From contig NZ_KQ948147.1 in assembly GCF_001513955.1 (NCBI RefSeq), positions 646,757-710,756 on the forward strand: DNA of 64,000 bases, read 5' to 3'. The position numbers and the translations under genes were made by a program. Shown piece by piece: positions 1-64,000 of this stretch. The notes beneath the pieces are model-generated. The model saw only the letters and a program-made list of their open reading frames with translations, was not told the DNA's origin and searched no databases. Numbering within the stretch: position 1 is the stretch's first letter; each line of letters opens with the position of its first letter. Source of the stretch: Streptomyces pseudovenezuelae. GTDB lineage: Bacteria; Actinomycetota; Actinomycetes; Streptomycetales; Streptomycetaceae.

Positions 1-57
1 CTGACCGCCCGTACCGGCCCGGTCGCCGCGCACGGCACCGCCTCGCGCGGCTCCTAG
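1..57 (+). CDS. 3' end of an unidentified gene (partial)
   Basis: The first 57 bases read as 18 sense codons without interruption and end in TAG at 55-57, in a frame with G/C third positions. This could be the tail of a gene that begins upstream of the window. The stretch is too short to recognise a family, and an open frame of this length is not unusual in such GC-rich DNA, so the call is weak. Confidence 0.3.
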   Translation: MTARTGPVAAHGTASRGS

Positions 58-381
58 GTGCCGGCGCTCGCGGGGTGATTCCCGGTTCGGCGAGGTCAAG
101 TAGGCGCCGATGTCGGTGAATCGCAGCTGGGGAGGAACGGGCGAGGACCGACCTCGCCCCCGACGACGAGAGGCCCCGGAGGTTGCCGCGTTCCGCCATG
201 ACATCTCTCACCCGTGAAATGCGATGCGGTCCGTGCTGGTCGCGCCAGGGGTTTGTTAGATTGCGCAACTACGCAACCTAGGCGAAGTTCCTGCTTGGCC
301 TGCCCGTACACCGCCGCGCACGCCCGGCCGCCCCCTCCAAGGCCCGGCCTGAGGGGCCCGACCGTTTCGTGGGAGTGGTAG
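58..381. other. Intergenic region before the LCP gene
   Basis: No convincing gene. The short open frames on the minus strand here have no RBS or recognisable product. The palindrome TTGCGCAA lies at 261-268, followed directly by a second ACGCAAC half-site, which makes a likely regulator site for the downstream gene. The ribosome binding site of the LCP gene (GGGAG, about 371-375) closes the region. Confidence 0.5.
261..278. promoter_or_regulatory. TTGCGCAA palindrome upstream of the LCP gene
   Basis: The perfect 8-bp palindrome TTGCGCAA (261-268) is followed by ACGCAACC, giving overlapping GTTGCG/CGCAAC half-sites. The same octamer recurs at 2117-2124 in front of tatA. MarR-family proteins often bind TTGC...GCAA dyads, so operator function is plausible, but the binding protein is unknown. 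Confidence 0.3.
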
Positions 382-2088
382 ATGAGCGACCGGTGGGACG
401 GCGGCCCGGGCGGTCAGGTCACGCGCAGTCGCACCGGCGGGGTGCCGGGACAGCGGGACGGCGAGGGCCACGGACATCGCCCCGGCGGCCGCGCCGCGGC
501 CCGGGCCGCGGCCCGCTCGCAAGGCGGCAAGCGGTCGCGTCGCCGGGCCCGTCCGGTGCGGCGCGGACGGCGGGTGCTGAAGATCGCCGGGATATGTCTG
601 GCGCTCCTCGTCCTGGGCACGGCCGGAGTCGGCTGGTGGTTCTACCAGCACCTCAACGGCAACATCAACAGCGTCGCGCTCAACGGCAAGGGCGGCTCGG
701 AGAAGGCCGACGCCTTCGGCCGCACCCCGATCAACATCCTGGTCATGGGCTCGGACGGCCGGACCAGCAAAGCGGACTGCAAACTGGGCGGCGGCTGCTC
801 GCAGACCGGCGTGCAGAGCGGATACGGCAACGCGGACGTGCAGATGGTGGTGCACATATCCGCCGACCGCTCCAACGCCACCGTCATGAGCATCCCCCGC
901 GACACCATGGTCGACATCCCGGCCTGCAAGGACAGCGAGAGCGGCCAGTCCACGTCCGGCTACTACGGCCAGATCAACGGCGCGCTGCGGTACGGCCCCG
1001 CCTGCCAGGTCGCCACCATCCACCAGCTCACCGGCATCCCCATCGACCACTTCGTCAAGCTCGACTTCTCCGGCGTGGTCAAGATGTCCGACGCGGTCGG
1101 CGGGGTCTCCGTGTGTGTCAACAGCAACGTGTACGACACCTACTCGCACCTGAAACTGTCCAGGGGCGACCACACCCTCAAGGGCGAGGCGGCCCTGGAG
1201 TTCGTCCGCTCCCGGCACGGCTTCGGGGACGGCGGCGACCTCGGCCGTACGGTCTCCCAGCACATCTTCCTCAGTGCGATGATCCGGAAGTTCAAGAGCG
1301 CGGGGACGCTCACCGACCCCACCGCGGTCTACGCCCTGGCCGACGCCGCGACCAAGGCGCTCACCGTGGACGACGGCCTCGGCAGCGTGAAGAAGCTGAT
1401 CGGGCTCGCCGCCGACGTGAACAAGGTCCCCACCAAGCGGATGACCTTCACCACCATGCAGACCGCCGTCGATCCGAACGACACCAACCGGGTGGTGGTG
1501 GGCGCGGGTGCCAAGGCCCTCTTCTCCACCATCGCCGCCGACCGGTCCCTGAGCACCGGCTCCGGCAAGAAGTCCTCGGGGGCTTCCGCGACGGCCACGG
1601 CCTCGGCGGTCCCGGCCTCCCGGATCGCCGTGACCGTCGAGAACGGCACCGAGATCACCGGCCGCGCCTCCGATGTGGCGAACGTGCTCACCGGTCAGGG
1701 CTTCAGCTCCGCCACGACCACGGCCAACGCGCCGAGCCGGGCGACGACCACCACTCTCACCTACGGCACCGGCCAGAAGGCCGAGGCCCGGACCGTCGCC
1801 AAGGCGCTCGGGCTGCGCACCTCGCACCTTGAGCAGGGCACCGGCAGCGGCCTGACCCTGGTGATCGGCAGCGACTGGACGAGCGGCACCACGTTCCCGG
1901 GCGGCTCGTCCTCGGCGGCGCCCGCCGACGCGAAGGCCGCGGTGTCCAACGCCAACGCCCAGACCGCCGACGAGGCCAAGAAATGCGCCCAGGTCAGCAC
2001 CTTCAAGACGGTCTCGCTCAACGGGGTCCCGATGACACCGGCGCAGGCGTACGCGGCGGCCACCGGCAAGAAGGACTCCGACGAGTGA
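382..2088 (+). CDS. LytR-CpsA-Psr (LCP) family cell-wall ligase
   Basis: 568-aa membrane-anchored protein. A basic cytoplasmic N-terminus (rich in Arg/Gly) leads to one transmembrane helix at about residues 67-87. The LCP domain begins near residue 114 with INILVMGSDGR, contains the SIPRDTMVDIP motif and a conserved REF/R-rich FVRSRHGFGDGGDLGR segment, and is followed by a C-terminal LytR_C domain (about 410-500, starting at VENGTEITG). LCP enzymes transfer glycopolymers such as teichoic acids or arabinogalactan from undecaprenyl carriers to peptidoglycan outside the membrane. The start is supported by GGGAG about seven bases upstream. The gene is monocistronic or followed by tatA after 72 bp. 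The substrate cannot be told from sequence. Confidence 0.93.
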   Translation: MSDRWDGGPGGQVTRSRTGGVPGQRDGEGHGHRPGGRAAARAAARSQGGKRSRRRARPVRRGRRVLKIAGICLALLVLGTAGVGWWFYQHLNGNINSVALNGKGGSEKADAFGRTPINILVMGSDGRTSKADCKLGGGCSQTGVQSGYGNADVQMVVHISADRSNATVMSIPRDTMVDIPACKDSESGQSTSGYYGQINGALRYGPACQVATIHQLTGIPIDHFVKLDFSGVVKMSDAVGGVSVCVNSNVYDTYSHLKLSRGDHTLKGEAALEFVRSRHGFGDGGDLGRTVSQHIFLSAMIRKFKSAGTLTDPTAVYALADAATKALTVDDGLGSVKKLIGLAADVNKVPTKRMTFTTMQTAVDPNDTNRVVVGAGAKALFSTIAADRSLSTGSGKKSSGASATATASAVPASRIAVTVENGTEITGRASDVANVLTGQGFSSATTTANAPSRATTTTLTYGTGQKAEARTVAKALGLRTSHLEQGTGSGLTLVIGSDWTSGTTFPGGSSSAAPADAKAAVSNANAQTADEAKKCAQVSTFKTVSLNGVPMTPAQAYAAATGKKDSDE

Positions 2089-2116
2089 GGCGGCCACCGC
2101 ACCCTTGGTTGTACAG

Positions 2117-2124
2117 TTGCGCAA
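2117..2124. promoter_or_regulatory. TTGCGCAA palindrome upstream of tatA
   Basis: Perfect palindrome in the 72-bp gap between the LCP gene and tatA, embedded in AGTTGCGCAAGCTGGCAAC, so a second GCAAC half-site lies a few bases on. It is identical in core to the site at 261-268. Probable operator for an unidentified regulator. Confidence 0.3.
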
Positions 2125-2160
2125 GCTGGCAACAATGAGCGCGGAGAAGGGATGTGCGGC

Positions 2161-2394
2161 ATGCTGCGCAACGGACTGGAGCCCTGGCACCTGCTGATCG
2201 TGGCGATCATGATCATCCTGCTGTTCGGTTCGAAGAAGCTGCCCGAGGCCGCCCGCGGACTCGGCAAGTCCATGCGCATCCTCAAGAGCGAGGCCAAGGC
2301 CATGAAGGAGGACGGCACCGCGCAGAGCACCGTCACCCCGGCCGAGCCGGCCGGGCAGGGCGTCCCCACGGCCGAGGGCAACCCCGCCCACTGA
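2161..2394 (+). CDS. tatA: Sec-independent (twin-arginine) translocase subunit TatA
   Basis: 77-aa protein with the classic TatA/B layout: a short N-terminal transmembrane helix (LLIVAIMIILLFG), the FGSKKLPEAARGLGKSM hinge and amphipathic helix, then a polar acidic/Pro-rich tail. It forms the protein-conducting pore for folded Tat substrates in the cytoplasmic membrane. ATG at 2161 is preferred over the in-frame ATG at 2152 because GGAGAAGG ends at 2150, which leaves 10 bases to 2161 but only one to 2152. No tatC or tatB is nearby, so this is probably an additional or stand-alone tatA. A TTGCGCAA palindrome sits about 40 bp upstream. Confidence 0.9.
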   Translation: MLRNGLEPWHLLIVAIMIILLFGSKKLPEAARGLGKSMRILKSEAKAMKEDGTAQSTVTPAEPAGQGVPTAEGNPAH

Positions 2395-2506
2395 ACTGCC
2401 GCAGGCCACGCCGGTCCGCCGGGCCGTCCGCGGTCACGGCGGCCCGGCGTCGGCTTCGCCACCCTGCGCTGGGTGGCCGCGACCACGTCGCCGTATGCTC
2501 CCGCCC

Positions 2507-4231
2507 ATGAGTGAGGCAGACGAGGGCCCCGGCAGACGAGTCGTCGACGGGCGCTTCGAGTTGGAGGCCCGTCTCGGCGGCGGGGGGATGGGCACGGTCT
2601 GGCGGGCCAGGGACCTGGTGCTGCACCGGATGGTCGCGGTCAAGGAGGTCCGTCCGCCCGACCGGGACCTCGCCGAGTACGACCCCGACAGCGCCCGGAC
2701 CCTGCGCGAGCGGGTGCTGCGCGAGGCTCGGGCCCTGGCCCGGATCGACCATCCGAACGTGGTCACGATCCACCACATCGTCGACGGCGGCGACGGCACC
2801 TACCCGTGGATCGTCATGGAGCTGGTCAACGGCGGCTCGCTCGCCGACCGGCTCGCCCAGGGGCCGATGCCGGCGGCCGAGGCGGCACGGATCGGGCGGG
2901 GGGTGCTGGCCGCCCTGGCCGCCGCGCACGACGCCGGCATCCAGCACCGGGACGTCAAGCCCGCCAACGTCCTGCTGAGGTCCGACGGGCGCCCCGTCCT
3001 CACCGACTTCGGCATCGCCGCGATCCGCGAGACGACGAGCCTCACCGTCACCGGATCCATCATCGGCACCCCCGACTTCATGGCACCGGAGCGGATCTCG
3101 GGCCACGAGGGCGGCTCGGCCTCTGACCTGTGGTCGCTCGCGATGATGCTGTACACCGCCGTGGAAGGCCACCACCCGCTGCGCCGCGGCAACACGCTCG
3201 CCACGCTCGCCGCGGTCCTCCACGACGACGTGCCGCCGCCGGTGCGGGCCGGCGCGCTGGGGGACGTACTGATGAGCGTGCTCGTACGGGATCCGGCCGC
3301 GCGGCCGTCGTCCGACGTGCTGGACCGGCAGCTGGCCGCGATCGAGTCCGGGCGGGGCGGTCCGGCGAGCGCCTGGCCCCGGCCCGCCACCTCCTACCCG
3401 CTGAACCCGCCGTCCGCCGCCACGGCCCCTTCCTATCCGGGGGTCTTCGGCCCGCCCACGGCGCCCTTCGCCGGTGCCCCCGCGGGATTCGGTCCGCCCC
3501 CTGTCCCCGCGGCGCCCGGTCAGCCGACGACCTCGCCCGTGCGAGCCGGCGGTGGGAACCGGCCCGGTCCGGGCGTCCTGCTCGGGGTCTCGGGGACCTC
3601 CCTCGCGGGTGCCCTGGTGCTGCTGTGGTGGCTGGTGCCCTTCGGCGGGGACTCGGGCGGTGGGGGCGAAGCGGGCACCGGCGCCTCGTCCTCGGCCGTC
3701 TCGGCCCCGGCGTCGACCGGCTCACCGGCCGCGGCCCCGGCGGCCCGGCAGTCGAAGGAGACCACGGCCACGGCCACGACCCTGCTCACCCCCGCCGGCA
3801 TCCGCACCGCCATCAAGGAGTTGGAGCGTGAGACCGGCCGGGACCGGTTCGGCGACTTCAGCGTGTACGACGACTTCGTGTCCGCCGAGGTGATGGTCGA
3901 CGGCAGCGACAGCAAGTACGACACCTACACCTACCGCCCGGGACAGGGCGTGGAGAAGGGCATCATCAAGGGCACTCTGTCCGGCGGCGACCAGCCCTTC
4001 CGTCTCGGGGCCTTCGACTGGGACAAGGTGCCCACGCTCCTCGAAGAGGCCCGCAAGAAGCTCAACGTCGACCACCCGGAAACGCGTTACCTGCTGGTGA
4101 GACAGCCCAACGACACCTTCGACACCCCCCTCGGCATGGCCGTCTACCTCAGCAACGAGTACAGCCAGTCCGGTTATCTGGAGGCGAGCCCCAAGGGCAA
4201 GGTGACCCGCGTCATGCCCGCGGAGGACTGA
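2507..4231 (+). CDS. Transmembrane serine/threonine protein kinase (PknB-like)
   Basis: 574 aa. A Hanks-type kinase domain spans roughly residues 15-275, with the glycine loop LGGGGMGTVW, the ATP-binding Lys46 in VAVKEV, catalytic HRDVKPAN (Asp149), DFG (TDFGIA) and the APE-equivalent APERI. A Pro/Ala linker, one transmembrane helix (LLGVSGTSLAGALVLLWWLV) and an extracellular domain of about 180 residues follow; there are no PASTA repeats, so the ligand is unknown. ATG 2507 is chosen over ATG 2495. A -10-like TATGCT ends seven bases before 2507, which would give a leaderless mRNA and leaves 2495 inside the promoter. The gene converges with the SpoIIE phosphatase downstream. Confidence 0.92.
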   Translation: MSEADEGPGRRVVDGRFELEARLGGGGMGTVWRARDLVLHRMVAVKEVRPPDRDLAEYDPDSARTLRERVLREARALARIDHPNVVTIHHIVDGGDGTYPWIVMELVNGGSLADRLAQGPMPAAEAARIGRGVLAALAAAHDAGIQHRDVKPANVLLRSDGRPVLTDFGIAAIRETTSLTVTGSIIGTPDFMAPERISGHEGGSASDLWSLAMMLYTAVEGHHPLRRGNTLATLAAVLHDDVPPPVRAGALGDVLMSVLVRDPAARPSSDVLDRQLAAIESGRGGPASAWPRPATSYPLNPPSAATAPSYPGVFGPPTAPFAGAPAGFGPPPVPAAPGQPTTSPVRAGGGNRPGPGVLLGVSGTSLAGALVLLWWLVPFGGDSGGGGEAGTGASSSAVSAPASTGSPAAAPAARQSKETTATATTLLTPAGIRTAIKELERETGRDRFGDFSVYDDFVSAEVMVDGSDSKYDTYTYRPGQGVEKGIIKGTLSGGDQPFRLGAFDWDKVPTLLEEARKKLNVDHPETRYLLVRQPNDTFDTPLGMAVYLSNEYSQSGYLEASPKGKVTRVMPAED

Positions 4232-4259
4232 GGGCGGCCCGGAGCACGGGGTACCGCTC

Positions 4260-5489
4260 TCAGAGGCCGATGACGACGAGAGCGGTGTCGTCCGTGTTGC
4301 CGGTGGGGGGCAGCAGGTCCGACAGGAGCGCGTCGGCCAGGTCCTCGGGGCCCGCGTGCCGGTGCCGGGTGAGCGCGTCGGCGAGCCGGGCCAGGCTGGT
4401 GTCGATGTCCTCGGTGCGGCGCTCGATCAGGCCGTCGGTGTAGAGGACCAGCGTGGCGCCCTCGTCGAAGGGAGTGGTCGCCTCCGGGCGGGTGCCGTGT
4501 TCGGGGCTGGCGCCGAGCGGCGGGTCGGTGGCCCGGTCCAGGAAGGACACCGAGCCGTCGGGGTGCAGCAGGGCGGGCGGCAGGTGGCCCGCGCAGCTGT
4601 AGGTGAGGGTGTGGTCGTCCCAGTCGATGAAGGCCGTGGCCGCGGTGGTCGACTCGGCGCCCGCGACGGAACGGGCGTACAGCCCGAGGGCCTCCAGGGC
4701 CCGGGCAGGACCGTCGGCGACGCGGGTGGCGGCGCTCAGCGCGCTGCGCAGCTGGCCCATGACGCAGGCGGCCGCCAGACCGTGCCCCACCACATCACCG
4801 ACTGCGACGGCGAAACGGTCGCCCGGCAGGTCGACGAGGTCGTACCAGTCACCGCACACGTTGAGGGCGCCGACGGCGGGCCGGTAGCGGACGGCCGCCT
4901 GATGGTGGCCCAGGGGTCCGGGGGCGGGCAGCAGGGCCTCCTGGAGTGCCAGGGCGACCTCGCGTTCGCGGGCGTGGGCCTGGCGCAGGCGTTCGTTCAC
5001 CTCCTGCAGTTCCCGGGCCCGGGTGTACATCTCGGCCTCCAGCACCCGTGCCCGGCTGTCGCCGCCCGGCCCGCCGCGGGCGCGGATGAGTTCGGTGACC
5101 TCCTCCACCCGGTGCACGACCAGCGTGACCTTCCCGTCGGTGCCGAGGACAGGGGCGTTGACCGGGCTCCAGAAGTGCTCCTGCCAGTGGCCGGGACGCT
5201 GGGGGTCCTCGATGTCGTAGCGCAGGACCGCCATGGTGTCGCGCTCGCCGGTCGCCACCGCGCGCAGCATCGACTCCCGTGTCTCACGCATCCCGGCCGC
5301 GGCCGAGTCATTGGGGTTCTCGGGGAAGGCGTCGAAGATGTAGCGGCCCAGCAGCTGCTCGCGGGTGCGGCCGGTGAGGCGCAGGAAGTCGTCGTTGACG
5401 TCGACGTACACCAGTTCGGGCGTCAGCAGTGCCACCATGCCGGGCAGGGCCCGGAAGACCGCCGCGTAGTCGATCTGCGGTTTCCTCAT
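4260..5489 (-). CDS. PAS domain-containing SpoIIE-type PP2C phosphatase
   Basis: 409 aa. An N-terminal PAS fold (about residues 8-125; VYVDVNDDFLRLTGRTREQLLGR) carries a typical sensor loop. A coiled segment (about 135-175) leads into a PPM/SpoIIE phosphatase domain with metal-binding aspartates in GDWYDLVDL, GDVVGHGLAA and the C-terminal DDTALVV. Such proteins dephosphorylate anti-anti-sigma factors and are numerous in Streptomyces. No RsbW/RsbV partner is adjacent. The gene reads toward the upstream kinase (convergent, 28-bp gap). The start ATG has a GGCAGG-type RBS. Confidence 0.9.
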   Translation of the reverse strand: MRKPQIDYAAVFRALPGMVALLTPELVYVDVNDDFLRLTGRTREQLLGRYIFDAFPENPNDSAAAGMRETRESMLRAVATGERDTMAVLRYDIEDPQRPGHWQEHFWSPVNAPVLGTDGKVTLVVHRVEEVTELIRARGGPGGDSRARVLEAEMYTRARELQEVNERLRQAHAREREVALALQEALLPAPGPLGHHQAAVRYRPAVGALNVCGDWYDLVDLPGDRFAVAVGDVVGHGLAAACVMGQLRSALSAATRVADGPARALEALGLYARSVAGAESTTAATAFIDWDDHTLTYSCAGHLPPALLHPDGSVSFLDRATDPPLGASPEHGTRPEATTPFDEGATLVLYTDGLIERRTEDIDTSLARLADALTRHRHAGPEDLADALLSDLLPPTGNTDDTALVVIGL

Positions 5490-5658
5490 GTGCAGCCTGC
5501 CTCGACACGAGCCATCATGATGTGATTTTCCACGATAGAGGGGATCAGGCCGGCGTCACGACAGCTACCGTGATCACGCGGCAGTGAACGACCTGGTTCG
5601 AATCCGTCGTGGGCACGGCCCCAGGCCGGTCGCCCGAGTCCCGGAAGGACCCACTCGC

Positions 5659-6357
5659 ATGCGTTACGCAGTCCTCGGAACCGGCATCGTCGGCCGGACG
5701 ATCGCCGGAAAGCTCGCCTCCCTCGGCCACGACGTCGTCATCGGCACCCGCGATCCCGGGGCCACTCTCGCACGTACCGAACCCGACGGCATGGGCAATC
5801 CGCCCTTCGCCCAGTGGCACGCCGAGCACGGCCAGGTGCGTCTGGAGACCTTCGAGGCGGCCGCGGCCTTCGCCGAGACGGTCGTCAACACCACCGCCGG
5901 CGGGCAGAGCCTCAACGCCCTCCAAGCGGCGGGCGCGCCCAACCTGAGCGGTAAGGTCCTCATCGACGTCGCCAACCCGCTGGACTTCTCCGCCGGGATG
6001 CCGCCGACGCTGGACCCGGTCGACACCGACAGTCTCGGCGAACGCATCCAGCGCGCTTTCCCCGAGGCCAAGGTCGTCAAGACCCTCAACACCATGAACT
6101 GTTTCGTCATGGTGGACCCGGCCCGGGTGGCGGGGGAGCACACCGTGTTCGTCAGCGGCGACGACACCGGCGCCAAGAAGTCCGTCACCGCGCTGCTGGG
6201 CTCCTTCGGCTGGCCCGAGGCGAGCGTCATCGACCTGGGCGACATCACCAGCGCCCGCGGCGTGGAGATGCTCCTGCCGATCTGGCTGCGCCTGTACGGC
6301 ACGCTCGGCCACGCCGACTTCAACTTCCACATCCAGGGGGCCCGGCCCGGCGCCTGA
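5659..6357 (+). CDS. NADPH-dependent F420 reductase-like (NAD(P)-binding) oxidoreductase
   Basis: 232 aa with an N-terminal Rossmann motif GTGIVGRTIAGKL (residues 7-19), TRDP at the end of beta-2 (selectivity for NADP is typical of the family), and KTLNTMNC in the region that resembles F420H2:NADP+ oxidoreductase and ketopantoate/pyrroline reductase-like folds. ATG 5659 is chosen over the upstream in-frame ATG because GGAAGGAC lies 8 bases before it. The substrate is unknown; many such Streptomyces paralogues lack F420 activity data. It lies alone between the phosphatase and the PPOX gene. Confidence 0.8.
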   Translation: MRYAVLGTGIVGRTIAGKLASLGHDVVIGTRDPGATLARTEPDGMGNPPFAQWHAEHGQVRLETFEAAAAFAETVVNTTAGGQSLNALQAAGAPNLSGKVLIDVANPLDFSAGMPPTLDPVDTDSLGERIQRAFPEAKVVKTLNTMNCFVMVDPARVAGEHTVFVSGDDTGAKKSVTALLGSFGWPEASVIDLGDITSARGVEMLLPIWLRLYGTLGHADFNFHIQGARPGA

Positions 6358-6472
6358 GACCGTTCTGGGCCGTACGGGTGTCTTCCCGGCAGCGTCCGGG
6401 CGGGGCCGCTGGAGCGACCCTCGCGGCGGACGGACCGTCGTCGCGCTTCAGGGCCGTCCCGCACCGGTAATC

Positions 6473-6486
6473 GGGACTGTTGGCCC
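6473..6486. promoter_or_regulatory. DevR/OsdR-box-like palindrome upstream of the PPOX gene
   Basis: GGGACTGTTGGCCC matches the pattern GGG(A/C)C-N4-G(G/T)CCC of DosR/DevR boxes at all ten defined positions. It lies 70 bp before the PPOX-family start, a usual distance for activator binding. At this GC content such a pattern occurs by chance a few times per 64 kb, so position and neighbouring genes carry most of the weight. Confidence 0.45.
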
Positions 6487-6556
6487 TTCACCGCCCGTCG
6501 TGGACGGGGGCAGGGTGGTTCGCACGTAACAGCGGACGGTGAAGGTGGGACCGGTC

Positions 6557-6997
6557 ATGTATCGCGACGACGGTTTCCGTGAGCTGGACCGGCAGGAGTG
6601 CCTGCGCCTGATGGCGAGGGCCCCTGTGGGCCGGATCGTGCACACGCGTCATGCTCTGCCCGCCGTCCTGCCGGTCAACTTCTGCCTGGACCACGGCGGA
6701 GCGGTCCTGCTGCGGACCGCGGCGGCCTCGGAACTGGTCCGCGCGGTGGACGGCGTGGTCGTCGCCTTCGAGACCGACGAGGTCGACACGGTCACCCGGT
6801 CCGGCTGGAGCGTCATCGTCACCGGCCGGGCCGACGTGGTGACCGACCCGGCCGAGCACGCGCGCCTGTGCCGGGTCGGGCCACGCTCCTGGGCGCCGTC
6901 GCCGGCGGAGGTCTTCGTGCGGATCGAGCCCGAGCTGATCACAGGCCGGGAACTCATCGCCGGACACACCCTGCACGGCACACGGCTGCCGTTCTGA
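6557..6997 (+). CDS. Pyridoxamine 5'-phosphate oxidase (PPOX) fold protein
   Basis: 146-aa single-domain split-barrel protein (MYRDDGFRELDRQECLRLM, then GRIVHTRHALPAVLPVNF). This is the layout of the flavin/F420-binding PPOX-like family, whose members include hypoxia-induced proteins of mycobacteria and Streptomyces. ATG 6557 is taken because GAAGGTGGGA precedes it by about seven bases; the in-frame GTG at 6539 has no RBS. No essential residue can be assigned by eye. The DevR-like box 70 bp upstream and the neighbouring stress genes suggest a role in oxygen limitation or nitrosative stress (inference). Confidence 0.85.
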   Translation: MYRDDGFRELDRQECLRLMARAPVGRIVHTRHALPAVLPVNFCLDHGGAVLLRTAAASELVRAVDGVVVAFETDEVDTVTRSGWSVIVTGRADVVTDPAEHARLCRVGPRSWAPSPAEVFVRIEPELITGRELIAGHTLHGTRLPF

Positions 6998-7413
6998 ACG
7001 GGGGCGGCCTCGGACTCCGTGTGTCGGGCTTGAACGGCGGGGTGGGGGTCCGTCCGGTGTCCCCCGCCCTCGCGCGCATTGCGGAGGGCTCGGCGGCGGA
7101 TGGCACATGGTGGTTCTTCTGAGCGCGGGTGGTCGTGGCGGTGGCGTGCCGGGCTGGAACCGGGCCGCGCGTCGCAGGGGCGCACGGCATGGGCGCGGGG
7201 CCGTCCGGTCTTTGCCGGGGGCGCCGGCTGGTCCCGCGTCGTCGGGAGCGCGGTGGGGCGGGCTGTTGCGGGGGAGACGAGCACATGGGAGAGGGGACGG
7301 GGCCGGGCCGGGTCATGGCTGCACCGCGCGTGGTCGGCGGGGTGGAGGTGGCTCACGGTCGCCGTACGAGGGCGGCCAAGGAGGCCGCCGCGCGTCGGGG
7401 TGCCGGCCGGTCC

Positions 7414-7868
7414 GTCCTGTGCGCAGTGACCGGCTGTCACGGTCCTGGGCGGCTGGGTGGAGCGGTGGTCGGGTCGGTGGGGCTGTGGCTGGGGGTGCAC
7501 GCCAACGGTCTGGCTCGGTCGTGCGCGGCGAGCTGTGGACGTGGCGGTGCACTCCCTGGTGGACTGTCCTGTACGCCGTGACTGGCTGTCACAGCCCCGG
7601 GTGGCTCGGCGGAGTGGTGGTCTGGTCGATCAGGCTGCGACTGGGGGAGCGCACCCGCGGTCTGTCCCGGTCGTGCGCGGGGACCAGTGGACGTGGGGGC
7701 GCACCCCTGCGTGTCCGTCCTGTTCGCCGTGACCGGCTGTCACGGCCCCGGGCGCAGTGGTGGCCGGGGCGGTGGGGCTGTGGCTGGGGGAGCGCACCCG
7801 CGGTCTGGCTCGGTTGTGCGCGGGGACCAGTGGACGTGGCGGCGCACCGCCTGTTGGGCTCCTTGGCG
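7414..7868. repeat. Three-copy tandem repeat, unit about 151 bp
   Basis: Copies start at 7414, 7566 and 7717, each with GTCCTGT followed by a C/G-rich dyad, then a second conserved block (GGGGGAGCGCACCCGCGGTC in copies 2 and 3, GTGCGCGG..., GTGGACGTGG). Periods are 152 and 151 bp; copies 2 and 3 are the most alike. A decayed fourth copy seems to begin near 7860 (CGCTGTCACC), and traces of an older copy (GGTGGGGC...GGGGGAG) occur near 7250-7285. The unit is not a multiple of three, which argues against coding. Confidence 0.75.
7726..7746. promoter_or_regulatory. Inverted repeat inside the tandem array (best copy)
   Basis: GCCGTGAC-CGGCT-GTCACGGC is a perfect 8-bp stem with a 5-base loop. The equivalent positions in copy 1 (7426-7440) and copy 2 (7578-7592) retain GTGAC-N5-GTCAC. 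Conservation of the arms in all three repeats suggests either a protein-binding dyad or an RNA hairpin. Confidence 0.4.
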
Positions 7869-7960
7869 TCGGTACCCGCTGTCACCGGCACGGGGCCGAG
7901 CCGCCGCGGCGATCCCGCCGCCCCGTGGTCGTAGGTGAGGGGCACCCGGCCCCGGGGGGT

Positions 7961-7974
7961 GGCCCGAACGGCCC
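7961..7974. promoter_or_regulatory. Imperfect DevR-like box upstream of xfp
   Basis: GGCCCGAACGGCCC matches nine of ten defined positions of the DevR box pattern, about 90 bp before the phosphoketolase start. It is weaker than the sites at 6473 and 14353 and could be a chance match in GC-rich DNA. Confidence 0.25.
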
Positions 7975-8062
7975 TGTCGGGTGCCCGGTCGGCGGGCGGA
8001 AGGTGGTGGGGCGCGGAAGAGTGCACATTCGCCCCCAGACCCGCCGAGGAAAGGGACACCCG

Positions 8063-10447
8063 ATGTCCGTCGACACGCAGCAGGCGCCCGCCGAGCTCAC
8101 GGACCACGAGCTGAAAGCCCTGGACGCCCACTGGCGCGCCGCGAACTACCTGTCCGTCGGCCAGATCTACCTCCTGGCGAACCCCCTGCTGAAGGAACCC
8201 CTGCGCCCGGAGCACGTCAAGCCGCGGCTGCTCGGGCACTGGGGCACCTCCCCGGGCCTGAACCTCGTGCACACCCACCTCAACCGCGTCATCAGGTCCC
8301 GCGGCCGGGACGCCCTGTGCGTCTGGGGGCCCGGACACGGCGGACCGGCCGTCCTCGCCAACTCCTGGCTTGAGGGCACCTATTCGCAGACGTATCCCGA
8401 CGTCAGCCGGGACGAGGCCGGCATGGAACGGCTGTTCCGGCAGTTCTCGTTCCCCGGCGGCGTGCCCAGCCACGTGGCGCCGGAGACACCCGGGTCGATC
8501 CACGAGGGCGGCGAGCTGGGCTACTCGCTGTCGCACGCCTACGGAGCCGCCTTCGACAACCCGGACCTGCTGGTCGCCTGCGTGATCGGGGACGGCGAGG
8601 CGGAGACCGGCCCGCTGGCCGCCTCCTGGCACTCCAGCAAGTTCCTCGACCCCGTCCACGACGGCGCCGTCCTGCCGATCCTCCACCTCAACGGCTACAA
8701 GATCGCCAACCCGACCGTGCTCGCCCGGCTCCCCGAGTCCGAACTCGACGCACTCCTGCGCGGCTACGGCCACGCGCCGATCCATGTCACCGGCGACGAC
8801 CCCATGGCCGTGCACCGGGCCATGGCCGCGGCCATGGACGACGCGCTGGAGCGCATCGACGCGATCCAGCGCAGCGCCCGCGAGGACGGCGTCTGCGAAC
8901 GGGCCCACTGGCCGGTGATCGTGCTGCGCACCCCGAAGGGCTGGACGGGCCCCGCCGAGGTCGACGGCCTCCCGGTCGAAGGCACCTGGCGTGCCCACCA
9001 GGTCCCGCTGGCCGCCGTCCGGGACAACCCCGAGCACCTGCGGCAGCTGGAGGCGTGGCTGCACTCCTACCGCCCGCGGGAACTGTTCGACGAGCAGGGA
9101 CACCCGAGCGCCCAGGTACTGGCCTGCGTGCCCGACGGCGCGCGCCGGCTCGGCGCGACCCCGCACGCCAACGGCGGTCTGCTGACGCGCGAACTCCCGC
9201 TGCCGGACCTGGAGTCGTACGCCGTCGAGGTCGACAAGCCGGGCGCGACGATCCACGAACCCAGCCGTGTTCTGGGCGACATGCTGGAGTACGTCATGCG
9301 CCGCACCGGTGAGCGCCGCGACTTCAGGATCGTGGGCCCGGACGAGACCGCATCCAACCGGCTCCAGGCCGTCTACGGGGCGAGCGGCAAGGCCTGGCAG
9401 GCGCAGACACTCCCGGTGGACGAACACCTCGAGCGGCACGGCCGGGTGATGGAGATCCTCTCCGAACACACGTGCCAGGGCTGGCTGGAGGGGTATCTGC
9501 TGACCGGACGGCACGGGCTGTTCTCGTGCTACGAGGCGTTCGTGCACATCGTCGACTCGATGGTCAACCAGCACATCAAATGGCTGCGCACCACCCGCCG
9601 GCTGGGCTGGCGCGCGCCCATCCCCTCTCTCAACTACCTGCTCACCTCGCACGTCTGGCGCCAGGACCACAACGGCTTCTCCCACCAGGACCCCGGCTTC
9701 GTCGACCACATCCTCAACAAGAGCCCCGAGGCCGTACGGGTCTACCTGCCGCCGGACACCAACACCCTGCTGTCCGTCGCCGACCACGTGCTGCGCAGCC
9801 GGGACTACGTCAACGTCGTGGTCGCCGGCAAGCAGCCCTGCTTCGACTGGCTGTCCATGGATCAGGCTCATGCGCACTGTGCGCGCGGCGCCGGGATCTG
9901 GGACTGGGCCGGGACCGAGGACGGCGGCCGGGAACCCGACGTCGTCCTCGGCTGCGCGGGTGACGTGCCCACCCAGGAGGTGCTGGCCGCCGCCCAGTTG
10001 CTGCGCCGGCACCTGCCGGACCTGACCGTCCGGGTGGTCAACGTCGTCGACCTGGCCAGGCTGCTGCCGCAGGAGGAGCACCCGCACGGCATGCCGGACG
10101 CGGAGTACGACGCGCTGTTCACCCGCGACAAGCCGGTGATCTTCGCGTACCACGGCTACCCGTGGCTGATCCACCGCCTGGCCTACCGCCGTGCCGGGCA
10201 TCCGCACCTGCACGTGCGCGGCTACAAGGAGATCGGCACGACCACGACCCCGTTCGACATGGTCGTCCGCAACGACCTCGACCGGTACCGGCTGGTCATG
10301 GACGTCATCGACCGCGTGCCCGGTCTGGCGGTGCGGGCCGCCGCCGTACGACAGCGGATGGAGGACACCCGTCTGCGGCACCACGACTGGATCCGCGCCC
10401 ACGGCACCGATCTGCCCGAGGTCGCGGACTGGACGTGGGACGGCTGA
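8063..10447 (+). CDS. xfp: Xylulose-5-phosphate/fructose-6-phosphate phosphoketolase
   Basis: 794 aa, the usual length of the family. Thiamine-diphosphate enzyme that splits xylulose-5-P (and often fructose-6-P) with phosphate to acetyl-P plus glyceraldehyde-3-P (or erythrose-4-P). Signature stretches include [42 protein letters not shown], the ThDP/Mg motif [11 protein letters not shown]...LNGYKI and the C-terminal [11 protein letters not shown] 8063 is chosen because GAGGAAAGGG sits six bases ahead; the long upstream extension runs through repeat DNA and is not coding. The neighbouring oxygen- and NO-response genes suggest use as a bypass under low oxygen (inference). Confidence 0.96.
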
Positions 10448-10534
10448 CCGGCGGGACGGGCTGCCCGGGCCGCACTGTCCGCGTCCCGACCGGTTTCCGT
10501 GTCGGTCCCGGGCTCCGGACCATAACCTTGGCAG

Positions 10535-12301
10535 ATGACGGCAAGAAGGCCGGCTGAGGGGTCTGGAGGACTGCTGGTGGGTGTCTCGGAGGGGACCGGG
10601 GAGGCCCGCGTCAGGCTGCCGCAGCTGAGGCTGGACGAGCTGCTGGAAGAGCTGCAGGCCCGGCTCGACGCGGCTCGCGGTACGCGTGACCGGGTGCACA
10701 GTCTGCTGGAGGCGGTGCTCTCGGTCGGCCGTGAGCTGGACCTGGAGCAGGCGCTGCACAGCATCGTCGAGGCGGCCGCGGCGCTGGTCGACGCGCAGTA
10801 CGCCGCCCTCGGCGTGATCGGCCCCGACGGAAAGCGGCTGTCCGCCTTCCACACCGTCGGGGTCAGCGACGAGCAGATCGCGAGGATCGGCCCGTACCCG
10901 GAGGGGCACGGCATTCTCGGGGAGCTCATCCACCATCCCGAGCCGCTGCGGCTGGCCAGGCTGTCCGAGCATTCCGCGTCGTACGGCTTCCCGCCGCACC
11001 ACCCGCCGATGAACACCTTCCTCGGTGTTCCGATCCGGGTGCGTGAGCAGGTCTTCGGCAACCTGTACCTGACCGAGAAGCGGGGCGGCGTCCAGTTCGA
11101 CGAGGAGGACGAGGCGGTGCTGTCGACGCTGGCCGTGGCGGCCGGAGTCGCCATCGACAACGCCCGCCTGTACGAGGACTCCCGGTTGCGTGAGCGCTGG
11201 TTGCGGGCCAACGCCGAGATCACGCATCGCCTGATGTCGGGTGGTGCGCAGGCGGAGGTGCTGCGGCTGATCGCGGACCGGGCCCGGGAGAACACCGGCG
11301 CCGCCCTCGCCCTGGTCGCGATGCCGATGCAGGGCACGGACTCGCTCGGCGTGGAGCTGGCTCTCGGGAAGGACGCGCAGGCCCATCAGGGGCTCGTGCT
11401 TCCCGTGGACGGCAGCCTCATGGGGCACGCCTTCACCACCGGGTCTCCGGTGACGTGCGTGGATGTCTCCGTCGACGAGCGGGTGGCGGTCGCTCCGGAG
11501 CGTTTCGCCGGGCTGGGGCCGGCGGTCGCGGTGCCGATCGGGTCGGGGGCGGAAGGGGTGCGGGGCGTCGTCCTGCTGGTGCGCGAGGCGGGGCGGACCG
11601 TGTTCACCGACAAGGAGATCGAGCCGTTGAGGGGGTTCGCCGCGCAGGCGGCGGTGGCGATGGAGCTGGCCGAGCGCCGTCAGGACGCCGAGGAGATCGC
11701 GGTGCTCAAGGACCGTGACCGGATCGCCCGTGACCTGCATGACCTGGCCATTCAGCGGCTGTTCGCGACGGGCATGACGCTGCAGAGCGCGGGGCGTCTC
11801 ATCGAGCACGCGGAGGCCTCGGAGCGGGTGGTGCGGGCGGTGGACGACCTCGACGAGACCATCAAGATCATCAGGTCGACGATCTTCGGTCTGCGGTCGC
11901 GTGAGGGCGGGGCCGGGTCGGGACTGCGGGCCCGGGCGGTCCGCGTGATCGGCGAGGCGGCGACCGTGCTGGGCTTTGCTCCCAGCATCCGGATGGAGGG
12001 CCTGGTCGACACGGACGTGCCCCGCGAGATCGCCGACGACGTGGTCGCGGTGCTCTCCGAGGCGTTGACCAACGTCGCCCGGCACGCGCGGGCCGGCCGC
12101 GCCGACGTGGTCCTGGAGACGGACGGGCGCGAGGTACGGCTGACCGTGACGGATGACGGGGTGGGCATCGCGGCCGGGGGCCGGCGCAGCGGACTGCGCA
12201 ACCTGGCCGAACGGGCCGAGCGGTACGGCGGGACCCTGACCGTGGACCGTCCCGAGACGGGCGGCGCGAGGCTGGTGTGGCAGGTCCCGGTGGGGGACTG
12301 A
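10535..12301 (+). CDS. DevS/DosS-like GAF-GAF sensor histidine kinase
   Basis: 588 aa. GAF 1 spans roughly residues 58-205, GAF 2 about 225-380, a HisKA_3 dimerisation domain carries the phospho-acceptor His402 in ARDLHDLAIQRLF, and a HATPase_c domain carries EALTNVARHA and DDGVGIA. GAF 1 has ASYGFPPHHPPM (His156 before PPM). In mycobacterial DosS/DosT the haem-ligand His lies in this same motif, so a haem-based O2/NO/CO sensor is likely (recalled family knowledge plus inference). No response regulator gene is adjacent, so the kinase is an orphan in this window. ATG 10535 could be leaderless (TAACCT just upstream). GTG 10577, with GGAGGA six bases before, is a strong alternative start giving 574 aa. 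Confidence 0.9.
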   Translation: MTARRPAEGSGGLLVGVSEGTGEARVRLPQLRLDELLEELQARLDAARGTRDRVHSLLEAVLSVGRELDLEQALHSIVEAAAALVDAQYAALGVIGPDGKRLSAFHTVGVSDEQIARIGPYPEGHGILGELIHHPEPLRLARLSEHSASYGFPPHHPPMNTFLGVPIRVREQVFGNLYLTEKRGGVQFDEEDEAVLSTLAVAAGVAIDNARLYEDSRLRERWLRANAEITHRLMSGGAQAEVLRLIADRARENTGAALALVAMPMQGTDSLGVELALGKDAQAHQGLVLPVDGSLMGHAFTTGSPVTCVDVSVDERVAVAPERFAGLGPAVAVPIGSGAEGVRGVVLLVREAGRTVFTDKEIEPLRGFAAQAAVAMELAERRQDAEEIAVLKDRDRIARDLHDLAIQRLFATGMTLQSAGRLIEHAEASERVVRAVDDLDETIKIIRSTIFGLRSREGGAGSGLRARAVRVIGEAATVLGFAPSIRMEGLVDTDVPREIADDVVAVLSEALTNVARHARAGRADVVLETDGREVRLTVTDDGVGIAAGGRRSGLRNLAERAERYGGTLTVDRPETGGARLVWQVPVGD

Positions 12302-12340
12302 TACCGAGGCGGTCCCGTTTGGACGCCGGACGCCAGCACG

Positions 12341-12362
12341 GGGGCGGCGACCCCGCCGCCCC
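12341..12362. terminator. Hairpin terminator between convergent genes
   Basis: GGGGCGGCG-ACCC-CGCCGCCCC forms a perfect 9-bp stem with a 4-base loop in the 87-bp gap between the convergent histidine kinase and universal stress protein genes. There is no U-tract, as is usual in Streptomyces. It could serve both strands. Confidence 0.6.
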
Positions 12363-12388
12363 TGGGCCGGCCGCGCCGCCGTCCCCGG

Positions 12389-12880
12389 CTAGTGGGGAGA
12401 CGTGCGGGACGACCCCGCCCGACCGCTGTGAGCGGACGGGCAGAGGGCTCGGGCGGGCACCACGACCACGGGTCCGGAGGCCTCGCGCACGACGTCGCGG
12501 GCCACCGCGCCCAGCTCACCGGTCCGGCTCCGGCCCACGACCAGCAGGCCGGCGTCCGCGGACCGCAGGATCAGGGCCTCGGCCGGCGGCAGATGCCGTA
12601 CGTCCTCCAGGACCGCCACGTCCGGATACTTCTCCCGCCACGGCCGCAGCGCGTCGGACAGCAGCTGCACCTCGTGGTCCTCCCAGGCGGCGCGGTCCTC
12701 CTCCGGTACGCCGAAGGGCAGTTCGGCCGCGCAGGAGGGGAAGCGCCAGGCATGGACGGCACGCAGACGCACGCCCCACAGCCGGGCACAGTCGAAGGCG
12801 AAGCGGACCGCGCCGTCGGCGGGCCGGCGGGCGTCCACACCGAGCACGATCTCGGGGACCTGGTGCGTGGGCTGCTGCAT
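12389..12880 (-). CDS. Universal stress protein, single UspA domain
   Basis: 163 aa, one UspA domain (EIVLGVDARRPADGAVRFAF near the N-terminus, then SADAGLLVVGRSRTGELG and SGPVVVVP at the end). The nucleotide-binding loop GRSRTGELG is present, but the usual closing GS is replaced, so ATP binding is uncertain. ATG 12880 has AGGAGA about eight bases upstream; the longer upstream reading frame lacks an RBS. USPs of this type belong to the DosR/OsdR regulons of actinobacteria, which fits the surrounding genes. It reads toward the DevS-like kinase. Confidence 0.88.
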   Translation of the reverse strand: MQQPTHQVPEIVLGVDARRPADGAVRFAFDCARLWGVRLRAVHAWRFPSCAAELPFGVPEEDRAAWEDHEVQLLSDALRPWREKYPDVAVLEDVRHLPPAEALILRSADAGLLVVGRSRTGELGAVARDVVREASGPVVVVPARALCPSAHSGRAGSSRTSPH

Positions 12881-13013
12881 GAGCGTGTCTCCTGCCGGTC
12901 GGTGGAGGTCCGTGCGCTGCGGCTCGTTCACGGGGGCGCCAGGACCACCGTTCAGCCCGCGGGGCGGGGGCGCAACCGCTGAGGGCGTCAAGCAGACGCG
13001 GGCCGACCCGCCC

Positions 13014-14219
13014 TCACGCCGCCGCGTCCGGGAGCCACAGGTCGGGGCCGAAGACCTCGTAGCGGATGGCGCGCGGCGGAACGCCCCGCTCCAGCAGTTG
13101 GGTGCGGACCGCGCGCATGAAGGGCAGCGGGCCGCACAGATACACGGTGGCGTCGACGGGCACGTCCAGCCCGTCGAGGTTCATCAGGCCGACGCGGGCA
13201 TCGGGCTCGGCGGCGCCAGGGCGGTCGTACCAGAAAACGCTCCGCGCCCGCGGGAGTCGGCCCGTCAGCTCGCGTGTCTCGGTGCGCAGGGCGTGCTCGT
13301 CGGGGGAGCCGTCGGCGTGCAGGACGAGGACGGGGCGGGTGGAGCCGGTCGCCGCGAGCCGGGCGAGCATGCCGACCATGGGGGTGCAGCCGATGCCGGC
13401 GGAGGCGAGGACCAGCGGGGTGTCGGACTCGTCGAGGACGACGTCGCCGAAGGGCGCGGACAGGGTGAGTTCGTCCCCCGGCCGCACCATGCGGTGCAGC
13501 AGGTCGGACACCTCGCCGTCGGGGCCGCCGTCGGCGCCGGTGACCCGCTTGACCGTGATGCGGCGCAGATCGCCGCCGGGGTCGCCGGACAGGCTGTACT
13601 GGCGCAGCTGGTGCACGCCGTCCGTCATCCGGGTCCGGACGCTGACGTACTGGCCGGCCTTCGCCGCAGGGGCGGGCCGGCCGTCGGCGGGACGCAGCAG
13701 GAAGGAGACGACGCCGGGTGCCTCCTCGCGGCGTTCGACCACGGTCCACGGCCGCCAGATCTCGCCGGGGGCCACGCCGGCCGCCTGGTAGATGCGGGCC
13801 TCCTGGGCGATGAGCGCGCCCGCCATCAGCCAGTAGACCTCGTCCCAGGCGGCCGCCACCTCGGGGGTGACCGCGTCGCCGAGGACCTCGGCGATCGCTC
13901 CGAAGAGGTACTTGTGGACGATCGTGTACTGGTCCTCGGTCACCCCGACCGCGGTGTGCTTGTGGGCGATCCGCGCCAGCAGGGCGTCCGGCCGGGTGCC
14001 GGGGTCGGCGAGGAGGGCGGTCGCGAAGCCGGCGATCGACCCGGCCAGCGCCCGCCGCTGATCGCCGCTGGCCTGGTTGCCGCGGTTGAACATCCCGTCC
14101 AGTAGCTCGGGCCGGTCGCGGAACATGGCGGCGTAGAACCGGGCGGTGATCTCGTCGAGGGCCCCGGCCACGGCGGGCAGCGTGGCCTTCACGAGGGTGG
14201 CGGACTCGGCGGACAGCAT
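13014..14219 (-). CDS. hmp: Flavohaemoglobin (nitric oxide dioxygenase)
   Basis: 401 aa. The N-terminal globin domain (about 1-140) has the proximal haem-pocket region AHKHTAVGVTEDQYTIVHKYLF. An FAD-binding ferredoxin-reductase domain follows with RQYSLSGDP, then an NAD domain with ASAGIGCTPMVGML and the C-terminal EVFGPD typical of Hmp. The enzyme converts NO and O2 to nitrate using NAD(P)H. ATG 14219 has GGAGG four to five bases upstream and gives the standard N-terminus MLSAES. A promoter-like pair precedes it (see 14274-14302), and DevR-like boxes lie 130-200 bp upstream. Confidence 0.95.
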   Translation of the reverse strand: MLSAESATLVKATLPAVAGALDEITARFYAAMFRDRPELLDGMFNRGNQASGDQRRALAGSIAGFATALLADPGTRPDALLARIAHKHTAVGVTEDQYTIVHKYLFGAIAEVLGDAVTPEVAAAWDEVYWLMAGALIAQEARIYQAAGVAPGEIWRPWTVVERREEAPGVVSFLLRPADGRPAPAAKAGQYVSVRTRMTDGVHQLRQYSLSGDPGGDLRRITVKRVTGADGGPDGEVSDLLHRMVRPGDELTLSAPFGDVVLDESDTPLVLASAGIGCTPMVGMLARLAATGSTRPVLVLHADGSPDEHALRTETRELTGRLPRARSVFWYDRPGAAEPDARVGLMNLDGLDVPVDATVYLCGPLPFMRAVRTQLLERGVPPRAIRYEVFGPDLWLPDAAA

Positions 14220-14273
14220 GAAGCCTCCAGGGGTGGGGAGTTCGATGACCGCTGATCGCATGGCGGCCGACCC

Positions 14274-14302
14274 TGTATAGCAACAGGAATTCCGGCATTC
14301 AG
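14274..14302 (-). promoter_or_regulatory. Candidate hmp promoter
   Basis: On the minus strand CTGAAT (-35, 14302-14297) and TATACA (-10, 14279-14274) are separated by 17 bp, about 55-80 bp before the hmp start codon. A GGAATTCC palindrome at 14286-14293 lies in the spacer and could be an NO-responsive repressor site, although it does not match the NsrR consensus I know. Confidence 0.4.
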
Positions 14303-14352
14303 GGGTGTTTCGGGCCTCGGTGAGGAGGGGCGGGACCATCGGCGCCGAGGTC

Positions 14353-14366
14353 GGGACCAAGGTCCC
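14353..14366. promoter_or_regulatory. DevR/OsdR-box-like palindrome (best match)
   Basis: GGGACCAAGGTCCC has perfect GGGACC/GGTCCC arms around an AA centre, as in the actinobacterial DosR/DevR box. It sits between hmp (134 bp to its start) and the CBS-BON gene (about 310 bp to its start). Confidence 0.5.
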
Positions 14367-14385
14367 GATCCGTCGTGCCGGGCCG

Positions 14386-14420
14386 GGGCCGACCGGGCCG
14401 CGATCAGGGCCGTTCGGCCC
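14386..14420. promoter_or_regulatory. Two further DevR-like palindromes
   Basis: GGGCCGACCGGGCC (14386-14399, nine of ten positions) and GGGCCGTTCGGCCC (14407-14420, all ten) follow the best box at spacings of 33 and 21 bp, close to whole helical turns. Clustered boxes are usual at DosR-dependent promoters. Confidence 0.4.
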
Positions 14421-14673
14421 ACGGCCCACGGTGGACGGGCGGACGGGTAGACGGACAGGCGGATGGACGGGCAGGCCGTGCGGCGCCGAGGTCCGGCCGT
14501 GAGTGATCTCGGCACCACCGCTTTCCGTGACCGGTACCGGTACCGGCCTGCCCTCGTGTACCGCGCCGAGCGACGGCGGTCTCCCCGACCGGGGCCGACC
14601 GGCCCATGCGCTCCGGGCGGGAGTGGCGGATCCTGAAGACAGGCGTAGTTCCGCAGCTTCACCGGAGGCCGCC

Positions 14674-15414
14674 ATGCCCGGCACCCCGCACACCGTCAGT
14701 GACGTGATGACCTGCACCGTCGTCGCCCTGAGCAGCGACACGCCGTTCAAGGACATCGTGAAGGCCATGGAACGGTGGAGGGTCAGCGCCCTTCCCGTCG
14801 TGGACGGTGAGCACCGGGTCGTGGGGGTGGTCTCCGAGTGCGACCTGCTGCCCAAGGAGGAGTTCCGCGACGGCGATCCCGACCGTTACGCCCGGTTGCG
14901 GCGGCTCCCCGACCTCGCCAAGGCGGGGGCACGCGTCGCCGAGGAGATGATGGCGGCCCCCGCCGTCACCGCCCCGGCCGACGAGACGCTGGCGAGGGCC
15001 GCGCGGACCATGGCGCGGTTCGGCGTCAAACGGCTGCCGGTGGTGGACGCCGACGGGGTGCTGCGGGGCATCGTGAGCCGTTCCGACCTGCTCAAGGTGT
15101 TCCTGCGGGACGACGAGGACATCGCCCGTGAGGTGCGCCGCGAGGTCGTCGCGTTGCTCTTCCCCGACCCCGTCGAACCGATCCGGGTGGAGGTGCGGGA
15201 CGGGCTCGTGACCCTGACCGGCCGGGTGCCGGACACCTCGATCGTGCCCGTCGCCACGCGCCTCGTCCGGGCGGTCGAGGGAGTGGTGGACGTGGACTGC
15301 GCGCTCCTGGGCACACCACGCAGGCCGGACCTCGACCCGGACCTGCCCGCCGTCGCTCCCGTCGGCGGGGCGCACGAGGACCGTACGGACCGAACAGGCG
15401 ACCGGCCGGCCTGA
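14674..15414 (+). CDS. CBS-pair and BON domain protein (Hrp1-like)
   Basis: 246 aa. Two CBS motifs (residues about 10-65 and 85-150; TVSDVMTCTVVALSSDT, RLPVVDADGVLRGIVSRSDL) are followed by a C-terminal BON domain (about 160-225; VRDGLVTLTGRVPDTS). CBS pairs bind adenine nucleotides and BON domains contact membranes or lipids. Related CBS proteins (Hrp1) are DosR-regulated in Mycobacterium. ATG 14674 has GGAGG five bases upstream; the longer frame upstream runs through intergenic repeats. The gene probably forms an operon with the following membrane protein gene (56-bp gap). Confidence 0.9.
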   Translation: MPGTPHTVSDVMTCTVVALSSDTPFKDIVKAMERWRVSALPVVDGEHRVVGVVSECDLLPKEEFRDGDPDRYARLRRLPDLAKAGARVAEEMMAAPAVTAPADETLARAARTMARFGVKRLPVVDADGVLRGIVSRSDLLKVFLRDDEDIAREVRREVVALLFPDPVEPIRVEVRDGLVTLTGRVPDTSIVPVATRLVRAVEGVVDVDCALLGTPRRPDLDPDLPAVAPVGGAHEDRTDRTGDRPA

Positions 15415-15470
15415 GGCCGCGTCCCGCGGCCCCCGGACGCCCGCCCGCAGAGGAGATGGGGTGACGGCTC

Positions 15471-16058
15471 ATGGTGAGGACGGGTCGCGCGCGCCTGCGG
15501 AAGGTGTGGTGGTGGAGGTGGCGGCGCAATCCGCTGCGCAGGCGAAGCGACAGGCTGGAGGCATGGCTCGTCCTGGTCACCTGGACCCTGGCCCTGCTGG
15601 GCGGCCTGCTCGCCGGAGTGGAGGCGGGTGCCGCGATGGCGGGCGACCTCGCCGCCCGCCGTGCGGCCTTGCACACCGTGTCGGCCGTACTCGTCGAGAA
15701 GGCGGATCGCACGGGGACCGTCACGGCGGACGGTACCGCCGAGACGGTGCGGGCCAAGGTGCGCTGGAAGGCACCCGACGGATCCCCGCACACCGGACTG
15801 GCCCGGGTCGCACCGGGCAGTGCGGCGGGCACGTCGGTCACCGTGTGGAACGACCGTGACGGCGACCTCGTGCGTGCACCTCTCAACATGGCGGAGGCGC
15901 GCCTGCAGTCGGTGCTGACGGGCGTCCTGGTCGCGGCGGCCGCCGGCGCCGTCGTCTGCGGAGGCGGACACTGGGCACGGCTGCGGCTGGACCGCCGACG
16001 GCTGCGGGACTGGGAGGCGGAATGGGCGCGCGTCGCCCCGAGCGGCGGACGGACATGA
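15471..16058 (+). CDS. Rv1733c-like two-helix membrane protein
   Basis: 195 aa. The conserved N-terminal WRWRRNPLRRRSDRLEAW motif leads into a first transmembrane helix (WLVLVTWTLALLGGLLAGV). An exported loop of about 90 residues with a beta-rich RAKVRWKAPDG segment follows, then a second helix (VLTGVLVAAAAGAVVCGGG) and a basic cytoplasmic tail. This is the architecture of the Rv1733c family, a DosR-regulon membrane protein of unknown function. GGGGTGA lies six bases before the ATG. A divergent paralogue is encoded at 58565-59146. Confidence 0.82.
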   Translation: MVRTGRARLRKVWWWRWRRNPLRRRSDRLEAWLVLVTWTLALLGGLLAGVEAGAAMAGDLAARRAALHTVSAVLVEKADRTGTVTADGTAETVRAKVRWKAPDGSPHTGLARVAPGSAAGTSVTVWNDRDGDLVRAPLNMAEARLQSVLTGVLVAAAAGAVVCGGGHWARLRLDRRRLRDWEAEWARVAPSGGRT

Positions 16059-16116
16059 CCGGTTGACGGCGTCGGCGGGCTTCCGGGTGGGCTGTCGAAT
16101 CAGCTCAAAGGGCGCC

Positions 16117-16172
16117 GATGCAAACAGCCGATACAAACAGGGGCCCATAGACGCAAAGGCTGACACAAACAG
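16117..16172 (+). repeat. CAAACAG direct repeats in the arsM leader
   Basis: GATGCAAACAG (16117-16127), GATACAAACAG (16130-16140) and GACACAAACAG (16162-16172), with a partial GACGCAAAG at 16150-16158, all lie on the same strand just before the arsM RBS. Spacings are 13, 20 and 12 bp. They may bind a metalloregulator, though they do not look like the dyads usual for ArsR. Confidence 0.45.
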
Positions 16173-16182
16173 GGGGAGAGTC

Positions 16183-16947
16183 ATGAGCGAGCAGTCGAGT
16201 GGCCGGTCCGGTGATCTGCGGGAGACCGTCCGGCAGCGGTACGCGGCCGCGGCCCTGAGGGTCGCCGAGGGCGCCGGCGCCTCCTGCGGACCCGAGCCGG
16301 TCGAGGCCGACGACACCTTCGGTTCGACCCTGTACGCCGCGGACGAGCGCGACACGCTGCCCGCCGAGGCCGTCGCCGCCTCCCTCGGCTGTGGCAACCC
16401 GACAGCCGTGGCCGAACTGCGCGAGGGTGAGCGCGTCCTCGACCTCGGCTCCGGCGGCGGCATCGACGTCCTGCTCTCCGCGCGCCGCGTGGGGCCGGCG
16501 GGCCGGGCGTACGGGCTGGACATGACCGAGGAGATGCTCGCCCTGGCGCTGGCCAACGCGGCGAAGGCGGGTGCCACGAACGTGGAGTTCCTCAAGGGCT
16601 CCATCGAGGCGATCCCGCTGCCCGCGAACACGATCGACGTCGTGATCTCGAACTGCGTGATCAACCTGTCGGTCGACAAGCCCGCTGTCTTCGCGGAGAC
16701 CTTTCGCGTCCTCCGGCCCGGAGGACGCGTCGGCGTCTCCGACGTAGTCGCCGACGACGCCCTCACCGCCGAACAGCGGGCCGAACGCGGGGACCACGTC
16801 GGCTGCATCGCCGGAGCCCTGTCCTTCGCCGAGTACCGCGCGGGTCTGGAGGCCGCCGGCTTCACCGGCATCGAGATCATTCCCACCCACCCGGTCGCCG
16901 ACGGCCTGCACTCGGCCGTCGTCCGGGCTCTGAAGCCTGAGGCCTGA
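16183..16947 (+). CDS. arsM: Arsenite S-adenosylmethionine methyltransferase
   Basis: 254 aa. A SAM-binding Rossmann domain carries VLDLGSGGGIDVLL (residues about 85-98). The ArsM-type cysteines are Cys35, Cys70 (SLGCGNP), Cys158 (SNCVINLS) and Cys208 (HVGCIAGA), the pattern that coordinates As(III). The enzyme methylates arsenite to volatile or less toxic methylarsenicals in the cytoplasm. GGGGGAGAG sits directly upstream of ATG 16183. No other ars genes are adjacent, so this is a solitary arsM. It is followed by gene debris rather than a terminator. Confidence 0.92.
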   Translation: MSEQSSGRSGDLRETVRQRYAAAALRVAEGAGASCGPEPVEADDTFGSTLYAADERDTLPAEAVAASLGCGNPTAVAELREGERVLDLGSGGGIDVLLSARRVGPAGRAYGLDMTEEMLALALANAAKAGATNVEFLKGSIEAIPLPANTIDVVISNCVINLSVDKPAVFAETFRVLRPGGRVGVSDVVADDALTAEQRAERGDHVGCIAGALSFAEYRAGLEAAGFTGIEIIPTHPVADGLHSAVVRALKPEA

Positions 16948-17210
16948 GGTCAGCGGGGCCTCGGCGCGGGAGGCGGCCCCCGTCTTGCGGAGCAGATGCT
17001 CGATGTGGCTGTGAACCGTCCGCGGCGAGAGGAACAGAGCCTGCGCTATGGCCTGATTGGTCCGGCCGGTCGCCGCCCGGGTGAGCACCTCCAGTTCCAG
17101 GAGGCTGAGCCCGTACGGCAGCTCGATGGGCGCTTCGTGAACCAGCACCGCGTCCGCCGGGAGCGCCGAGTCCTGCCCATGCCTCCGGAGCATGACGCGG
17201 TACGAGACGC
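16948..17210 (-). pseudogene. Remnant of a LuxR-type HTH regulator (C-terminal part)
   Basis: On the minus strand the DNA encodes YRVMLRRHG, then IELPYGLSLLELEVLTRAATG and TNQAIAQALFLSPRTVHSHI, ending in KTGAASRAEA: a complete GerE/LuxR helix-turn-helix with its lead-in. There is no N-terminal domain, no start codon with RBS and no natural stop, since the frame runs on antisense through arsM. At its upstream end it abuts a piece of another gene at about 17205. It is a decayed fragment, not a working regulator. Confidence 0.7.
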
Positions 17211-17370
17211 CGTCCTCTGGCCCCGTCCTGCGCCGGCTCGTCGAGCACGGCCACGGCTTCCACCCGCTCGGCCGCCCGACCCCGGAGGACCTGCGCACGC
17301 TCTCGGAGGCGACGGCCGCGGCCGGCCGGCACACCGCCGATCTGGAAATTCCCGCGCTCCTGGGCCTCAA
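17204..17370 (+). pseudogene. Fragment of a luciferase-like (F420-dependent) oxidoreductase
   Basis: The plus strand reads VLRRLVEHGHGFHPLGRPT then PEDLRTLSEATAAAGR and TADLEI, the late part of an LLM-class F420-dependent oxidoreductase. Nothing of the N-terminal barrel is present. It breaks off at about 17370 exactly where the minus-strand piece of the same type of protein ends. Confidence 0.65.
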
Positions 17371-17480
17371 CCGCCCGCCACCGTGTCCACGTGCCGCATC
17401 ACCTCGCGGCAGAACGCTCCGACCGCCTGCGGGTCGTCGATGAACTGGTTCGGTTTGGCGCAGAACGTGGTGAAGCCCTG
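17367..17480 (-). pseudogene. Inverted C-terminal fragment of the same oxidoreductase type
   Basis: The minus strand from 17477 down reads GFTTFCAKPNQFIDD, PQAVGAFCREVMRHV and DTVAGG followed by a TGA stop (17369-17367). This is the C-terminal end typical of LLM-class oxidoreductases (GFTxFCxKPxQF). With the plus-strand piece beside it, the simplest reading is one ancestral gene split by a small inversion. Confidence 0.65.
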
Positions 17481-17522
17481 AGGCCCCCCGCGGTCGCCGC
17501 CCCCGGTTCACCGCCCGCCCTC

Positions 17523-18632
17523 TCAGCCGGCCGCCGGCCGCACCGAGTCCCGGATCACGAGCTGTGTGCTCAGCACGACGTGGTTGTCGGACGCGAACTC
17601 CACCTCGCGTTCCAGAGCCAGACGTACGGCGGTGCGGCCCAGTTCCTCGTACGGGACCCGCACCGTGGTCAGGGCAGGTGTCAGGTCGGCGGCGAAGGGG
17701 ACGTCGTCGAAGCCGACCACGGAGACCTCGTCCGGGACGCGCACTCCGGCCTCGCGCAGCGCGGCCAGCGCCCCCAGCGCGACCATGTCGGACCCCGCGA
17801 ACACCGCTGTGAACCCGAGGCCCGCGCGCAGCGCCTCCCGGGTGCGCAGGTAACCCGACCCCCGGGTGTAGTCCCCGCTCGTGTCCAGTTCCCCGGCGAG
17901 CGGGATGCCGTGGGCGCGCAGCGCGTCCTGGTATCCGAGGCGCCGCTCCTCCGCGCTGCTGAAGCCGGGCGCACCACCGAGGAACAGGACCCGCCGGTGA
18001 CCGGCCGTCAGCAGCTGCGCGGTGGCCTGGAAGGCGCCGCCGCGGTTGTCGTAGTCCACGACGGTGGCCGGCACCCCGGCGGGCAGCGGCGGCCTGCCGC
18101 ACAGCACGAGCCGGGACCCCGCCAGGTCCAATGCCTCGGCATAGCCGGCCATACGGCGGTGATAGGCGTCGTCGATCACGGTGCCGCCGACGAGGACGAC
18201 CGCCGCCGCGTGCTGTTCCCGCATCAGCTGGACCAGGTCGTCCTCGCGCTCGGGGTCGCCCTTGGTCGAGCAGACCAGGCTGAGGCGGCCCCGTCTGCCG
18301 GCCTCCTCCTCCACACCCGCCGCCACGTGGGCGAGGGAGGGGCCGGTGATGTCCCGCAGCACCAGGGCGATGGGCCCGGCGACCCGGCCGGAGAGTGCCT
18401 TGGCGTGGACGTTGACGACGTAGTGGAGGGAGTTCACGGCGGCCATGACCCGCTCCCTGGTCTCCGTGGACACCGGGTAGTTGCCCGCCAGCGTCCGGGA
18501 AACGGTTGCTACGGAGACACCGGCCTTCGCGGCGACGTCGCGAATCGTGCTGGGCCTGTCGGCCGGCCCTCTCCTCCGCTTGGCCCGACGCGTCTCCCGG
18601 GCGCCGGAGGGCCCGTCATCCTCGTCCGTCAC
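17523..18632 (-). CDS. LacI-family transcriptional regulator
   Basis: 369 aa. The N-terminal LacI helix-turn-helix reads TIRDVAAKAGVSVATVSRTL with the hinge helix motif ALSG, followed by a periplasmic-binding-protein-like sugar-sensing domain (GYQDALRAHGI, FAGSDMVALGAL, SVVGFDDVPFA). GTG 18632 (giving VTDEDDGPSG) is preferred; an in-frame ATG at 18686 would put the start beside the operator. A LacI-type dyad GTAACCGTTTAC lies 68 bp upstream. The gene is third in a minus-strand operon with the GH97 glycosidase and a SnoaL-like protein, so it probably controls use of an alpha-galactoside or alpha-glucoside. Confidence 0.9.
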   Translation of the reverse strand: MTDEDDGPSGARETRRAKRRRGPADRPSTIRDVAAKAGVSVATVSRTLAGNYPVSTETRERVMAAVNSLHYVVNVHAKALSGRVAGPIALVLRDITGPSLAHVAAGVEEEAGRRGRLSLVCSTKGDPEREDDLVQLMREQHAAAVVLVGGTVIDDAYHRRMAGYAEALDLAGSRLVLCGRPPLPAGVPATVVDYDNRGGAFQATAQLLTAGHRRVLFLGGAPGFSSAEERRLGYQDALRAHGIPLAGELDTSGDYTRGSGYLRTREALRAGLGFTAVFAGSDMVALGALAALREAGVRVPDEVSVVGFDDVPFAADLTPALTTVRVPYEELGRTAVRLALEREVEFASDNHVVLSTQLVIRDSVRPAAG

Positions 18633-18699
18633 GGCCCCGACGTTACTGCACCGGCTCGTATCGGTGAGCCGGCCGGTCGGGAACACCCCTGTCGATGCA

Positions 18700-18711
18700 G
18701 TAACCGTTTAC
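18700..18711. promoter_or_regulatory. LacI-type operator upstream of lacI gene
   Basis: GTAACCGTTTAC differs by one base from the palindrome GTAAACGTTTAC, a common LacI-family operator form. It lies 68 bp before the GTG start of the regulator and just past the SnoaL gene, consistent with autoregulation. A sister site precedes the GH97 gene. Confidence 0.55.
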
Positions 18712-18716
18712 GCGGC

Positions 18717-19121
18717 TCACCGGTCGAAGTAGGCCTCGGCGACCGCGTGCGTGTCCTCGTACAGGTGATAGCGGGTGATGAGCCCGTCCCGGACGGTGAC
18801 GTGCAGGGCGAACGCGGTGTCGATGTCCCGGCCCGTCTTCCTGACCTCGGAGACCATGTGCCCGAGGAGCACCACGTCCGCGCCCTCGGCGATGACCTGA
18901 CGGAGGCCGAACTCCTTGGGCCGCACATGGGTCTGCAGCAGTTCGAAGAACGTCCGCATGCCGTCCGCCGAGTCGACCTCCGGCACCCACGGAATGCCCG
19001 GCGGGTGCGGGATGGAGAAGGACACCGAGTCGGCGAACAGGGTCGCCGCCTCGGCGCTCTTTCCCTCGGCGAGCAACGGGAACAGGCGTTGCACGGTCTG
19101 TGCCGGTGACTCTGTCGTCAT
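18717..19121 (-). CDS. SnoaL/NTF2-like protein
   Basis: 134 aa with the cone-shaped NTF2 fold pattern (MTTESPAQTVQRLFPLLAEG at the N-terminus, HVTVRDGLITRYHLYEDTHAV at the end). Such proteins are small hydrolase/isomerase-like or binding proteins, and function cannot be deduced. It lies 30 bp after the GH97 gene on the same strand and is probably co-transcribed. Confidence 0.8.
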   Translation of the reverse strand: MTTESPAQTVQRLFPLLAEGKSAEAATLFADSVSFSIPHPPGIPWVPEVDSADGMRTFFELLQTHVRPKEFGLRQVIAEGADVVLLGHMVSEVRKTGRDIDTAFALHVTVRDGLITRYHLYEDTHAVAEAYFDR

Positions 19122-19151
19122 GTCGGCCGACCCTACCGGCCGGACGACGGC

Positions 19152-21134
19152 TCAGCTCGGTTTCAGGACGACCGCCTGGCCGCCCGCCGGTGCCATGGCC
19201 ACGCTCAGGGTGCTCTCCGCGGTGACCGACAGGCTGCTGACCACGACCGGGGTCTGATGGGGCGCGGCACCGGGGGTGCCGTCGGCGTACACGGTCGCTG
19301 TGTACGCCCCGCCGCCCAGGAACGACAGCGGGACCGACAGGATCCGGGAGGTCTCGTCGGTCATGGCCCCGAGGTACCAGGTGTCGCCGCTCCGGCGGGC
19401 GACCGCCACGTACGCGCCGATCGACCCGGCCAGGGTCCGGCTCTCGTCCCAGGTCGTGGGGACCGACTCGAACCAGGGCAGTCCGGGCCAGCCGGCCGGG
19501 TCGGCGTACTTGGACGGCTTGTCGTACCAGAAGAGGAAGTTGAGGGGCTGGTAGTACACTGCGGCCATCGCCATCTGGTGGGCGTTGGTCGTCCTGTCCC
19601 GTGACTGGCCGTAGCAGATGGTGTAGTCCATGGGGCCGCCGATGTTGCGCGCGAAGGGGAGCGTCACGTTGTGCGTGGCGGTCGGGAACTGCTCGTTGCC
19701 CCGCACGCCCTCCAGGCTGATCCAGTTGGGGTAGGCGCGCTCGTGGCCGAACGGCCGGACGTCGTCGTGCATGTCGATCAGCAGCCGGTGTCCGGCGGCC
19801 GTCCTCGCCCAGTCGGTGATCCGGCCGGTCATCGTCTGCGTGCCGTCGTTGATGAAGCCGAGCTTGACGCCCGCGACGCCCCAGCTCCGGTAGAGCCCGA
19901 AGAGGGAGTCCGCGTCGGTCAGCGCGAGCCGGTTGACGTAGAGGAGGACACCGATGCCCTTGCTCGTGGCGTACGAGATCACGGAGGGGAGGTCGATGAC
20001 GGCGATCGGCCTGGTGGCGTCGGTGGTGGTGAACTCGGGGCCGTACCAGCCGGCGTCGTACTCGACGTACTGCAGGCCCCGGGCCACCGCGAAGTCGACG
20101 CCCGCGAGTCCGGCGGCGGTGCTGAGCTCGCAGCGGAAGACTTTGCCCGGCTTGATCCACGAGGTGTCGGCCAGGGCGTTGGGCGGCGCCAGATTGAGTA
20201 TCAGCTCGGCGTTGTCGACCAGTTCGGCGTGCGTGGAACCGATTACTACCGCGCGCCACGGTGTGGCGAAGGGGGTGGTGACCGTGGCGGTCGGCTCGAC
20301 CGGGCCGGTGCCGCGGGCGGTGTGCTCCATCAGGAAGGCGGAGAGGGTACTGGGCTGTCCGTCGACCGAACCGAGCATCAGACGCGGGAAGTCGAGCCGG
20401 GCCGACTCGCAGACGCAGGCGATGAGCCCGTCCGTCAGGGTGGCGGTGAGGGGCAGGTCGGTCAGGGGGCCGTGGTCCGTGCCGGAGGCGCCGGTGACCG
20501 GGATGGAGCCGGGCGGCACCGGGAGGTAGGCGTCCTCGTCGCGGGCGCTGTAGACGGTGGTGCCGTCCGGGAAGGCGAACGTGGTCAGCTCGTCGGAGAC
20601 GGTGGCCGTGCCCTCGTCGAGCAGGAGGTGGCGCAGGGCGACTCCGGTCCGGTAGGCGCGGATCTCGACGCCGAAGCGGATTCCCGAGACACGGTCCCGC
20701 AACTGCCAGCGCTGTTCCTGGTAGTGGTCGGTGACGGTGGCGTTGCGGCCGTACACCGGGTTCCAGGTGGTGCGGGCGGTCCGGTGCTGGTTCCGGGTCA
20801 CCGTCACGTCGCTGCCGAGGACGGTCCCGTCGCTCAGCGCGAGTCCCAGGACGGAGGTGTCGACGACGGTCCTGCCCTGGTGCCGGACGGACCACCGGAG
20901 CGCTCCGTCCACCACCGACATCGTGATGGCGTTGGCGCCCATGCGCGCGGTCGCGCGGAACGGCGGCCTCGCCCGGGCAGCTTCGTCGGCGGCGTGGGCC
21001 GGCTGCGCCAGGGTCCCCGCCGCGGCCAGGCCGGCGGTGACGGCCGCGCCCTTGAGCACCCGTCGACGCGACGGCACCCCAGGGGAGACGGCTGCGTCCC
21101 GCGCGGGCTCTTCCCGGTCCTGTGTGGTTCTCAT
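19152..21134 (-). CDS. Secreted glycoside hydrolase family 97 enzyme
   Basis: 660 aa. A twin-arginine signal peptide (SRRRVLKGAAVTAGLAAAG...AHA, cleavage near residue 49) is followed by the GH97 N-terminal beta-sandwich, a TIM barrel (YVEYDAGWYGPEF, GIGVLLYVN, GVAGVKLGFINDGTQ, DMHDDVRPFGHERAYPN, EGVRGNEQF) and a C-terminal beta domain. GH97 enzymes are alpha-glucosidases or alpha-galactosidases. The EGVRGNE motif holds a glutamate expected in the active site. A LacI operator-like GTAAACGTTTTC lies 30 bp before the start, and GGAGAGG precedes the ATG. First gene of the GH97-SnoaL-lacI operon. Confidence 0.9.
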   Translation of the reverse strand: MRTTQDREEPARDAAVSPGVPSRRRVLKGAAVTAGLAAAGTLAQPAHAADEAARARPPFRATARMGANAITMSVVDGALRWSVRHQGRTVVDTSVLGLALSDGTVLGSDVTVTRNQHRTARTTWNPVYGRNATVTDHYQEQRWQLRDRVSGIRFGVEIRAYRTGVALRHLLLDEGTATVSDELTTFAFPDGTTVYSARDEDAYLPVPPGSIPVTGASGTDHGPLTDLPLTATLTDGLIACVCESARLDFPRLMLGSVDGQPSTLSAFLMEHTARGTGPVEPTATVTTPFATPWRAVVIGSTHAELVDNAELILNLAPPNALADTSWIKPGKVFRCELSTAAGLAGVDFAVARGLQYVEYDAGWYGPEFTTTDATRPIAVIDLPSVISYATSKGIGVLLYVNRLALTDADSLFGLYRSWGVAGVKLGFINDGTQTMTGRITDWARTAAGHRLLIDMHDDVRPFGHERAYPNWISLEGVRGNEQFPTATHNVTLPFARNIGGPMDYTICYGQSRDRTTNAHQMAMAAVYYQPLNFLFWYDKPSKYADPAGWPGLPWFESVPTTWDESRTLAGSIGAYVAVARRSGDTWYLGAMTDETSRILSVPLSFLGGGAYTATVYADGTPGAAPHQTPVVVSSLSVTAESTLSVAMAPAGGQAVVLKPS

Positions 21135-21163
21135 GGTGGGCGCGGCCTCTCCGTGGACGTGGA

Positions 21164-21175
21164 GTAAACGTTTTC
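21164..21175. promoter_or_regulatory. LacI-type operator upstream of GH97 gene
   Basis: GTAAACGTTTTC, one mismatch from the palindrome GTAAACGTTTAC, sits 30 bp before the GH97 start. It pairs with 18700-18711 in front of the regulator gene, which suggests that the LacI protein represses the operon and itself. Confidence 0.55.
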
Positions 21176-21272
21176 TACGAGAGCATGGTGGACGGAGCGA
21201 GGAAGCCGGGTCAAGACCCGCGGAAGGCCCGGCCGCTGTGGGTCCGCCCGGCGGCCGGGGCGCGCCGCATGC

Positions 21273-22022
21273 TCAGGAGCCGGGCCGGCGAGGCCCGTCG
21301 AAGCCGTGCCGGGACGCTTCGTTCTTGCGCATCCGGACGGCCACGAAGAACGGAGTCCGGTGGGTCTTGAGGTAGCGGCTCTCGTCGACGCGACGGGCGG
21401 CCTCCGTGGCCCGGGGCTCCACGAACCGCTCCAGGGCGAACCCGGTGTCGAGGAGTTCGCCCAGGAAGGTCTGCATAGTCATGCGGCGGTAGGAGTGGGT
21501 GGTGCCGCTGTCCCCGAACCGCGTCTCGACCCGGTCCTCGTCGAAGTAGGACCCGCCGTGCCAGACCCAGTCCGCGGTCGGGTGGACCGTGGAGACCAGC
21601 AGGGTGCCGCCCGGACGCAGGACGCGGTGCGCCTCGGCCAGCAGTTGCCGCCGGGCCTCCAGATGATGGTGGACCAGGGCGATGACCACCAGGTCGAACG
21701 AGTCGTCGGACAGGAAGCCCAGGGGTTCCTCCAGGTCGTGCTGGTGCAGGGCGACGGCTACGTCGTCGCCGACGCGGGCACGGGCGTGGCGCAGGAGCGT
21801 CGCGCTGCCCTCGACGCCGACCACCTCGGCCGCGCCTCGTGCCCGCAGTTCCGTGATGTAGTGCCCGGCCCCGCAGCCGGCGTCCAGGACGCGCAGCCCG
21901 GTGACGTCACCGGCCAGGTCGAGCATGGCGGGCCGGTCGGTGTGGGCGTTGTAGGGGCCGTCGGTCGCGTTGTCGGCGAAGTGCTCGCCGAGGGCACCCT
22001 CGTGGGCGGTGTGGATGCGCAT
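21273..22022 (-). CDS. Class I SAM-dependent methyltransferase
   Basis: 249 aa. Motif I reads VLDAGCGAGHYITELRARG, motif II VVGVEGS, motif IV DSFDLVVIALVHHHL, and a post-motif RVLRPGGTLLVSTVHP follows. This is the general UbiE/Methyltransf_11 layout, acting on an unknown small molecule. Adjacent GTG (22025) and ATG (22022) give either start. It follows the membrane-protein gene on the same strand after only 21 bp, so the two are probably co-transcribed. Confidence 0.85.
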   Translation of the reverse strand: MRIHTAHEGALGEHFADNATDGPYNAHTDRPAMLDLAGDVTGLRVLDAGCGAGHYITELRARGAAEVVGVEGSATLLRHARARVGDDVAVALHQHDLEEPLGFLSDDSFDLVVIALVHHHLEARRQLLAEAHRVLRPGGTLLVSTVHPTADWVWHGGSYFDEDRVETRFGDSGTTHSYRRMTMQTFLGELLDTGFALERFVEPRATEAARRVDESRYLKTHRTPFFVAVRMRKNEASRHGFDGPRRPGS

Positions 22023-22043
22023 CACGGCATGCTGCCGGAGGGG

Positions 22044-23180
22044 TCAGGCGGGGACAACCGGTGCGGGCAGGGGGTCCCGGTCTCCGGCCAGCCGCAGTGT
22101 CGCGAGCGCCGCGAGGCCTGACATGACCCCGAAGGTGAGGGCGGCCGGGACGCCGGTGCCCAGCGCCGAGAACACGTGCACGGGCCCCCACACGGCGCCG
22201 GTGTCGTCGACCGCCATGTGCAGGACCTGACTCGCGAGCAGTCCCAGCACGGTCGCGCACACCGCGCCCAGCACCATCGCCGGCGCGGTGGTCCGGGTGA
22301 GCAGGCCCGGCAGCAGGCGCAGCGACCACCACACCACGACCAGCAGGAGCACGTCGGCGGCCCGGTACAGCAGCCAGTGGCCGACAGACGTGGTCGACGG
22401 GCCGCTCCAGGCGCCCAGCAGGAGCCACAGGCGCAGCAGGTCACCGGGCTCGGACAGCAGGCCCGACCCGCTGAACGACGTCTGGATCCAGGCCGCCACC
22501 GACTGGTACGACAGCACCACCAGCGACACCGCGACCACCGCCGTTCCGACGCCGGCGGCCGCGCGGGCGGCACGCGGCGGCACACTGCGCCGGGGGAGCG
22601 GGTCCGCGCCCTTCGCGGTGACCCGCGCCACGACCACCGTGAGGAGGGCGGTCGCCAGCCCCGCGAACACGGCGACCGGCCCGCTCGACGCGATCACCGC
22701 CGCGAGCTGCGGCAGGACCCGGTAGCTGCCGCGGCCCCCGGACGCGATCAGCCAGGGTGCGGAGACCGTCACGGCCAGGGTCGCGGCCACCGGGGCCCAG
22801 GCCCACAGCGCGAGCAGGGTGGCCGGGGTACGGCCCTGGGCCGGCGGAATCCTGCGGAGCAGGAGCAGCGCGCCCGCCAGGAAGAACGCGAACAGGGCCA
22901 CGAACCTGATCTGCATCGCGGTGCGGTACAGATCGGAGTACCGGGTGGCTCCGCCCCCGTCCGTGCCCGCGCCGGCGGTCCCGTCGGACGACAGGGCCGT
23001 CGAGGGGTCGTACGACCAGGGTGTGAGCCAGCGACGGAGTTCGTTCACGGAGTCCACGTCGAACACGCTGGTGCTGCCGCGCAGTTGGAGTGCCTGCGCG
23101 CTCGCCCCCGCCCACCACAGCAACAACGTGATCAGCAGGCCGCCGACCAGGGCCGGTATCACCGCGCGCCGATATGTCAT
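22044..23180 (-). CDS. Multi-pass membrane protein of unknown function
   Basis: 378 aa with about eight predicted transmembrane segments, starting AVIPALVGGLLITLLLWWAG and followed by an external loop of about 60 residues (QLRGSTSVFDVDSVNELRRW...). Further helices are separated by short Arg-rich cytoplasmic loops. The layout resembles streptophobe-type actinobacterial membrane proteins; I cannot assign a function. The ATG lies at the very edge of the intergenic region. It is the upstream partner of the methyltransferase gene. Confidence 0.75.
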   Translation of the reverse strand: MTYRRAVIPALVGGLLITLLLWWAGASAQALQLRGSTSVFDVDSVNELRRWLTPWSYDPSTALSSDGTAGAGTDGGGATRYSDLYRTAMQIRFVALFAFFLAGALLLLRRIPPAQGRTPATLLALWAWAPVAATLAVTVSAPWLIASGGRGSYRVLPQLAAVIASSGPVAVFAGLATALLTVVVARVTAKGADPLPRRSVPPRAARAAAGVGTAVVAVSLVVLSYQSVAAWIQTSFSGSGLLSEPGDLLRLWLLLGAWSGPSTTSVGHWLLYRAADVLLLVVVWWSLRLLPGLLTRTTAPAMVLGAVCATVLGLLASQVLHMAVDDTGAVWGPVHVFSALGTGVPAALTFGVMSGLAALATLRLAGDRDPLPAPVVPA

Positions 23181-23521
23181 GTGTGTCTGCCCCCGCCTTG
23201 ACCCGGTGTCCGTATGCGTTTCGGTCCGTAGGATTTTCGAACAGAGGAAGAGTAGGGCGTGGTGATCGCGGGCGGCGTGTGAGGGTGTTCACGACGTCGG
23301 CCCGCCGGTCCGTGGCCGCCACCCGGCCGGCGCAGCGGACCGGCACCGTACGGCGGCGCGGATTCGGTGGCGGCCGCACGAGGCTCCGGTACGGCTCCGA
23401 CGCCGGCCGGGAGCATCATGATCCGCTGCCGCGAGGACCCGGAACCGGCCGCCCCGGATATTCGCTTGCATGCGCCCGTCACACGGGCCAACCTCGCCTG
23501 ACCGACGACGAAGGCAGAGAA
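23181..23521. other. Divergent intergenic region
   Basis: 341 bp between the membrane-protein gene (minus) and the deaminase gene (plus). I see no gene, clear promoter pair or strong dyad. GAAGGCAGAG at its right edge serves as the RBS of the deaminase. Confidence 0.4.
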
Positions 23522-23935
23522 GTGACCACGCAGACCCACCCCGTCGACCACGAACTCGTCCAGGCCGCGGCGGATGTCGCCCGCACGCGTTGCCGGGGTG
23601 ACAACCACACCATGGCGGCCGCGGCCCGTGCCCGGGACGGCCGGATCGTCACCGCCGTGAACGCCTACCACTTCACGGGAGGCCCCTGCGCCGAACTGGT
23701 CCTCATCGGTGCGGCGGCCGCCCAGGGCGCCTACGAGCTGGACACGATCGTCGCCGTGGGTGACCGCGACCGCGGTGTCGTTCCCCCGTGCGGCCGCTGC
23801 CGCCAGGTCCTGCTCGACTACTTCCCCGACCTCAAGGTCATCGTCGGGACGGACGCCCGCACCCGGACCGTGCGCATCACCGACCTGCTGCCCGAGACCT
23901 ATGTGTGGGCCGATCACCAGCTCGACGCCGAGTGA
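23522..23935 (+). CDS. Cytidine deaminase-family protein (blasticidin-S-deaminase-like)
   Basis: 137 aa. The zinc site is Cys56-Ala-Glu58 plus Cys90-x-x-Cys93 (GGPCAELV and PPCGRCRQVLLDY), the three-cysteine form found in small tetrameric cytidine deaminases and blasticidin-S deaminases. Glu58 is the catalytic proton shuttle. GTG 23522 follows GAAGGCAGAGA; the longer frame upstream is not coding. It could salvage (deoxy)cytidine or detoxify a nucleoside antibiotic, and sequence alone does not decide. The aldo/keto reductase gene follows after 124 bp. Confidence 0.85.
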   Translation: MTTQTHPVDHELVQAAADVARTRCRGDNHTMAAAARARDGRIVTAVNAYHFTGGPCAELVLIGAAAAQGAYELDTIVAVGDRDRGVVPPCGRCRQVLLDYFPDLKVIVGTDARTRTVRITDLLPETYVWADHQLDAE

Positions 23936-24059
23936 CCGCGCCGACCGTGTCGCCGAGAGCGTGGCATGGTCAGCAGTGGGGTGGACAGCAGCAGGGACAG
24001 CAGCCTCGCCGACCCTGCCACTGAGTCGGCGGCCGGCACCGGAACAAGGAGCGACAACC

Positions 24060-25058
24060 ATGCGGTACCGCACACTCGGCAGCTCGGACCTGAACGTCTC
24101 GGAGATCTCGCTCGGATCCTGGCTCACCTACTCCGGGGGCGTCGAGGCGGACGCGACCCGCGCCTGCACGGAGGCGGCCTTCGACGCCGGCATCAACTTC
24201 TTCGACACCGCCAACGCCTACGGTCAGGGGGCCGCAGAGACGGCCTGGGGCGAGATCCTGTCCGCCCACCCCCGCGACTCCTACCTCCTGGCCACCAAGG
24301 TCTACTTCCCGATGTCGGACGACCCGGCGGACCGGGGACTGTCGCCCGCCCACATCGCCCAGCAGATCGACGCCTCTCTCACCCGCCTGCAGACCGACCA
24401 CGTCGACCTGTACCAGGCGCACCGGTTCGACTCCAGGGTGCCGATCGAGGACACCGTCGAGGCGTTCCAGAAGGTCGTCGAGCAAGGCAAGGCCCGCTAC
24501 ATCGGCTTCAGCGAGTGGACCCCGGAGCAGATCCGGACGGCGATCGACCTCGCCGGTCCGGATCTGTTCGTCTCCTCCCAGCCGCAGTACTCCATGCTGT
24601 GGCAGGCCCCCGAGGCCGAGGTCTTCGGTCTGTGCGCCGCGAACGGCATCTCCCAGATCGTCTGGTCACCGCTCGCCCAGGGCGTCCTGACCGGTAAGTA
24701 CAAGCCGGGGCAGCCCGTACCGGAGGGCAGCCGGTTCGCGTCCGCGGACATGGCGGTCTCCCAGGACCTCGTCTACAGCGACGCCATCCTGGAGGCGGTC
24801 CAGCGGCTCGTGCCGATCGCCGAGGGGGCGGGGATGAGCATGCCCACCCTGGCGCTCGCCTGGGTCCTGCGCCGCACCGAGGTCGCCTCCGCCATCACCG
24901 GCGCCTCGCGGCCCGAGCAGGTCCACGCCAACGCCGCCGCCTCCGGCGTGGAACTCTCCGAGGACCTCCTCACCGCCGTCGACCAGGCCCTCGGCGACGT
25001 CCCGGTCACCGAACCCACCCTCGCCCCCGCCGCCCAGGAGGGCATCAAGCACCGCTGA
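24060..25058 (+). CDS. Aldo/keto reductase (voltage-gated K+ channel beta-subunit type)
   Basis: 332 aa TIM barrel. MRYRTLGSSDLNVSEISLG opens the protein, FFDTANAYGQGAAE carries the catalytic Asp/Tyr, and LATKVYFPM the Lys. VDLYQAHRFD, GFSEWT and WSPLAQGVLTGKY follow, then a C-terminal NADPH loop around ITGASRPEQV. It is a cytoplasmic NADPH-dependent reductase of unknown aldehyde or ketone substrate. AAGGAG lies nine bases before the ATG. Confidence 0.92.
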   Translation: MRYRTLGSSDLNVSEISLGSWLTYSGGVEADATRACTEAAFDAGINFFDTANAYGQGAAETAWGEILSAHPRDSYLLATKVYFPMSDDPADRGLSPAHIAQQIDASLTRLQTDHVDLYQAHRFDSRVPIEDTVEAFQKVVEQGKARYIGFSEWTPEQIRTAIDLAGPDLFVSSQPQYSMLWQAPEAEVFGLCAANGISQIVWSPLAQGVLTGKYKPGQPVPEGSRFASADMAVSQDLVYSDAILEAVQRLVPIAEGAGMSMPTLALAWVLRRTEVASAITGASRPEQVHANAAASGVELSEDLLTAVDQALGDVPVTEPTLAPAAQEGIKHR

Positions 25059-25158
25059 ACCCGCGGGTTCCTGACCGCCCTTGAGGTCCCCGCGCGATTG
25101 ACGCCCCCGTGGCGTCTGCCTACCGTCGCCCCAACACATCTGAACAGGCAGGTCGACG

Positions 25159-26673
25159 ATGACAGACTCCTCGGGATCCCCCGACGACAGATCCTCCGAC
25201 GCCGTGTCCACCGTCGGCGGATCCACCACCGAGAGATACACAGCCCGGCAACTCCAGGTGGAGACGCACGGCCTGGACGTGATCGGCGACTCCGAACGCA
25301 AGGGCACCCCGAGGACGCTGTTCTGGCCGTGGTTCGGGGCCAACGTCAGTGTCCTCGGGCTGAGTTACGGCGCCTTCGTGCTCGGCTTCGGGATCTCCTT
25401 CCGGCAGGCCCTGGTGGCCGGCGTGATCGGGATCGTCTTCTCGTTCCTGCTGTGCGGGTTCGTCGCGGTCGCCGGAAAGCGGGGTTCCGCACCGACGATG
25501 GTGCTCAGCCGCGCCCCCTACGGAGTGCGCGGCAACCGTCTCCCGTCGGTCGTCTCCTGGGTGCTCACCGTCGGCTGGGAGACCGTGCTGTGCGCCCTCG
25601 CCACCCTGGCCACGGCGACCGTCTTCGGACGGCTCGGCTGGGGCGGCGGCACCGGGACCCAGGTGATCGCGCTGGTCGTCGTCGGGGGACTCACCGTCGT
25701 CGGTGGGGTGATGGGCTTCGACCTGATCATGCGGCTGCAGACCGTGATCACCGTGGTGACGGGCGTACTGACCGTCGTGTACGTCGCTCTCGTCGCCGAC
25801 CACATCCACTGGAGCACCGTCAGCGCCCTCCCTGCGGGCTCCGCCCAGGAGTTCATCGGCGCGCTGGTCTTCATGATGACCGGCTTCGGCCTCGGCTGGG
25901 TCAACGCCGCCGCCGACTACTCCCGCTATCTGCCCCGGAGTTCGTCGAGCCGGGGCGTGGTCGGCTGGACCACCTTCGGCGCCTCCGTGGCCCCGCTGCT
26001 CCTCCTGGTCTTCGGACTGCTGCTGGCCGGGTCGTCGACCAAGCTCGACGACGCCGTGGCCGCGGATCCGATCGGCGCGCTCACCACCCTTCTGCCCACC
26101 TGGTTCCTGGTGCCCTTCGCCGTCGTCGCGGTCCTCGGCCTGGTCGGCGGCGCGGTCCTCGACATCTACTCCTCCGGCCTCGCCCTGCTCTCGGCGGGCC
26201 TGAGGATCCCGCGCCCGCTGGCGGCCCTCGTCGACGGCGTCCTGATGATCGCGGGCTCGATCTACATCGTGTTCCTCGCCGACGACTTCCTGGGCCAGTT
26301 CATGGGCTTCCTCACCACCCTCGGCGTCCCCATCGCCGCCTGGTGCGGCATCCTGCTCGCCGACCTCTCCCTGCGCCGCCGCGACTACGACGAGACGGAC
26401 CTCTACCGTCCGAGCGGCCGCTACGGCGACGTACCGCCCACCCCGCTGATCCTCACGCTCCTCGCCACCGGCCTCGGCTGGGGCCTCGTCACCAACTCGG
26501 CCGCGAGCTGGCTGGACTGGCAGGGCTACCTCCTCGGCCCGCTCGGCCTCGGCGGTACGTCCGGTGCCTGGGCGTACGCCAACCTCGGCGTGCTGGCCGC
26601 GCTGGCGGTCGGTTTCCTCGGCACCCTGGCCCTCGGCCGCGGACGGGTCCGCGCGCAGGAGGGCGCCGTATGA
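25159..26673 (+). CDS. NCS1-family purine/cytosine permease (CodB-like)
   Basis: 504 aa with 12 predicted transmembrane segments and the NCS1 N-terminal pattern (LFWPWFGANVSVLGLSYGAFVLG, then SRAPYGVRGNRLPSVVSWV). These proton- or sodium-coupled symporters import nucleobases, hydantoins or allantoin. The stop overlaps the start of the next gene (ATGA), so permease and hydrolase are translated together. That argues that the imported compound is a substrate of the hydrolase pathway, such as an amide-bearing nucleobase breakdown product (inference). Confidence 0.88.
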   Translation: MTDSSGSPDDRSSDAVSTVGGSTTERYTARQLQVETHGLDVIGDSERKGTPRTLFWPWFGANVSVLGLSYGAFVLGFGISFRQALVAGVIGIVFSFLLCGFVAVAGKRGSAPTMVLSRAPYGVRGNRLPSVVSWVLTVGWETVLCALATLATATVFGRLGWGGGTGTQVIALVVVGGLTVVGGVMGFDLIMRLQTVITVVTGVLTVVYVALVADHIHWSTVSALPAGSAQEFIGALVFMMTGFGLGWVNAAADYSRYLPRSSSSRGVVGWTTFGASVAPLLLLVFGLLLAGSSTKLDDAVAADPIGALTTLLPTWFLVPFAVVAVLGLVGGAVLDIYSSGLALLSAGLRIPRPLAALVDGVLMIAGSIYIVFLADDFLGQFMGFLTTLGVPIAAWCGILLADLSLRRRDYDETDLYRPSGRYGDVPPTPLILTLLATGLGWGLVTNSAASWLDWQGYLLGPLGLGGTSGAWAYANLGVLAALAVGFLGTLALGRGRVRAQEGAV

Positions 26674-27212
26674 CGACAGGATGGCTCGCCGTCATCGACA
26701 TGCAGCGCGTCTTCGCCGAGCCCGACAGCCCCTGGGCCGCGCCTCGGTACGCCGAGGCGGCGGCAGGCGTACGACGACTGCTGCCGGCCTTCACCGAACG
26801 GGTCACGTTCACCCGCTTCGTCGCCCCGGCCGAACCCACCGGCGCCTGGCGGGCCTACTACGCGCGGTGGCCCTTCGCCCTCCAGCCGCCAAAAGCCCCG
26901 CTGTGGCACCTCACCGACGAGTTCGCCGACCGGGCAGGTCACGTCGTCAACGCGACCACCTTCGGCAAGTGGACCCCCGAACTGGCCGCCCGTGTAGGCC
27001 CCGAGGGCCGTCTGGTCCTGGCCGGTGTCAGTACCGACTGCTGTGTCCTGTCCACCGCCCTCGCCGCCGCCGACGCGGGCATCGAGACCCTGGTGGTGTC
27101 CGACGCCTGCGCCGGGGCCGACGACACCGCGCACACCAAGGCGCTGGACGTGATGGAGCTGTACGGGCCACTGATCCGGGTCGTCACCGTGGACGAACTG
27201 CTCTGCGCCTGA
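26670..27212 (+). CDS. Isochorismatase-like cysteine hydrolase
   Basis: 180 aa. The fold is the isochorismatase/nicotinamidase family: catalytic Asp in AVIDMQRVF, Lys in TTFGKWTP, and nucleophile Cys in AGVSTDCCVLSTALAAADAG, followed by VVSDACAGADD. Typical reactions are amide hydrolyses (nicotinamide, N-carbamoyl compounds, ureidoacrylate). It starts in a 4-bp ATGA overlap with the NCS1 permease gene, a translationally coupled pair. Confidence 0.88.
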   Translation: MTTGWLAVIDMQRVFAEPDSPWAAPRYAEAAAGVRRLLPAFTERVTFTRFVAPAEPTGAWRAYYARWPFALQPPKAPLWHLTDEFADRAGHVVNATTFGKWTPELAARVGPEGRLVLAGVSTDCCVLSTALAAADAGIETLVVSDACAGADDTAHTKALDVMELYGPLIRVVTVDELLCA

Positions 27213-27240
27213 CCGCACTTGGCGATATCCGGTCGGGCGG

Positions 27241-27872
27241 GAGATCATCGAACGCACCGCGGCCCCCGGGCCGGCGCTGCTGGCACGCCGGGCGGAGACC
27301 GAGCGGCTCACGCACTGTCCCGAGGACACTCACGACGACTTCCTGAAGGCCGGCCTCCACACGTCGGCCCGACAGCCCCGACCACGTCGTCCTCGACGGC
27401 ACCTGGCCGTACTCCTCGGGCGCCCCCTGCTCCACCCACTACGTCGGCCAGACCCTGCGCGCGGGCGACCCGCCCGTCCCGCCCGTCCTGTTCGTCGCCC
27501 CGCGTTCGGTGTGGACGGTCCTCGACGACTGGCGCGGCACCGGATCCCAAGCCGCACGGCAACCCCATGTACGCGGGCCCCGCGCCCAGCTTCTTCCACG
27601 GCGAGCCGGCCGCCGTCATGATCGGCATCGCGTACGCCGCCGCCGACTGGACGGAAGCCTGCCGCCGCAACGTGAGCGAGGCACCCTAGGGCATCCTGTT
27701 CCGCACGGTCGGCTCCCGCCACGCGCGCGACGGCGAACGGATGCAGCGCTACTTCCGGGATGCAGCCACGTACTGGACCCATGTGGGACCCGGCAGGTAC
27801 GAGCCGTTGCTGCGGCGGGTCGGATGCGACACCCTCGGTCTGCCCTCGGAGCACATCGCGCTGATTCCCTGA
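27241..27872 (+). pseudogene. Decayed flavin-dependent monooxygenase (acyl-CoA dehydrogenase fold)
   Basis: Three frames each hold part of one protein. About 27241-27366 reads EIIERTAAPGPALLARRAE. About 27374-27540 reads PDHVVLDGTWPYSSGAPCS, then PVLFVAPRSVWTVLDDW. About 27541-27872 reads PHGNPMYAGPAPSFFHGE, then an in-frame TAG at 27687-27689, and continues GILFRTVGSRHARDGERM to the end LPSEHIALIP and TGA. The motifs match HsaA/p-hydroxyphenylacetate-hydroxylase-type group D monooxygenases of about 390 aa; here only about 210 codons survive. Two frameshifts, a nonsense codon and a large internal deletion make it non-functional. Confidence 0.8.
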
Positions 27873-27979
27873 CGTCCCGGCGCATGCTCTCGGCACGCTC
27901 GGGTACGCGAGCAGCACCGCGCCCTGGGCGATCATGCCCGGGGCGGGGCCGCAAGACCGCCGCTACCAGGGGATCTGCC

Positions 27980-28375
27980 ATGGACACACCCGCCAATGAC
28001 CACAGCACCACACCGGCTCAGCGGGCGCTGGACGCGCTGACGCAGAACACCGAGGACACGACGGCGCTGGACACGCTCGCCACCAGTGACGTGCTCATTC
28101 CGGTGCCCGACGACGCCGCGGACGAGGACACGACCGTGGCGCTGCCGGTACTGGAGCAGCAGGACGGTGCACCCGTGGTGCCCGTGTTCACCTCGGAGAC
28201 GGAGATGGCCGAACTGCTTCCGTTCGTCTCCCGCTACCGTCTGGTGCCGCTGGGCGCGCTCGCCGCGCAGTGGCCGGACGGTGATCTCTCGCTCTCGATC
28301 GACGCCAGCTCCACGCACCCGCTGACGCTCACGTCCGAGGGCGTGCGCACGCTGCTGGCGCGGCCGCAGGGCTGA
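27980..28375 (+). CDS. SseB-family protein
   Basis: 131 aa. A low-complexity Thr/Asp-rich N-terminus precedes an SseB N-terminal domain (VLIPVPDDAAD, then GAPVVPVFTSETEMAELLP and the C-terminal SEGVRTLLA). Actinobacterial SseB-like proteins are often linked to type VII or other secretion, but no such genes are near and the role here is unknown. ATG 27980 has AGGGGAT eight bases upstream; longer frames run through the upstream pseudogene. It is followed by a strong hairpin. Confidence 0.8.
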   Translation: MDTPANDHSTTPAQRALDALTQNTEDTTALDTLATSDVLIPVPDDAADEDTTVALPVLEQQDGAPVVPVFTSETEMAELLPFVSRYRLVPLGALAAQWPDGDLSLSIDASSTHPLTLTSEGVRTLLARPQG

Positions 28376-28398
28376 CCGCGTGCCGGCCTCACACGGTG

Positions 28399-28441
28399 GG
28401 GCCCGGCCACCACGTGCGACGGAGGGGGAGCGGCCGGGCCC
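28399..28441. terminator. Long hairpin between convergent SseB-like and AraC genes
   Basis: GGGCCCGGCC (28399-28408) and GGCCGGGCCC (28432-28441) form a perfect 10-bp stem with a 23-base loop, just after the SseB-like gene and before the end of the convergent AraC gene. Likely a bidirectional terminator. Confidence 0.55.
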
Positions 28442-28638
28442 GCAGAGGGGCACGACCTGCTCCCGCTGCCGCACCCTGGTTCTCGCATGCGAAACAGGGA
28501 TGAGCGGCGCCGACCCTGCTCATCCCCGGCGCGCTCTGCGATCGCCGTGACCCGACCATAGGACCGTTCCGGCAGCCCGTCGCTCCGGAATGCGTGGCGG
28601 ATGTCCGCAAAGCGCGGCGGATGGGTGGGCGGGACGGC

Positions 28639-29625
28639 TCACCCGGCGCGCAGTGTCTGCGAGGGGGACTCCCCGAAGCGCTCCCGGTACCGTCGCGCGA
28701 ACCGGCCCAGATGGACGAACCCCCACGTGTGGGCCACGTCCGTCACGGTCGTCGTCCCCGGCGCCGCCGCCCGCAGCTGCCGGTGGACGCGCTGGAGCCG
28801 CACCTCCTGGACGTACGCCATGGGCGACATGCCGACATCCCTGCGGAAAGCTTCCTGCAGAGTGCGCAGACTGACCTGGCCGATGGCCGCGAGCCGGTTC
28901 GCGTCGTACGGCTCGGCGGGCAGTTCCTGTACGGCGTCCATGACCCGCTTCACCGACACCGGGCGCATCGGCGGGGGAGGAGCCTCCAGCGCCGCGCGGA
29001 AGGTGTGGTCGGTGGCCAGCAACATCCCCTCCAGGAGGGTCTGTTCGAGCCGGCCGCGGATCATCGGCCGGCTCAGCAGACCGAGCGGGACGTCCCGCTC
29101 CAGCAGGTTCCACAACGCGAGGCGCATCCAGCTCAGGCCCGGTCCCCGCGAGACGTCCATGTACGGCTCGAAGCGCGGGGGTTGACGCACCGACCGGCCG
29201 AGCAGCACCTCCAGCTGCCGGAGCACCGCCGCCTTGTCGATCTTCACGGTCAGTGCCCGGCAGTCGGCGGACCAGGCGTCGATGTGGATGTCCCGGGCCG
29301 GATCGAACACCACCGCCCGCCGCTCGGTCGCCAACTGCACGTCCCTGTGCCCCTCCTGGACGCTGAAGCGGCCACCGAACGGCACGGCCACGTGGTACAC
29401 GCCCGGCTCGCCGAAGCTCATCCGCATCTCGGTGCCGAAGCGGATGTCGCCCACGACGAGCGCGCCCAGGTCGACGACGCTGAGACTGGTCGCGAACTGC
29501 GCGCTCCGGCCGGTGACTTCGAGTCGCAGATCGTAGTAGTGGGCCGCGATCGCGTCGTGCGCCTCCTCCACCGAGGTCGTCGCGTAACTGCTGAACTCGG
29601 CGGCCCGCTCCGCTTCCCCGGCCAA
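28639..29625 (-). CDS. AraC-family transcriptional regulator
   Basis: 328 aa. An N-terminal AraC_binding_2-type domain (about residues 20-190; GVYHVAVPFGGRFSVQEG) is followed by a C-terminal double helix-turn-helix (QVSLRTLQEAFRRDVGMSPM; then RLQRVHRQLRAA and VAHTWGFVHLGRFARRYRERFGESP). The called start is TTG, with GGAAGGGG somewhat far upstream, so the exact start is uncertain. Regulators of this subgroup commonly sit beside aromatic or flavin monooxygenase genes. The nearby decayed monooxygenase (27241-27872) may be its former target (inference). Confidence 0.88.
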   Translation of the reverse strand: MAGEAERAAEFSSYATTSVEEAHDAIAAHYYDLRLEVTGRSAQFATSLSVVDLGALVVGDIRFGTEMRMSFGEPGVYHVAVPFGGRFSVQEGHRDVQLATERRAVVFDPARDIHIDAWSADCRALTVKIDKAAVLRQLEVLLGRSVRQPPRFEPYMDVSRGPGLSWMRLALWNLLERDVPLGLLSRPMIRGRLEQTLLEGMLLATDHTFRAALEAPPPPMRPVSVKRVMDAVQELPAEPYDANRLAAIGQVSLRTLQEAFRRDVGMSPMAYVQEVRLQRVHRQLRAAAPGTTTVTDVAHTWGFVHLGRFARRYRERFGESPSQTLRAG

Positions 29626-29896
29626 GGCGCGTCAGCCCCTTCCCCGCTCGGCGTCTGCTGTTCAGCATGACCCGCGGACGGCTCCTCATACCCGGCCGAG
29701 GACGACGCGGATTTCACAGCGCCGTTCCGGGACCGGACGAGGCGGTGACGAGCCGGCCGCAGGCCTTCCGCCGTGTCCGGCGCGATCCCGTCGTCCGGAC
29801 GGGCGGAAGGGGAACCCGGCGGCGCAAGCTGAGGTCGTGGACGTCGGTGGCCGGAAGGGGCGGAGAGGCTCGCGGCCCGGCCGCGGTCAGCAGTCC

Positions 29897-30286
29897 CTAG
29901 TCGTCGAGCATCTTCGCCAGCACCTCGCGCTGGAGAGGCAGCACCGCGGAGTGCAGGTCGCGGCCCTTGCGGGTGAGGGACACCCAGACGCCCCGCCGGT
30001 CCTCCACGCACATGGACCGCTCCACGAGGCCGTCCTTCTCCAGGCGGCCGATCAGGCGGGACAACGCGCTCTGGCTCAGATGCACCCGGCCGACGAGGTT
30101 CTGCACCCGGCACTGGTCGCCCTCGCGGGGCGACTCGGTGGCGAGGATGTCGAGCACCTCGAAATCGCTCGCACCCAGCCCGTGCGGGTGCAGCACGCGG
30201 TCGATCTCGCACATCGTTCGCGCGTGCACCGACAGGATGTCCCGCCACCGCTCCTCAAGGCCGGTCGCGACCGTGTTCACCGCCAT
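29897..30286 (-). CDS. MarR-family transcriptional regulator
   Basis: 129 aa. A winged helix carries LVGRVHLSQSALSRLIGRLEKDGLVERS and the wing DRRGVWVSLT, flanked by the dimerisation helices typical of MarR. ATG 30286 (MAVNTVATG) is taken; the ATG four bases further upstream is in another frame, and no clear RBS is visible. A GTTGC-CTGT-GCAAC dyad lies 30 bp upstream, a good candidate autoregulatory site. The VOC-protein gene immediately upstream on the same strand (64-bp gap) may be co-regulated. Confidence 0.88.
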   Translation of the reverse strand: MAVNTVATGLEERWRDILSVHARTMCEIDRVLHPHGLGASDFEVLDILATESPREGDQCRVQNLVGRVHLSQSALSRLIGRLEKDGLVERSMCVEDRRGVWVSLTRKGRDLHSAVLPLQREVLAKMLDD

Positions 30287-30315
30287 ACATGCACGGTAAC
30301 ACCGATCCGGCCTTT

Positions 30316-30329
30316 GTTGCCTGTGCAAC
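30316..30329. promoter_or_regulatory. Inverted repeat upstream of marR (30286)
   Basis: GTTGC-CTGT-GCAAC has perfect 5-bp arms and sits 30 bp before the marR start codon, in the gap after the VOC gene. MarR proteins commonly bind such TTGC...GCAA dyads in their own promoter. Confidence 0.5.
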
Positions 30330-30350
30330 TAGTGCGTATGCAAGCAAGCG

Positions 30351-30701
30351 TCAGGCCTGCGGATCCTGCGTGATCCCCACCAGGTTGCCGTCCGCGTCCT
30401 TGACGAAGGCGATCAGCTTGCCGCCGCCGACGTCCTGGACGTCCTGCAGTGTCTCCGCGCCCGCCGCCACCAGTGCCGCGAGCGTGGCGCGGATGTCGTC
30501 GACGTGCCAGTAGGGCACGGGGCCGGTCATACCCCTGGCGTGCCCGTTCGGGTCGAGGCCGACGTCCTGTCCCGCGTCCTTGAAGCCGACGTAGTACGGC
30601 TCGTCCGCGTACGGCTCCACCCCCAGCAGCGCGCTGAACAGGTCCTTCGCCGCGGCCAGGTCCTTCACGGGGTAGATGATCGTCTTGAGGCCGGCAGTCA
30701 T
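30351..30701 (-). CDS. VOC-superfamily (glyoxalase-like) protein
   Basis: 116 aa with two beta-alpha-beta-beta-beta modules. The N-terminal module reads KTIIYPVKDLAAAKDLFSAL and the second YWHVDDIRATLAALVAAGAE, ending with FVKDADGNLVGI. Metal ligands of true glyoxalase I are not all evident, so this may be a binding or resistance protein. GGAGCAC precedes the ATG. It is followed on the same strand by the marR gene. Confidence 0.85.
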   Translation of the reverse strand: MTAGLKTIIYPVKDLAAAKDLFSALLGVEPYADEPYYVGFKDAGQDVGLDPNGHARGMTGPVPYWHVDDIRATLAALVAAGAETLQDVQDVGGGKLIAFVKDADGNLVGITQDPQA

Positions 30702-30986
30702 GGTGTGCTCCTTCGCGTGGTGTCCCCGACGGTCCGTGTCGGTGGTTTCACGCTAGGCCGGGGGAGGGGAGTCGCGCTTCTCCGATCCTGATCGGTCAGA
30801 GGTGGCCCACATGCCGGCGTCCCCTCGTGGCCCGGCATCACGCCCGCGACCGGAGCCAAGGCCATGTACGCAGACTCCGGCGAGCGGGTGATGGCGACGG
30901 CGTACACGAGGCGGAGCCGACTCCGGGGTGCGTAAGCCGGCGCGTTGTGGTCGAGGTCCGTACGAGGCAGTACCCCGAGACCCCGC

Positions 30987-32012
30987 TCAGGTCGACTCGC
31001 GTCGCACCAGCTCCGTGGGGAGGATCACCGCCGCCGGATCCTCGCCGCCCAGCTGGGCCAGCAGCAGCCGGACCATCTCGGCGCTGATGCGGTCGTACGG
31101 CTGGCGGATCGTGGTCAGGGTGGGCGTGGCCTCCGTCGCCGCGATGGAGTCGTCGAAGCCGCCGACGGCCACGTCCTCGGGGATCCGGCGGCCCGCCCGG
31201 CGCAGTGCCGTCAGGGCGCCGAGCGCCATGAGGTCGGAGGCGACGAACACGGCGTCAAGGTCGGGTGCCTGGGTCAGCAGCCGTTCGGTGCCCGCCTCTC
31301 CGGCGGCCCGGCTGTAGTCGCCGGAGACGACGAGCCGCTCGTCGACCGCGAGGCCCGCCTCCGTCAGCACCTCCCGATAGCCGGCGAGACGGTCGACGCC
31401 GCCGGGCGAGTCCAGCGGGCCGGTCACGATGCCGATCCGGCGGCGGCCGAGCGAGAGCAGATGGCGGACCATGTCACGGGCGCCGTCGCGGTCGTCCGCG
31501 GCCACGTAACTCACCTTCGAGCCGGACCTCATGGGCTTGCCGCACTGCACGACGGGCACGCCCGCCTTGTGCAGTTCCTCGGCCACCGGGTCGGCGGAGT
31601 GGCTGGTCACCAGCAGGACGCCGTCGAGGTGGCCCGCCGTGATGAACCGCTTGATCCGGCGCCGTTCGTCCTCGGTCCCGGCCAGCATCAGCAGCAGCGG
31701 GATGTCGTGCGCGGCCAGTGCCTGGGTGCAGCCGCGCAGCAGCACGTTGAAGTTGGGGTCCTCGAAGAACCGCTCCTGGGGCTCCGTGAGCAGGAAGCCG
31801 ACCGAGTCGGAGCGGCCGGTGATCAGGGAGCGGGCGTGCCGGTTGACGACGTAGCCCGTCTTGCGGATGGCGGCGTTGACCGCCTCCAGGGAGGGAGGGC
31901 TGACGTAGTGTCCGCCGTTGAGCACCCGCGAGACGGTGCCCCGCGAGACCCCGGCCTCGCGGGCCACGTCGTGGATCGTCGGCGGTCTGCGCCGGGCCCC
32001 CGCATTGTTCAT
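30987..32012 (-). CDS. LacI-family regulator of the beta-galactosidase gene
   Basis: 341 aa. The HTH reads TIHDVAREAGVSRGTVSRVLNGG, followed by the hinge and a sugar-binding core (SDSVGFLLTE, FVASDLMALGALTAL, VGGFDDSIAATEATP, TTIRQPYDRISAEM). ATG 32012 is preferred; the codon at 32018 is TTG. It is divergently placed from the GH42 gene (205-bp gap) and is very probably its repressor. A 14-bp palindrome near the GH42 promoter (32166-32179) is the likely operator. Confidence 0.92.
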   Translation of the reverse strand: MNNAGARRRPPTIHDVAREAGVSRGTVSRVLNGGHYVSPPSLEAVNAAIRKTGYVVNRHARSLITGRSDSVGFLLTEPQERFFEDPNFNVLLRGCTQALAAHDIPLLLMLAGTEDERRRIKRFITAGHLDGVLLVTSHSADPVAEELHKAGVPVVQCGKPMRSGSKVSYVAADDRDGARDMVRHLLSLGRRRIGIVTGPLDSPGGVDRLAGYREVLTEAGLAVDERLVVSGDYSRAAGEAGTERLLTQAPDLDAVFVASDLMALGALTALRRAGRRIPEDVAVGGFDDSIAATEATPTLTTIRQPYDRISAEMVRLLLAQLGGEDPAAVILPTELVRREST

Positions 32013-32125
32013 GGTCAAGACTCTAAGGCCCCTGGGCGCCGGGAAAGGGCGCTCGTACCGCGGGACGGCGAGCAGGGGCTGGGACGGTTCTGGGATCGTG
32101 CACAGAAAAGTGTCAGGTCAGGCAC

Positions 32126-32155
32126 TTGGCAAGGGTTACCTCTGTGCGGTTATCT
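32126..32155 (+). promoter_or_regulatory. Candidate promoter of the GH42 gene
   Basis: TTGGCA (32126-32131) and TTATCT (32150-32155) are 18 bp apart. A start at about 32162 would put the palindrome 32166-32179 at about +5 to +18, a repressor position. Confidence 0.45.
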
Positions 32156-32165
32156 TGGGCCGTGT

Positions 32166-32179
32166 ACTGCTGGAGCAGT
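32166..32179. promoter_or_regulatory. Perfect palindrome, candidate LacI operator
   Basis: ACTGCT-GG-AGCAGT is a perfect 14-bp palindrome between the divergent LacI and GH42 genes, just downstream of the predicted GH42 promoter. It lacks the central CG usual in LacI operators, so the assignment is tentative. Confidence 0.45.
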
Positions 32180-32217
32180 GTGTGCACGTTCCCAATCCAT
32201 CGAAACGGGAGAGACCC

Positions 32218-34239
32218 ATGCCGGAGACCACCCCCAGGGGCCTCACCAGGCTTGCCTTCGGCGGGGACTACAACCCGGAGCAGTGGCCCGAGAGCGTCTG
32301 GGACGAGGACGTCCGGCTGATGCGCGAGGCCGGGGTCACCATGGTCAGCGTGGGGATCTTCTCCTGGGCGCTCCTGGAGCCGGAACCGGGCGTGTACGAC
32401 TTCGGCTGGCTGGACCGCATCCTCGGCCTGCTGCACGAGAACGGCATCCGCGTCGACCTCGGCACGCCCACGGTCGTCCCACCCGCCTGGTTCTACCGCG
32501 CCCACCCCGACGCCCTGCCCACGACAGCCGACGGTACCCGGCTCGCGTTCGGCTCCCGCGGCGCCATCTGTCACAGCAACAGCGCCTACCGGGCGGCCGC
32601 CGCGAACATCACCACCCGGCTCGCCGAGCACTACGCCGACCACCCGGCCCTCGCGATGTGGCACGTGCACAACGAGTACGGCGTCCCCGTCTCCGCCTGC
32701 TACTGCGACTCCTGCGCCGCCCACTTCCGCCGCTGGCTGCGGACGGCGTACGGCGATGTCGACGGCGTCAACGAGGCCTGGGGCACCGCCTTCTGGGGCC
32801 AGCACTACACGAGCCTGGAGCAGATCGACCCGCCACGCACCGCGGCCACCGTCGGCAACCCCGGCCAGGCGCTGGACTACAAGCGGTTCGCCGACGCCAC
32901 GATGCGCGAGAACTTCGTGGCCGAGCGGGACATCCTGCACCGGCTCTCCCCGGGCGTCCCCGTCACCACCAACTTCATGACCGCGCTCAGCCAGTGCGAC
33001 TCCGTCGACTACTGGGCCTGGGGCCGCGAGGTCGACATCGTCACCAACGACCACTACCTCATCACCGACGGCCGCCGCACCCACATCAACCTCGCGATGG
33101 CCGCCGACCTGACCCGCTCGGTCGCGGGCGGCGCCCCCTGGATCCTGCTGGAGCACTCGACCTCGGGCGTCAACTGGCAGCCCCGCAACCCCGCCAAGGC
33201 CCCTGGCCAGATGGCCCGCAACTCCCTGGCGCACGTGGCGCGCGGCTCCGAGGGCGCCATGTTCTTCCAGTGGCGCCAGTCCCGGCGCGGCGCCGAGAAG
33301 TTCCACTCGGCGATGGTCCCGCACGGCGGCACCGACACACGCGTGTGGCGCGAGGTCGTCGAACTGGGCGCCTGCCTCGACTCGTTGCGCACGATCCGCG
33401 GCACCCGCACCCAGGCGGACGTGGCGGTCCTGTGGGACTGGCACTCCTGGTGGGCGCAGAACCTCGACTGGCGCCCCAGTGAGGACCACGACGCCCGCGA
33501 GCGCGCCGACGCCTTCTACGAGGCCCTCTACGACCGCCATCTCACGGTCGACTTCGCCCACCCGGAAGCCGACTTGTCGGCTTATCCCCTTGTCGTCGTG
33601 CCCGCCCTGTACCTGATGACGGGGGCCGCGGGCGCCAACCTCAAGGAGTACGTCGAGCAGGGCGGCACCCTCGTCGTGTCGTACTTCTCGGGCATCGTCG
33701 ACGAACACGACGCCGTCCACGAGGGCGCGTACCCGGGAGCGCTCAGGGACGTCCTCGGTCTGACCGTGGAGGAGTTCTCGCCGCTGCTGCCGGGCGAGTC
33801 GGTCCGTATCACCGGCCCCGACGGCTCCGAACTCACCGGCGACGTGTGGACCGAGTTCGTGGTGCCGGGCACTGCCGAGACCGTGTGGACGTACGCCGAC
33901 GGTCTGGCCGCCGGTCACCCGGCCGTCACGCGCAACCGGCACGGCGAGGGCACCGCCTGGTACGTCTCCACGCGCCTGGCCGCCCAGGGCCTCGACGCGC
34001 TGCTCGGCTGGGCGGCCGAGGACGCCCGGCTCCCCGCGCGCGCCGACCTGCCCCACGACGTCGAAGTGGTCCGACGCAACGGAGAGTCCGGTTCCTACGT
34101 CTTCGTGGTCAACCACACCGCGTCGGAGGCCAAGGTGCCCCTGGATGCGGCGGGGACCGAACTGCTGACCGGCGAACGTGCCGCCGGACGACTCGCCGTC
34201 CCGGCCGGTGCCGTCCGGGTCGTACGACTCGACGGCTGA
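32218..34239 (+). CDS. Glycoside hydrolase family 42 beta-galactosidase
   Basis: 673 aa, typical GH42 length. The TIM barrel begins with FGGDYNPEQWPESVWDEDV. The acid/base is Glu153 in WHVHNEYG, and the nucleophile is Glu312 in WILLEHSTSGVNW. A trimerisation domain (about 400-600) and a small C-terminal beta domain follow. A Cys cluster (ACYCDSCAAHF) after NEYG is the zinc site seen in many GH42 enzymes. No signal peptide is present, so the enzyme is cytoplasmic and hydrolyses imported beta-galactosides. CGGGAGAGA precedes ATG 32218, and a strong terminator follows. Confidence 0.95.
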   Translation: MPETTPRGLTRLAFGGDYNPEQWPESVWDEDVRLMREAGVTMVSVGIFSWALLEPEPGVYDFGWLDRILGLLHENGIRVDLGTPTVVPPAWFYRAHPDALPTTADGTRLAFGSRGAICHSNSAYRAAAANITTRLAEHYADHPALAMWHVHNEYGVPVSACYCDSCAAHFRRWLRTAYGDVDGVNEAWGTAFWGQHYTSLEQIDPPRTAATVGNPGQALDYKRFADATMRENFVAERDILHRLSPGVPVTTNFMTALSQCDSVDYWAWGREVDIVTNDHYLITDGRRTHINLAMAADLTRSVAGGAPWILLEHSTSGVNWQPRNPAKAPGQMARNSLAHVARGSEGAMFFQWRQSRRGAEKFHSAMVPHGGTDTRVWREVVELGACLDSLRTIRGTRTQADVAVLWDWHSWWAQNLDWRPSEDHDARERADAFYEALYDRHLTVDFAHPEADLSAYPLVVVPALYLMTGAAGANLKEYVEQGGTLVVSYFSGIVDEHDAVHEGAYPGALRDVLGLTVEEFSPLLPGESVRITGPDGSELTGDVWTEFVVPGTAETVWTYADGLAAGHPAVTRNRHGEGTAWYVSTRLAAQGLDALLGWAAEDARLPARADLPHDVEVVRRNGESGSYVFVVNHTASEAKVPLDAAGTELLTGERAAGRLAVPAGAVRVVRLDG

Positions 34240-34246
34240 ACCGACT

Positions 34247-34285
34247 CCCCTCCGCCCGCGAGACCACGAGCCGCGGGCGGAGGGG
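34247..34285 (+). terminator. Strong hairpin terminator after the GH42 gene
   Basis: CCCCTCCGCCCGCG (34247-34260) and CGCGGGCGGAGGGG (34272-34285) form a perfect 14-bp stem with an 11-base loop eight bases after the GH42 stop codon. There is no U-tract. Confidence 0.75.
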
Positions 34286-34454
34286 GCCCCAACTCCCTTT
34301 GCGCGGACCGCACTTCCCCTGCCCACCGCCGTGTCGCGGACCAGCTCTCCGCCACCGAGGAGCTCGATCTCGGACAAGCTCCGTGACCCCGGGACAAGGC
34401 GCCTTCGGCTGCGGGACAGTGGACAGACGCAGAAGGAGGGGCGGAGGGGACGAG

Positions 34455-34742
34455 ATGCTGAGGACTCCGGCCGACCAGAGGCGCCTGGACATCCTGGAGT
34501 GGCTCAAGGACCCGGCCGCGCACTTCCCGTCGCGCCGGCACGGGGACCTCGCCCGGGACGGTGTCACCGCCGCCGCGATCGCGGGCAAGCTCGGCGTGCC
34601 CCGCTCGGTCGCGCAGACCCATCTCGGCCTCCTCGTGGACATCGGCCTGCTGCGCACCAGGAGAATCCGGTGGCGTACGTACTACCGTCGCGACGAGATG
34701 CGCATCGCCGAGGTGGCGCGCATGTTCGAGAAGGGCTGGTAG
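34455..34742 (+). CDS. ArsR-type winged-helix regulator
   Basis: 95 aa. A short winged helix carries TPADQRRLDILEWLKDP, then DGVTAAAIAGKLGVPRSVAQ and THLGLLVDIGLLR with the wing RIRWRTYYRRDE. No cysteine metal site is visible, so it is not a classic metal sensor. GGAGGGG precedes ATG 34455. It precedes the SMP-30-like gene by 28 bp, so the two may form an operon. Confidence 0.85.
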   Translation: MLRTPADQRRLDILEWLKDPAAHFPSRRHGDLARDGVTAAAIAGKLGVPRSVAQTHLGLLVDIGLLRTRRIRWRTYYRRDEMRIAEVARMFEKGW

Positions 34743-34770
34743 TGACCCGCACCGGAAGGGCAGACACTCG

Positions 34771-35733
34771 ATGGACCGTCCCACCGCACTGATTCCCCGC
34801 CATTACGTCGCGATCGGCGGCCACGGTCCCGAGGACGTCGTCGCCGACGCCCGCGGCCGGGTGCTCGCCGGAGTGGAGGACGGTCGCATCCTGCGCATCG
34901 ACGGACTGGCGGACCCCCGCTCCGCCCGCGTCGAGGTGCTCGCCGAGACCGGCGGCAGGCCGCTCGGCCTCGAACTCCTCCCGGACGACGCCCTGTTGGT
35001 GTGCGACGCGGAACGCGGACTGCTGGGCGTCGACCTGGCCGACGGCACCGTACGCGTGGTCGCCGACGAGGTCGAGGGGGAGCGGCTGAGGTTCGCCAGC
35101 AACGTGGTCGCGCTGTCCGACGGCAGCGTGTACTTCACCGTCTCCAGCTGTCGTTACCCTCTCGACCAGTGGATCGGCGACATCGTCGAACACACCGGCA
35201 CCGGCCGTCTCCTGCGCCTGGCACCCGGCGACGACACCCCCGAAGTCCTCCTGGAGGGGCTGCAGTTCGCCAACGGCGTGGCCGCGAGCGGCGACGAGTC
35301 CTTCCTGGTCGTCGCCGAGACCGGGGCCCGCCGGCTCACCCGCTACTGGCTCGACGGACCACTGGCCGGGCGCGCCGAGCACTTCGCCGAGAACCTCCCC
35401 GGCATGCCCGACAACATCTGGCGCGGCGGACCCGACGGCCCGATCTGGGTCTCCCTCGCCGGACCCCGGGTCCCCGCGCTCGACCTGCTGCACCGCGCCG
35501 CCCCGCCCGTACGCCGGGCCGCCGCCCGCGTCGCCGTACGCGCCCCCTACCGGCCCACGGGCAGCATCGGCGTCCTCGCCGTCGACGACACGGGCGAGGT
35601 CGTCCACCACCTCGCCCGCAACCGGTCCCGCTTCCGCATGGTCACCAGCGTCTGCGAGGCCTCCGGCCACCTGGTCCTCGGCAGCCTCCGGGAGCGCGGC
35701 ATCGCGCTGTGCGAGCCGCCCGCCGTGAAGTGA
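34771..35733 (+). CDS. SMP-30/strictosidine-synthase-like beta-propeller protein
   Basis: 320 aa six-bladed propeller. It shows PEDVVADARGRVLAGVEDGRI, GRPLGLELLPDDALLV, the strictosidine-synthase-like blade SSCRYPLDQWIGDIVEHTGT, LQFANGVAASGDESFLVVAE and LPGMPDNIW. Family members are lactonases, phosphotriesterases or strictosidine-synthase-like proteins; the activity here is unknown. GGAAGGG lies 10 bases before the ATG. It probably forms an operon with the preceding small ArsR-type gene. Confidence 0.88.
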   Translation: MDRPTALIPRHYVAIGGHGPEDVVADARGRVLAGVEDGRILRIDGLADPRSARVEVLAETGGRPLGLELLPDDALLVCDAERGLLGVDLADGTVRVVADEVEGERLRFASNVVALSDGSVYFTVSSCRYPLDQWIGDIVEHTGTGRLLRLAPGDDTPEVLLEGLQFANGVAASGDESFLVVAETGARRLTRYWLDGPLAGRAEHFAENLPGMPDNIWRGGPDGPIWVSLAGPRVPALDLLHRAAPPVRRAAARVAVRAPYRPTGSIGVLAVDDTGEVVHHLARNRSRFRMVTSVCEASGHLVLGSLRERGIALCEPPAVK

Positions 35734-35787
35734 CCCCGGCGGCGCCCCGGCGTTAGGCTGGTGCCCGGTCGCGATCATCCTCGCGGC

Positions 35788-35846
35788 GCGGCGGTGGGGC
35801 CCGCCGTACCCGAACCGCGGCGAAGGCGCCGCCAACGGTCCCTGCT
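35788..35846 (+). ncRNA. Fluoride (crcB-type) riboswitch
   Basis: The RNA reads GGCGGUGGGGCCCGCC (35790-35805), then CGAACCGC (35811-35818), a G/C-rich pairing segment, and ACGGUCCCUGC (35834-35844). The order and sequence match the crcB motif core: GGNGRUGG...CCGCC, AACCGC, then the (GA)UGGCUCCUGC-like strand. It lies 55 bp before crcB, exactly where the ligand gene predicts. It should allow expression of the exporter operon when fluoride binds. Confidence 0.82.
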
Positions 35847-35901
35847 TGCGAGGGAGCGCGCCCGTGTGTCCGGGCCCCGGCGAGTAGGAGAGAACACGGC
35901 C

Positions 35902-36357
35902 ATGACAGCCCCGGAGAGTCTGCGCGCCCCCGCCGGACCCGCACGCCGGTCCCTCGGGCAGGGCCAGGCGCCCGTGGTCGCGGTGGTCGCGCTCGGCGGC
36001 GCCCTGGGCGCCACGGCCCGGTACGCCCTCTCCCTCCACTGGCCCACCCCGCCCGGCGGGTTCCCCTGGGCGACCTTCTGGACCAACGTCGTCGGCTGTG
36101 CCGTCATCGGTGTGTTCATGGTCGTCATCACCGACGTGTGGGCCGCCCACCGCCTGGTCCGCCCCTTCTTCGGCACCGGCGTCCTCGGCGGCTTCACCAC
36201 CTTCTCGACCTACGCCGTCGACATCCAGAAACTCGTCGACCACGGCCGGCCAGCCACGGGCCTCGTCTATCTCGCCGCGACCCTGCTCGCGGCCCTCGCG
36301 GCGGTGTGGCTCGCGTCCACGGCGGCCCGCCGCGTGCTGAAGCGGAGGCAGCCATGA
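35902..36357 (+). CDS. crcB: Fluoride exporter subunit CrcB (first copy)
   Basis: 151 aa with four transmembrane segments. It carries [13 protein letters not shown], the pore region [13 protein letters not shown] and [15 protein letters not shown], the Fluc-channel signature with the TFST motif. Fluc subunits form dual-topology dimers that export fluoride. TAGGAGAGA precedes the ATG. Its stop codon overlaps the first ATG of a 29-bp tandem duplication before the next gene. It is first in the crcB-DUF190-crcB operon under the fluoride riboswitch. Confidence 0.93.
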
Positions 36358-36388
36358 CGCGCGTCCTGAAGTGGGGGCAGCCATGACG
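36331..36388 (+). repeat. 29-bp tandem duplication at the crcB/DUF190 junction
   Basis: Two adjacent 29-bp units (36331-36359 and 36360-36388) differ at three positions. Each contains a G-rich RBS-like stretch followed by GCAGCCATGACG. The first unit covers the crcB C-terminus and its overlapping ATGA, and the second supplies the RBS and ATG of the DUF190 gene. Confidence 0.8.
36354..36386 (+). CDS. Ten-codon micro-ORF created by the duplication
   Basis: ATG at 36354 overlaps the crcB stop (ATGA) and opens a frame encoding [10 protein letters not shown]. It ends in TGA at 36384-36386, itself overlapping the ATG of the DUF190 gene. The peptide mirrors the CrcB C-terminus (RVLKRRQP). Both ends are set for translational coupling, so it may act as a relay between the two genes. 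Production of a functional peptide is doubtful. Confidence 0.35.
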
Positions 36389-36763
36389 AGGCTGACCGGC
36401 AACGCCCTGCGCGTGACCGTCTACATCGGCGAGAACGACACCTGGCACCACAGGCCCCTCTACGCCGAGATCGTGCACCGCGCCCACGCGGCCGGTCTCG
36501 CCGGGGCCAGCGTCTTCCGCGGCGTCGAGGGCTTCGGCGCGTCCTCCCTGATCCACACCTCCCGGCTGCTGTCGCTCAGCGAGGACCTGCCGGTGGCCGT
36601 CGTCATCGTCGACACCGAGACACGGGTACGGGAGTTCCTGCCGCAGCTCGACGAACTCGTCACCGAGGGGCTGGTGACCCTCGACGCCTGCGAGGTCATC
36701 CGCTACGTCGGCCGCGACGAGAACCGGGGCATAGCGGACACGAAGGGTAAGAAGTCGTTGTGA
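36383..36763 (+). CDS. DUF190 protein, CrcB-associated
   Basis: 126 aa GlnB/PII-like fold of the DUF190 family. It opens with [20 protein letters not shown], then [21 protein letters not shown] and [19 protein letters not shown]190 genes are regularly inserted between or beside crcB genes in actinobacteria, and a regulatory role in fluoride export is assumed. ATG 36383 comes from the second unit of the 29-bp duplication. Its TGA overlaps the GTG of the second crcB by four bases. Confidence 0.88.
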
Positions 36764-37134
36764 ACTGGCTGCTGGTCGTCCTGGGGGCCATGGTCGGCGC
36801 CCCGCTGCGCTATCTCACCGACCGCGCGGTGCAGTCCCGGCACGACTCGGTGTTCCCCTGGGGCACCTTCGCGGTCAACGTCACCGGCTGTCTGATCCTC
36901 GGTCTGCTCACCGGCGCGGTGGCCGCGGGGGCGGCCGGGGCCCAGCTCCAGCTTCTCCTGGGCACCGGCCTGTGCGGGGCCCTGACGACGTACTCGACCT
37001 TCTCCTACGAGACCCTCCGGCTCACCGAGACCGGGGCAGGTCTCTACGGTGTGGCCAACGTGGCCGCGAGCGTGGTGGCCGGGCTCGGGGCCGCCTTCGC
37101 GGGGGTGGCGCTGGCGCAGGCTATGTGGACGTAG
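36760..37134 (+). CDS. crcB: Fluoride exporter subunit CrcB (second copy)
   Basis: 124 aa with four transmembrane segments. It carries [17 protein letters not shown], the Fluc pore motif [21 protein letters not shown] and [16 protein letters not shown]. Paired crcB genes usually encode heterodimeric antiparallel Fluc channels. This copy is shorter and starts with GTG in a GTGA overlap with the DUF190 gene, so all three products are translated as a block. Confidence 0.93.
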
Positions 37135-37227
37135 GCGCGACGGCCTGAGCCGCGGGGCGGACCCTTGTCCGCGTGTAGTAAGACTGTGCCCTCCGCACCT
37201 GCCTTCCCCTGAGAAGAACTGGATCCC

Positions 37228-38064
37228 ATGAGCGTCATCAGCGTCGGTCAGGCCGTCGTCCTCGGAGCCGTCGAGGGAGTGACCGAGTTCCTCCCCGTCT
37301 CCTCCACCGGCCATCTGAAGATCGTCGAGGGGTTGATGCACATCCCCGTCGACGACGACGCCGTCGTCGGGTTCTCGGCCGTCATCCAGGTCGGCGCGAT
37401 CGCGGCCGTGCTCGTGTACTTCTTCAAGGACATCGTGCGGATCGTCTCCGCGTGGGGCAGGGGCCTGGTCAACAAGGAGGAGCGCTACCACCACGACTAC
37501 AAGTTCGCCTGGTGGGTGATCGCCGCGACCGTCCCGATCGTCGTCGTGGGCCTGGCCGCCAAGCCGCTCATCGAGGGGCCGCTCGCCTCCCTGTGGGTGG
37601 TCGCGGGCTCCCTGATCGTCGGCAGCGGTGTGATGTGGGCGGCGGATCAGATGGGCCGGCACAAGCGCGGCGAGGACGACACCTCGTTCAAGGACGCGAT
37701 GCTGGTCGGCAGCTCGCAGATCCTCGCGCTGCTCTTCCCGGGCTTCTCCCGCTCCGGCGCGACCATGTCCACGGCCCTGATCCTGGACCTCGACCGCGTG
37801 GCCGCTACCCGCCTCTCCTTCTTCCTCGGCATCCCCGCCCTCACCGGCGCCGGAATCTACGAGCTCAAGGACGCCCTGGGCGCGGGCGTGGGCGCGGCCC
37901 CGCTCGCCGTCGGCACCGCCGTCTCGTTCGTCGTCGCCTACGCCTCCATCGCCTGGCTGCTCAAGTTCGTGGCCAAGCACTCCTTCAACGCCTTCGTCAT
38001 CTACCGACTGGTGGTGGGCCTGCTGCTCTTCGGCCTCCTGACCACGGGCACGCTCGACAGCTGA
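37228..38064 (+). CDS. uppP: Undecaprenyl-diphosphatase (bacitracin resistance)
   Basis: 278 aa integral membrane protein with the two BacA/UppP signatures, EGVTEFLPVSSTGHL near the N-terminus and FPGFSRSGATMSTALILDLDR in the middle. It dephosphorylates undecaprenyl-PP, recycling the lipid carrier for peptidoglycan and teichoic acids. ATG 37228 has only a weak GAGAAG RBS. It is separated from crcB by 93 bp and probably has its own promoter. The second 3' hairpin (38082-38101) may end its transcript. Confidence 0.95.
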   Translation: MSVISVGQAVVLGAVEGVTEFLPVSSTGHLKIVEGLMHIPVDDDAVVGFSAVIQVGAIAAVLVYFFKDIVRIVSAWGRGLVNKEERYHHDYKFAWWVIAATVPIVVVGLAAKPLIEGPLASLWVVAGSLIVGSGVMWAADQMGRHKRGEDDTSFKDAMLVGSSQILALLFPGFSRSGATMSTALILDLDRVAATRLSFFLGIPALTGAGIYELKDALGAGVGAAPLAVGTAVSFVVAYASIAWLLKFVAKHSFNAFVIYRLVVGLLLFGLLTTGTLDS

Positions 38065-38081
38065 CGGCCGGGGGAGGGGTG

Positions 38082-38101
38082 CGGGCCGTCCGATCGGCCC
38101 G
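38082..38101 (+). terminator. Hairpin after uppP
   Basis: CGGGCC-GTCCGATC-GGCCCG is a 6-bp stem with an 8-base loop, 18 bases past the uppP stop codon. Moderate candidate for a terminator. Confidence 0.45.
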
Positions 38102-38510
38102 TGTCGGCACGCACGAGGGTGAGGGAATGCCCGAGCCGTAGAAGTGCGGCGCACCTGACCAGCACGGAGTGCGGGCCCTGTCGCCGGAGCGCGAGTCGGT
38201 CCAGCGCCACGGGGTCACGCCACGAGGATGCGGCCCGCGCCGCGGGGTAGCCCGCGCCTCAGCTGTGTGGTGCACCGGAACCGAACGGGGTGTCAGGCCC
38301 CGTCGCAGGGGCGGGTGCAACTGGCCGGCACGAGAGGTGTGCGGGGGCGGCCGCGTCGGAGAGGTGCGGGGTGGCCGGCCAACCCCAAGGTTCCGGCGCC
38401 CCGCTCTGGCGCGGGGGCCAGGTGCGGCCGGTGCCGCAGAGGGTGGGGTAGCCGACCATCCGGGATGCGGCCCCCACCGCAGCGGCCAGGCTGCCTGCGC
38501 CAAAGAGGGT

Positions 38511-39056
38511 GCTCCGCAGGGTCGCAAGGCAGCTCACGGTCACGGGCGTGTGGGGCGGCCCGTGCCGGCGAAGTGCGGGGTAGCTGACCAGCCCGGGGTT
38601 CCAGCCGCCTGTCGGCGGTCGGCATCGCAGGGGCCAGGCGGCCTGCGCCACGCAGGCGCGCTCCGCAGGGCCGCAGGGCAGCTCACGGTCACAGGTGTGC
38701 GGGGCGGCCCATGCCGGTGACGTGCGGCGTAGCTGATCAGTCCGGGGTTCCAGCCGTTTCTCACCGCGGTGGGCACCGCACGGGCTGCGAGGCGGCCCGC
38801 CGGCGCGGGGCCCGGGGGGCCTGCGCCACGGTGACGCGCTCCGCAGGGTCCCAAGACAGCTCACCTTCACGGGCGTGCGGGGGCGGCCCGCACCGCAGGG
38901 CCTGCGCGTGGTCTGTCGGCGCCGGGGGCCAGGGGGGCGGCCTCCGCCTCGAAGGCGCGCTCCGCAGGGGCCGCGAGGCAGCTCACCGGCACCGCTGTGT
39001 GGGGGTGGCCCCGCCGCAGAGGAGCCAGGCCACCGACCAGCCCGGGTTCCAGCCCC
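38511..39056. repeat. Degenerate tandem repeats, core module about 95 bp
   Basis: Each copy opens with GCTCCGCAGG (38511, 38660, 38838, 38959), followed by AGGCAGCTCAC..., GTGTGCGGGGCGGCCC and, in three copies, GA(C/T)CAG(C/T)CCGGGGTTCCAGCC (38586, 38735, 39035). Spacings of 149, 178 and 121 bp show that the separators vary; the third copy lacks its end. Older traces extend back to about 38310. A perfect GCCTGCG-CCA-CGCAGGC hairpin lies at 38641-38657. Confidence 0.65.
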
Positions 39057-39201
39057 CACACGGCGCGAGGCGGCCTACATCACTGAGGTGCGCCGGCGCA
39101 GGCGGCCGCGAGGCAGGTCATCCGAGCGAGGCGGCCAGGTGGTGGCCCCGTGTCGTGGCGCGTCGGGACCGCGATCGCGCGCACCCCGTGCCGCCGCCCC
39201 C

Positions 39202-39231
39202 TTGACAGCACCCTCCCGCCGCCCGGAGTAT
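39202..39231 (+). promoter_or_regulatory. Promoter of the FCD/GntR regulator gene
   Basis: TTGACA (39202-39207) and GAGTAT (39226-39231) are 18 bp apart. Seven bases separate the -10 from GTG 39239, so transcription probably starts at or next to the start codon (leaderless mRNA). Confidence 0.55.
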
Positions 39232-39238
39232 CACTCCC

Positions 39239-39970
39239 GTGAACCTGTCAGACAGCCGGACAGCCAGTCAGCCGCCGAGGCGTGTCAGCGCCATGGAGGC
39301 GGTGCTGGCGCATCTGCGCGACGCCATCGAGCGGGGGGAGTACGCCATCGGCGACAAGCTCCCGTCCGAGGCGGAGCTCTGCCGCACCCTGGAGATCAGC
39401 CGGCCCGTCCTGCGCGAGGCCCTCAGGGCCCTGCAGACCATGGGGCTGACCGTCTCCAAGACCGGCAAGGGCACCTTCGTCGTGGCCAACGCGGTGGAGG
39501 ACCCCACCTTCGGCGACTACGCGGCCAGCGACCTCCTGGAGGTGCGCCGCCACGTCGAGATCCCGGTCGCCGGGTACGCGGCCCGGCGCCGCACCCACGA
39601 GAACCTCGACCACCTGGCCCACCTCCTGGACCGGATGGAACGGGAGACCGACACCACCGCGTGGGTCGCGATGGACACCCTCTTCCACCTCGCGGTGGCC
39701 GAGGCCGCCCAGAACCCGGTCTTCCGCCGGGTCATCGAGGAGATCCGCGACGCACTGGCGCGTCAGTCGGCCTTCCTCAACGAGCTGGGCGGCCGCCGGG
39801 AGCAGTCCAACCGCGAGCACCGCGCGATCGTCGAGGCGCTGATCGACGGTTCCGAGCACGACGCGGTGGAGGCGATGTCCCACCATCTCGACCGCGTCGA
39901 GACCACCCTCACCGACATCGTGCGTTCCCCGCGCACGGACAGTTCCACGGAAGGCGGATCAGAGGCGTGA
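39239..39970 (+). CDS. FCD-domain GntR-family regulator (FadR subfamily)
   Basis: 243 aa. The N-terminal GntR winged helix reads [48 protein letters not shown] and KTGKGTFVV; the FCD ligand domain spans about 90-230, with metal-ligand histidines such as [12 protein letters not shown] and [14 protein letters not shown] 39239 is used because a promoter ends seven bases before it. An 11-bp palindrome CTGTCAGACAG lies inside the first codons and could be its operator. The end overlaps the permease start (GTGA), so the regulator is co-expressed with the asparagine genes, which it probably controls. Confidence 0.9.
39245..39255. promoter_or_regulatory. Candidate GntR operator inside the 5' coding region
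   Basis: CTGTC-A-GACAG is a perfect 11-bp palindrome at codons 3-6 of the regulator gene. With a leaderless start it would lie at about +7 to +17, a repressing position. FCD/GntR proteins prefer TNGTNNNACNA-like dyads, to which this is close. Confidence 0.4.
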
Positions 39971-41412
39971 GCGAGCAGTCCCTGCACGACGGCGTGCAGA
40001 AACGTTCCGGCCATGTCGATGCCGGAGACGAGGGGTACAGCAAGTCCCTCAAGTCACGGCACGTCAACATGATCGCCATCGGCGGCGCCATCGGCACCGG
40101 CCTCTTCCTCGGCGCCGGCGGCCGCCTGGCCGACGCCGGGCCCTCCCTGTTCATCGCCTACGCGGTCTGCGGCGTCTTCGCCTTCCTCGTCGTCCGCGCC
40201 CTCGGCGAACTCGTCCTGTACCGGCCCTCCTCCGGCGCCTTCGTGTCGTACGCCCGGGAGTTCCTCGGCGAGAAGGGCGCCTACGTCGCCGGCTGGATGT
40301 ACTTCCTGAACTGGGCCACCACCGGCATCGCCGACATCACCGCCGTCGCCCTCTACACTCACTACTGGGGCATGTTCTCCGACATCCCGCAGTGGGTGAT
40401 CGCGCTCGTGGCGCTCGCGGTCGTCCTCACCGTCAACCTCATCTCGGTGAAGATGTTCGGCGAGCTGGAGTTCTGGTTCGCCATCATCAAGGTGGGCGCG
40501 CTCGTGGCGTTCCTGCTGATCGGCGTCTTCCTGCTGGCCACCCAGCACCCGATCGACGGCCACCACCCCGGCCCGGCCCTGATCACCGACAACGGCGGCG
40601 TCTTCCCCAACGGCCTGCTGCCCATGCTGCTGATCATCCAGGGCGTCGTCTTCGCCTACGCCTCCGTCGAACTGGTCGGCGTCGCCGCGGGCGAGACCGA
40701 GAACCCCGAGAAGATCATGCCCAAGGCGATCAACTCGATCATGTGGCGGGTCGGTCTCTTCTACGTCGGCTCGGTGCTCCTGCTGTCGATGCTGCTGCCC
40801 TGGAACAAGTACACGGGCAGCGAGAGTCCCTTCGTGACCGTCCTGTCCAACATCGGCATCCCGGCGGCCGGCGGCGTGATGAACCTCGTCGTCCTCACCG
40901 CGGCCATGTCGTCGCTCAACTCCGGCCTGTACTCCACCGGCCGCATCCTGCGCTCCATGGCCATGTCCGGCTCGGCGCCCAAGTTCACGGGCGTGATGAG
41001 CCGCAGCCAGGTCCCCTACGGCGGCATCCTGCTCACCAGCGGCGTCTGCGTCCTCGGTGTCGGCCTCAACTACGTGGTCCCCGCCGACGCGTTCGAGATC
41101 GTGCTGAACTTCGCCGCCATCGGCATCCTCGCCACCTGGGGCATGATCATGGTCTGTCACCTGCTCTTCTGGCAGAAGACCGAGAAGGGCGACCTGACCC
41201 GCCCCGGCTACCGACTGCCGGGATCGCCCTGGACCGAACTCGTGACGCTGGCCTTCCTCGCCTCCGTCCTGGTCCTCATGTACGCCGACGGCGGCGCCGG
41301 CCGCACCACCGTGCTGTGCCTCCCGCTGATCGTCGCCGCCCTGGTCGCCGGCTGGTTCGCCGTCCGGGGCAGGGTCTCGCGCACCTCCCAGAACCCATCG
41401 ACCGGCGCGTGA
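39967..41412 (+). CDS. ansP: Amino acid permease, asparagine type
   Basis: 481 aa APC-superfamily transporter with 12 transmembrane segments, opening [26 protein letters not shown] (the classic amino-acid permease N-terminus). [35 protein letters not shown] and [15 protein letters not shown]-like loops follow. AnsP is suggested both by sequence style and by the asparaginase and aspartase genes downstream. GTG 39967 overlaps the regulator stop (GTGA). It should import L-Asn by proton symport. Confidence 0.88.
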
Positions 41413-41491
41413 TCGCTCGCGCGCGTTCCCGACCCGAACCCACTGGCACGCACGCGTGATCCGCGTGGCGTTCCCGGAGAAGCAGGAAGTG

Positions 41492-42508
41492 ATGTACAGC
41501 AGTTCCGTCGCGGCCGCACCCCTGGTCCGTGAGCCCCTCCACGCCCCGGTCGCCCACCTCATCCGCGGTGGGCTGATCGAGGGCACCCACTACGGTTCCG
41601 TCGTCGTCCTCGGCGCCGACGGGGACGTCCGCTTCCAACTCGGTGACATCGAGGCCGCGTTCTATCCGCGGTCCGCGCTCAAGCCGGTCCAGGCCGTCGC
41701 CATGGTCCGGGCCGGCCTCCCGCTCGACGGTGAGCTCCTCTCGCTCACCGCGGCCAGCCACTCCGGCGAGGAACGCCACCTCGCCGGGGCCCGGCGCATC
41801 CTGGACCTGGCGGGTGTCTCCGAGGACGCCCTGCGCAACGTCCCGGACATGCCCTACGCCCCGCAGGTGCGGGACGAGTGGATCCGGGAGGGGCGCGGGC
41901 CGTCCCGGCTCGCGCAGAACTGCTCCGGCAAGCACGCGGCGATGCTGTACACGTGCGTGCTCAACGACTGGCCTCTGGAGGGCTACCTCGACCCGGCGCA
42001 CCCGCTCCAGCAGGCGATCGCCGAGATCGTCGAGGACCTGACCGGACAGCGGATCGCCCGGGTCACCGTCGACGGCTGCGGTGCGCCCCTGTTCTCCGTC
42101 TCCCTGCACGGCCTCGCCCGCGCCGCCGCGCGCATCACCTCGGCTGCCCCCGGAACCCCCGAGGCCCGGGTCGCCGACGCGATGCGCGAGCACGCCGAGA
42201 TGGCGTCCGGGGCGGGACGGGACGTGGCCCGGCTGATGAAGGCCGTGCCCGGACTGCTTGCCAAGGACGGGTTCGAGGGCGTTCAGGTCGCCGCGCTGCC
42301 CGACGGGCGGTCGGTCGCCGTGAAGATCTCCGACGGGGCGAACCGGGCGCGGGTGCCGGTCGCCGCGGCCGCGCTCGCGTGGGCCGGGGTCTCGCCGGAT
42401 CTGCTCACGGAGTTCCAGGGTGAGGCGCTGCTCGGTGGTGGCGTCGAGGTCGGGTGTGTGCGGCCCGTTCGCTCCCTGGAGCCGGTTGCCGTGTCTGCTT
42501 GCGCCTAG
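41492..42508 (+). CDS. L-asparaginase (asparaginase II family)
   Basis: 338 aa of the Pfam Asparaginase_II type, found in actinobacteria and rhizobia and distinct from E. coli AnsB. Conserved stretches are GTHYGSVVVLGADGD, FYPRSALKPVQAVAM, TAASHSGEERHLAGAR, RLAQNCSGKHAAMLYTC and VTVDGCGAPLFSV. It hydrolyses L-Asn to L-Asp plus ammonia. ATG 41492 has GGAGAAG eight bases upstream; the longer frame from 41456 starts with GTG and lacks an RBS. It lies between the permease and aspartase genes. Confidence 0.88.
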   Translation: MYSSSVAAAPLVREPLHAPVAHLIRGGLIEGTHYGSVVVLGADGDVRFQLGDIEAAFYPRSALKPVQAVAMVRAGLPLDGELLSLTAASHSGEERHLAGARRILDLAGVSEDALRNVPDMPYAPQVRDEWIREGRGPSRLAQNCSGKHAAMLYTCVLNDWPLEGYLDPAHPLQQAIAEIVEDLTGQRIARVTVDGCGAPLFSVSLHGLARAAARITSAAPGTPEARVADAMREHAEMASGAGRDVARLMKAVPGLLAKDGFEGVQVAALPDGRSVAVKISDGANRARVPVAAAALAWAGVSPDLLTEFQGEALLGGGVEVGCVRPVRSLEPVAVSACA

Positions 42509-42547
42509 AAAGCAGCCAGATCCCTCGGATGGCGACCGCGGGTGCGT

Positions 42548-42610
42548 AGGGGCTGGTCGCGCCCGCGCGGCGGAGCCGCACATCGATACAGCCCCGCGCC
42601 CCTGAAAAAA
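42548..42610. repeat. Interspersed Streptomyces-type hairpin repeat
   Basis: The AGGGGCTGGTCGCGCC...CAGCCCCGCGCCCCTGAAAA arrangement is a repeat I recognise as widespread in Streptomyces intergenic DNA. AGGGGCTG (42548-42555) pairs with the CAGCCCC/GCCCCT region (42589-42602), and an inner GCGGC-GGA-GCCGC hairpin lies at 42567-42579. The following A-run gives a slightly unusual low-GC tail. It may attenuate or terminate transcription before aspA. Confidence 0.6.
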
Positions 42611-42649
42611 GCTCAACTGATCCTCCATGGAAGAAGGAACCGTTCCCTC

Positions 42650-44062
42650 ATGACTGCCCTCGTCAGCCGCCGCGAGCACGATCTGCTGGGCGACCGGGAT
42701 GTTCCGGTCGACGCCTACTGGGGTGTGCACACCCTGCGGGCCACCGAGAACTTCCCCATCACCGGGACCCGGATCTCCGCCTACCCCCATCTGATCGACG
42801 CCCTGGCCGCCGTCAAGGAGGCCGCCGCGCTCGCCAACGAGGAGCTCGGGCTGCTGGAGCCCAGGAAGGCCGCCGCGATCGTCGAGGCCTGCCGGGAGAT
42901 CCGGGAGGGCAAGCTGCACGACCAGTTCGTGGTCGACGTGATCCAGGGCGGCGCCGGCACCTCCACCAACATGAACGCCAACGAGGTCATCGCCAACCGG
43001 GCGTTGGAGCTGCTGGGGCACCAGAAGGGGCAGTACTCGTTCCTGCACCCCAACGAGGACGTCAACCTGGGGCAGTCGACCAACGACGTCTACCCGACCG
43101 CCGTCAAGATCGCGACGGTCTTCGCGGTCCGTGGACTGCTCGGGGCGATGGCCGTACTGCAGGACGCGTTCGCCCGCAAGGCCGTCGAGTTCCGCGATGT
43201 GCTCAAGATGGGCCGTACGCAGTTGCAGGACGCGGTGCCCATGACGCTGGGGCAGGAGTTCTCCGCGTACGCCGTCATGCTGGGCGAGGACCGGTCACGT
43301 CTGGACGAGGCCGTCGAGTTGATCCACGAGATCAATCTGGGCGCCACGGCCATCGGGACAGGACTCAACGCCCCCGCGGGGTACGCCGAGTCGGCCCGGC
43401 GGCACCTCGCCGAGATCACCGGGCTCCCGCTGGTCACCGCGGCCAACCTGGTCGAGGCGACCCAGGACTGCGGGGCGTTCGTCCAGATGTCCGGTGTGCT
43501 GAAGCGGATCGCGGTCAAGCTGAGCAAGAGCTGCAACGACCTGCGGCTGCTGTCCTCCGGACCGCGCGCCGGTCTCGGGGAGATCAACCTGCCGCCCGTG
43601 CAGGCCGGTTCGTCGATCATGCCCGGCAAGGTCAACCCGGTGATCCCCGAGGTCGTCAACCAGGTCGCCTTCGAGGTGATCGGCAACGACGTCACCATCA
43701 CCATGGCCGCCGAGGCCGGACAGCTCCAGCTCAACGCCTTCGAGCCGATCATCCTGCACTCCCTGTCGGAGTCCGTCACCCACCTGCGGGCCGCCTGCCT
43801 CACCCTGGCCGAGCGCTGCGTGGACGGCATCACCGCCAACACCGAGGCACTGCGCCGGACCGTCGAGAACTCCATCGGCCTGGTCACCGCCCTCAACCCG
43901 CACATCGGCTACACGGCCGCCACGGACATCGCCAAGGAGGCCCTCGTCACCGGCCGCGGGGTGGCCGAACTGGTCCTGGAGAAGGGGCTGTTGCCCGCCG
44001 AGACGCTCGCCGAGCTGCTGCGCCCCGAGGTCCTGGCGAACAGCGGCTCCCCCGTGGCCTGA
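42650..44062 (+). CDS. aspA: Aspartate ammonia-lyase (aspartase)
   Basis: 470 aa, standard aspartase/fumarase length. Signatures include VIQGGAGTSTNMNANEVIANRA, NLGQSTNDVYPTA and the active-site loop GSSIMPGKVNPV, whose serine is the catalytic base. It deaminates L-Asp to fumarate and ammonia, feeding the TCA cycle. ATG 42650 is preceded by GAAGAAGGAAC. It completes the Asn-to-fumarate route with the permease and asparaginase just upstream. Confidence 0.94.
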   Translation: MTALVSRREHDLLGDRDVPVDAYWGVHTLRATENFPITGTRISAYPHLIDALAAVKEAAALANEELGLLEPRKAAAIVEACREIREGKLHDQFVVDVIQGGAGTSTNMNANEVIANRALELLGHQKGQYSFLHPNEDVNLGQSTNDVYPTAVKIATVFAVRGLLGAMAVLQDAFARKAVEFRDVLKMGRTQLQDAVPMTLGQEFSAYAVMLGEDRSRLDEAVELIHEINLGATAIGTGLNAPAGYAESARRHLAEITGLPLVTAANLVEATQDCGAFVQMSGVLKRIAVKLSKSCNDLRLLSSGPRAGLGEINLPPVQAGSSIMPGKVNPVIPEVVNQVAFEVIGNDVTITMAAEAGQLQLNAFEPIILHSLSESVTHLRAACLTLAERCVDGITANTEALRRTVENSIGLVTALNPHIGYTAATDIAKEALVTGRGVAELVLEKGLLPAETLAELLRPEVLANSGSPVA

Positions 44063-44111
44063 CAGCCCCACCTGCGCGGACACGCACCAGGACCGGCCCG
44101 GAGGCACAATA

Positions 44112-45047
44112 GTGATCATGACAACGACGTCGTCGCTCACCTTCCAGCCGGTCCTGGAGCGCATCGCCGAGGAGATCGAGCGGACCCCGGCCAGGGGCAC
44201 GCCGGCCGACTACATCCCGGCACTCGCCGCCTGCGACCCGCGCAGCTTCGGCATGGCCGTCGCGGAGCTGGACGGCACGGTGTACGGCGTCGGGGACTGG
44301 CGCGAGCCGTTCTCGACGCAGTCCATCACCAAGGTCTTCACCCTCGCGCTCGACCTGGCCCGCGAGGGCGACGAACTCTGGGAGCACGTGGGCCGCGAAC
44401 CCTCCGGCAACCCCTTCAACTCCCTGGTGCAGCTGGAGTACGAGAACGGCATCCCGCGCAACCCGTTCATCAACGCGGGCGCCCTCGTCGTCACCGACCG
44501 ACTCCACAGCCGTACCGCGGACGCGGCGGGCGAACTGCTGTCGTTCCTGCGCGAGGAGAGCGGCAACCCGGCCCTGGACTTCGACGAGGAGGTGGCCGCC
44601 TCCGAGGCCGCCCACGGCGACCGCAACGCGGCCCTGGCCCACTTCATGGCCGCCTACGACAACATCGACAACGACATCCCGGTCCTGCTCGACCAGTACT
44701 TCCGTCAGTGCTCCGTCAAGGCGTCCTGCGCCGACCTGGCTCTCGCCACCACCTTCCTGGCCCGCCACGGCATCCGCGCCGACGGCACCCGCCTGCTCAC
44801 CCTCAGCCAGGCCAAACAGATCAACGCGATCATGCTGACCTGCGGCACGTACGACGCGGCGGGCGACTTCGCCTACCGGGTGGGGCTCCCCGGCAAGAGC
44901 GGAGTGGGCGGCGGGATCATCGCGGTGGTCCCCGGCCGTTGCACGCTGTGCGTGTGGAGTCCGGGCCTGGACGAACGCGGCAACTCCGTGGCGGGAGTGG
45001 CGGCCCTGGACAGGTTCACGACGCTGACGGGTCTCTCCGTGTTCTGA
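44112..45047 (+). CDS. glsA: Glutaminase A
   Basis: 311 aa. Serine-dependent glutaminase fold with FSTQSITKVFTLALDLA (Ser-x-x-Lys), GNPFNSLVQLEYENGIPRNP, FINAGALVVTD, KSGVGGGIIAVVPGR and SPGLDERGNS. It hydrolyses L-Gln to L-Glu plus ammonia in the cytoplasm. GTG 44112 has GGAGG seven bases upstream and is preferred to ATG 44118. Directly after aspA (49-bp gap), it extends the amide-nitrogen catabolic cluster. Confidence 0.93.
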   Translation: MIMTTTSSLTFQPVLERIAEEIERTPARGTPADYIPALAACDPRSFGMAVAELDGTVYGVGDWREPFSTQSITKVFTLALDLAREGDELWEHVGREPSGNPFNSLVQLEYENGIPRNPFINAGALVVTDRLHSRTADAAGELLSFLREESGNPALDFDEEVAASEAAHGDRNAALAHFMAAYDNIDNDIPVLLDQYFRQCSVKASCADLALATTFLARHGIRADGTRLLTLSQAKQINAIMLTCGTYDAAGDFAYRVGLPGKSGVGGGIIAVVPGRCTLCVWSPGLDERGNSVAGVAALDRFTTLTGLSVF

Positions 45048-45142
45048 GGCGGGGGAGCGCGCCCGCGCCCGACCACGCACCGGTCACACCCCGGTCGCCA
45101 CCTCGTCGCTTTCCAGCCACCCACGACTGACACGCTGCCGAT

Positions 45143-46546
45143 GTGTTGGCCAACGTTCCCGTCGATCTTCGCCGCTGCCGGATCCTCGGACTGGTCGGCA
45201 CCGCCTTCCTCGCCGCGGGTGGGGAGAGCGCGGGAGCCCTCCCCGTCCGTGAACTCCTCACCCCGGCCTCGCCCCAGGCGGCTCTGGGTCTGGTCGGTGC
45301 CTACTTCGGCCTCGTCCTGCTGATCGCGGCCTGGCTCCTCCTCGGCCGGCTGGTGCGCAGCCCCGACCGGCGGCCCGGCCCGCGTGAGCTCATGGCCGTC
45401 CTCGTCGTCTGGTCGATTCCGCTGCTGCTCGCCCCGCCGCTGTTCAGCCGGGACGTCTACAGCTACCTCGCCCAAGGCGCCATGGCCGACGCCCACATGG
45501 ACGTCTACGCCCACGGCCCCGCCCTGCTCGGCGGCCCCCTCGCGGACGAGGTGGCCCCCATGTGGCGCGACACGGGTGCCCCGTACGGCCCCGTGTTCCT
45601 CGGCCTGGCCTCCGCGCTGGCCAGACTGTCCCGCGGTGAACTCCCCGCCGGCCTGTTCGGGTTGCGGCTCGTCGCCCTGCTCGGTGTGGCCCTGATGGCG
45701 GCCGCGCTGCCGCGGCTGGCCCGCCACAGCGGTGCCGATCCGGCCGCGGCGCTCTGGCTCGGCGCCCTCAATCCGCTCGTCCTGCTGCACCTGGTCGCCG
45801 GTGCCCACAACGACGCCGTCATGCTCGGTCTGCTCGGCCTCGGCCTGGTCGCCGCCCTCGGCCGGTGGCCGATCCTGGGTGCCGTGCTCGTGACACTCGC
45901 CGCCCTGGTCAAGGCCCCCGCCGTGCTGGGACTCGCCGCGATCGTCGTGCTGCGCGTCCGGGCCGGCGACCGCCCGGTGAAAGCCGCTCTGACGGCCCTC
46001 GCCGCGGCGGCCGCCACCACCGTCGCCGCGACCGCCGTCGCCGGCACCGGCTACGGCTGGATCGGCGCCCTCAACACCCCGGTGTCGTCCGGGAACTGGG
46101 CCCTCACCAGCCTCCTCGGCCGTGCCACCGCGGCCCTGCTGGAACGGCTCGGCAGCGATCTGGCCCCGCTGGCCGTCCCGTTCTGGCACGCGCTCGGCAT
46201 CGTCACCGCCGTCGCCGTCATCGGCCACACCTGGCTGCGCCTGCGTCCGCGACCCGTCTACGCCCTCGGCCTGAGCCTGGCCACGGTCGCCGCCCTCGGC
46301 CCGGCGATCCGGCCCTGGTACGCGCTGTGGGGGCTGTTCCTCATAGCGGCCGCCGCGCCCAGCGCCTCGGTACGCCACCGGGTGGCCGCCGTGACGGGCG
46401 TGCTCGCGCTCGCCACCCTCCCGAGCGGTGGCTCGGCCGACGCCGGGCAACTCGTCCTCGCCGTCTCCGGAGGGGTCCTCGCCCTCGTCGTGCTCGTCCA
46501 AGCCCACCAGACGGCCCAGGCCCCGGCCGCAGGGCGTACGGCATGA
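45143..46546 (+). CDS. GT-C polyprenol-phosphomannose mannosyltransferase (MptB-like)
   Basis: 467 aa with 12 or more hydrophobic segments. The first external loop holds SRDVYSYLAQGAM, whose Asp is typical of polyprenol-phosphate-sugar-dependent GT-C enzymes; LGALNPLVLLHLVAGAHNDA and IRPWYALWGLFL follow. MptB-type enzymes add alpha-1,6-mannose to membrane lipids or to lipomannan-like glycans on the outer membrane face. The called start is GTG 45143 without a clear RBS, so the true start is uncertain. It overlaps the next glycosyltransferase by 4 bp (ATGA). Confidence 0.8.
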   Translation: MLANVPVDLRRCRILGLVGTAFLAAGGESAGALPVRELLTPASPQAALGLVGAYFGLVLLIAAWLLLGRLVRSPDRRPGPRELMAVLVVWSIPLLLAPPLFSRDVYSYLAQGAMADAHMDVYAHGPALLGGPLADEVAPMWRDTGAPYGPVFLGLASALARLSRGELPAGLFGLRLVALLGVALMAAALPRLARHSGADPAAALWLGALNPLVLLHLVAGAHNDAVMLGLLGLGLVAALGRWPILGAVLVTLAALVKAPAVLGLAAIVVLRVRAGDRPVKAALTALAAAAATTVAATAVAGTGYGWIGALNTPVSSGNWALTSLLGRATAALLERLGSDLAPLAVPFWHALGIVTAVAVIGHTWLRLRPRPVYALGLSLATVAALGPAIRPWYALWGLFLIAAAAPSASVRHRVAAVTGVLALATLPSGGSADAGQLVLAVSGGVLALVVLVQAHQTAQAPAAGRTA

Positions 46547-47898
46547 GGGCGCCGGCCACGGACCGCGGACGGCTGCTGCTGGTCCTCGCCGCCGGCACGG
46601 TCGTCACCGTGTTCACGGCGACCGTGCCGCTCCTGCGCGACTGGTTCGACCTGCGCGTCTACCACGGAGCCGTCGACACCTGGGTCCACCACGGCGGACG
46701 GCTCTACGACTACCGGGTGCCGGGGACGGCGTACGGCTTCACCTACCCGCCGTTCGCGGCCGTCGCCATGCTCCCGATGGCCCTGCTCGACCTGCGCGCC
46801 GCGATCGCGGTGGGCCTGCTGCTCAACCTGGCGGCGCTGGCCGTGGTCGTACGCCTGCTCACCGGCCGGGCCTGGCGGCGCCACGGCTGGTACGGCTGTG
46901 CCCTGGGCGCCTGCGCGCTCGCGCTGTTCGAACCGCTGCGGGACACCTTCAGCTTCGGCCAGGTCAACCTCCTGCTGCTGGCCCTCGTCCTCGTCGACGC
47001 GTGGCTGCTCGCCACCGGCCGGGAACGATGGGCCGGTGCCGGGATCGGCCTGGCCGCCGCGGTGAAGCTCACACCGGCGATCTTCATCGGCCTGCTGCTG
47101 CTCGCCCGGCGTGGGCGCGCGGCGGCGGTCGCCACGGTCGTGGCCCTGACGGCGACGGGGTTCGCGGCCCTCGTGGCGCCGGACGCCTCGCGCTTCTACT
47201 GGACCGACGCGCTGTGGGACACGAGCAGGGTGGGCCGCCTGGACTATGTCTCGAACCAGTCGCTGCAGGGCATCCTGGCCCGCCTCGGGGAGACGGACCG
47301 CGCGCTCTGGGCGGTGGCCGTGCTGCTGACCCTGGGCGTGTGGGCCGTACGGGCACGGCGGGCCGTGGCGGCGGGGGACTGGGCGGCCGCGTTCGCGCTG
47401 ACCGGGCTGACCGCCTGTCTGGTCAGCCCGATCACCTGGGTGCACCACCTGGTGTGGCTGCTGCCGTCCTTCGCCGTTCTCGTGCGTACCGGGCACCCGC
47501 GGATCGCGGGCGCCCTGTACGCCGTGCTGTGCACCAGTGTGGTGTGGCTGTGGTTCGACGACGCGTCGGGCGTCGACGGCTTTCTCGGCAGCAACCTCTA
47601 CACCTGGGTCACCCTCGGCCTGTTGCTGCGGCTGCCGGTGGGTCAGCCGGCCGCAGCCCGCCCGAACCGGGCCCGCAGCGCCAACGCCATCGAACCCGCG
47701 CCGAGCCCTGCGGCGCCCAGGATGGCCCAGGTCTCCAGCCAGCCGGGCCCGTCGGCCTCCGGTGCGACGGCCGCCGCGACCGGCGCCGCCTCGGGCCCGG
47801 GCTGCGGCCTCGCCCGGAGCGCGTCCAGCGAGCCCACCGGCTCCACCCGTCCGGCCGCGCCGAACCCCCAGTCGAGCAGCGCGCGCGCCTCCTCGTAG
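46543..47898 (+). CDS. Glycosyltransferase 87-family membrane protein
   Basis: 451 aa GT-C enzyme of the GT87/PimE type, with about ten membrane segments. The first external loop has WFDLRVYHGAVDTWVHHGG with the expected Asp, then FTYPPFAAVAMLPMALLDL, FSFGQVNLLLLALVLVDAWLL, AAAVKLTPAIF and the C-terminal SPITWVHHLVWLLPS. It is translated in an ATGA overlap with the MptB-like gene, so both act on the same cell-envelope mannoglycan (inference). The final 85 residues are low-complexity and antisense to the convergent carboxypeptidase gene; the stop at 47896-47898 is the first in frame. Confidence 0.82.
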   Translation: MRAPATDRGRLLLVLAAGTVVTVFTATVPLLRDWFDLRVYHGAVDTWVHHGGRLYDYRVPGTAYGFTYPPFAAVAMLPMALLDLRAAIAVGLLLNLAALAVVVRLLTGRAWRRHGWYGCALGACALALFEPLRDTFSFGQVNLLLLALVLVDAWLLATGRERWAGAGIGLAAAVKLTPAIFIGLLLLARRGRAAAVATVVALTATGFAALVAPDASRFYWTDALWDTSRVGRLDYVSNQSLQGILARLGETDRALWAVAVLLTLGVWAVRARRAVAAGDWAAAFALTGLTACLVSPITWVHHLVWLLPSFAVLVRTGHPRIAGALYAVLCTSVVWLWFDDASGVDGFLGSNLYTWVTLGLLLRLPVGQPAAARPNRARSANAIEPAPSPAAPRMAQVSSQPGPSASGATAAATGAASGPGCGLARSASSEPTGSTRPAAPNPQSSSARASS

Positions 47899-48809
47899 AC
47901 CGTGAAGCCGCCGCCCGACTGAGGGTTCATCACCGTCACGACGAGCGTCCGGTCGCCCCGGCGGGCGGCGGCGACGAGCGTGTTGCCGGCGTGGCTGGTG
48001 TAGCCGTTCTTGATCCCGATCAGCCCGTCGTAGGGCTCCACCCCGTCGGCACCGGTCAGCAGCCGGTTGGTGTTCCGGATGCCGTACGACCAGCCGCCCC
48101 GGCCGGGGAACTGCGCCTCGGCCGTGCCGCAGTACCGCGCGAAGTCCGCGTTGCGCAGCCCCGCCCGCCCGAAGACCGCGAGGTCGTACGCCGAGGAGAC
48201 CTGGCCCGGTGTGTCGTAGCCGTCGGGGGAGCGGACGTGGGTGTCCCGGGCGCCCAGGGCACGCGCCTTGGCCTGCATCCGGGCGGCCGTGGCGCTCCAG
48301 CCGCCGCTGAGCCCGGCCAGGACGTGCACGGCGTCGTTGCCGGAGTTGAGGAAGACGCCGCGCCACAGGTCGGCCACCTGGTAGGTCTGTCCCTCGGCGA
48401 CCCCGACGAGACTGCTGCCCGGCCCGATGCCGGCGAGTTCGTCCGCACCGACGGTGTGCCGGAGGCCGCCGGGCAGCCCGGGCAGGACGGTCAGGGCGAA
48501 CAGGGTCTTGAGCGTGCTGGCCGGCGGCAGCCTGCGGTGGGCGTCGTGGGCCGCGAGGACCTCCCCGCTGCGGGCGTCGGCCACCACCCACGACAGCGCG
48601 GACACCTCCGGCACCCGGGGCACTCCGGGGTGCGGCCGGACCTGGACACCGGGCCGGTACAGGAGGGCGGGTGCGGCGGCCGCGGGCGGTGGCGCGCCGG
48701 GGTCGGAGCCCGTGCGCGCGGCCGCCGTCGCGGGGGCGAACACCAGCAGCCCCGTCATGCACAGTGCGCAGGCCGAGACGGCAACCCGGGAGGGAAATCC
48801 GATAGTCAT
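47643..48809 (-). CDS. D-alanyl-D-alanine carboxypeptidase (S11 family)
   Basis: 388 aa. A signal peptide (residues 1-31) and Pro/Ala linker precede a penicillin-binding fold with Ser98-x-x-Lys101 (ASTLKTL), Ser156-Gly-Asn158 and a KNG267-269 triad, where most S11 enzymes have KTG. A C-terminal helix (WLETWAILGAAGLGAGSMALAL) anchors it to the membrane. It trims the terminal D-Ala of peptidoglycan stems. The KNG variant may alter beta-lactam affinity. The gene converges on the GT87 gene and shares 256 bp with it. Confidence 0.9.
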   Translation of the reverse strand: MTIGFPSRVAVSACALCMTGLLVFAPATAAARTGSDPGAPPPAAAAPALLYRPGVQVRPHPGVPRVPEVSALSWVVADARSGEVLAAHDAHRRLPPASTLKTLFALTVLPGLPGGLRHTVGADELAGIGPGSSLVGVAEGQTYQVADLWRGVFLNSGNDAVHVLAGLSGGWSATAARMQAKARALGARDTHVRSPDGYDTPGQVSSAYDLAVFGRAGLRNADFARYCGTAEAQFPGRGGWSYGIRNTNRLLTGADGVEPYDGLIGIKNGYTSHAGNTLVAAARRGDRTLVVTVMNPQSGGGFTVYEEARALLDWGFGAAGRVEPVGSLDALRARPQPGPEAAPVAAAVAPEADGPGWLETWAILGAAGLGAGSMALALRARFGRAAAG

Positions 48810-48897
48810 ACTGCAAAGCTAGGAACGGACCGCCCGTACACCGCGGTGCCCGGGCCGTGCGGGGCGCGTGAGCACCCGGACGGGGGATGGCGGTCCG

Positions 48898-50034
48898 TCA
48901 GGCGGCGGGCAGGGTCGGCTGGATGCGGCGCAGGAAGGTCGCGTTGTCCGGCGTCTCGCGCATCCGCTGGAGGAGCGTCTCCAGGTTGCCCTGGCCGTCA
49001 CCGTTCTGCAGCGCCCGCCGCAGTCCTCGTACGGCGGTCAACTCCGCCGGAGTCAGCAGGCGTTCCTCGCGACGGGTGCCCGAGGGGTTGACCGCGACGG
49101 CCGGGAAGACACGGCGGGAGGCGAGTTCGCGGTCCAGGCGGAGCTCCATGTTGCCGGTGCTCTTGAGCTCCTCGAAGTAGAAGTCGTCGGCGCGCGAGCC
49201 GGTCTCCACCAGGGCGGTGGCGAGGATGGTGAGCGAGCCGCCCTCCTCGGCGAGCCGGGCGGCGCCGAAGAACTTCTTCGGCCCGATCAGCGCGGTCGCG
49301 TCGACGCCGCCGCTGAGGGTGCGGCCGTTGCCGGGGGCCGCGTTGTTGTGGGCCCGGCACAGCCGGGTCAGGGAGTCGAGCAGGATCACGACGTCCTCGC
49401 CGGCCTCGACGAGCCGCTTGGCCCGCTCGATGACCAGCTCGGCGAGCGCGATGTGCTGCTTGGGTGTGCGGTCGAACGTCGAGGCGTACACCTCGCCGCG
49501 CACGGAGCGCCGCATGTCGGTGACTTCCTCGGGGCGTTCGTCGAGCAGCACCACCATCAGGCGGCACTCCGGGTGGTTGCCGGCGACAGCGGCCGCGATC
49601 TGCTGGAGCAGGACCGTCTTGCCGGTCTTGGGCGGGGCCACGATCAGCCCGCGCTGGCCCTTGCCGACGGGCGCGATCAGATCGGCGACCCGTCCGGTCA
49701 GGCCGGACGCCGGGTGTTCGAGCCGGATGCGCTCGCGCGGGTGCAGGGGCGTGAGGTCGTGGAAGGCGTGGCGGTTGCGGCCGGGTTCCTGGCCGTTGAC
49801 CCGGGCGACCTCGGTGAGGGCGCGCTGGGTGCCGCGCACCCCGTCGACGACGTCCCCCTTGCGCAGGCCGAACCGGCGGATGAGGGCGGGGGAGACCTGG
49901 AGGTCGGAGGGCGAGGGCAGCAGGCTCGCGGCGCGCAGGTGCCCCTTCCCGCCGGCGTCGATGTCGAGGACGCCGGTGACGGCACGGACCGGAGGCTGCT
50001 GATGAACCGGAGGGGTATCGAGTGTGATGGTCAT
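48898..50034 (-). CDS. Short Rho-type transcription termination factor paralogue
   Basis: 378 aa. An N-terminal RNA-binding cold-shock-like domain (GVLDIDAGGKGHLRAASLLP, then LRKGDVVDG) and a complete RecA-type ATPase with Walker A APPKTGKT and Walker B DVVILLDSLTRL, Q-loop/secondary-channel segments and R-loop KKFFGAARLAEEGGS are present. The long N-terminal extension of the main actinobacterial Rho is missing, which suggests a specialised second copy. ATG 50034 has AAAGGAC eight bases upstream. A 220-bp pyrimidine-rich, hairpin-containing leader precedes it, suited to Rho-dependent self-control. Confidence 0.9.
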   Translation of the reverse strand: MTITLDTPPVHQQPPVRAVTGVLDIDAGGKGHLRAASLLPSPSDLQVSPALIRRFGLRKGDVVDGVRGTQRALTEVARVNGQEPGRNRHAFHDLTPLHPRERIRLEHPASGLTGRVADLIAPVGKGQRGLIVAPPKTGKTVLLQQIAAAVAGNHPECRLMVVLLDERPEEVTDMRRSVRGEVYASTFDRTPKQHIALAELVIERAKRLVEAGEDVVILLDSLTRLCRAHNNAAPGNGRTLSGGVDATALIGPKKFFGAARLAEEGGSLTILATALVETGSRADDFYFEELKSTGNMELRLDRELASRRVFPAVAVNPSGTRREERLLTPAELTAVRGLRRALQNGDGQGNLETLLQRMRETPDNATFLRRIQPTLPAA

Positions 50035-50257
50035 GAGGTGTGTCCTTTCGAGGACGGAAGGCATGGGACATGCGCAAGGAGGGGGAAGCCGCGAGAGGGA
50101 AGGCGGACCACGCCTTCGGGCGGCGGAAGACAGCACCCGCGGAATCTGCGAGGTACTGAGGAGAAGCCGGTACGACGACCGGCGAGGTGAGAGAGAACTG
50201 GCACCGGCGCCCCGAAACGGGCGTACACAAGTGCTAGCAGGACGGTACCACGGCGAC
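50035..50257 (-). promoter_or_regulatory. Structured pyrimidine-rich leader of the Rho paralogue
   Basis: On the minus strand the leader is C/U-rich with few G runs (e.g. CUUCUCCUC, CCCUCUCGCGGCUUCCC). It contains three good hairpins: GCATG-GGA-CATGC (50061-50073), GAAGGCG-GACCA-CGCCTTC (50099-50117) and GCCGGT-N6-ACCGGC (50166-50183), given as plus-strand sequence. Free pyrimidine stretches between hairpins are what Rho loads on, so autoregulation is plausible. Confidence 0.4.
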
Positions 50258-51085
50258 TCAGCGTGTGGCGAGGAGTCCGTACAGCAGCGGGATCCGCGGC
50301 TCGGGGAGCCGCCACCAGCCGGACGGCGTGCGGGTCATCCGCGGCCAGCGCGGCCAGGGCAGCTCATCGCTCTCGCGGAGGCTGCGGACGCTCAGTCCCG
50401 CCCCCGTCAACGCCGTGACGACCTCTCCTATTCCGTGCATCCACTCGAAGCTCTCCGTGGCGCCCTCGACGGCCGGACCGTCGGTGTAGGTGTGGGTGGC
50501 GTCCCGGCGCACGGGGCCGTCGCCGCCCAGGTAGTCGTGGCGCAGGAGGAGTTCCGGCCCTTCGTCCGGGGCGGGTTTGGGGCCCAGCGAGTTGAGCAGC
50601 GGATGGAACTCGACCACGTACAACAGCCCGCCCGGGCGCAGCAGCCGGGCGATCACCTCCGCCCACCGTTCCAGGTCCGGCAGATAACACAGCGCGCCCT
50701 TCCCGGTGTACACGACGTCGAACTGCCGTCCTCCCAGCGCCTCGACGGCGTCGTACACGTTCGCCCGCACGAACTCGGCGTCCACGCCCGCCCGCGCCGC
50801 GATCCCCTGAGCGGCCGCGACGGAGGCCGTGGAGAAGTCCAGGCCCACGGCCCGGGCGCCACGGCGGGCGAGGGCGACCGTCTCCGTGCCGAGATGGCAC
50901 TGCAGATGGAGCACGTCACGGCCGGTGAGCTCGCCGAGGTCCGCCCACTCGAAGGCGGCGAACCAGCGCTCCGGATCGAGGTCCTGGTCGAGGCCGTAGA
51001 ACCGGCTGGCGAGGTGGACGGGGGTGCGGGCGTCCCAGTTGGCCTGGTTGACCCGCATCAGCCGAGCGTGCTCGTCGGACGTCAT
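50258..51085 (-). CDS. SAM-dependent methyltransferase
   Basis: 275 aa. MTSDEHARLMRVNQANWDART opens the protein, followed by the SAM motif DVLHLQCHLGTETVALARRGA, AVGLDFSTASV, FDVVYTGKGALCYL and RLLRPGGLLYVVEFHPLL. This is a common Streptomyces small-molecule methyltransferase family of unknown substrate. ATG 51085 is preferred over 51097. It is divergent from the DGPF/ECF42 operon and lies upstream of the rho gene on the same strand, but with a 223-bp gap. Confidence 0.85.
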   Translation of the reverse strand: MTSDEHARLMRVNQANWDARTPVHLASRFYGLDQDLDPERWFAAFEWADLGELTGRDVLHLQCHLGTETVALARRGARAVGLDFSTASVAAAQGIAARAGVDAEFVRANVYDAVEALGGRQFDVVYTGKGALCYLPDLERWAEVIARLLRPGGLLYVVEFHPLLNSLGPKPAPDEGPELLLRHDYLGGDGPVRRDATHTYTDGPAVEGATESFEWMHGIGEVVTALTGAGLSVRSLRESDELPWPRWPRMTRTPSGWWRLPEPRIPLLYGLLATR

Positions 51086-51128
51086 GAGCCCATCCAATCG
51101 TGGAGCGGGACTTTTTTCCGCGAGCCGG

Positions 51129-51155
51129 TGTCGATTCGGGCCGGTGCCGTTCGTC
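51129..51155 (+). promoter_or_regulatory. ECF42-type sigma-factor promoter
   Basis: TGTCGA (51129-51134) and CGTC (51152-51155) are 17 bp apart, 39 bp before the first DGPF gene. This fits the bipartite ECF42 target motif I recall (TGTCGA and CG(A/T)C), placed exactly before the operon that encodes an ECF42-like sigma factor. It implies positive autoregulation. Confidence 0.65.
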
Positions 51156-51193
51156 GGGTGGGTGTAGGAAGCTCATGAGGACCGGGAGGATCC

Positions 51194-51856
51194 ATGAAGT
51201 ACATGCTGCTCGTCTGCGGCGACGACACCAACGACGCCTCGGGCATGGCCCCCGTCGAACCCTGGGTCGAGGAGCTCGGCGACCGCCGTGCACGCCTGCA
51301 CGGACACCGGCTCGCCCTGCCCGCGGATGCCGTCACCGTGCGGGTGCGCGGCGGTGAGGTGCTGCGCACCGACGGGCCCTTCGCGGAGACCAAGGAGTAC
51401 GTCGCCGGATTCGACATCCTGGAGTGCGACAGCCTGGAGGAGGCGGTCCAGGCGGCCGCACAGCACCCCGTGGCGACCGTCGGAGCCATGGAGGTACGGC
51501 CGTTCTGGGAGGACGAGGACGGCGAGGCGGAGATCCGCCGGCTCGACGCCGCCCTGACCGACGCGGCGCGCGCGGGGGACGTGGAGCGGCTGCTCGCCTG
51601 CTACGCGCGGGACGCGCAGGTCGTGGACAGGGGCCGGCCCCACCGGGGCGTCGAGGAGCTCCGCAAGGCCTGGTCGGCGACGGCCCCGGTCGCCCGAGAG
51701 GTGTTGGAGTCCGCCGTCCACGTCGACGAGAGCGTCGCGTTCGGCCACGCCCTCGTCCGCACCGGCGACACCCTGCTGCGCGTGACCACCGGCTACCGCA
51801 ACGTCGGTCCGCGCTGGCTGATCGTCCACGAGCACGTCACGGAGGCCACGTCATGA
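51194..51856 (+). CDS. DGPF/YCII-domain protein fused to a SnoaL-like domain
   Basis: 220 aa. The N-terminal YCII domain (residues 1-98) has MKYMLLVCGDD, the DGPFAETKEYVAGFDILE signature and EVRPFWE; the C-terminal NTF2-like domain (about 105-215) reads LTDAARAGDVERLLACYARDA and ends RWLIVHEHVTEA. DGPF proteins accompany ECF42 sigma factors and are thought to be targets or effectors; their chemistry is unknown. A good RBS (GGGAGGA) precedes ATG 51194. The stop overlaps the next start (ATGA). Confidence 0.88.
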   Translation: MKYMLLVCGDDTNDASGMAPVEPWVEELGDRRARLHGHRLALPADAVTVRVRGGEVLRTDGPFAETKEYVAGFDILECDSLEEAVQAAAQHPVATVGAMEVRPFWEDEDGEAEIRRLDAALTDAARAGDVERLLACYARDAQVVDRGRPHRGVEELRKAWSATAPVAREVLESAVHVDESVAFGHALVRTGDTLLRVTTGYRNVGPRWLIVHEHVTEATS

Positions 51857-52194
51857 AGTACGCCCTGCTGATCTGCACCCCCGTCGCCGGCGAGGAGCTC
51901 AGCCCCGCCGAGATCGCCGAGGACCCCCGTTTCACCTCCTACATCGAGGAGGTCCGCAGCCGGGACGTCGTCAAGGGCGGCGCCCGGCTGCGCCCGGCCT
52001 CCGACGCCACCACCGTGCGCGTCCAGGGTGACGAGGTGCTGCTCACCGACGGCCCGTTCGTGGAGTCCAAGGAGTACATCGCCGGCATCGACATCATCGA
52101 GGTCGCCGACCTGGACGAGGCGATCTCCCTCGCGTCCCGGCACCCGGCCGCGCTCGGCGGCGGCTCGGTGGAGGTACGGCCGGTGTGGGAGTGA
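51853..52194 (+). CDS. DGPF/YCII-domain protein
   Basis: 113 aa single YCII domain: MKYALLICTPVAGEELS, then the DGPFVESKEYIAGIDIIEV signature and VEVRPVWE at the C-terminus. It starts in an ATGA overlap with the upstream fusion gene and lies four bases before the sigma-factor start, so all three are translated together. The role is unknown but tied to the ECF42 switch by gene order. Confidence 0.88.
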   Translation: MKYALLICTPVAGEELSPAEIAEDPRFTSYIEEVRSRDVVKGGARLRPASDATTVRVQGDEVLLTDGPFVESKEYIAGIDIIEVADLDEAISLASRHPAALGGGSVEVRPVWE

Positions 52195-52198
52195 ACCG

Positions 52199-53428
52199 GT
52201 GACCCCGGAAGAGGCCGTCGCCGCCGCCTTCCGGGAGGAGTGGGGCCAGGTCCTCGCCACCCTGATCCGGGTGACCGGCGACTGGGACCTCGCCGAGGAG
52301 TGCGCGCAGGACGCCTTCGCCCAGGCCCTCGACCGGTGGCGGCGCGACGGCGTCCCGCGCCGCCCCGGCGCCTGGCTCACCACGACCGCCCGCCACCGGG
52401 CCATGGACGTGCTGCGCCGGGAGGCCGTCGGAGCGCGGAAACTGCAGGAGGCGGCGATGCTCACGGCCCCCGAGGAGCCGTACGACGACAGCGGTGTCCA
52501 CGACGACCGACTGCGCCTGATCTTCACCTGCTGCCACCCGGCGCTGCACATCGAGGCCCGGGTGGCGCTGACCCTGCGCACCCTGGCCGGACTGACCACA
52601 CCGGAGATCGCCCGCGCCTTCCTCGTCCCCGAGGCGACCATGGCCCAGCGCCTGGTGCGGGCCAAGAAGAAGATCCGCAACGCCGGCATCCCCTACCGCG
52701 TGCCGCCCGCCCATCTGCTGCCCGAGCGCACGACCGGCGTGCTCGGCGTGATCTACCTGCTGTTCAACGAGGGGTACGCGGCCACCTCGGGCGCCGATCT
52801 CGTACGACGGAACCTGTGCGCGGAGGCGGTCCGGCTGGCCCGTGTCCTGGCCCGCCTCATGCCCGACGAGCCCGAGGCCCTGGGCCTGCTCGCGCTGCTC
52901 CTCCTGCACGACGCCCGCCGCGAGACCCGCGTGGACGCGGACGGCGAACTGGTGACGCTGGAGGACCAGGACCGCACGGCGTGGGACCACGCGGAGGTCG
53001 AGGAGGGCGCCGCCCTGCTGGAGACGGCACTGCGGCGCGGCCGTCCCGGGCCCTACCAGATCCAGGCCGCCATCGCCGCCTGCCACACCACCGCCGCCAC
53101 GGCCGCGGACACCGACTGGGCCGACATCGCCGCGCTCTACGGCGAGTTGGCGCGCCTCGTGCCGTCCCCGGTGGTCCGCCTCAACCGCGCGGTGGCCCTC
53201 GGTATGGCCGACGGCCCCGACGCGGGGCTCGCCCTGGTCGCCGAACTGGAGCGGGAGGGCGAGCTGAACGGCTACCACCTGCTCCCCGCCACGCGCGCCG
53301 ACCTGCTGCGCCGCAGCGGCCGCAGGACCGAGGCGGCCCGGGCCTACGAGCGGGCTCTTGAACTGGTGGAGAACGACGCCGAGCGGCACTTCCTCGAAAG
53401 GCGGCTCGCGGAGTGTCGATCGGCGTAG
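52199..53428 (+). CDS. ECF42-like RNA polymerase sigma factor
   Basis: 409 aa, much longer than ordinary ECF sigma factors. Region 2 is at about residues 10-75 (EECAQDAFAQALDRWRRDG), region 4 at about 120-180 (TTPEIARAFLVPEATMAQRLVRAKKKIR), and a long C-terminal TPR-like extension (about 185-405) ends in repeats rich in Ala/Leu and RLNRAVALGMADG-type motifs. This extension marks the ECF42 group, which needs it for activity and lacks an anti-sigma factor. GTG 52199 starts four bases after the DGPF stop. The promoter at 51129 fits its own recognition motif. Confidence 0.93.
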   Translation: MTPEEAVAAAFREEWGQVLATLIRVTGDWDLAEECAQDAFAQALDRWRRDGVPRRPGAWLTTTARHRAMDVLRREAVGARKLQEAAMLTAPEEPYDDSGVHDDRLRLIFTCCHPALHIEARVALTLRTLAGLTTPEIARAFLVPEATMAQRLVRAKKKIRNAGIPYRVPPAHLLPERTTGVLGVIYLLFNEGYAATSGADLVRRNLCAEAVRLARVLARLMPDEPEALGLLALLLLHDARRETRVDADGELVTLEDQDRTAWDHAEVEEGAALLETALRRGRPGPYQIQAAIAACHTTAATAADTDWADIAALYGELARLVPSPVVRLNRAVALGMADGPDAGLALVAELEREGELNGYHLLPATRADLLRRSGRRTEAARAYERALELVENDAERHFLERRLAECRSA

Positions 53429-53456
53429 GACGCGTTCGTCGGTGGGCGGCGTGCGA

Positions 53457-53876
53457 TCAGGAGGCGGTCCTCGCTTCCGACTCCCTTGCCGCCGCCTCCT
53501 TCGCGATCTCCTCGAACCGCGCCCCCATCGCCGCCGCCAGAGCCTGGGCCCCCGACAGCGGACGGACCATCACCATGAACCGGTCGATCAGGCCGTTCTC
53601 GTCGACATGGATGAAGTCGCAGCCGTCCAGCGCCCGTTCACCGACCCGGGTCGCGAACACCAGCGCGTGGTCGCGGCCGTCCTCGCTGCTCAGCTCGCTC
53701 ACATAGCGGAAGTCCTCGAAGACCTTGACGACCGCGCCCAGGATCGCCGCCGTGATGGCCTTGCCCTCGTACGGCTTGAACACCACCGGACTCGTGAAGA
53801 CCACGTCCTCGGCCAGCAACGCCTCCACCGCGCCGAGGTCCCCCGCCTCGACCGCTTCCCGGAACGCTCGCATCAT
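53457..53876 (-). CDS. SnoaL/NTF2-like protein
   Basis: 139 aa. FREAVEAGDLGAVEALLAEDVVF and GLIDRFMVMVRPL fit the limonene-epoxide-hydrolase/SnoaL fold. Two adjacent ATGs (53876, 53873) give alternative starts; GGAG is better spaced for 53873. It is divergent from the PadR gene across a 65-bp AT-rich spacer with a GATTAATC palindrome (53913-53920), so PadR may control it. Confidence 0.82.
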   Translation of the reverse strand: MMRAFREAVEAGDLGAVEALLAEDVVFTSPVVFKPYEGKAITAAILGAVVKVFEDFRYVSELSSEDGRDHALVFATRVGERALDGCDFIHVDENGLIDRFMVMVRPLSGAQALAAAMGARFEEIAKEAAARESEARTAS

Positions 53877-53941
53877 GTCTCCATAGTCAATTTGTTGAGT
53901 AGGTGTGGAGTAGATTAATCACCCGCTGCTAGCCTGTCCAT

Positions 53942-54505
53942 ATGTCGCTCAAGTACGCCGTCCTGGCCGCTCTGCTGGAGGGTGAGGCCTCGGGCTACGA
54001 ACTCTCCAAGGTCTTCGACGTCTCGCTGGCGAACTTCTGGCCCGCGACCCCTCAGCAGCTCTACCGCGAGCTGGAGCGCCTCGCGCAGGACGGGCTGATC
54101 GAGGCACGGGTGGTGCAGCAGGAACGCAGGCCGAACAAGCGGCTGTTCACCCTCACCGAGACCGGCCGGCGCGAGCTGAGCGCGTTCGCCGCCGAACCGC
54201 CCCGCAGGCCTGCCGCTCTCCGTGACGAGTTCCTGATCAAGATCCAGGCCATGGACGGCGTCGATCCCGAGGTCACCCGGGCGCTGTTCGAGGAGCGCCT
54301 GTCCTGGGCGCGCGGCAAACTCGCCCGCTACGAGCGGGTCCGCGACCGGTTCCTCGACGGCCGCACCGAGGAGCGGTACCTCGCGGAGGTCGACCGGATC
54401 GGCCCCTACCTCACGCTCCTGGGCGGAATCGCCCTGGAAACGGAGACCGTCCGCTGGTGCGAGCGCGCGCTGGCCATCCTGAAACGCCGCGCTCCCCTAA
54501 GCTGA
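53942..54505 (+). CDS. PadR-family transcriptional regulator
   Basis: 187 aa. A winged helix (SLKYAVLAALLEGEASGYELSK, TPQQLYRELERLAQDGLIEA) with the C-terminal Vir_act_alpha_C coiled-coil domain (about 95-180) typical of PadR. A -10-like TAGCCT (53930-53935) ends six bases before the ATG, and no RBS is visible, so the mRNA is probably leaderless. Its target may be the divergent SnoaL-like gene or the methyltransferase following it. Confidence 0.9.
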   Translation: MSLKYAVLAALLEGEASGYELSKVFDVSLANFWPATPQQLYRELERLAQDGLIEARVVQQERRPNKRLFTLTETGRRELSAFAAEPPRRPAALRDEFLIKIQAMDGVDPEVTRALFEERLSWARGKLARYERVRDRFLDGRTEERYLAEVDRIGPYLTLLGGIALETETVRWCERALAILKRRAPLS

Positions 54506-54509
54506 CGCG

Positions 54510-55238
54510 GTGTTCAGCCCAGAAGGCCCCAGCCTCCGCGAACTCGCCGTCCAGGCGATGTCGTCCGTCGAGCGCGGCTACGACCTGCTCGCCCCCAAGT
54601 TCGACCACACTCCCTTCCGTACGCCCGACGCGGTGCTGGACGCCGTCGCGTCCGCGCTGCGCCGGACGGGCCCCTTCGACTCCGGCCTCGACCTGTGCTG
54701 CGGCACCGGCGCCGGGGCCGGGGCGCTGACGCGGGTCTGCCGGGGGAGCGTGACCGGGGTCGACTTCAGCGCCGGGATGCTCGACGTGGCCCGGAAGCGG
54801 ACCCGGTCCCAGGGGCCGCGCCTGTCCTGGGTGCGGGGGGACGCGCGTGCCCTCCCGTTCGCCCCCGCCTCCTTCGACCTGGTCGTGAGCTTCGGGGCCT
54901 TCGGCCACTTCCTGCCCCGCGAACTGCCCGGACTGTTCGCCCAGGTTCGCGCCGTGCTGCGCCCGGGCGGCTGCTTCGCCTTCCCGATCGTCGCCCCGCC
55001 CCGGCCGTCGTCCCCCGCCTACTGGATGCTCCATGGGTTCGACGCCGTGATGCGGGTGCGCAACGCCCTGTGGCGACCGCCGTTCGTCATGTACTACCGG
55101 GCCTTCCGGCTCGGGGACGTGCGACGGGAGCTGGAATGGGCGGGGCTTCGGGTGGACCTGCACGCCCTGCCCGAGTTCGGTGTGCGCCGGGACGGCAGTC
55201 CGCGGGTCCGGATGGTCGTGGCGAGGCGCCCGGACTAG
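54510..55238 (+). CDS. Class I SAM-dependent methyltransferase
   Basis: 242 aa. It carries LDLCCGTGAGAGALTRVCRG (SAM motif I), GVDFSAGMLDVARKR, FDLVVSFGAFGHFL and RAVLRPGGCFAFPIV. Substrate unknown. GTG 54510 follows the PadR stop by four bases, and TAAGCT (54498-54503) ends six bases ahead of it. A second, leaderless transcript could start there in addition to read-through from padR. Confidence 0.85.
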   Translation: MFSPEGPSLRELAVQAMSSVERGYDLLAPKFDHTPFRTPDAVLDAVASALRRTGPFDSGLDLCCGTGAGAGALTRVCRGSVTGVDFSAGMLDVARKRTRSQGPRLSWVRGDARALPFAPASFDLVVSFGAFGHFLPRELPGLFAQVRAVLRPGGCFAFPIVAPPRPSSPAYWMLHGFDAVMRVRNALWRPPFVMYYRAFRLGDVRRELEWAGLRVDLHALPEFGVRRDGSPRVRMVVARRPD

Positions 55239-55248
55239 TCGGTCCGAA

Positions 55249-55278
55249 TTTCCAACTTACTCGTTTGATTTTCCAACT
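55249..55278 (+). repeat. TTTCCAACT direct repeat overlapping a promoter
   Basis: TTTCCAACT occurs at 55249-55257 and again at 55270-55278, start-to-start 21 bp, i.e. two helical turns. The first lies upstream of the -35-like TTGATT (55265-55270), and the second fills the spacer before the -10-like TATGGT (55287-55292). This is a regulator-site arrangement for the following thioesterase gene. Confidence 0.5.
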
Positions 55279-55299
55279 CGCCAGGTTATGGTGAGGCGC

Positions 55300-56067
55300 G
55301 TGACCACATCCACCGAGCATGAGACGCGGATCGACCCTCTGTGGCGGTCATGGGAGGGGGCGCACGGCGGTCATGTCGCCGCTGTCGCCCTGGCGGCCGT
55401 ACGCGCGCAGTTCGCCGGGGGAGACCAGCCCGTGCGTACGCTGACCACGCACTTCCTGGCTCCGGCCGCCGCCGGTCCGTTGCACGTCTCGGGCGCCGTG
55501 CCCGCCTCCGGGCGCCGCACGGCCGCCTGCGTCTTCTCCGGTCACCAGGACGGCCTGCCGGTCGTCGTCGGATCGGCCCTGTTCGGCTCCGGGCGCCCGG
55601 GGACGTCGTACGACGGACAGCCCGCCCCGGACGTGCCCGGTCCCGAGGACCGCCGGGCCGTCGAGTTGCCGGGCCGGCTGGCGCCCTTCGCCCGGCAGCT
55701 GGAGATACGGCCCGCCACCGCCGACCTCCCGCTGGCCGGTGGTGAGCGGGCGGAGCTGCTGGCCTGGGTGCGGTTCACGGACGGCCGGCCGCTCGACGCG
55801 GGAGCGGTGGTCACCCTCACCGATGTGCTCCCGCCCGCGCTGTACGCCGTCTGGCGCAGCCCGCGTCCCGTGCCCAGCGCGGAACTCACCGTCCACTTCA
55901 CCGACGCCGTCGACGAGAGCGCCGGTGACGGCTGGAGTCTCGTGCGGATCAGGACCGATCACGCGGGCGCCGGCTGGGCCGTCGACGACAGCGCTGTCTG
56001 GGCGGCCGGCGGCCGTCTGCTGGCACTGGGCCGCCAGTCCCGCGTGGTGCGCGGCGAGCGTCCCTGA
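55300..56067 (+). CDS. Acyl-CoA thioesterase-like (TesB-type) protein
   Basis: 255 aa, two hot-dog modules. FDGQ/GGH-like segments include SWEGAHGGHVAAVALAAVRAQ, RTLTTHFLAPAAAGPLHV and TDVLPPALYAVW. It belongs to the 4HBT_3/TesB-like group; the catalytic residue cannot be fixed by eye. GTG 55300 is preferred because TATGGT ends seven bases ahead (leaderless), though ATG 55288 is in frame. The promoter is covered by TTTCCAACT repeats. Confidence 0.82.
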   Translation: MTTSTEHETRIDPLWRSWEGAHGGHVAAVALAAVRAQFAGGDQPVRTLTTHFLAPAAAGPLHVSGAVPASGRRTAACVFSGHQDGLPVVVGSALFGSGRPGTSYDGQPAPDVPGPEDRRAVELPGRLAPFARQLEIRPATADLPLAGGERAELLAWVRFTDGRPLDAGAVVTLTDVLPPALYAVWRSPRPVPSAELTVHFTDAVDESAGDGWSLVRIRTDHAGAGWAVDDSAVWAAGGRLLALGRQSRVVRGERP

Positions 56068-56089
56068 GGCCGGTGGCGGGGCCCCGCGC

Positions 56090-57256
56090 TCACAGGGCGC
56101 TGTACAACGCCTCGATCAGTGCCGTCTTCCGCGGGTCGTCGGCGATGTGCGGCCCCATCCGGTTCATCACATAGCCCAGCGCGACACCCGCCTCCGGATC
56201 GGCCAGACCGCACGACCCGCCGAAGCCGTCGTGCCCGAAGGCCCGCGGATTGGGCCCGTACGAGCCGTTCGGCCCGCTCAGCCACAGACCGAGCCCGAGC
56301 TCCGTCTCCCTGTCGAGTCCCGCTCCGAGCACCAGGTCGCGGCACCTGCCCTGGCTCTCCCGGACCCGCTCGGCGGCCTCGGCGGACAGGACGCGGTGGC
56401 CGCCGTGGGAGCCGTGGCCCGCGAAGATGCCGTAGAGCGCGGTGACGGCCCGGGCCGTGCCGTGGCCGTTCGCGGCGGGGATCTCGGCGGCCCGCCACTC
56501 GGGCGTGTTCGCCTCCGCGGCGCCCACCAGGGGGTTGGTCAGGGCGGCGAGCGCCGCGGGAGTCAACTGGGCGAAGACCGCCGCCTGTTCGCTCGCCGAC
56601 GCGGCGGGCGGATGCACCAGCTCGGCGGCCCGGCCGGCCTCCTTCTCCGGCAGGCCGACGGTGAAGTCGATGCCGAGCGGCCCCGTCACCTCCCGCTCCA
56701 GGAAGGCGCCCGGCAGCAGCCCCGAGACCCGCCGGACGACCTCGCCGACCAGGAAGCCGTACGTGAACGCGTGGTAACCGGACACCGTGCCCGGCTCCCA
56801 CCAGGGCTCCGTCGCCGCGAGCCGCCGTGTCGTCAGTTCCCAGTCGAAGAGCTCGGCCAGGGTGTGGGGCTCGCGCAGTCCGGACAGCCCGGCCCGGTGC
56901 GACAGCAGGTGCCGTACCAGAACCCGCTCCTTGCCCGCCGCGGCGAACTCCGGCCAGTACGCGGCCACCGGGGCGTCGAGGTCGAGCAGGCCCCGGTCGG
57001 CGAGGAGATGGGCGCACAGGGCCGTCGGGCCCTTCGTCGTCGACCACACGTTGACCAGCGTGTCGTGCTCCCAGGGGCGGGTGCGGGCCGCGTCGGCCCA
57101 GCCGCCCCACAGGTCCACGACCATCTCGCCGCCGACCGTGACGCACACCGCGGCGCCCAGCTCGGCACGGTCTCGGAAGTTTTCCTCGAACGCCGTCCGT
57201 ACGGCCGCGAAGCGCTCGTCGCAGTGGCCGTGGACAGCCGGCCGGTACTCGGACAT
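56090..57256 (-). CDS. Serine hydrolase, class-C beta-lactamase fold (EstB-like)
   Basis: 388 aa. The nucleophile motif Ser-Thr-Thr-Lys is in VWSTTKGPTALCAHLL. YHAFTYGFLVGEVVRR supplies the second motif tyrosine, and GHDGFGGSCGLADPEAGVALGYVMNRM the third, KTG-like element. This is the layout of esterases/beta-lactamase-like hydrolases (EstB, LACTB) rather than a true cephalosporinase. No signal peptide. GGAGGG precedes the ATG. It is followed on the plus side by the convergent thioesterase. Confidence 0.9.
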   Translation of the reverse strand: MSEYRPAVHGHCDERFAAVRTAFEENFRDRAELGAAVCVTVGGEMVVDLWGGWADAARTRPWEHDTLVNVWSTTKGPTALCAHLLADRGLLDLDAPVAAYWPEFAAAGKERVLVRHLLSHRAGLSGLREPHTLAELFDWELTTRRLAATEPWWEPGTVSGYHAFTYGFLVGEVVRRVSGLLPGAFLEREVTGPLGIDFTVGLPEKEAGRAAELVHPPAASASEQAAVFAQLTPAALAALTNPLVGAAEANTPEWRAAEIPAANGHGTARAVTALYGIFAGHGSHGGHRVLSAEAAERVRESQGRCRDLVLGAGLDRETELGLGLWLSGPNGSYGPNPRAFGHDGFGGSCGLADPEAGVALGYVMNRMGPHIADDPRKTALIEALYSAL

Positions 57257-57357
57257 GGGCCCTCCGTCGTCGCCGGAAACCCGGACCGCGACACCGCGAT
57301 CCGGGGTCCCGTGAACATACCGACTGGTCGGCCTGGAGGGAAGGTTCCCTGCGGGAC

Positions 57358-58326
57358 TCAGGCGTACGAGCGCAGCCAGCTCAGCTTCGCCGCCTCCTGG
57401 TAGGGGCCGCCGCCCTCGTGGTCGTTGAAGTCGTAGACCTCGATCGCCTTGTCGGCGTGGCCCCAGGCGTTGAAGGCCGCGAAGACGGTGGAGGGCGGGC
57501 AGGTCTGGTCCTCCAGCGCCGCCGAGAAGAGCGCCGGGGTGCGGGCGCGGCTCGCGAAGTGCACGCCGTCGAAGTAGGCGAGCGTGCCGAGGACGTCCTC
57601 GAAGCGGCCGCGGTGCGTCTTGAGGTACAGGCCGATCTCCCGGTACGGGTGACGGTCCGTCACGGTCGCCGCGCGTGGGAAGTCGCACAGGAACGGCACG
57701 TCCGGGGCGACCGCCGCCAGGTCCGGCACCAGGCCGCCGACCGCGATCGAGATGCCGCCGCCCTGGCTGCCGCCGAGCACGACCGTGCGCGCCGGGTCGG
57801 TCAGCGGGTGTGAACGGGCCGCCTCCACCGCCCGCACGCCGTCGGTGAACACCCGGCGGTAGTAGTAGTTCTCGGGGGCGTCGATGCCCCGGGTCATGAA
57901 GCCGGGGTACGCGGGCGCGCCGGCCACCGGGTCGGCGGTGCCACCGCCGCCGCCCCAGGCGCTGCCCTGGCCGCGGGTGTCCATCACGAAGTGCGCCCGG
58001 CCCGTCGACGCCCACAGCAGATGCTCGTGCGGCAGGCCGCGGCCGCCGCCGTACCCGATGAACTCCACGACCACCGGTATGGGGGCGGAGACCTCGGCGG
58101 GGAGGGTGAACCAGCCCTTGACCGGGTGGCCGCCGAATCCGGCGAAGGTCACGTCGTACACCTTCACCGTGGACAGACCCGTCTCGACGAGCTCGAAGCG
58201 GGCGTCCAGGTCGTGCTCGCGGGCCTCCTGAAGGGTCTTCGACCAGAACGCGTCGAAGTCCTCGGGCTCGGTGGACTCGCTGCGGTACTCGCGCAGCTCG
58301 TCGATGGGGAGGTCGAACAGGGCCAT
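57358..58326 (-). CDS. Acetylxylan esterase / cephalosporin-C deacetylase (CE7)
   Basis: 322 aa alpha/beta-hydrolase of carbohydrate esterase family 7. It shows PVVVEFIGYGGGRGLP, the RGQGSAWG motif of CE7 enzymes, the nucleophile elbow GGSQGGGISIAVGG and the C-terminal DHEGGG with the catalytic His. It removes acetyl groups from xylo-oligosaccharides or cephalosporin C. No signal peptide, so it acts on imported oligosaccharides. It lies just upstream of the serine hydrolase gene on the same strand. Confidence 0.92.
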   Translation of the reverse strand: MALFDLPIDELREYRSESTEPEDFDAFWSKTLQEAREHDLDARFELVETGLSTVKVYDVTFAGFGGHPVKGWFTLPAEVSAPIPVVVEFIGYGGGRGLPHEHLLWASTGRAHFVMDTRGQGSAWGGGGGTADPVAGAPAYPGFMTRGIDAPENYYYRRVFTDGVRAVEAARSHPLTDPARTVVLGGSQGGGISIAVGGLVPDLAAVAPDVPFLCDFPRAATVTDRHPYREIGLYLKTHRGRFEDVLGTLAYFDGVHFASRARTPALFSAALEDQTCPPSTVFAAFNAWGHADKAIEVYDFNDHEGGGPYQEAAKLSWLRSYA

Positions 58327-58564
58327 GCAGGACCGCCTTCGCGAAGGGACAGTGCCGGATGATCACACCGTACGTGCGTGGTCGGACGACTCGCCAGGCC
58401 TTTGCGGCACCGCCCGGCGGCTGCCGCCTCCTGGAGGGTGGTGGACCTGCTGGTCAAGGGCGCGGAGCCGCTCGTCGTGGACGGAGCGGGTGAGCACTGA
58501 CGATCGGTCGGCCCGCGTGAATGGTCGGGTCACCGCCGTCGGCGTATCCCGGAGGTCGACGTCG

Positions 58565-59146
58565 TCAGGCCCGGCGGCGGGTCCACTGCGGTTCGGTGAG
58601 GGCCCAGTCCCGTTCCCACTCGGCGAGCCGGTGGCGGCCGGCCACACCGCGCACGAGGGAGTGGCCGAGGACGAGCACGGCGATCGTGGCGCCCGCACCG
58701 CAGGCGCCCATCACCAGGGTGTGCTGCCAGATCGCGGTCGCGTCCGGCGGCGGGGCCACGCTGCGGCCCCGGGAGTCGAACCACACGTCGACCCGCTCGC
58801 CCCGGTCGGTACCGGCCGGGACCCGGGCCGTGGCGGTCTTCGTCGCCCCGGCTTCCGTCCAGCGCACGGTCACCCGGTAGGAGCGCTCCCGGCCGCCCTG
58901 GACCGAGGGCCGCGAGTCCGGGACGCTGCCGACGACCTCCGCGCGGACCCGGTGACGTTCGGAGCGCTGCTCGGCCGCCACCGCCCGGGCGTCGTCATGC
59001 GCCCACCGGCCCACGACCGCGCCGATCAGCGGGGCACCCAGCAGCATCAGCACAGCGACGGCCAGCACTGTCCACGCCTCGACGACGTCCGACCGGCGCC
59101 TGAGCGGATTGCGCCGCCAGCGCCAGCCGCGCACCCGGGTTCCCAT
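58565..59146 (-). CDS. Rv1733c-like two-helix membrane protein (paralogue)
   Basis: 193 aa. Same architecture as the gene at 15471-16058: WRWRRNPLRRRSDVVEAW, a first helix (TVLAVAVLMLLGAPLIGAVV), an extracytoplasmic loop with RVTVRWTEAG, a second helix (TLVMGACGAGATIAVLVLG) and a tail WERDWALTEP. ATG 59146 has GGAGG five to six bases upstream. Function unknown. Unlike the other copy, it has no DevR-like box nearby. Confidence 0.82.
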   Translation of the reverse strand: MGTRVRGWRWRRNPLRRRSDVVEAWTVLAVAVLMLLGAPLIGAVVGRWAHDDARAVAAEQRSERHRVRAEVVGSVPDSRPSVQGGRERSYRVTVRWTEAGATKTATARVPAGTDRGERVDVWFDSRGRSVAPPPDATAIWQHTLVMGACGAGATIAVLVLGHSLVRGVAGRHRLAEWERDWALTEPQWTRRRA

Positions 59147-59261
59147 GTCGACCTCCGCACCACGCACCCCTGCGAGTGGTCACACAGATGTAGTACCCCT
59201 CCATCCGCGTCGTTCACTTGCGGGGTGCGCACCTGCGCAGCCGGCGCGCGGCTCACGTGCG

Positions 59262-60017
59262 TCAGCCGAAGCGCTCGATCCGGATCCGGTCCCTCGGCTG
59301 ACCGGCCTCCACCAACAGCCGCGAGGCATGTTCGGCGAACGCGTTGGAACCGCACACATAGGCCTCCCACCCACCCTCGGGCCGCTCGGCCAGGAGTGGC
59401 GCCACATGTGCGGCCGACATGCGTCCCACGGGCACCCCGTCCGGGGCGCTCCGCGTGAACACGGGGGTCGTCTCCGCGCCGAGCTCCCGCGCGTAGATCA
59501 GCTCCTCGGGGCCGCGCGCCGACACCAGCATCCGCAGCGGCACGGACAGCCCGCGCGCCCGGTGGTGGCGCACCATCGACATCAGCGGTACGACCCCGGA
59601 ACCGGCCCCGATCAGCAGCGCGGGCCGGTCGCCGGGCCAGGCGAAGAAGCCGCTCAGCGGCCCCCGCACCTCGACCTGGTCACCGGGTTCGGCCACCGTG
59701 TGGAACCAGCCCGAGACCTCACCGCCCTCGACATGATCCAGGGTCAGCTCGACATGCCCGGAGTCCTCCGGCGGCGACGCGATCGAGTAGTGGCGCTGGG
59801 CGGTGTAACCGTCCTCGGCGGTCAGCCGCAGCATCAGATGCTGGCCGGGCACATGCCCCTGCCAGGCGGGCACCGCGAAGCGGAACGTGGAGGCGTACGG
59901 GGTCTCGCGGCGGACCTCGGTGAGCGTGGCGGTCTGCCACACGGAGGCGACGCCGTCGCCCACGGCGATGCGCCCCGGCACCGCGAACCGCGTGACGGGA
60001 GCGAAGATCTCAGTCAC
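59262..60017 (-). CDS. FAD/NAD(P)-binding oxidoreductase (ferredoxin-reductase type)
   Basis: 251 aa. An FNR-like FAD domain (HVPGQHLMLRL, QRHYSIASPP) and an NAD domain (LLIGAGSGVVPLMSMVRHH, YVCGSNAFAEHASRLLVEAG) are present; no [2Fe-2S] domain. It starts with GTG, overlapping by 8 bp the end of the molybdopterin oxidoreductase gene, so the two are translated together and the protein is probably the electron donor of that enzyme. Confidence 0.88.
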   Translation of the reverse strand: MTEIFAPVTRFAVPGRIAVGDGVASVWQTATLTEVRRETPYASTFRFAVPAWQGHVPGQHLMLRLTAEDGYTAQRHYSIASPPEDSGHVELTLDHVEGGEVSGWFHTVAEPGDQVEVRGPLSGFFAWPGDRPALLIGAGSGVVPLMSMVRHHRARGLSVPLRMLVSARGPEELIYARELGAETTPVFTRSAPDGVPVGRMSAAHVAPLLAERPEGGWEAYVCGSNAFAEHASRLLVEAGQPRDRIRIERFG

Positions 60018-60615
60018 CGGAGTACCGCTGCTCCTCCCACGGGTTGCCCCGCGCGTGATAGCCGTTCCGCTCCCAGAAACCCGGCTCGTCGTGGTCGAGC
60101 AGCGTCAGCCCCGCGACCCACTTGGCGCTCTTCCAGAAGTACAGGTGCGGCACCAGCAGCCGCGCCGGACCGCCGTGTTCGGCGGGCAGCGGCTTCCCGT
60201 CGTACTCCCACGCGATCCAGGCCCGACCGCCGGTCAGGTCCGCGAGCGGCAGGTTCGTGGTGTAGCCGGTGTGCGAGTGGGCCACCGCATGGGTCGCGGA
60301 CCCATGGGGCCGCGCCACAGCCAGAAAGGCGTCCAGCGACACACCCGCGAACCGGACCCCGAACTTCGACCAGCTCGTCACGCAGTGGATGTCACCCTCG
60401 TAGGCCGAGGCGGGCAGCGCGTGCGCCTCGTCCCAGTCCCAGGTGTGGGGTCGTTCGACCAGTCCGTCCACCCGGAACGTCCAGTCCGCCGGCGACAGGT
60501 CCGGCGTGACCTCCGCGGACAGGACGGGCCAGTCGTCGCCCGCGTCGTACTGTCCGGGAGGCAGCCCGGCGTTGTCGACGCGGGGGCGTCCGGTGAAGCC
60601 TCGGGTGACCTTCAT
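60010..60615 (-). CDS. Molybdopterin-dependent oxidoreductase (sulfite-oxidase fold)
   Basis: 201 aa. A single Oxidored_molyb domain with the Mo-cysteine in GDIHCVTSWSKFGVRFAGV, plus WIAWEYDGKPLPAEHGGPARLLVPHLYFWKSAKWVAGL, as in YedY/MsrP-like cytoplasmic proteins. No signal peptide. The substrate is unknown; it could be a sulfoxide or sulfite. It is translated with the downstream FAD oxidoreductase (8-bp overlap), forming an electron-transfer pair. Confidence 0.88.
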   Translation of the reverse strand: MKVTRGFTGRPRVDNAGLPPGQYDAGDDWPVLSAEVTPDLSPADWTFRVDGLVERPHTWDWDEAHALPASAYEGDIHCVTSWSKFGVRFAGVSLDAFLAVARPHGSATHAVAHSHTGYTTNLPLADLTGGRAWIAWEYDGKPLPAEHGGPARLLVPHLYFWKSAKWVAGLTLLDHDEPGFWERNGYHARGNPWEEQRYSGD

Positions 60616-60784
60616 GCTTCAACCGTACGCTGTCGTCGGGCGTGCTCCGCCCCAGGTCAGTGCCCCGATTGTTGCGGCTGTACGAACTCTGTCCGAGCCC
60701 GGGAATAGCTGACGCGTGCCGCTCCTTGGCGCTGGAGTGCCGGGCCGGTGTCCCGGTGACAGTGCGAGGAGAGCGAGGAAGCAG

Positions 60785-61711
60785 ATGCCCAAGGCGTACG
60801 TCTTCACGCGGTACGGCGGTCCGGAGACCGAGGCGTTCGTGGACGTGGACCGGCCGAGCCCCGGACCCGGCCTGCTTCTGGTGGCCGTCCACGCGGCGGG
60901 AGTGAACCCAGTGGACTGGAAGCAGCGCAACGGCTTCCGCCGCCCCGGTGAGCGCGACGAGCGGATCTTCCCCGCCGTGTTCGGCAACGAGGTCTCCGGT
61001 GTCGTCGAGGAGATCGGGGACGGCGTCGAGGGCTTCGCGGTCGGCGACGAGGTGTTCGGCAGCGCGTCGGCCGGGGGGTACGCCGAGTACACCCTGGTGC
61101 CCGCCGCCGTCGCCGCGCACAAGCCCGCGGAGCTGCCCCACACAGTGGCCGCCACCCTGCCCGTCGCCGCCGCGACCGCGTACGACGGCGTTCGCCAGCT
61201 CGGGCTCCCGCCGGGCGCCACGCTGCTGGTGACCGGCGCGGGCGGGGGCGTCGGCGCGGCTGCCGTACAGATCGCCCGCGCCTTCGGCCTGAGGGCCGTC
61301 GGTCTCGCGAGCGAGGGCAAGAAGGACTTCGTCGAGTCGCTCGGCGCCGTCCACGTCGCCTCCGGCCCCGGCTGGGCCGAGCGGGTCCGGGCGGCCGCCC
61401 CGGACGGCGTCGACGGGGTGTACGACCTCGTCGGCGGCGAACTGCTCGCCGAGTCCGCGGAGTTGCTCACCGACCGGACCAGGCTGATCACCGCAGGGGC
61501 CGCCGAGGAGGACGTGCGGCGGCTGGGCGGCGCCCGCGTGACACGGGCCCGCACCGCGGCCGTGCTGGAGGCGGTCGCCCGGCTCGTGATCGACGGGGAC
61601 CTGGACCCGCACATCACCGGGACGTTTCCCCTCGACCGGGCGGGCGACGCGCTGCGCACGGTCGAGGAAGGCCACGCCCGCGGCAAGACGGTCATCGAGG
61701 TCGCCCGGTGA
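60785..61711 (+). CDS. NADP-dependent quinone-reductase-like oxidoreductase
   Basis: 308 aa MDR-superfamily enzyme of the zeta-crystallin/quinone-reductase type. It shows MPKAYVFTRYGGPE, VHAAGVNPVDWKQRNG, FPAVFGNEVSGVVEEIGDGV and the NADPH motif LVTGAGGGVGAAAVQIARA. No zinc ligands. GAGGAAG lies upstream of ATG 60785. The GTG of the GNAT gene overlaps its stop (GTGA). Confidence 0.9.
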   Translation: MPKAYVFTRYGGPETEAFVDVDRPSPGPGLLLVAVHAAGVNPVDWKQRNGFRRPGERDERIFPAVFGNEVSGVVEEIGDGVEGFAVGDEVFGSASAGGYAEYTLVPAAVAAHKPAELPHTVAATLPVAAATAYDGVRQLGLPPGATLLVTGAGGGVGAAAVQIARAFGLRAVGLASEGKKDFVESLGAVHVASGPGWAERVRAAAPDGVDGVYDLVGGELLAESAELLTDRTRLITAGAAEEDVRRLGGARVTRARTAAVLEAVARLVIDGDLDPHITGTFPLDRAGDALRTVEEGHARGKTVIEVAR

Positions 61712-62454
61712 CCGCCGGCGCGCCGCACGTCCTCGACAACCCGGCCCTGGCCTCCCTGACCGGCCCGCACGCCCACCTCGCCGAGAAGCATGGCCGGGTC
61801 CTGCGCTACCCCGTCGACGTGTCCCCGTGGCTCGCCCTGCCCGACGAGCCCGACGCCGGCGACTGGGCCGACCTCGCGGCGCTCGCGGGCGCCGGTGCGG
61901 AGGTGCCGCTGTCGGCCTACGCCGGCCCGGTGCCCGCCGGCTGGGAGATCACCTTCCACGTCGAGGGCGTGCAGTTCGTGGACGACGGTCTCGCCGCCGC
62001 GCCCGACCCGGAGGTGGTCCGCCTCGGCCCCGCCGACGTGCCCGAGATGCTCGACCTGATCGCCCGCACCCGTCCGGGACCCTTCCTGCCCCGCACCATC
62101 GAGATGGGCACCTACCTGGGCATACGACGGGAAGGAGCCCTCGTCGCGATGGCGGGGGAGCGGCTGCACCCACCGGGCTGGACCGAGATCAGCGCGGTCT
62201 GCACCGACCCCGCCGTCCGCGGTCAGGGTCTCGCGACCCGGCTGATCCTGGCCGTCGCCCACGGCATACGGCAGCGCGGTGAGACGCCGTTCCTGCACAC
62301 CGGCGCCCGGAACGCCCAGGCCATCCGGCTCTACGAGTCCCTCGGCTTCCGGCTCCGGCGCACCACCGCCTTCCTGGCGGCCCGGGTCCCCGAGCGGTCG
62401 GCGGAAGGGGAGTCCCGGGCACCCTCGGACGGACTGCCCGAGCGGGCGCGCTAG
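61708..62454 (+). CDS. GNAT-family N-acetyltransferase
   Basis: 248 aa with a C-terminal GNAT domain (about 120-235): the acetyl-CoA loop AVCTDPAVRGQGLATRLIL and TGARNAQAIRLYESLGF. The N-terminal half is family-specific (FR47-like). It starts with GTG overlapping the oxidoreductase stop and ends in TAG that shares CTAG (62451-62454) with the convergent MarR gene. Confidence 0.9.
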   Translation: MTAGAPHVLDNPALASLTGPHAHLAEKHGRVLRYPVDVSPWLALPDEPDAGDWADLAALAGAGAEVPLSAYAGPVPAGWEITFHVEGVQFVDDGLAAAPDPEVVRLGPADVPEMLDLIARTRPGPFLPRTIEMGTYLGIRREGALVAMAGERLHPPGWTEISAVCTDPAVRGQGLATRLILAVAHGIRQRGETPFLHTGARNAQAIRLYESLGFRLRRTTAFLAARVPERSAEGESRAPSDGLPERAR

Positions 62455-62888
62455 GAACCCTCGGACGGACCGGGCCAGGCGTTGTAGCGCACGAGGTACC
62501 CCGCGAACCGCTCCAGGTCCTCCCGCGACCACTCCGCGAGCCGCTCGCCGACGGCCGCACGGCGGCTCACCGTGACCTGGCCCAGGATGCGTCGGCCGGC
62601 CGCGCTCAGGTGCAGCAGTTGAACACGGTGGTCCTCTGGGTCCTGGCGCCGCTCGACGAGTCCGGCCCGCTCCAGAGCGGCGACCTGGCGGCTCACGGTG
62701 GACTTGTCCAGCGCGTAGTGGGCGGCCAGGTCGGTGGCGCGGCAGCCGTCGTGCTCCTCCAGATGCCCGAGCAGGGTGTACGACACCAGTGACAGCTCGG
62801 GGTGCAGGCGGCCCGCCGAGGCCCGGGCCCGCCGCGCGAAGACCGTCATCTCGCGCTGGATCGTCTCCACGGCCGTTGCCGCTTCCAT
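62451..62888 (-). CDS. MarR-family transcriptional regulator
   Basis: 145 aa. The winged helix reads TDLAAHYALDKSTVSRQVAALERAGLVERR with wing PEDHRVQLLHLSAAG. It shares the CTAG stop sequence with the convergent GNAT gene. A GTTGCA-GAG-TACAAC dyad lies 22 bp upstream of its ATG, a likely autoregulatory site. Confidence 0.9.
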   Translation of the reverse strand: MEAATAVETIQREMTVFARRARASAGRLHPELSLVSYTLLGHLEEHDGCRATDLAAHYALDKSTVSRQVAALERAGLVERRQDPEDHRVQLLHLSAAGRRILGQVTVSRRAAVGERLAEWSREDLERFAGYLVRYNAWPGPSEGS

Positions 62889-62909
62889 CGGACCTCCCTC
62901 ACCGTACTG

Positions 62910-62924
62910 GTTGCAGAGTACAAC
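62910..62924. promoter_or_regulatory. Inverted repeat upstream of marR (62888)
   Basis: GTTGCA-GAG-TACAAC has arms matching at five of six positions. It resembles the GTTGC...GCAAC dyad of the other marR gene (30316-30329). Candidate autorepressor site. Confidence 0.5.
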
Positions 62925-62985
62925 TCACGCCGCCCTGAGGTAGGGTGGCCCTCCGGCTGAGGGCAGTCCCAGCCGTGACGCACCG

Positions 62986-63060
62986 AGGAGGTGAGACCCA
63001 TCAACGCTGTGTCAGATCGGGTGCTCTCTCCTCGAATCGGCGCGGATCACGGCCCGTAGG
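62986..63060 (+). other. Strong Shine-Dalgarno with possible leader peptide, no standard start
   Basis: GAGGAGGTGA (62987-62996; a near-ideal ribosome binding site) is followed after about five bases not by ATG/GTG/TTG but by ATC at 62999, in an open frame of 20 codons ending in TAG (63058-63060), about 50 bp before the next gene. GTG 62991 is in the same frame but overlaps the SD. It could be a leader peptide starting at ATC or a relic. Confidence 0.3.
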
Positions 63061-63111
63061 CCCAGGTGACCGCGGGAGCGCCCTTCGGCTCTCGAAAGGC
63101 TCTCGGCTTCC

Positions 63112-63903
63112 ATGCCTTCACTCTCTCCCCGCCGCACCTCCGCCGACTCCGTCGTCGCCGCCCTGCGCACCGCGGGCTGTGTCTTCGCCGAGGACGAGGC
63201 CCGGCTGATCCTCGCCGCCGCCCGTACCCCGGACGAACTGGCCGACATGGTCGACCGCCGGGTCGTCGGTCACCCCCTCGAACTCGTCGTCGGCTGGGCC
63301 GAGTTCCGGGGACTGCGGGTCACCGTGGCTCCCGGCGTCTTCGTGCCGCGCCGGCGCACCGAGTTCCTCGTCGACCAGGCCCTCGCTCTGGCGCCGGGCG
63401 CCCGCGTCGTCGTGGACCTGTGCTGCGGCTCGGGTGCGGTCGGCGCCGCGCTGGCCGCCGCGCTGGGCCCGGTCGAGCTGCACTCCGCCGACATCGACCC
63501 GGCGGCGGTGGACTGCGCCCGCCGCAACACCGCCGACGCGGGCGGCGAGGTCCATACCGGGGACCTCTTCGAGGCCCTCCCCGCCGGTCTGCGAGGGCGG
63601 ATCGACCTCCTCGCGGCCAACGTGCCCTACGTGCCCACCGAAGAGGTCGCCCTGCTGCCTTCCGAGGCCCGCGACCACGAGCCCCTGGTCGCCCTCGACG
63701 GCGGCTCGGACGGCCTGGACATCCTGCGCCGGGTAGCGGCCGAGGCCCCGCAGTGGCTCGCCCCGGGCGGCCACCTCCTCGTCGAGACCAGCGAACGCCA
63801 GGCCCCCGCAGCCGTCGACGCCTTCGCCCACAGCGGCCTGACACCCCGCCTGGCGGTCTCGGAGGAGCTGTACGCCCACGTCGTGACCGGCACCAGGACC
63901 TGA
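63112..63903 (+). CDS. Putative protein N5-glutamine methyltransferase (PrmC/HemK-like)
   Basis: 263 aa. The PrmC-type Rossmann domain has VVDLCCGSGAVGAALAAALG and the catalytic-loop variant ANVPYVP in place of NPPY. The N-terminal helical domain carries TAGCVFAEDEARLIL. Real PrmC methylates the GGQ glutamine of release factors; this divergent actinobacterial subgroup has an unverified substrate. No clear RBS precedes ATG 63112, and a leader-like SD element lies just upstream. Confidence 0.85.
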   Translation: MPSLSPRRTSADSVVAALRTAGCVFAEDEARLILAAARTPDELADMVDRRVVGHPLELVVGWAEFRGLRVTVAPGVFVPRRRTEFLVDQALALAPGARVVVDLCCGSGAVGAALAAALGPVELHSADIDPAAVDCARRNTADAGGEVHTGDLFEALPAGLRGRIDLLAANVPYVPTEEVALLPSEARDHEPLVALDGGSDGLDILRRVAAEAPQWLAPGGHLLVETSERQAPAAVDAFAHSGLTPRLAVSEELYAHVVTGTRT

Positions 63904-63910
63904 CGAAGCA

Positions 63911-64000
63911 CTACTGGGCCCAGCCCGGTGCCCAGGTCCCCGCCCCCGGCTGTTCGGGCCGGGTGGCGTGCAGGTGCGCCCGGAGGGCGGCGAGGGACGG
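63911..64000 (-). CDS. 3' end of an unidentified gene (partial)
   Basis: The minus strand is open from the window edge to TAG at 63913-63911, giving 29 codons that end in GTWAPGWAQ. Codon use fits Streptomyces (G/C third positions). It is convergent with the methyltransferase gene, with only seven bases between the stops. Too short to name. Confidence 0.5.
   Translation of the reverse strand, partial: PSLAALRAHLHATRPEQPGAGTWAPGWAQ

Follow-up and report, generated by a model that had tools for sequence, protein, structure and literature searches.

The gap upstream of phosphoketolase and its tandem array

The window, by which we mean the whole 64,000-nt stretch of Streptomyces pseudovenezuelae DNA that was analysed, carries a 152-aa Pyridox_ox_2 (PNPOx-like) gene (6539–6997, + strand; Pfam PF12900, E 3.6e-28), our upstream synteny anchor. 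Its downstream neighbor across a gap of 1,065 bp (6998–8062) is a 794-aa phosphoketolase (XFP) gene (8063–10447, + strand; Pfam XFP_N, XFP and XFP_C). The original prediction described this gap as about 1 kb long and G/T-rich, which is borne out by its length, its GC skew of +0.20, and the excess of T over A on the + strand at 7000–7999. Skews of 11 orthologous gaps (defined below) were only −0.09 to +0.05, so this bias towards G and T is specific to the window lineage. Relaxed constraint would be the sole explanation we offer for it. The + strand excess of both G and T, again unlike the 11 orthologous gaps, is strong over 7000–7900.

Tandem Repeats Finder (TRF) placed a tandem array at 7412–7853, with period 152, 3.0 copies, 80% matches and a score of 552, the top score among window arrays scoring at least 100. 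We drew its copies at 7412–7562, 7563–7713 and 7714–7868 (all + strand), a spacing of 151–152; copy 3 has an 8-nt deletion relative to the other two. Pairwise identities were 77.5% for copies 1 and 2, 84.7% for 1 and 3, and 83.9% for 2 and 3. Both measures confirm the three-copy repeat of about 151 bp that had been predicted at this place. Also as predicted, the dyad GTGAC-N5-GTCAC is present in all three copies, with complete 8-bp arms in copy 3 only.

We considered that the array might be a dispersed repeat and rejected this, having found no second copy in the same genome among the 40 of 328 first-look candidates scored. Nor does the non-coding DNA at 6998–7314 (unstranded) have a second genomic copy, and in relatives it gave only short weak matches.

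Homology of the gap to a USP gene

The DNA just ahead of the array, which we term the lead (7315–7411, + strand), resembles the start of a universal stress protein (USP) gene. The resemblance begins at the ATG and extends to about codon 32; it is interrupted by two frameshifts (+2 and −1) and by the deletion of 10 nt. Positions 7315–7404 aligned with codons 1–32 of one USP reference (L036), from its ATG, at 72 of 101 columns, for a score of 86. With six references, no dinucleotide shuffle and no real-DNA control (300 of each) scored as high, and the real-DNA result was still 0/300 when references L040 and L048 were withheld. With the same six USP references, local alignment scores of copies 1, 2 and 3 were 80, 84 and 75, again reached by 0/300 shuffles and 0/300 real window stretches. 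With all 11 references, lead and copies alike were again at 0/300 real-DNA controls. Without L040 and L048, the copy scores fell to 61, 66 and 60, equaled by 8, 3 and 13 of 300 real-DNA stretches. The lead is thus firm, while the evidence for the copies comes mostly from the USP of L040 (genome G281); as tests of homology, moreover, the three copies are not independent of each other. Plain blastn matched copies 2 and 1 to the L040 USP at 72% identity over ~90 bp (E 1e-6 and 1e-5).

An nhmmer profile built from 11 USP genes gave 101.3 bits at 7315–7687 and 30.3 bits at 7715–7988, against a reverse-strand best of 11.7. These runs omitted the null2 composition correction and the scores are inflated, intact USP genes reaching 78 bits on the reverse strand, which is why the local alignments with controls were added. 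The path of the 101.3-bit match takes copy 1 through codons ~34–85 and copy 2 through ~86–126, so it runs linearly through DNA that is repeated. By local alignment the copies fall within codons 86–138 for all five references shown: copy 1 on ~86–138 (its first 30 nt also match codons 35–45), copy 2 on ~86–132 and copy 3 on ~86–137. One of 15 alignments instead maps the second part of a unit to codons 190–217. Given these differing placements, our USP codon ranges are approximate.

A possible 3' remnant at 7856–7940 (+ strand; codons ~238–272), overlapping the drawn end of copy 3, is weak: its score of 55 was equaled by 1/300 shuffles and 2/300 real-DNA controls, and the references disagree on its place. 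Comparing the lead and copies to intact USP genes, we noted C>G as the commonest change; C>T and A>G rank among those that follow.

On these alignments, the lead demonstrably descends from the 5' part of a Usp (PF00582) gene, and the homology of each array copy to USP DNA is supported, though less strongly. The gap is no longer a USP gene, since its frames are broken and a Pfam scan of its six ORFs gave no Usp match. A protein-coding repeat was rejected as well: the only Pfam matches of the six ORFs were two weak ones (E 0.08 and 0.68) to unrelated families. The prediction that the repeat is not protein-coding therefore stands for its present state, but not for its ancestor, which probably did code.

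A USP wreck in the gap could also coexist with three units of separate origin, a repeat that arose or landed there and resembles USP DNA only through GC-rich, codon-like composition. The 3–13 of 300 real stretches that match the copy scores once the two best references are withheld would fit this, as would the presence in the same window of another non-coding array, with period 149. We nonetheless consider it improbable, in view of the 0/300 real stretches that reach any copy with all references, the blastn placement of units in the L040 USP, twice on the same codons, and the agreement of nearly all references in putting the copies on the same codons.

Relatives, a paralogous locus, and the origin of the array

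We surveyed the same gap in other Streptomyces by searching genome contigs with the Pyridox_ox_2 protein. At least 593 stretches matched the pattern, at least 132 of them encoding a relative, and the best 80 were kept; including previously retrieved loci, 117 loci were examined in total. Among the best 80, the phosphoketolase start lay no more than ~1.3 kb downstream of Pyridox_ox_2 in 10, and phosphoketolase was upstream in five; the stretches retrieved for the other 65 showed no start of that gene. Those 10, together with the gap of G228 (L043), form the set of 11 orthologous gaps. L041, L042 and L039 gave the same figures as L070, L069 and L072, respectively, and each pair was counted once.

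An intact USP gene occupies five of the 11 gaps: those of S. griseorubiginosus (L070), S. sp. S.PB5 (L079), S. aurantiogriseus (L098), S. ipomoeae (L104) and G228. All five have open frames, and their Pfam Usp matches have E-values of 6e-32 or lower. Two gaps, of S. sp. NRRL B-24085 (L069) and S. canus 299MFChir4.1 (L072), hold USP wrecks of other shapes. The remaining four (L080, L092, L099 and L124) have no recognisable USP, the most being a weak 17.7-bit profile match in L080. Gap lengths are 1,025–1,228 bp with an intact USP (n = 5) and 143–277 bp with none recognisable (n = 4); the 1,065 bp of the window gap match the former group. In G013 (L152), outside the 11-gap set, a USP gene also precedes phosphoketolase.

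Compared with a working locus of the order Pyridox_ox_2, USP, phosphoketolase, the window has the USP remnant at the same place, between the same neighbors and on the same strand, with the ATG and codons 1–32 still recognisable, but its frames are broken, large blocks are gone, and codons ~86–138 are present in three copies. The NRRL B-24085 and S. canus wrecks show the same gene decaying at the same place, the former keeping profile positions 1–110, 253–450 and 566–825, the latter 68–165 and 682–826. Both differ from the window in their breakpoints and in having no long-period tandem array. We examined whether the window shares the NRRL B-24085 deletion (the profile jump from 110 to 253), but the window junction is ambiguous, so we claim no shared deletion event.

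Among the sequences searched, the array itself was seen only in the window. In the 11 other gaps TRF reported only short-period arrays (at most 22 nt) and none of ~151 bp, and the array was not found in 391 other genomes of the genus (E 1e-8, two candidates scored per genome). A search of 100 genomes gave matches in 44 at E 1e-3 or better; those outside the array's own genome were 24–106 bp long, none better than E 1e-6. A match in L037 (79% over 65 bp) lies in what looks like a GC-rich gene for a transporter, and we discounted it as chance. None of the relatives examined has an array-bearing intermediate.

Of the relatives found, S. canus 299MFChir4.1 is the closest by Pyridox_ox_2, at 90.1% identity over that gene; it is also 95.6% identical to the window at the phosphoketolase start and 90.8% identical across the final 127 bp of the gap. 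Yet its gap gave no match to the array by blastn at E 1e-4, and this absence despite similar flanks argues against long-term selection on the array. It would be compatible with a role gained in the window lineage alone. The triplicated USP piece could, for example, have been retained there as a spacer or structured leader tuning the phosphoketolase promoter, a reading that we regard as very unlikely.

A paralogous locus was found in the window's own genome, on contig C8. Here Pyridox_ox_2 (86% DNA identity to the window copy) is followed by an intact USP gene of 276 aa (two Usp stretches by Pfam, E 7.6e-40) and then by the phosphoketolase upstream region and the first 27 nt of that gene. The own-genome search matched window 7305–7370 to the USP start. 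The phosphoketolase upstream region and first 27 nt are kept at 100% identity (L034 5345–5530); beyond those 27 nt the sequence reads as an apparent P-type ATPase fragment. Two stress-operon copies in one genome have thus decayed in complementary ways, the window having lost USP and C8 having lost phosphoketolase. A second locus in G274, which we take to be S. canus 299MFChir4.1 from the identical figures of L039 and L072, has an intact USP (L036; 87% to the C8 USP) adjoined by a decayed Pyridox_ox_2 (L036 1818–2032), a half-dead copy of the same operon. There is no phosphoketolase in the retrieved stretch, which ends ~0.8 kb after USP.

We interpret the array as, very probably, part of a decayed USP gene in which one piece was internally triplicated. 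The homology of its first part to USP DNA, the synteny, the broken frames and the other forms of decay in relatives are established. The ancestral order would have been Pyridox_ox_2, a USP gene of ~275 codons with two Usp stretches, and phosphoketolase. We infer that the USP gene then lost its frame and large blocks, codons ~33–85 and 138–237 on our preferred mapping, and that slippage or unequal exchange turned a block of ~151 bp around codons 86–138 into three tandem copies. The copies would afterward have diverged to ~80% identity, to the point that nothing recognisable is now encoded. Such decay was likely tolerated because an intact paralogous USP was kept at the C8 locus. Common descent from a single piece, rather than selection, would explain why the copies are alike.

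Three natures for the repeat had been put forward in the original prediction: a structured RNA, an array of protein sites, or a replication-slippage relic. The last comes nearest, since the array is a tandem duplication within a dead gene; slippage itself is one presumed route. No title among the literature matches listed concerned this pseudogene.

The dyad, the phosphoketolase upstream region, and other arrays

The hairpin common to the three copies, predicted to be conserved, looks like chance. Dyads of 5 bp with 3–8 nt loops occur in 81% of 367 other 151-bp tiles of the window. Only 4% of tiles have 8-bp arms like those of copy 3, which neither copy 1 nor copy 2 shares. Permuting the columns of the three-copy alignment 5000 times produced a 15-column block with 14 or more invariant columns in 3244 cases. 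On these tile and permutation frequencies the dyad core is no more conserved than chance would make it.

The dyad was also absent from the homologous place in all 11 intact USP genes; one of these, the L048 USP, has a GTGAC/GTCAC pair with a 3–8 nt spacer elsewhere in the gene (nt 199). It is located in the first 30 nt of each array unit, whose origin is ambiguous, either codons 35–45 (ungapped) or codons 86–97 (gapped alignment). The ungapped match to codons 35–45 is 22, 21 and 23 of 30 nt for the three units, with the S. canus remnant among the best references. Alone, these 30 nt are not significant, with 8, 48 and 2 of 400 random stretches scoring equally high. If the array descends from a dying USP gene, it illustrates that a conserved-looking hairpin repeat can come from such a gene.

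A lineage-specific structured RNA of three hairpin-bearing units, to which the 5-bp core in 3/3 copies and the 8-bp arms of copy 3 might point, is highly improbable. Fold z-scores against shuffles were ordinary, at −0.25, −0.64 and −0.10 on the + strand and −1.29, +0.54 and −0.47 on the − strand. Among the aligned units (three sequences, giving low power) no pair had changed on both sides, the third arm pair is broken in 2/3 copies, no Rfam match was found, and the 11 orthologous gaps are without the array. This option of the original prediction was therefore dropped.

Binding sites for a regulator of phosphoketolase, with the dyad as operator, would account for dyads regularly spaced upstream of that gene but are scarcely credible: 1.2 Mb of the genome shows no enrichment of the GTGAC dyad (six occurrences, three inside the array), relatives are without the array, and the conserved upstream element lies outside it. 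The three occurrences outside the array compare with an average of 2.1 in 1.2 Mb for arms of the same composition, GTGAC included, 5 of 60 such arms reaching six, and the predicted array of protein sites loses its footing accordingly.

That conserved element is a putative OsdR/DevR-like box, TGGCCCGAACGGCCCT, at 7960–7975 (unstranded). Alignment of 19 phosphoketolase upstream regions revealed, in the last 125 bp before the gene, a conserved block around TGGCCCG-NN-CGGCCCTGTC, from which at least three of the 19 regions deviate (G016, G041 and one of two in G013). By hand count the box agrees at 13 of 16 positions with the published 16-nt OsdR consensus, AGGGCCGATCGGCCCT, as given in PMC5069765. 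Its 15-nt core has one exact occurrence in the window and 33 with two mismatches, versus 24 expected, so that single look-alikes prove nothing. Look-alikes are common in the GC-rich window, box-like sequences at 14406–14421 and 14591–14606 among them. As in the OsdR/DevR dormancy regulon described in PMC5069765, the window has an OsdR-like box with a GAF-domain histidine kinase and a Usp gene nearby; it differs in that phosphoketolase is absent from the main text of that paper, and the predicted box is not part of the array. Should some non-coding stretch of the gap have a function, this box would be the best candidate.

The period-149 array lies at 38475–38800 (TRF score 430), with further diverged copies to ~39000, between a UppP-like gene (37228–38064) and a FadR-like regulator (39239–39970), both named from their translations. 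By blastn it is not homologous to the array at 7412–7853, and a search of 391 further genomes of the genus, with two candidates scored in each, found none matching it at E 1e-12. Outside the window, on contig C4 of the same genome (G000 C4:760405–760828), we noted a tandem duplication of period 217 with 98% matches, likewise not a multiple of 3. Across 1.2 Mb, TRF arrays scoring at least 150 with periods of at least 80 that are not multiples of 3 occurred only at this C4 place and as the two window arrays.
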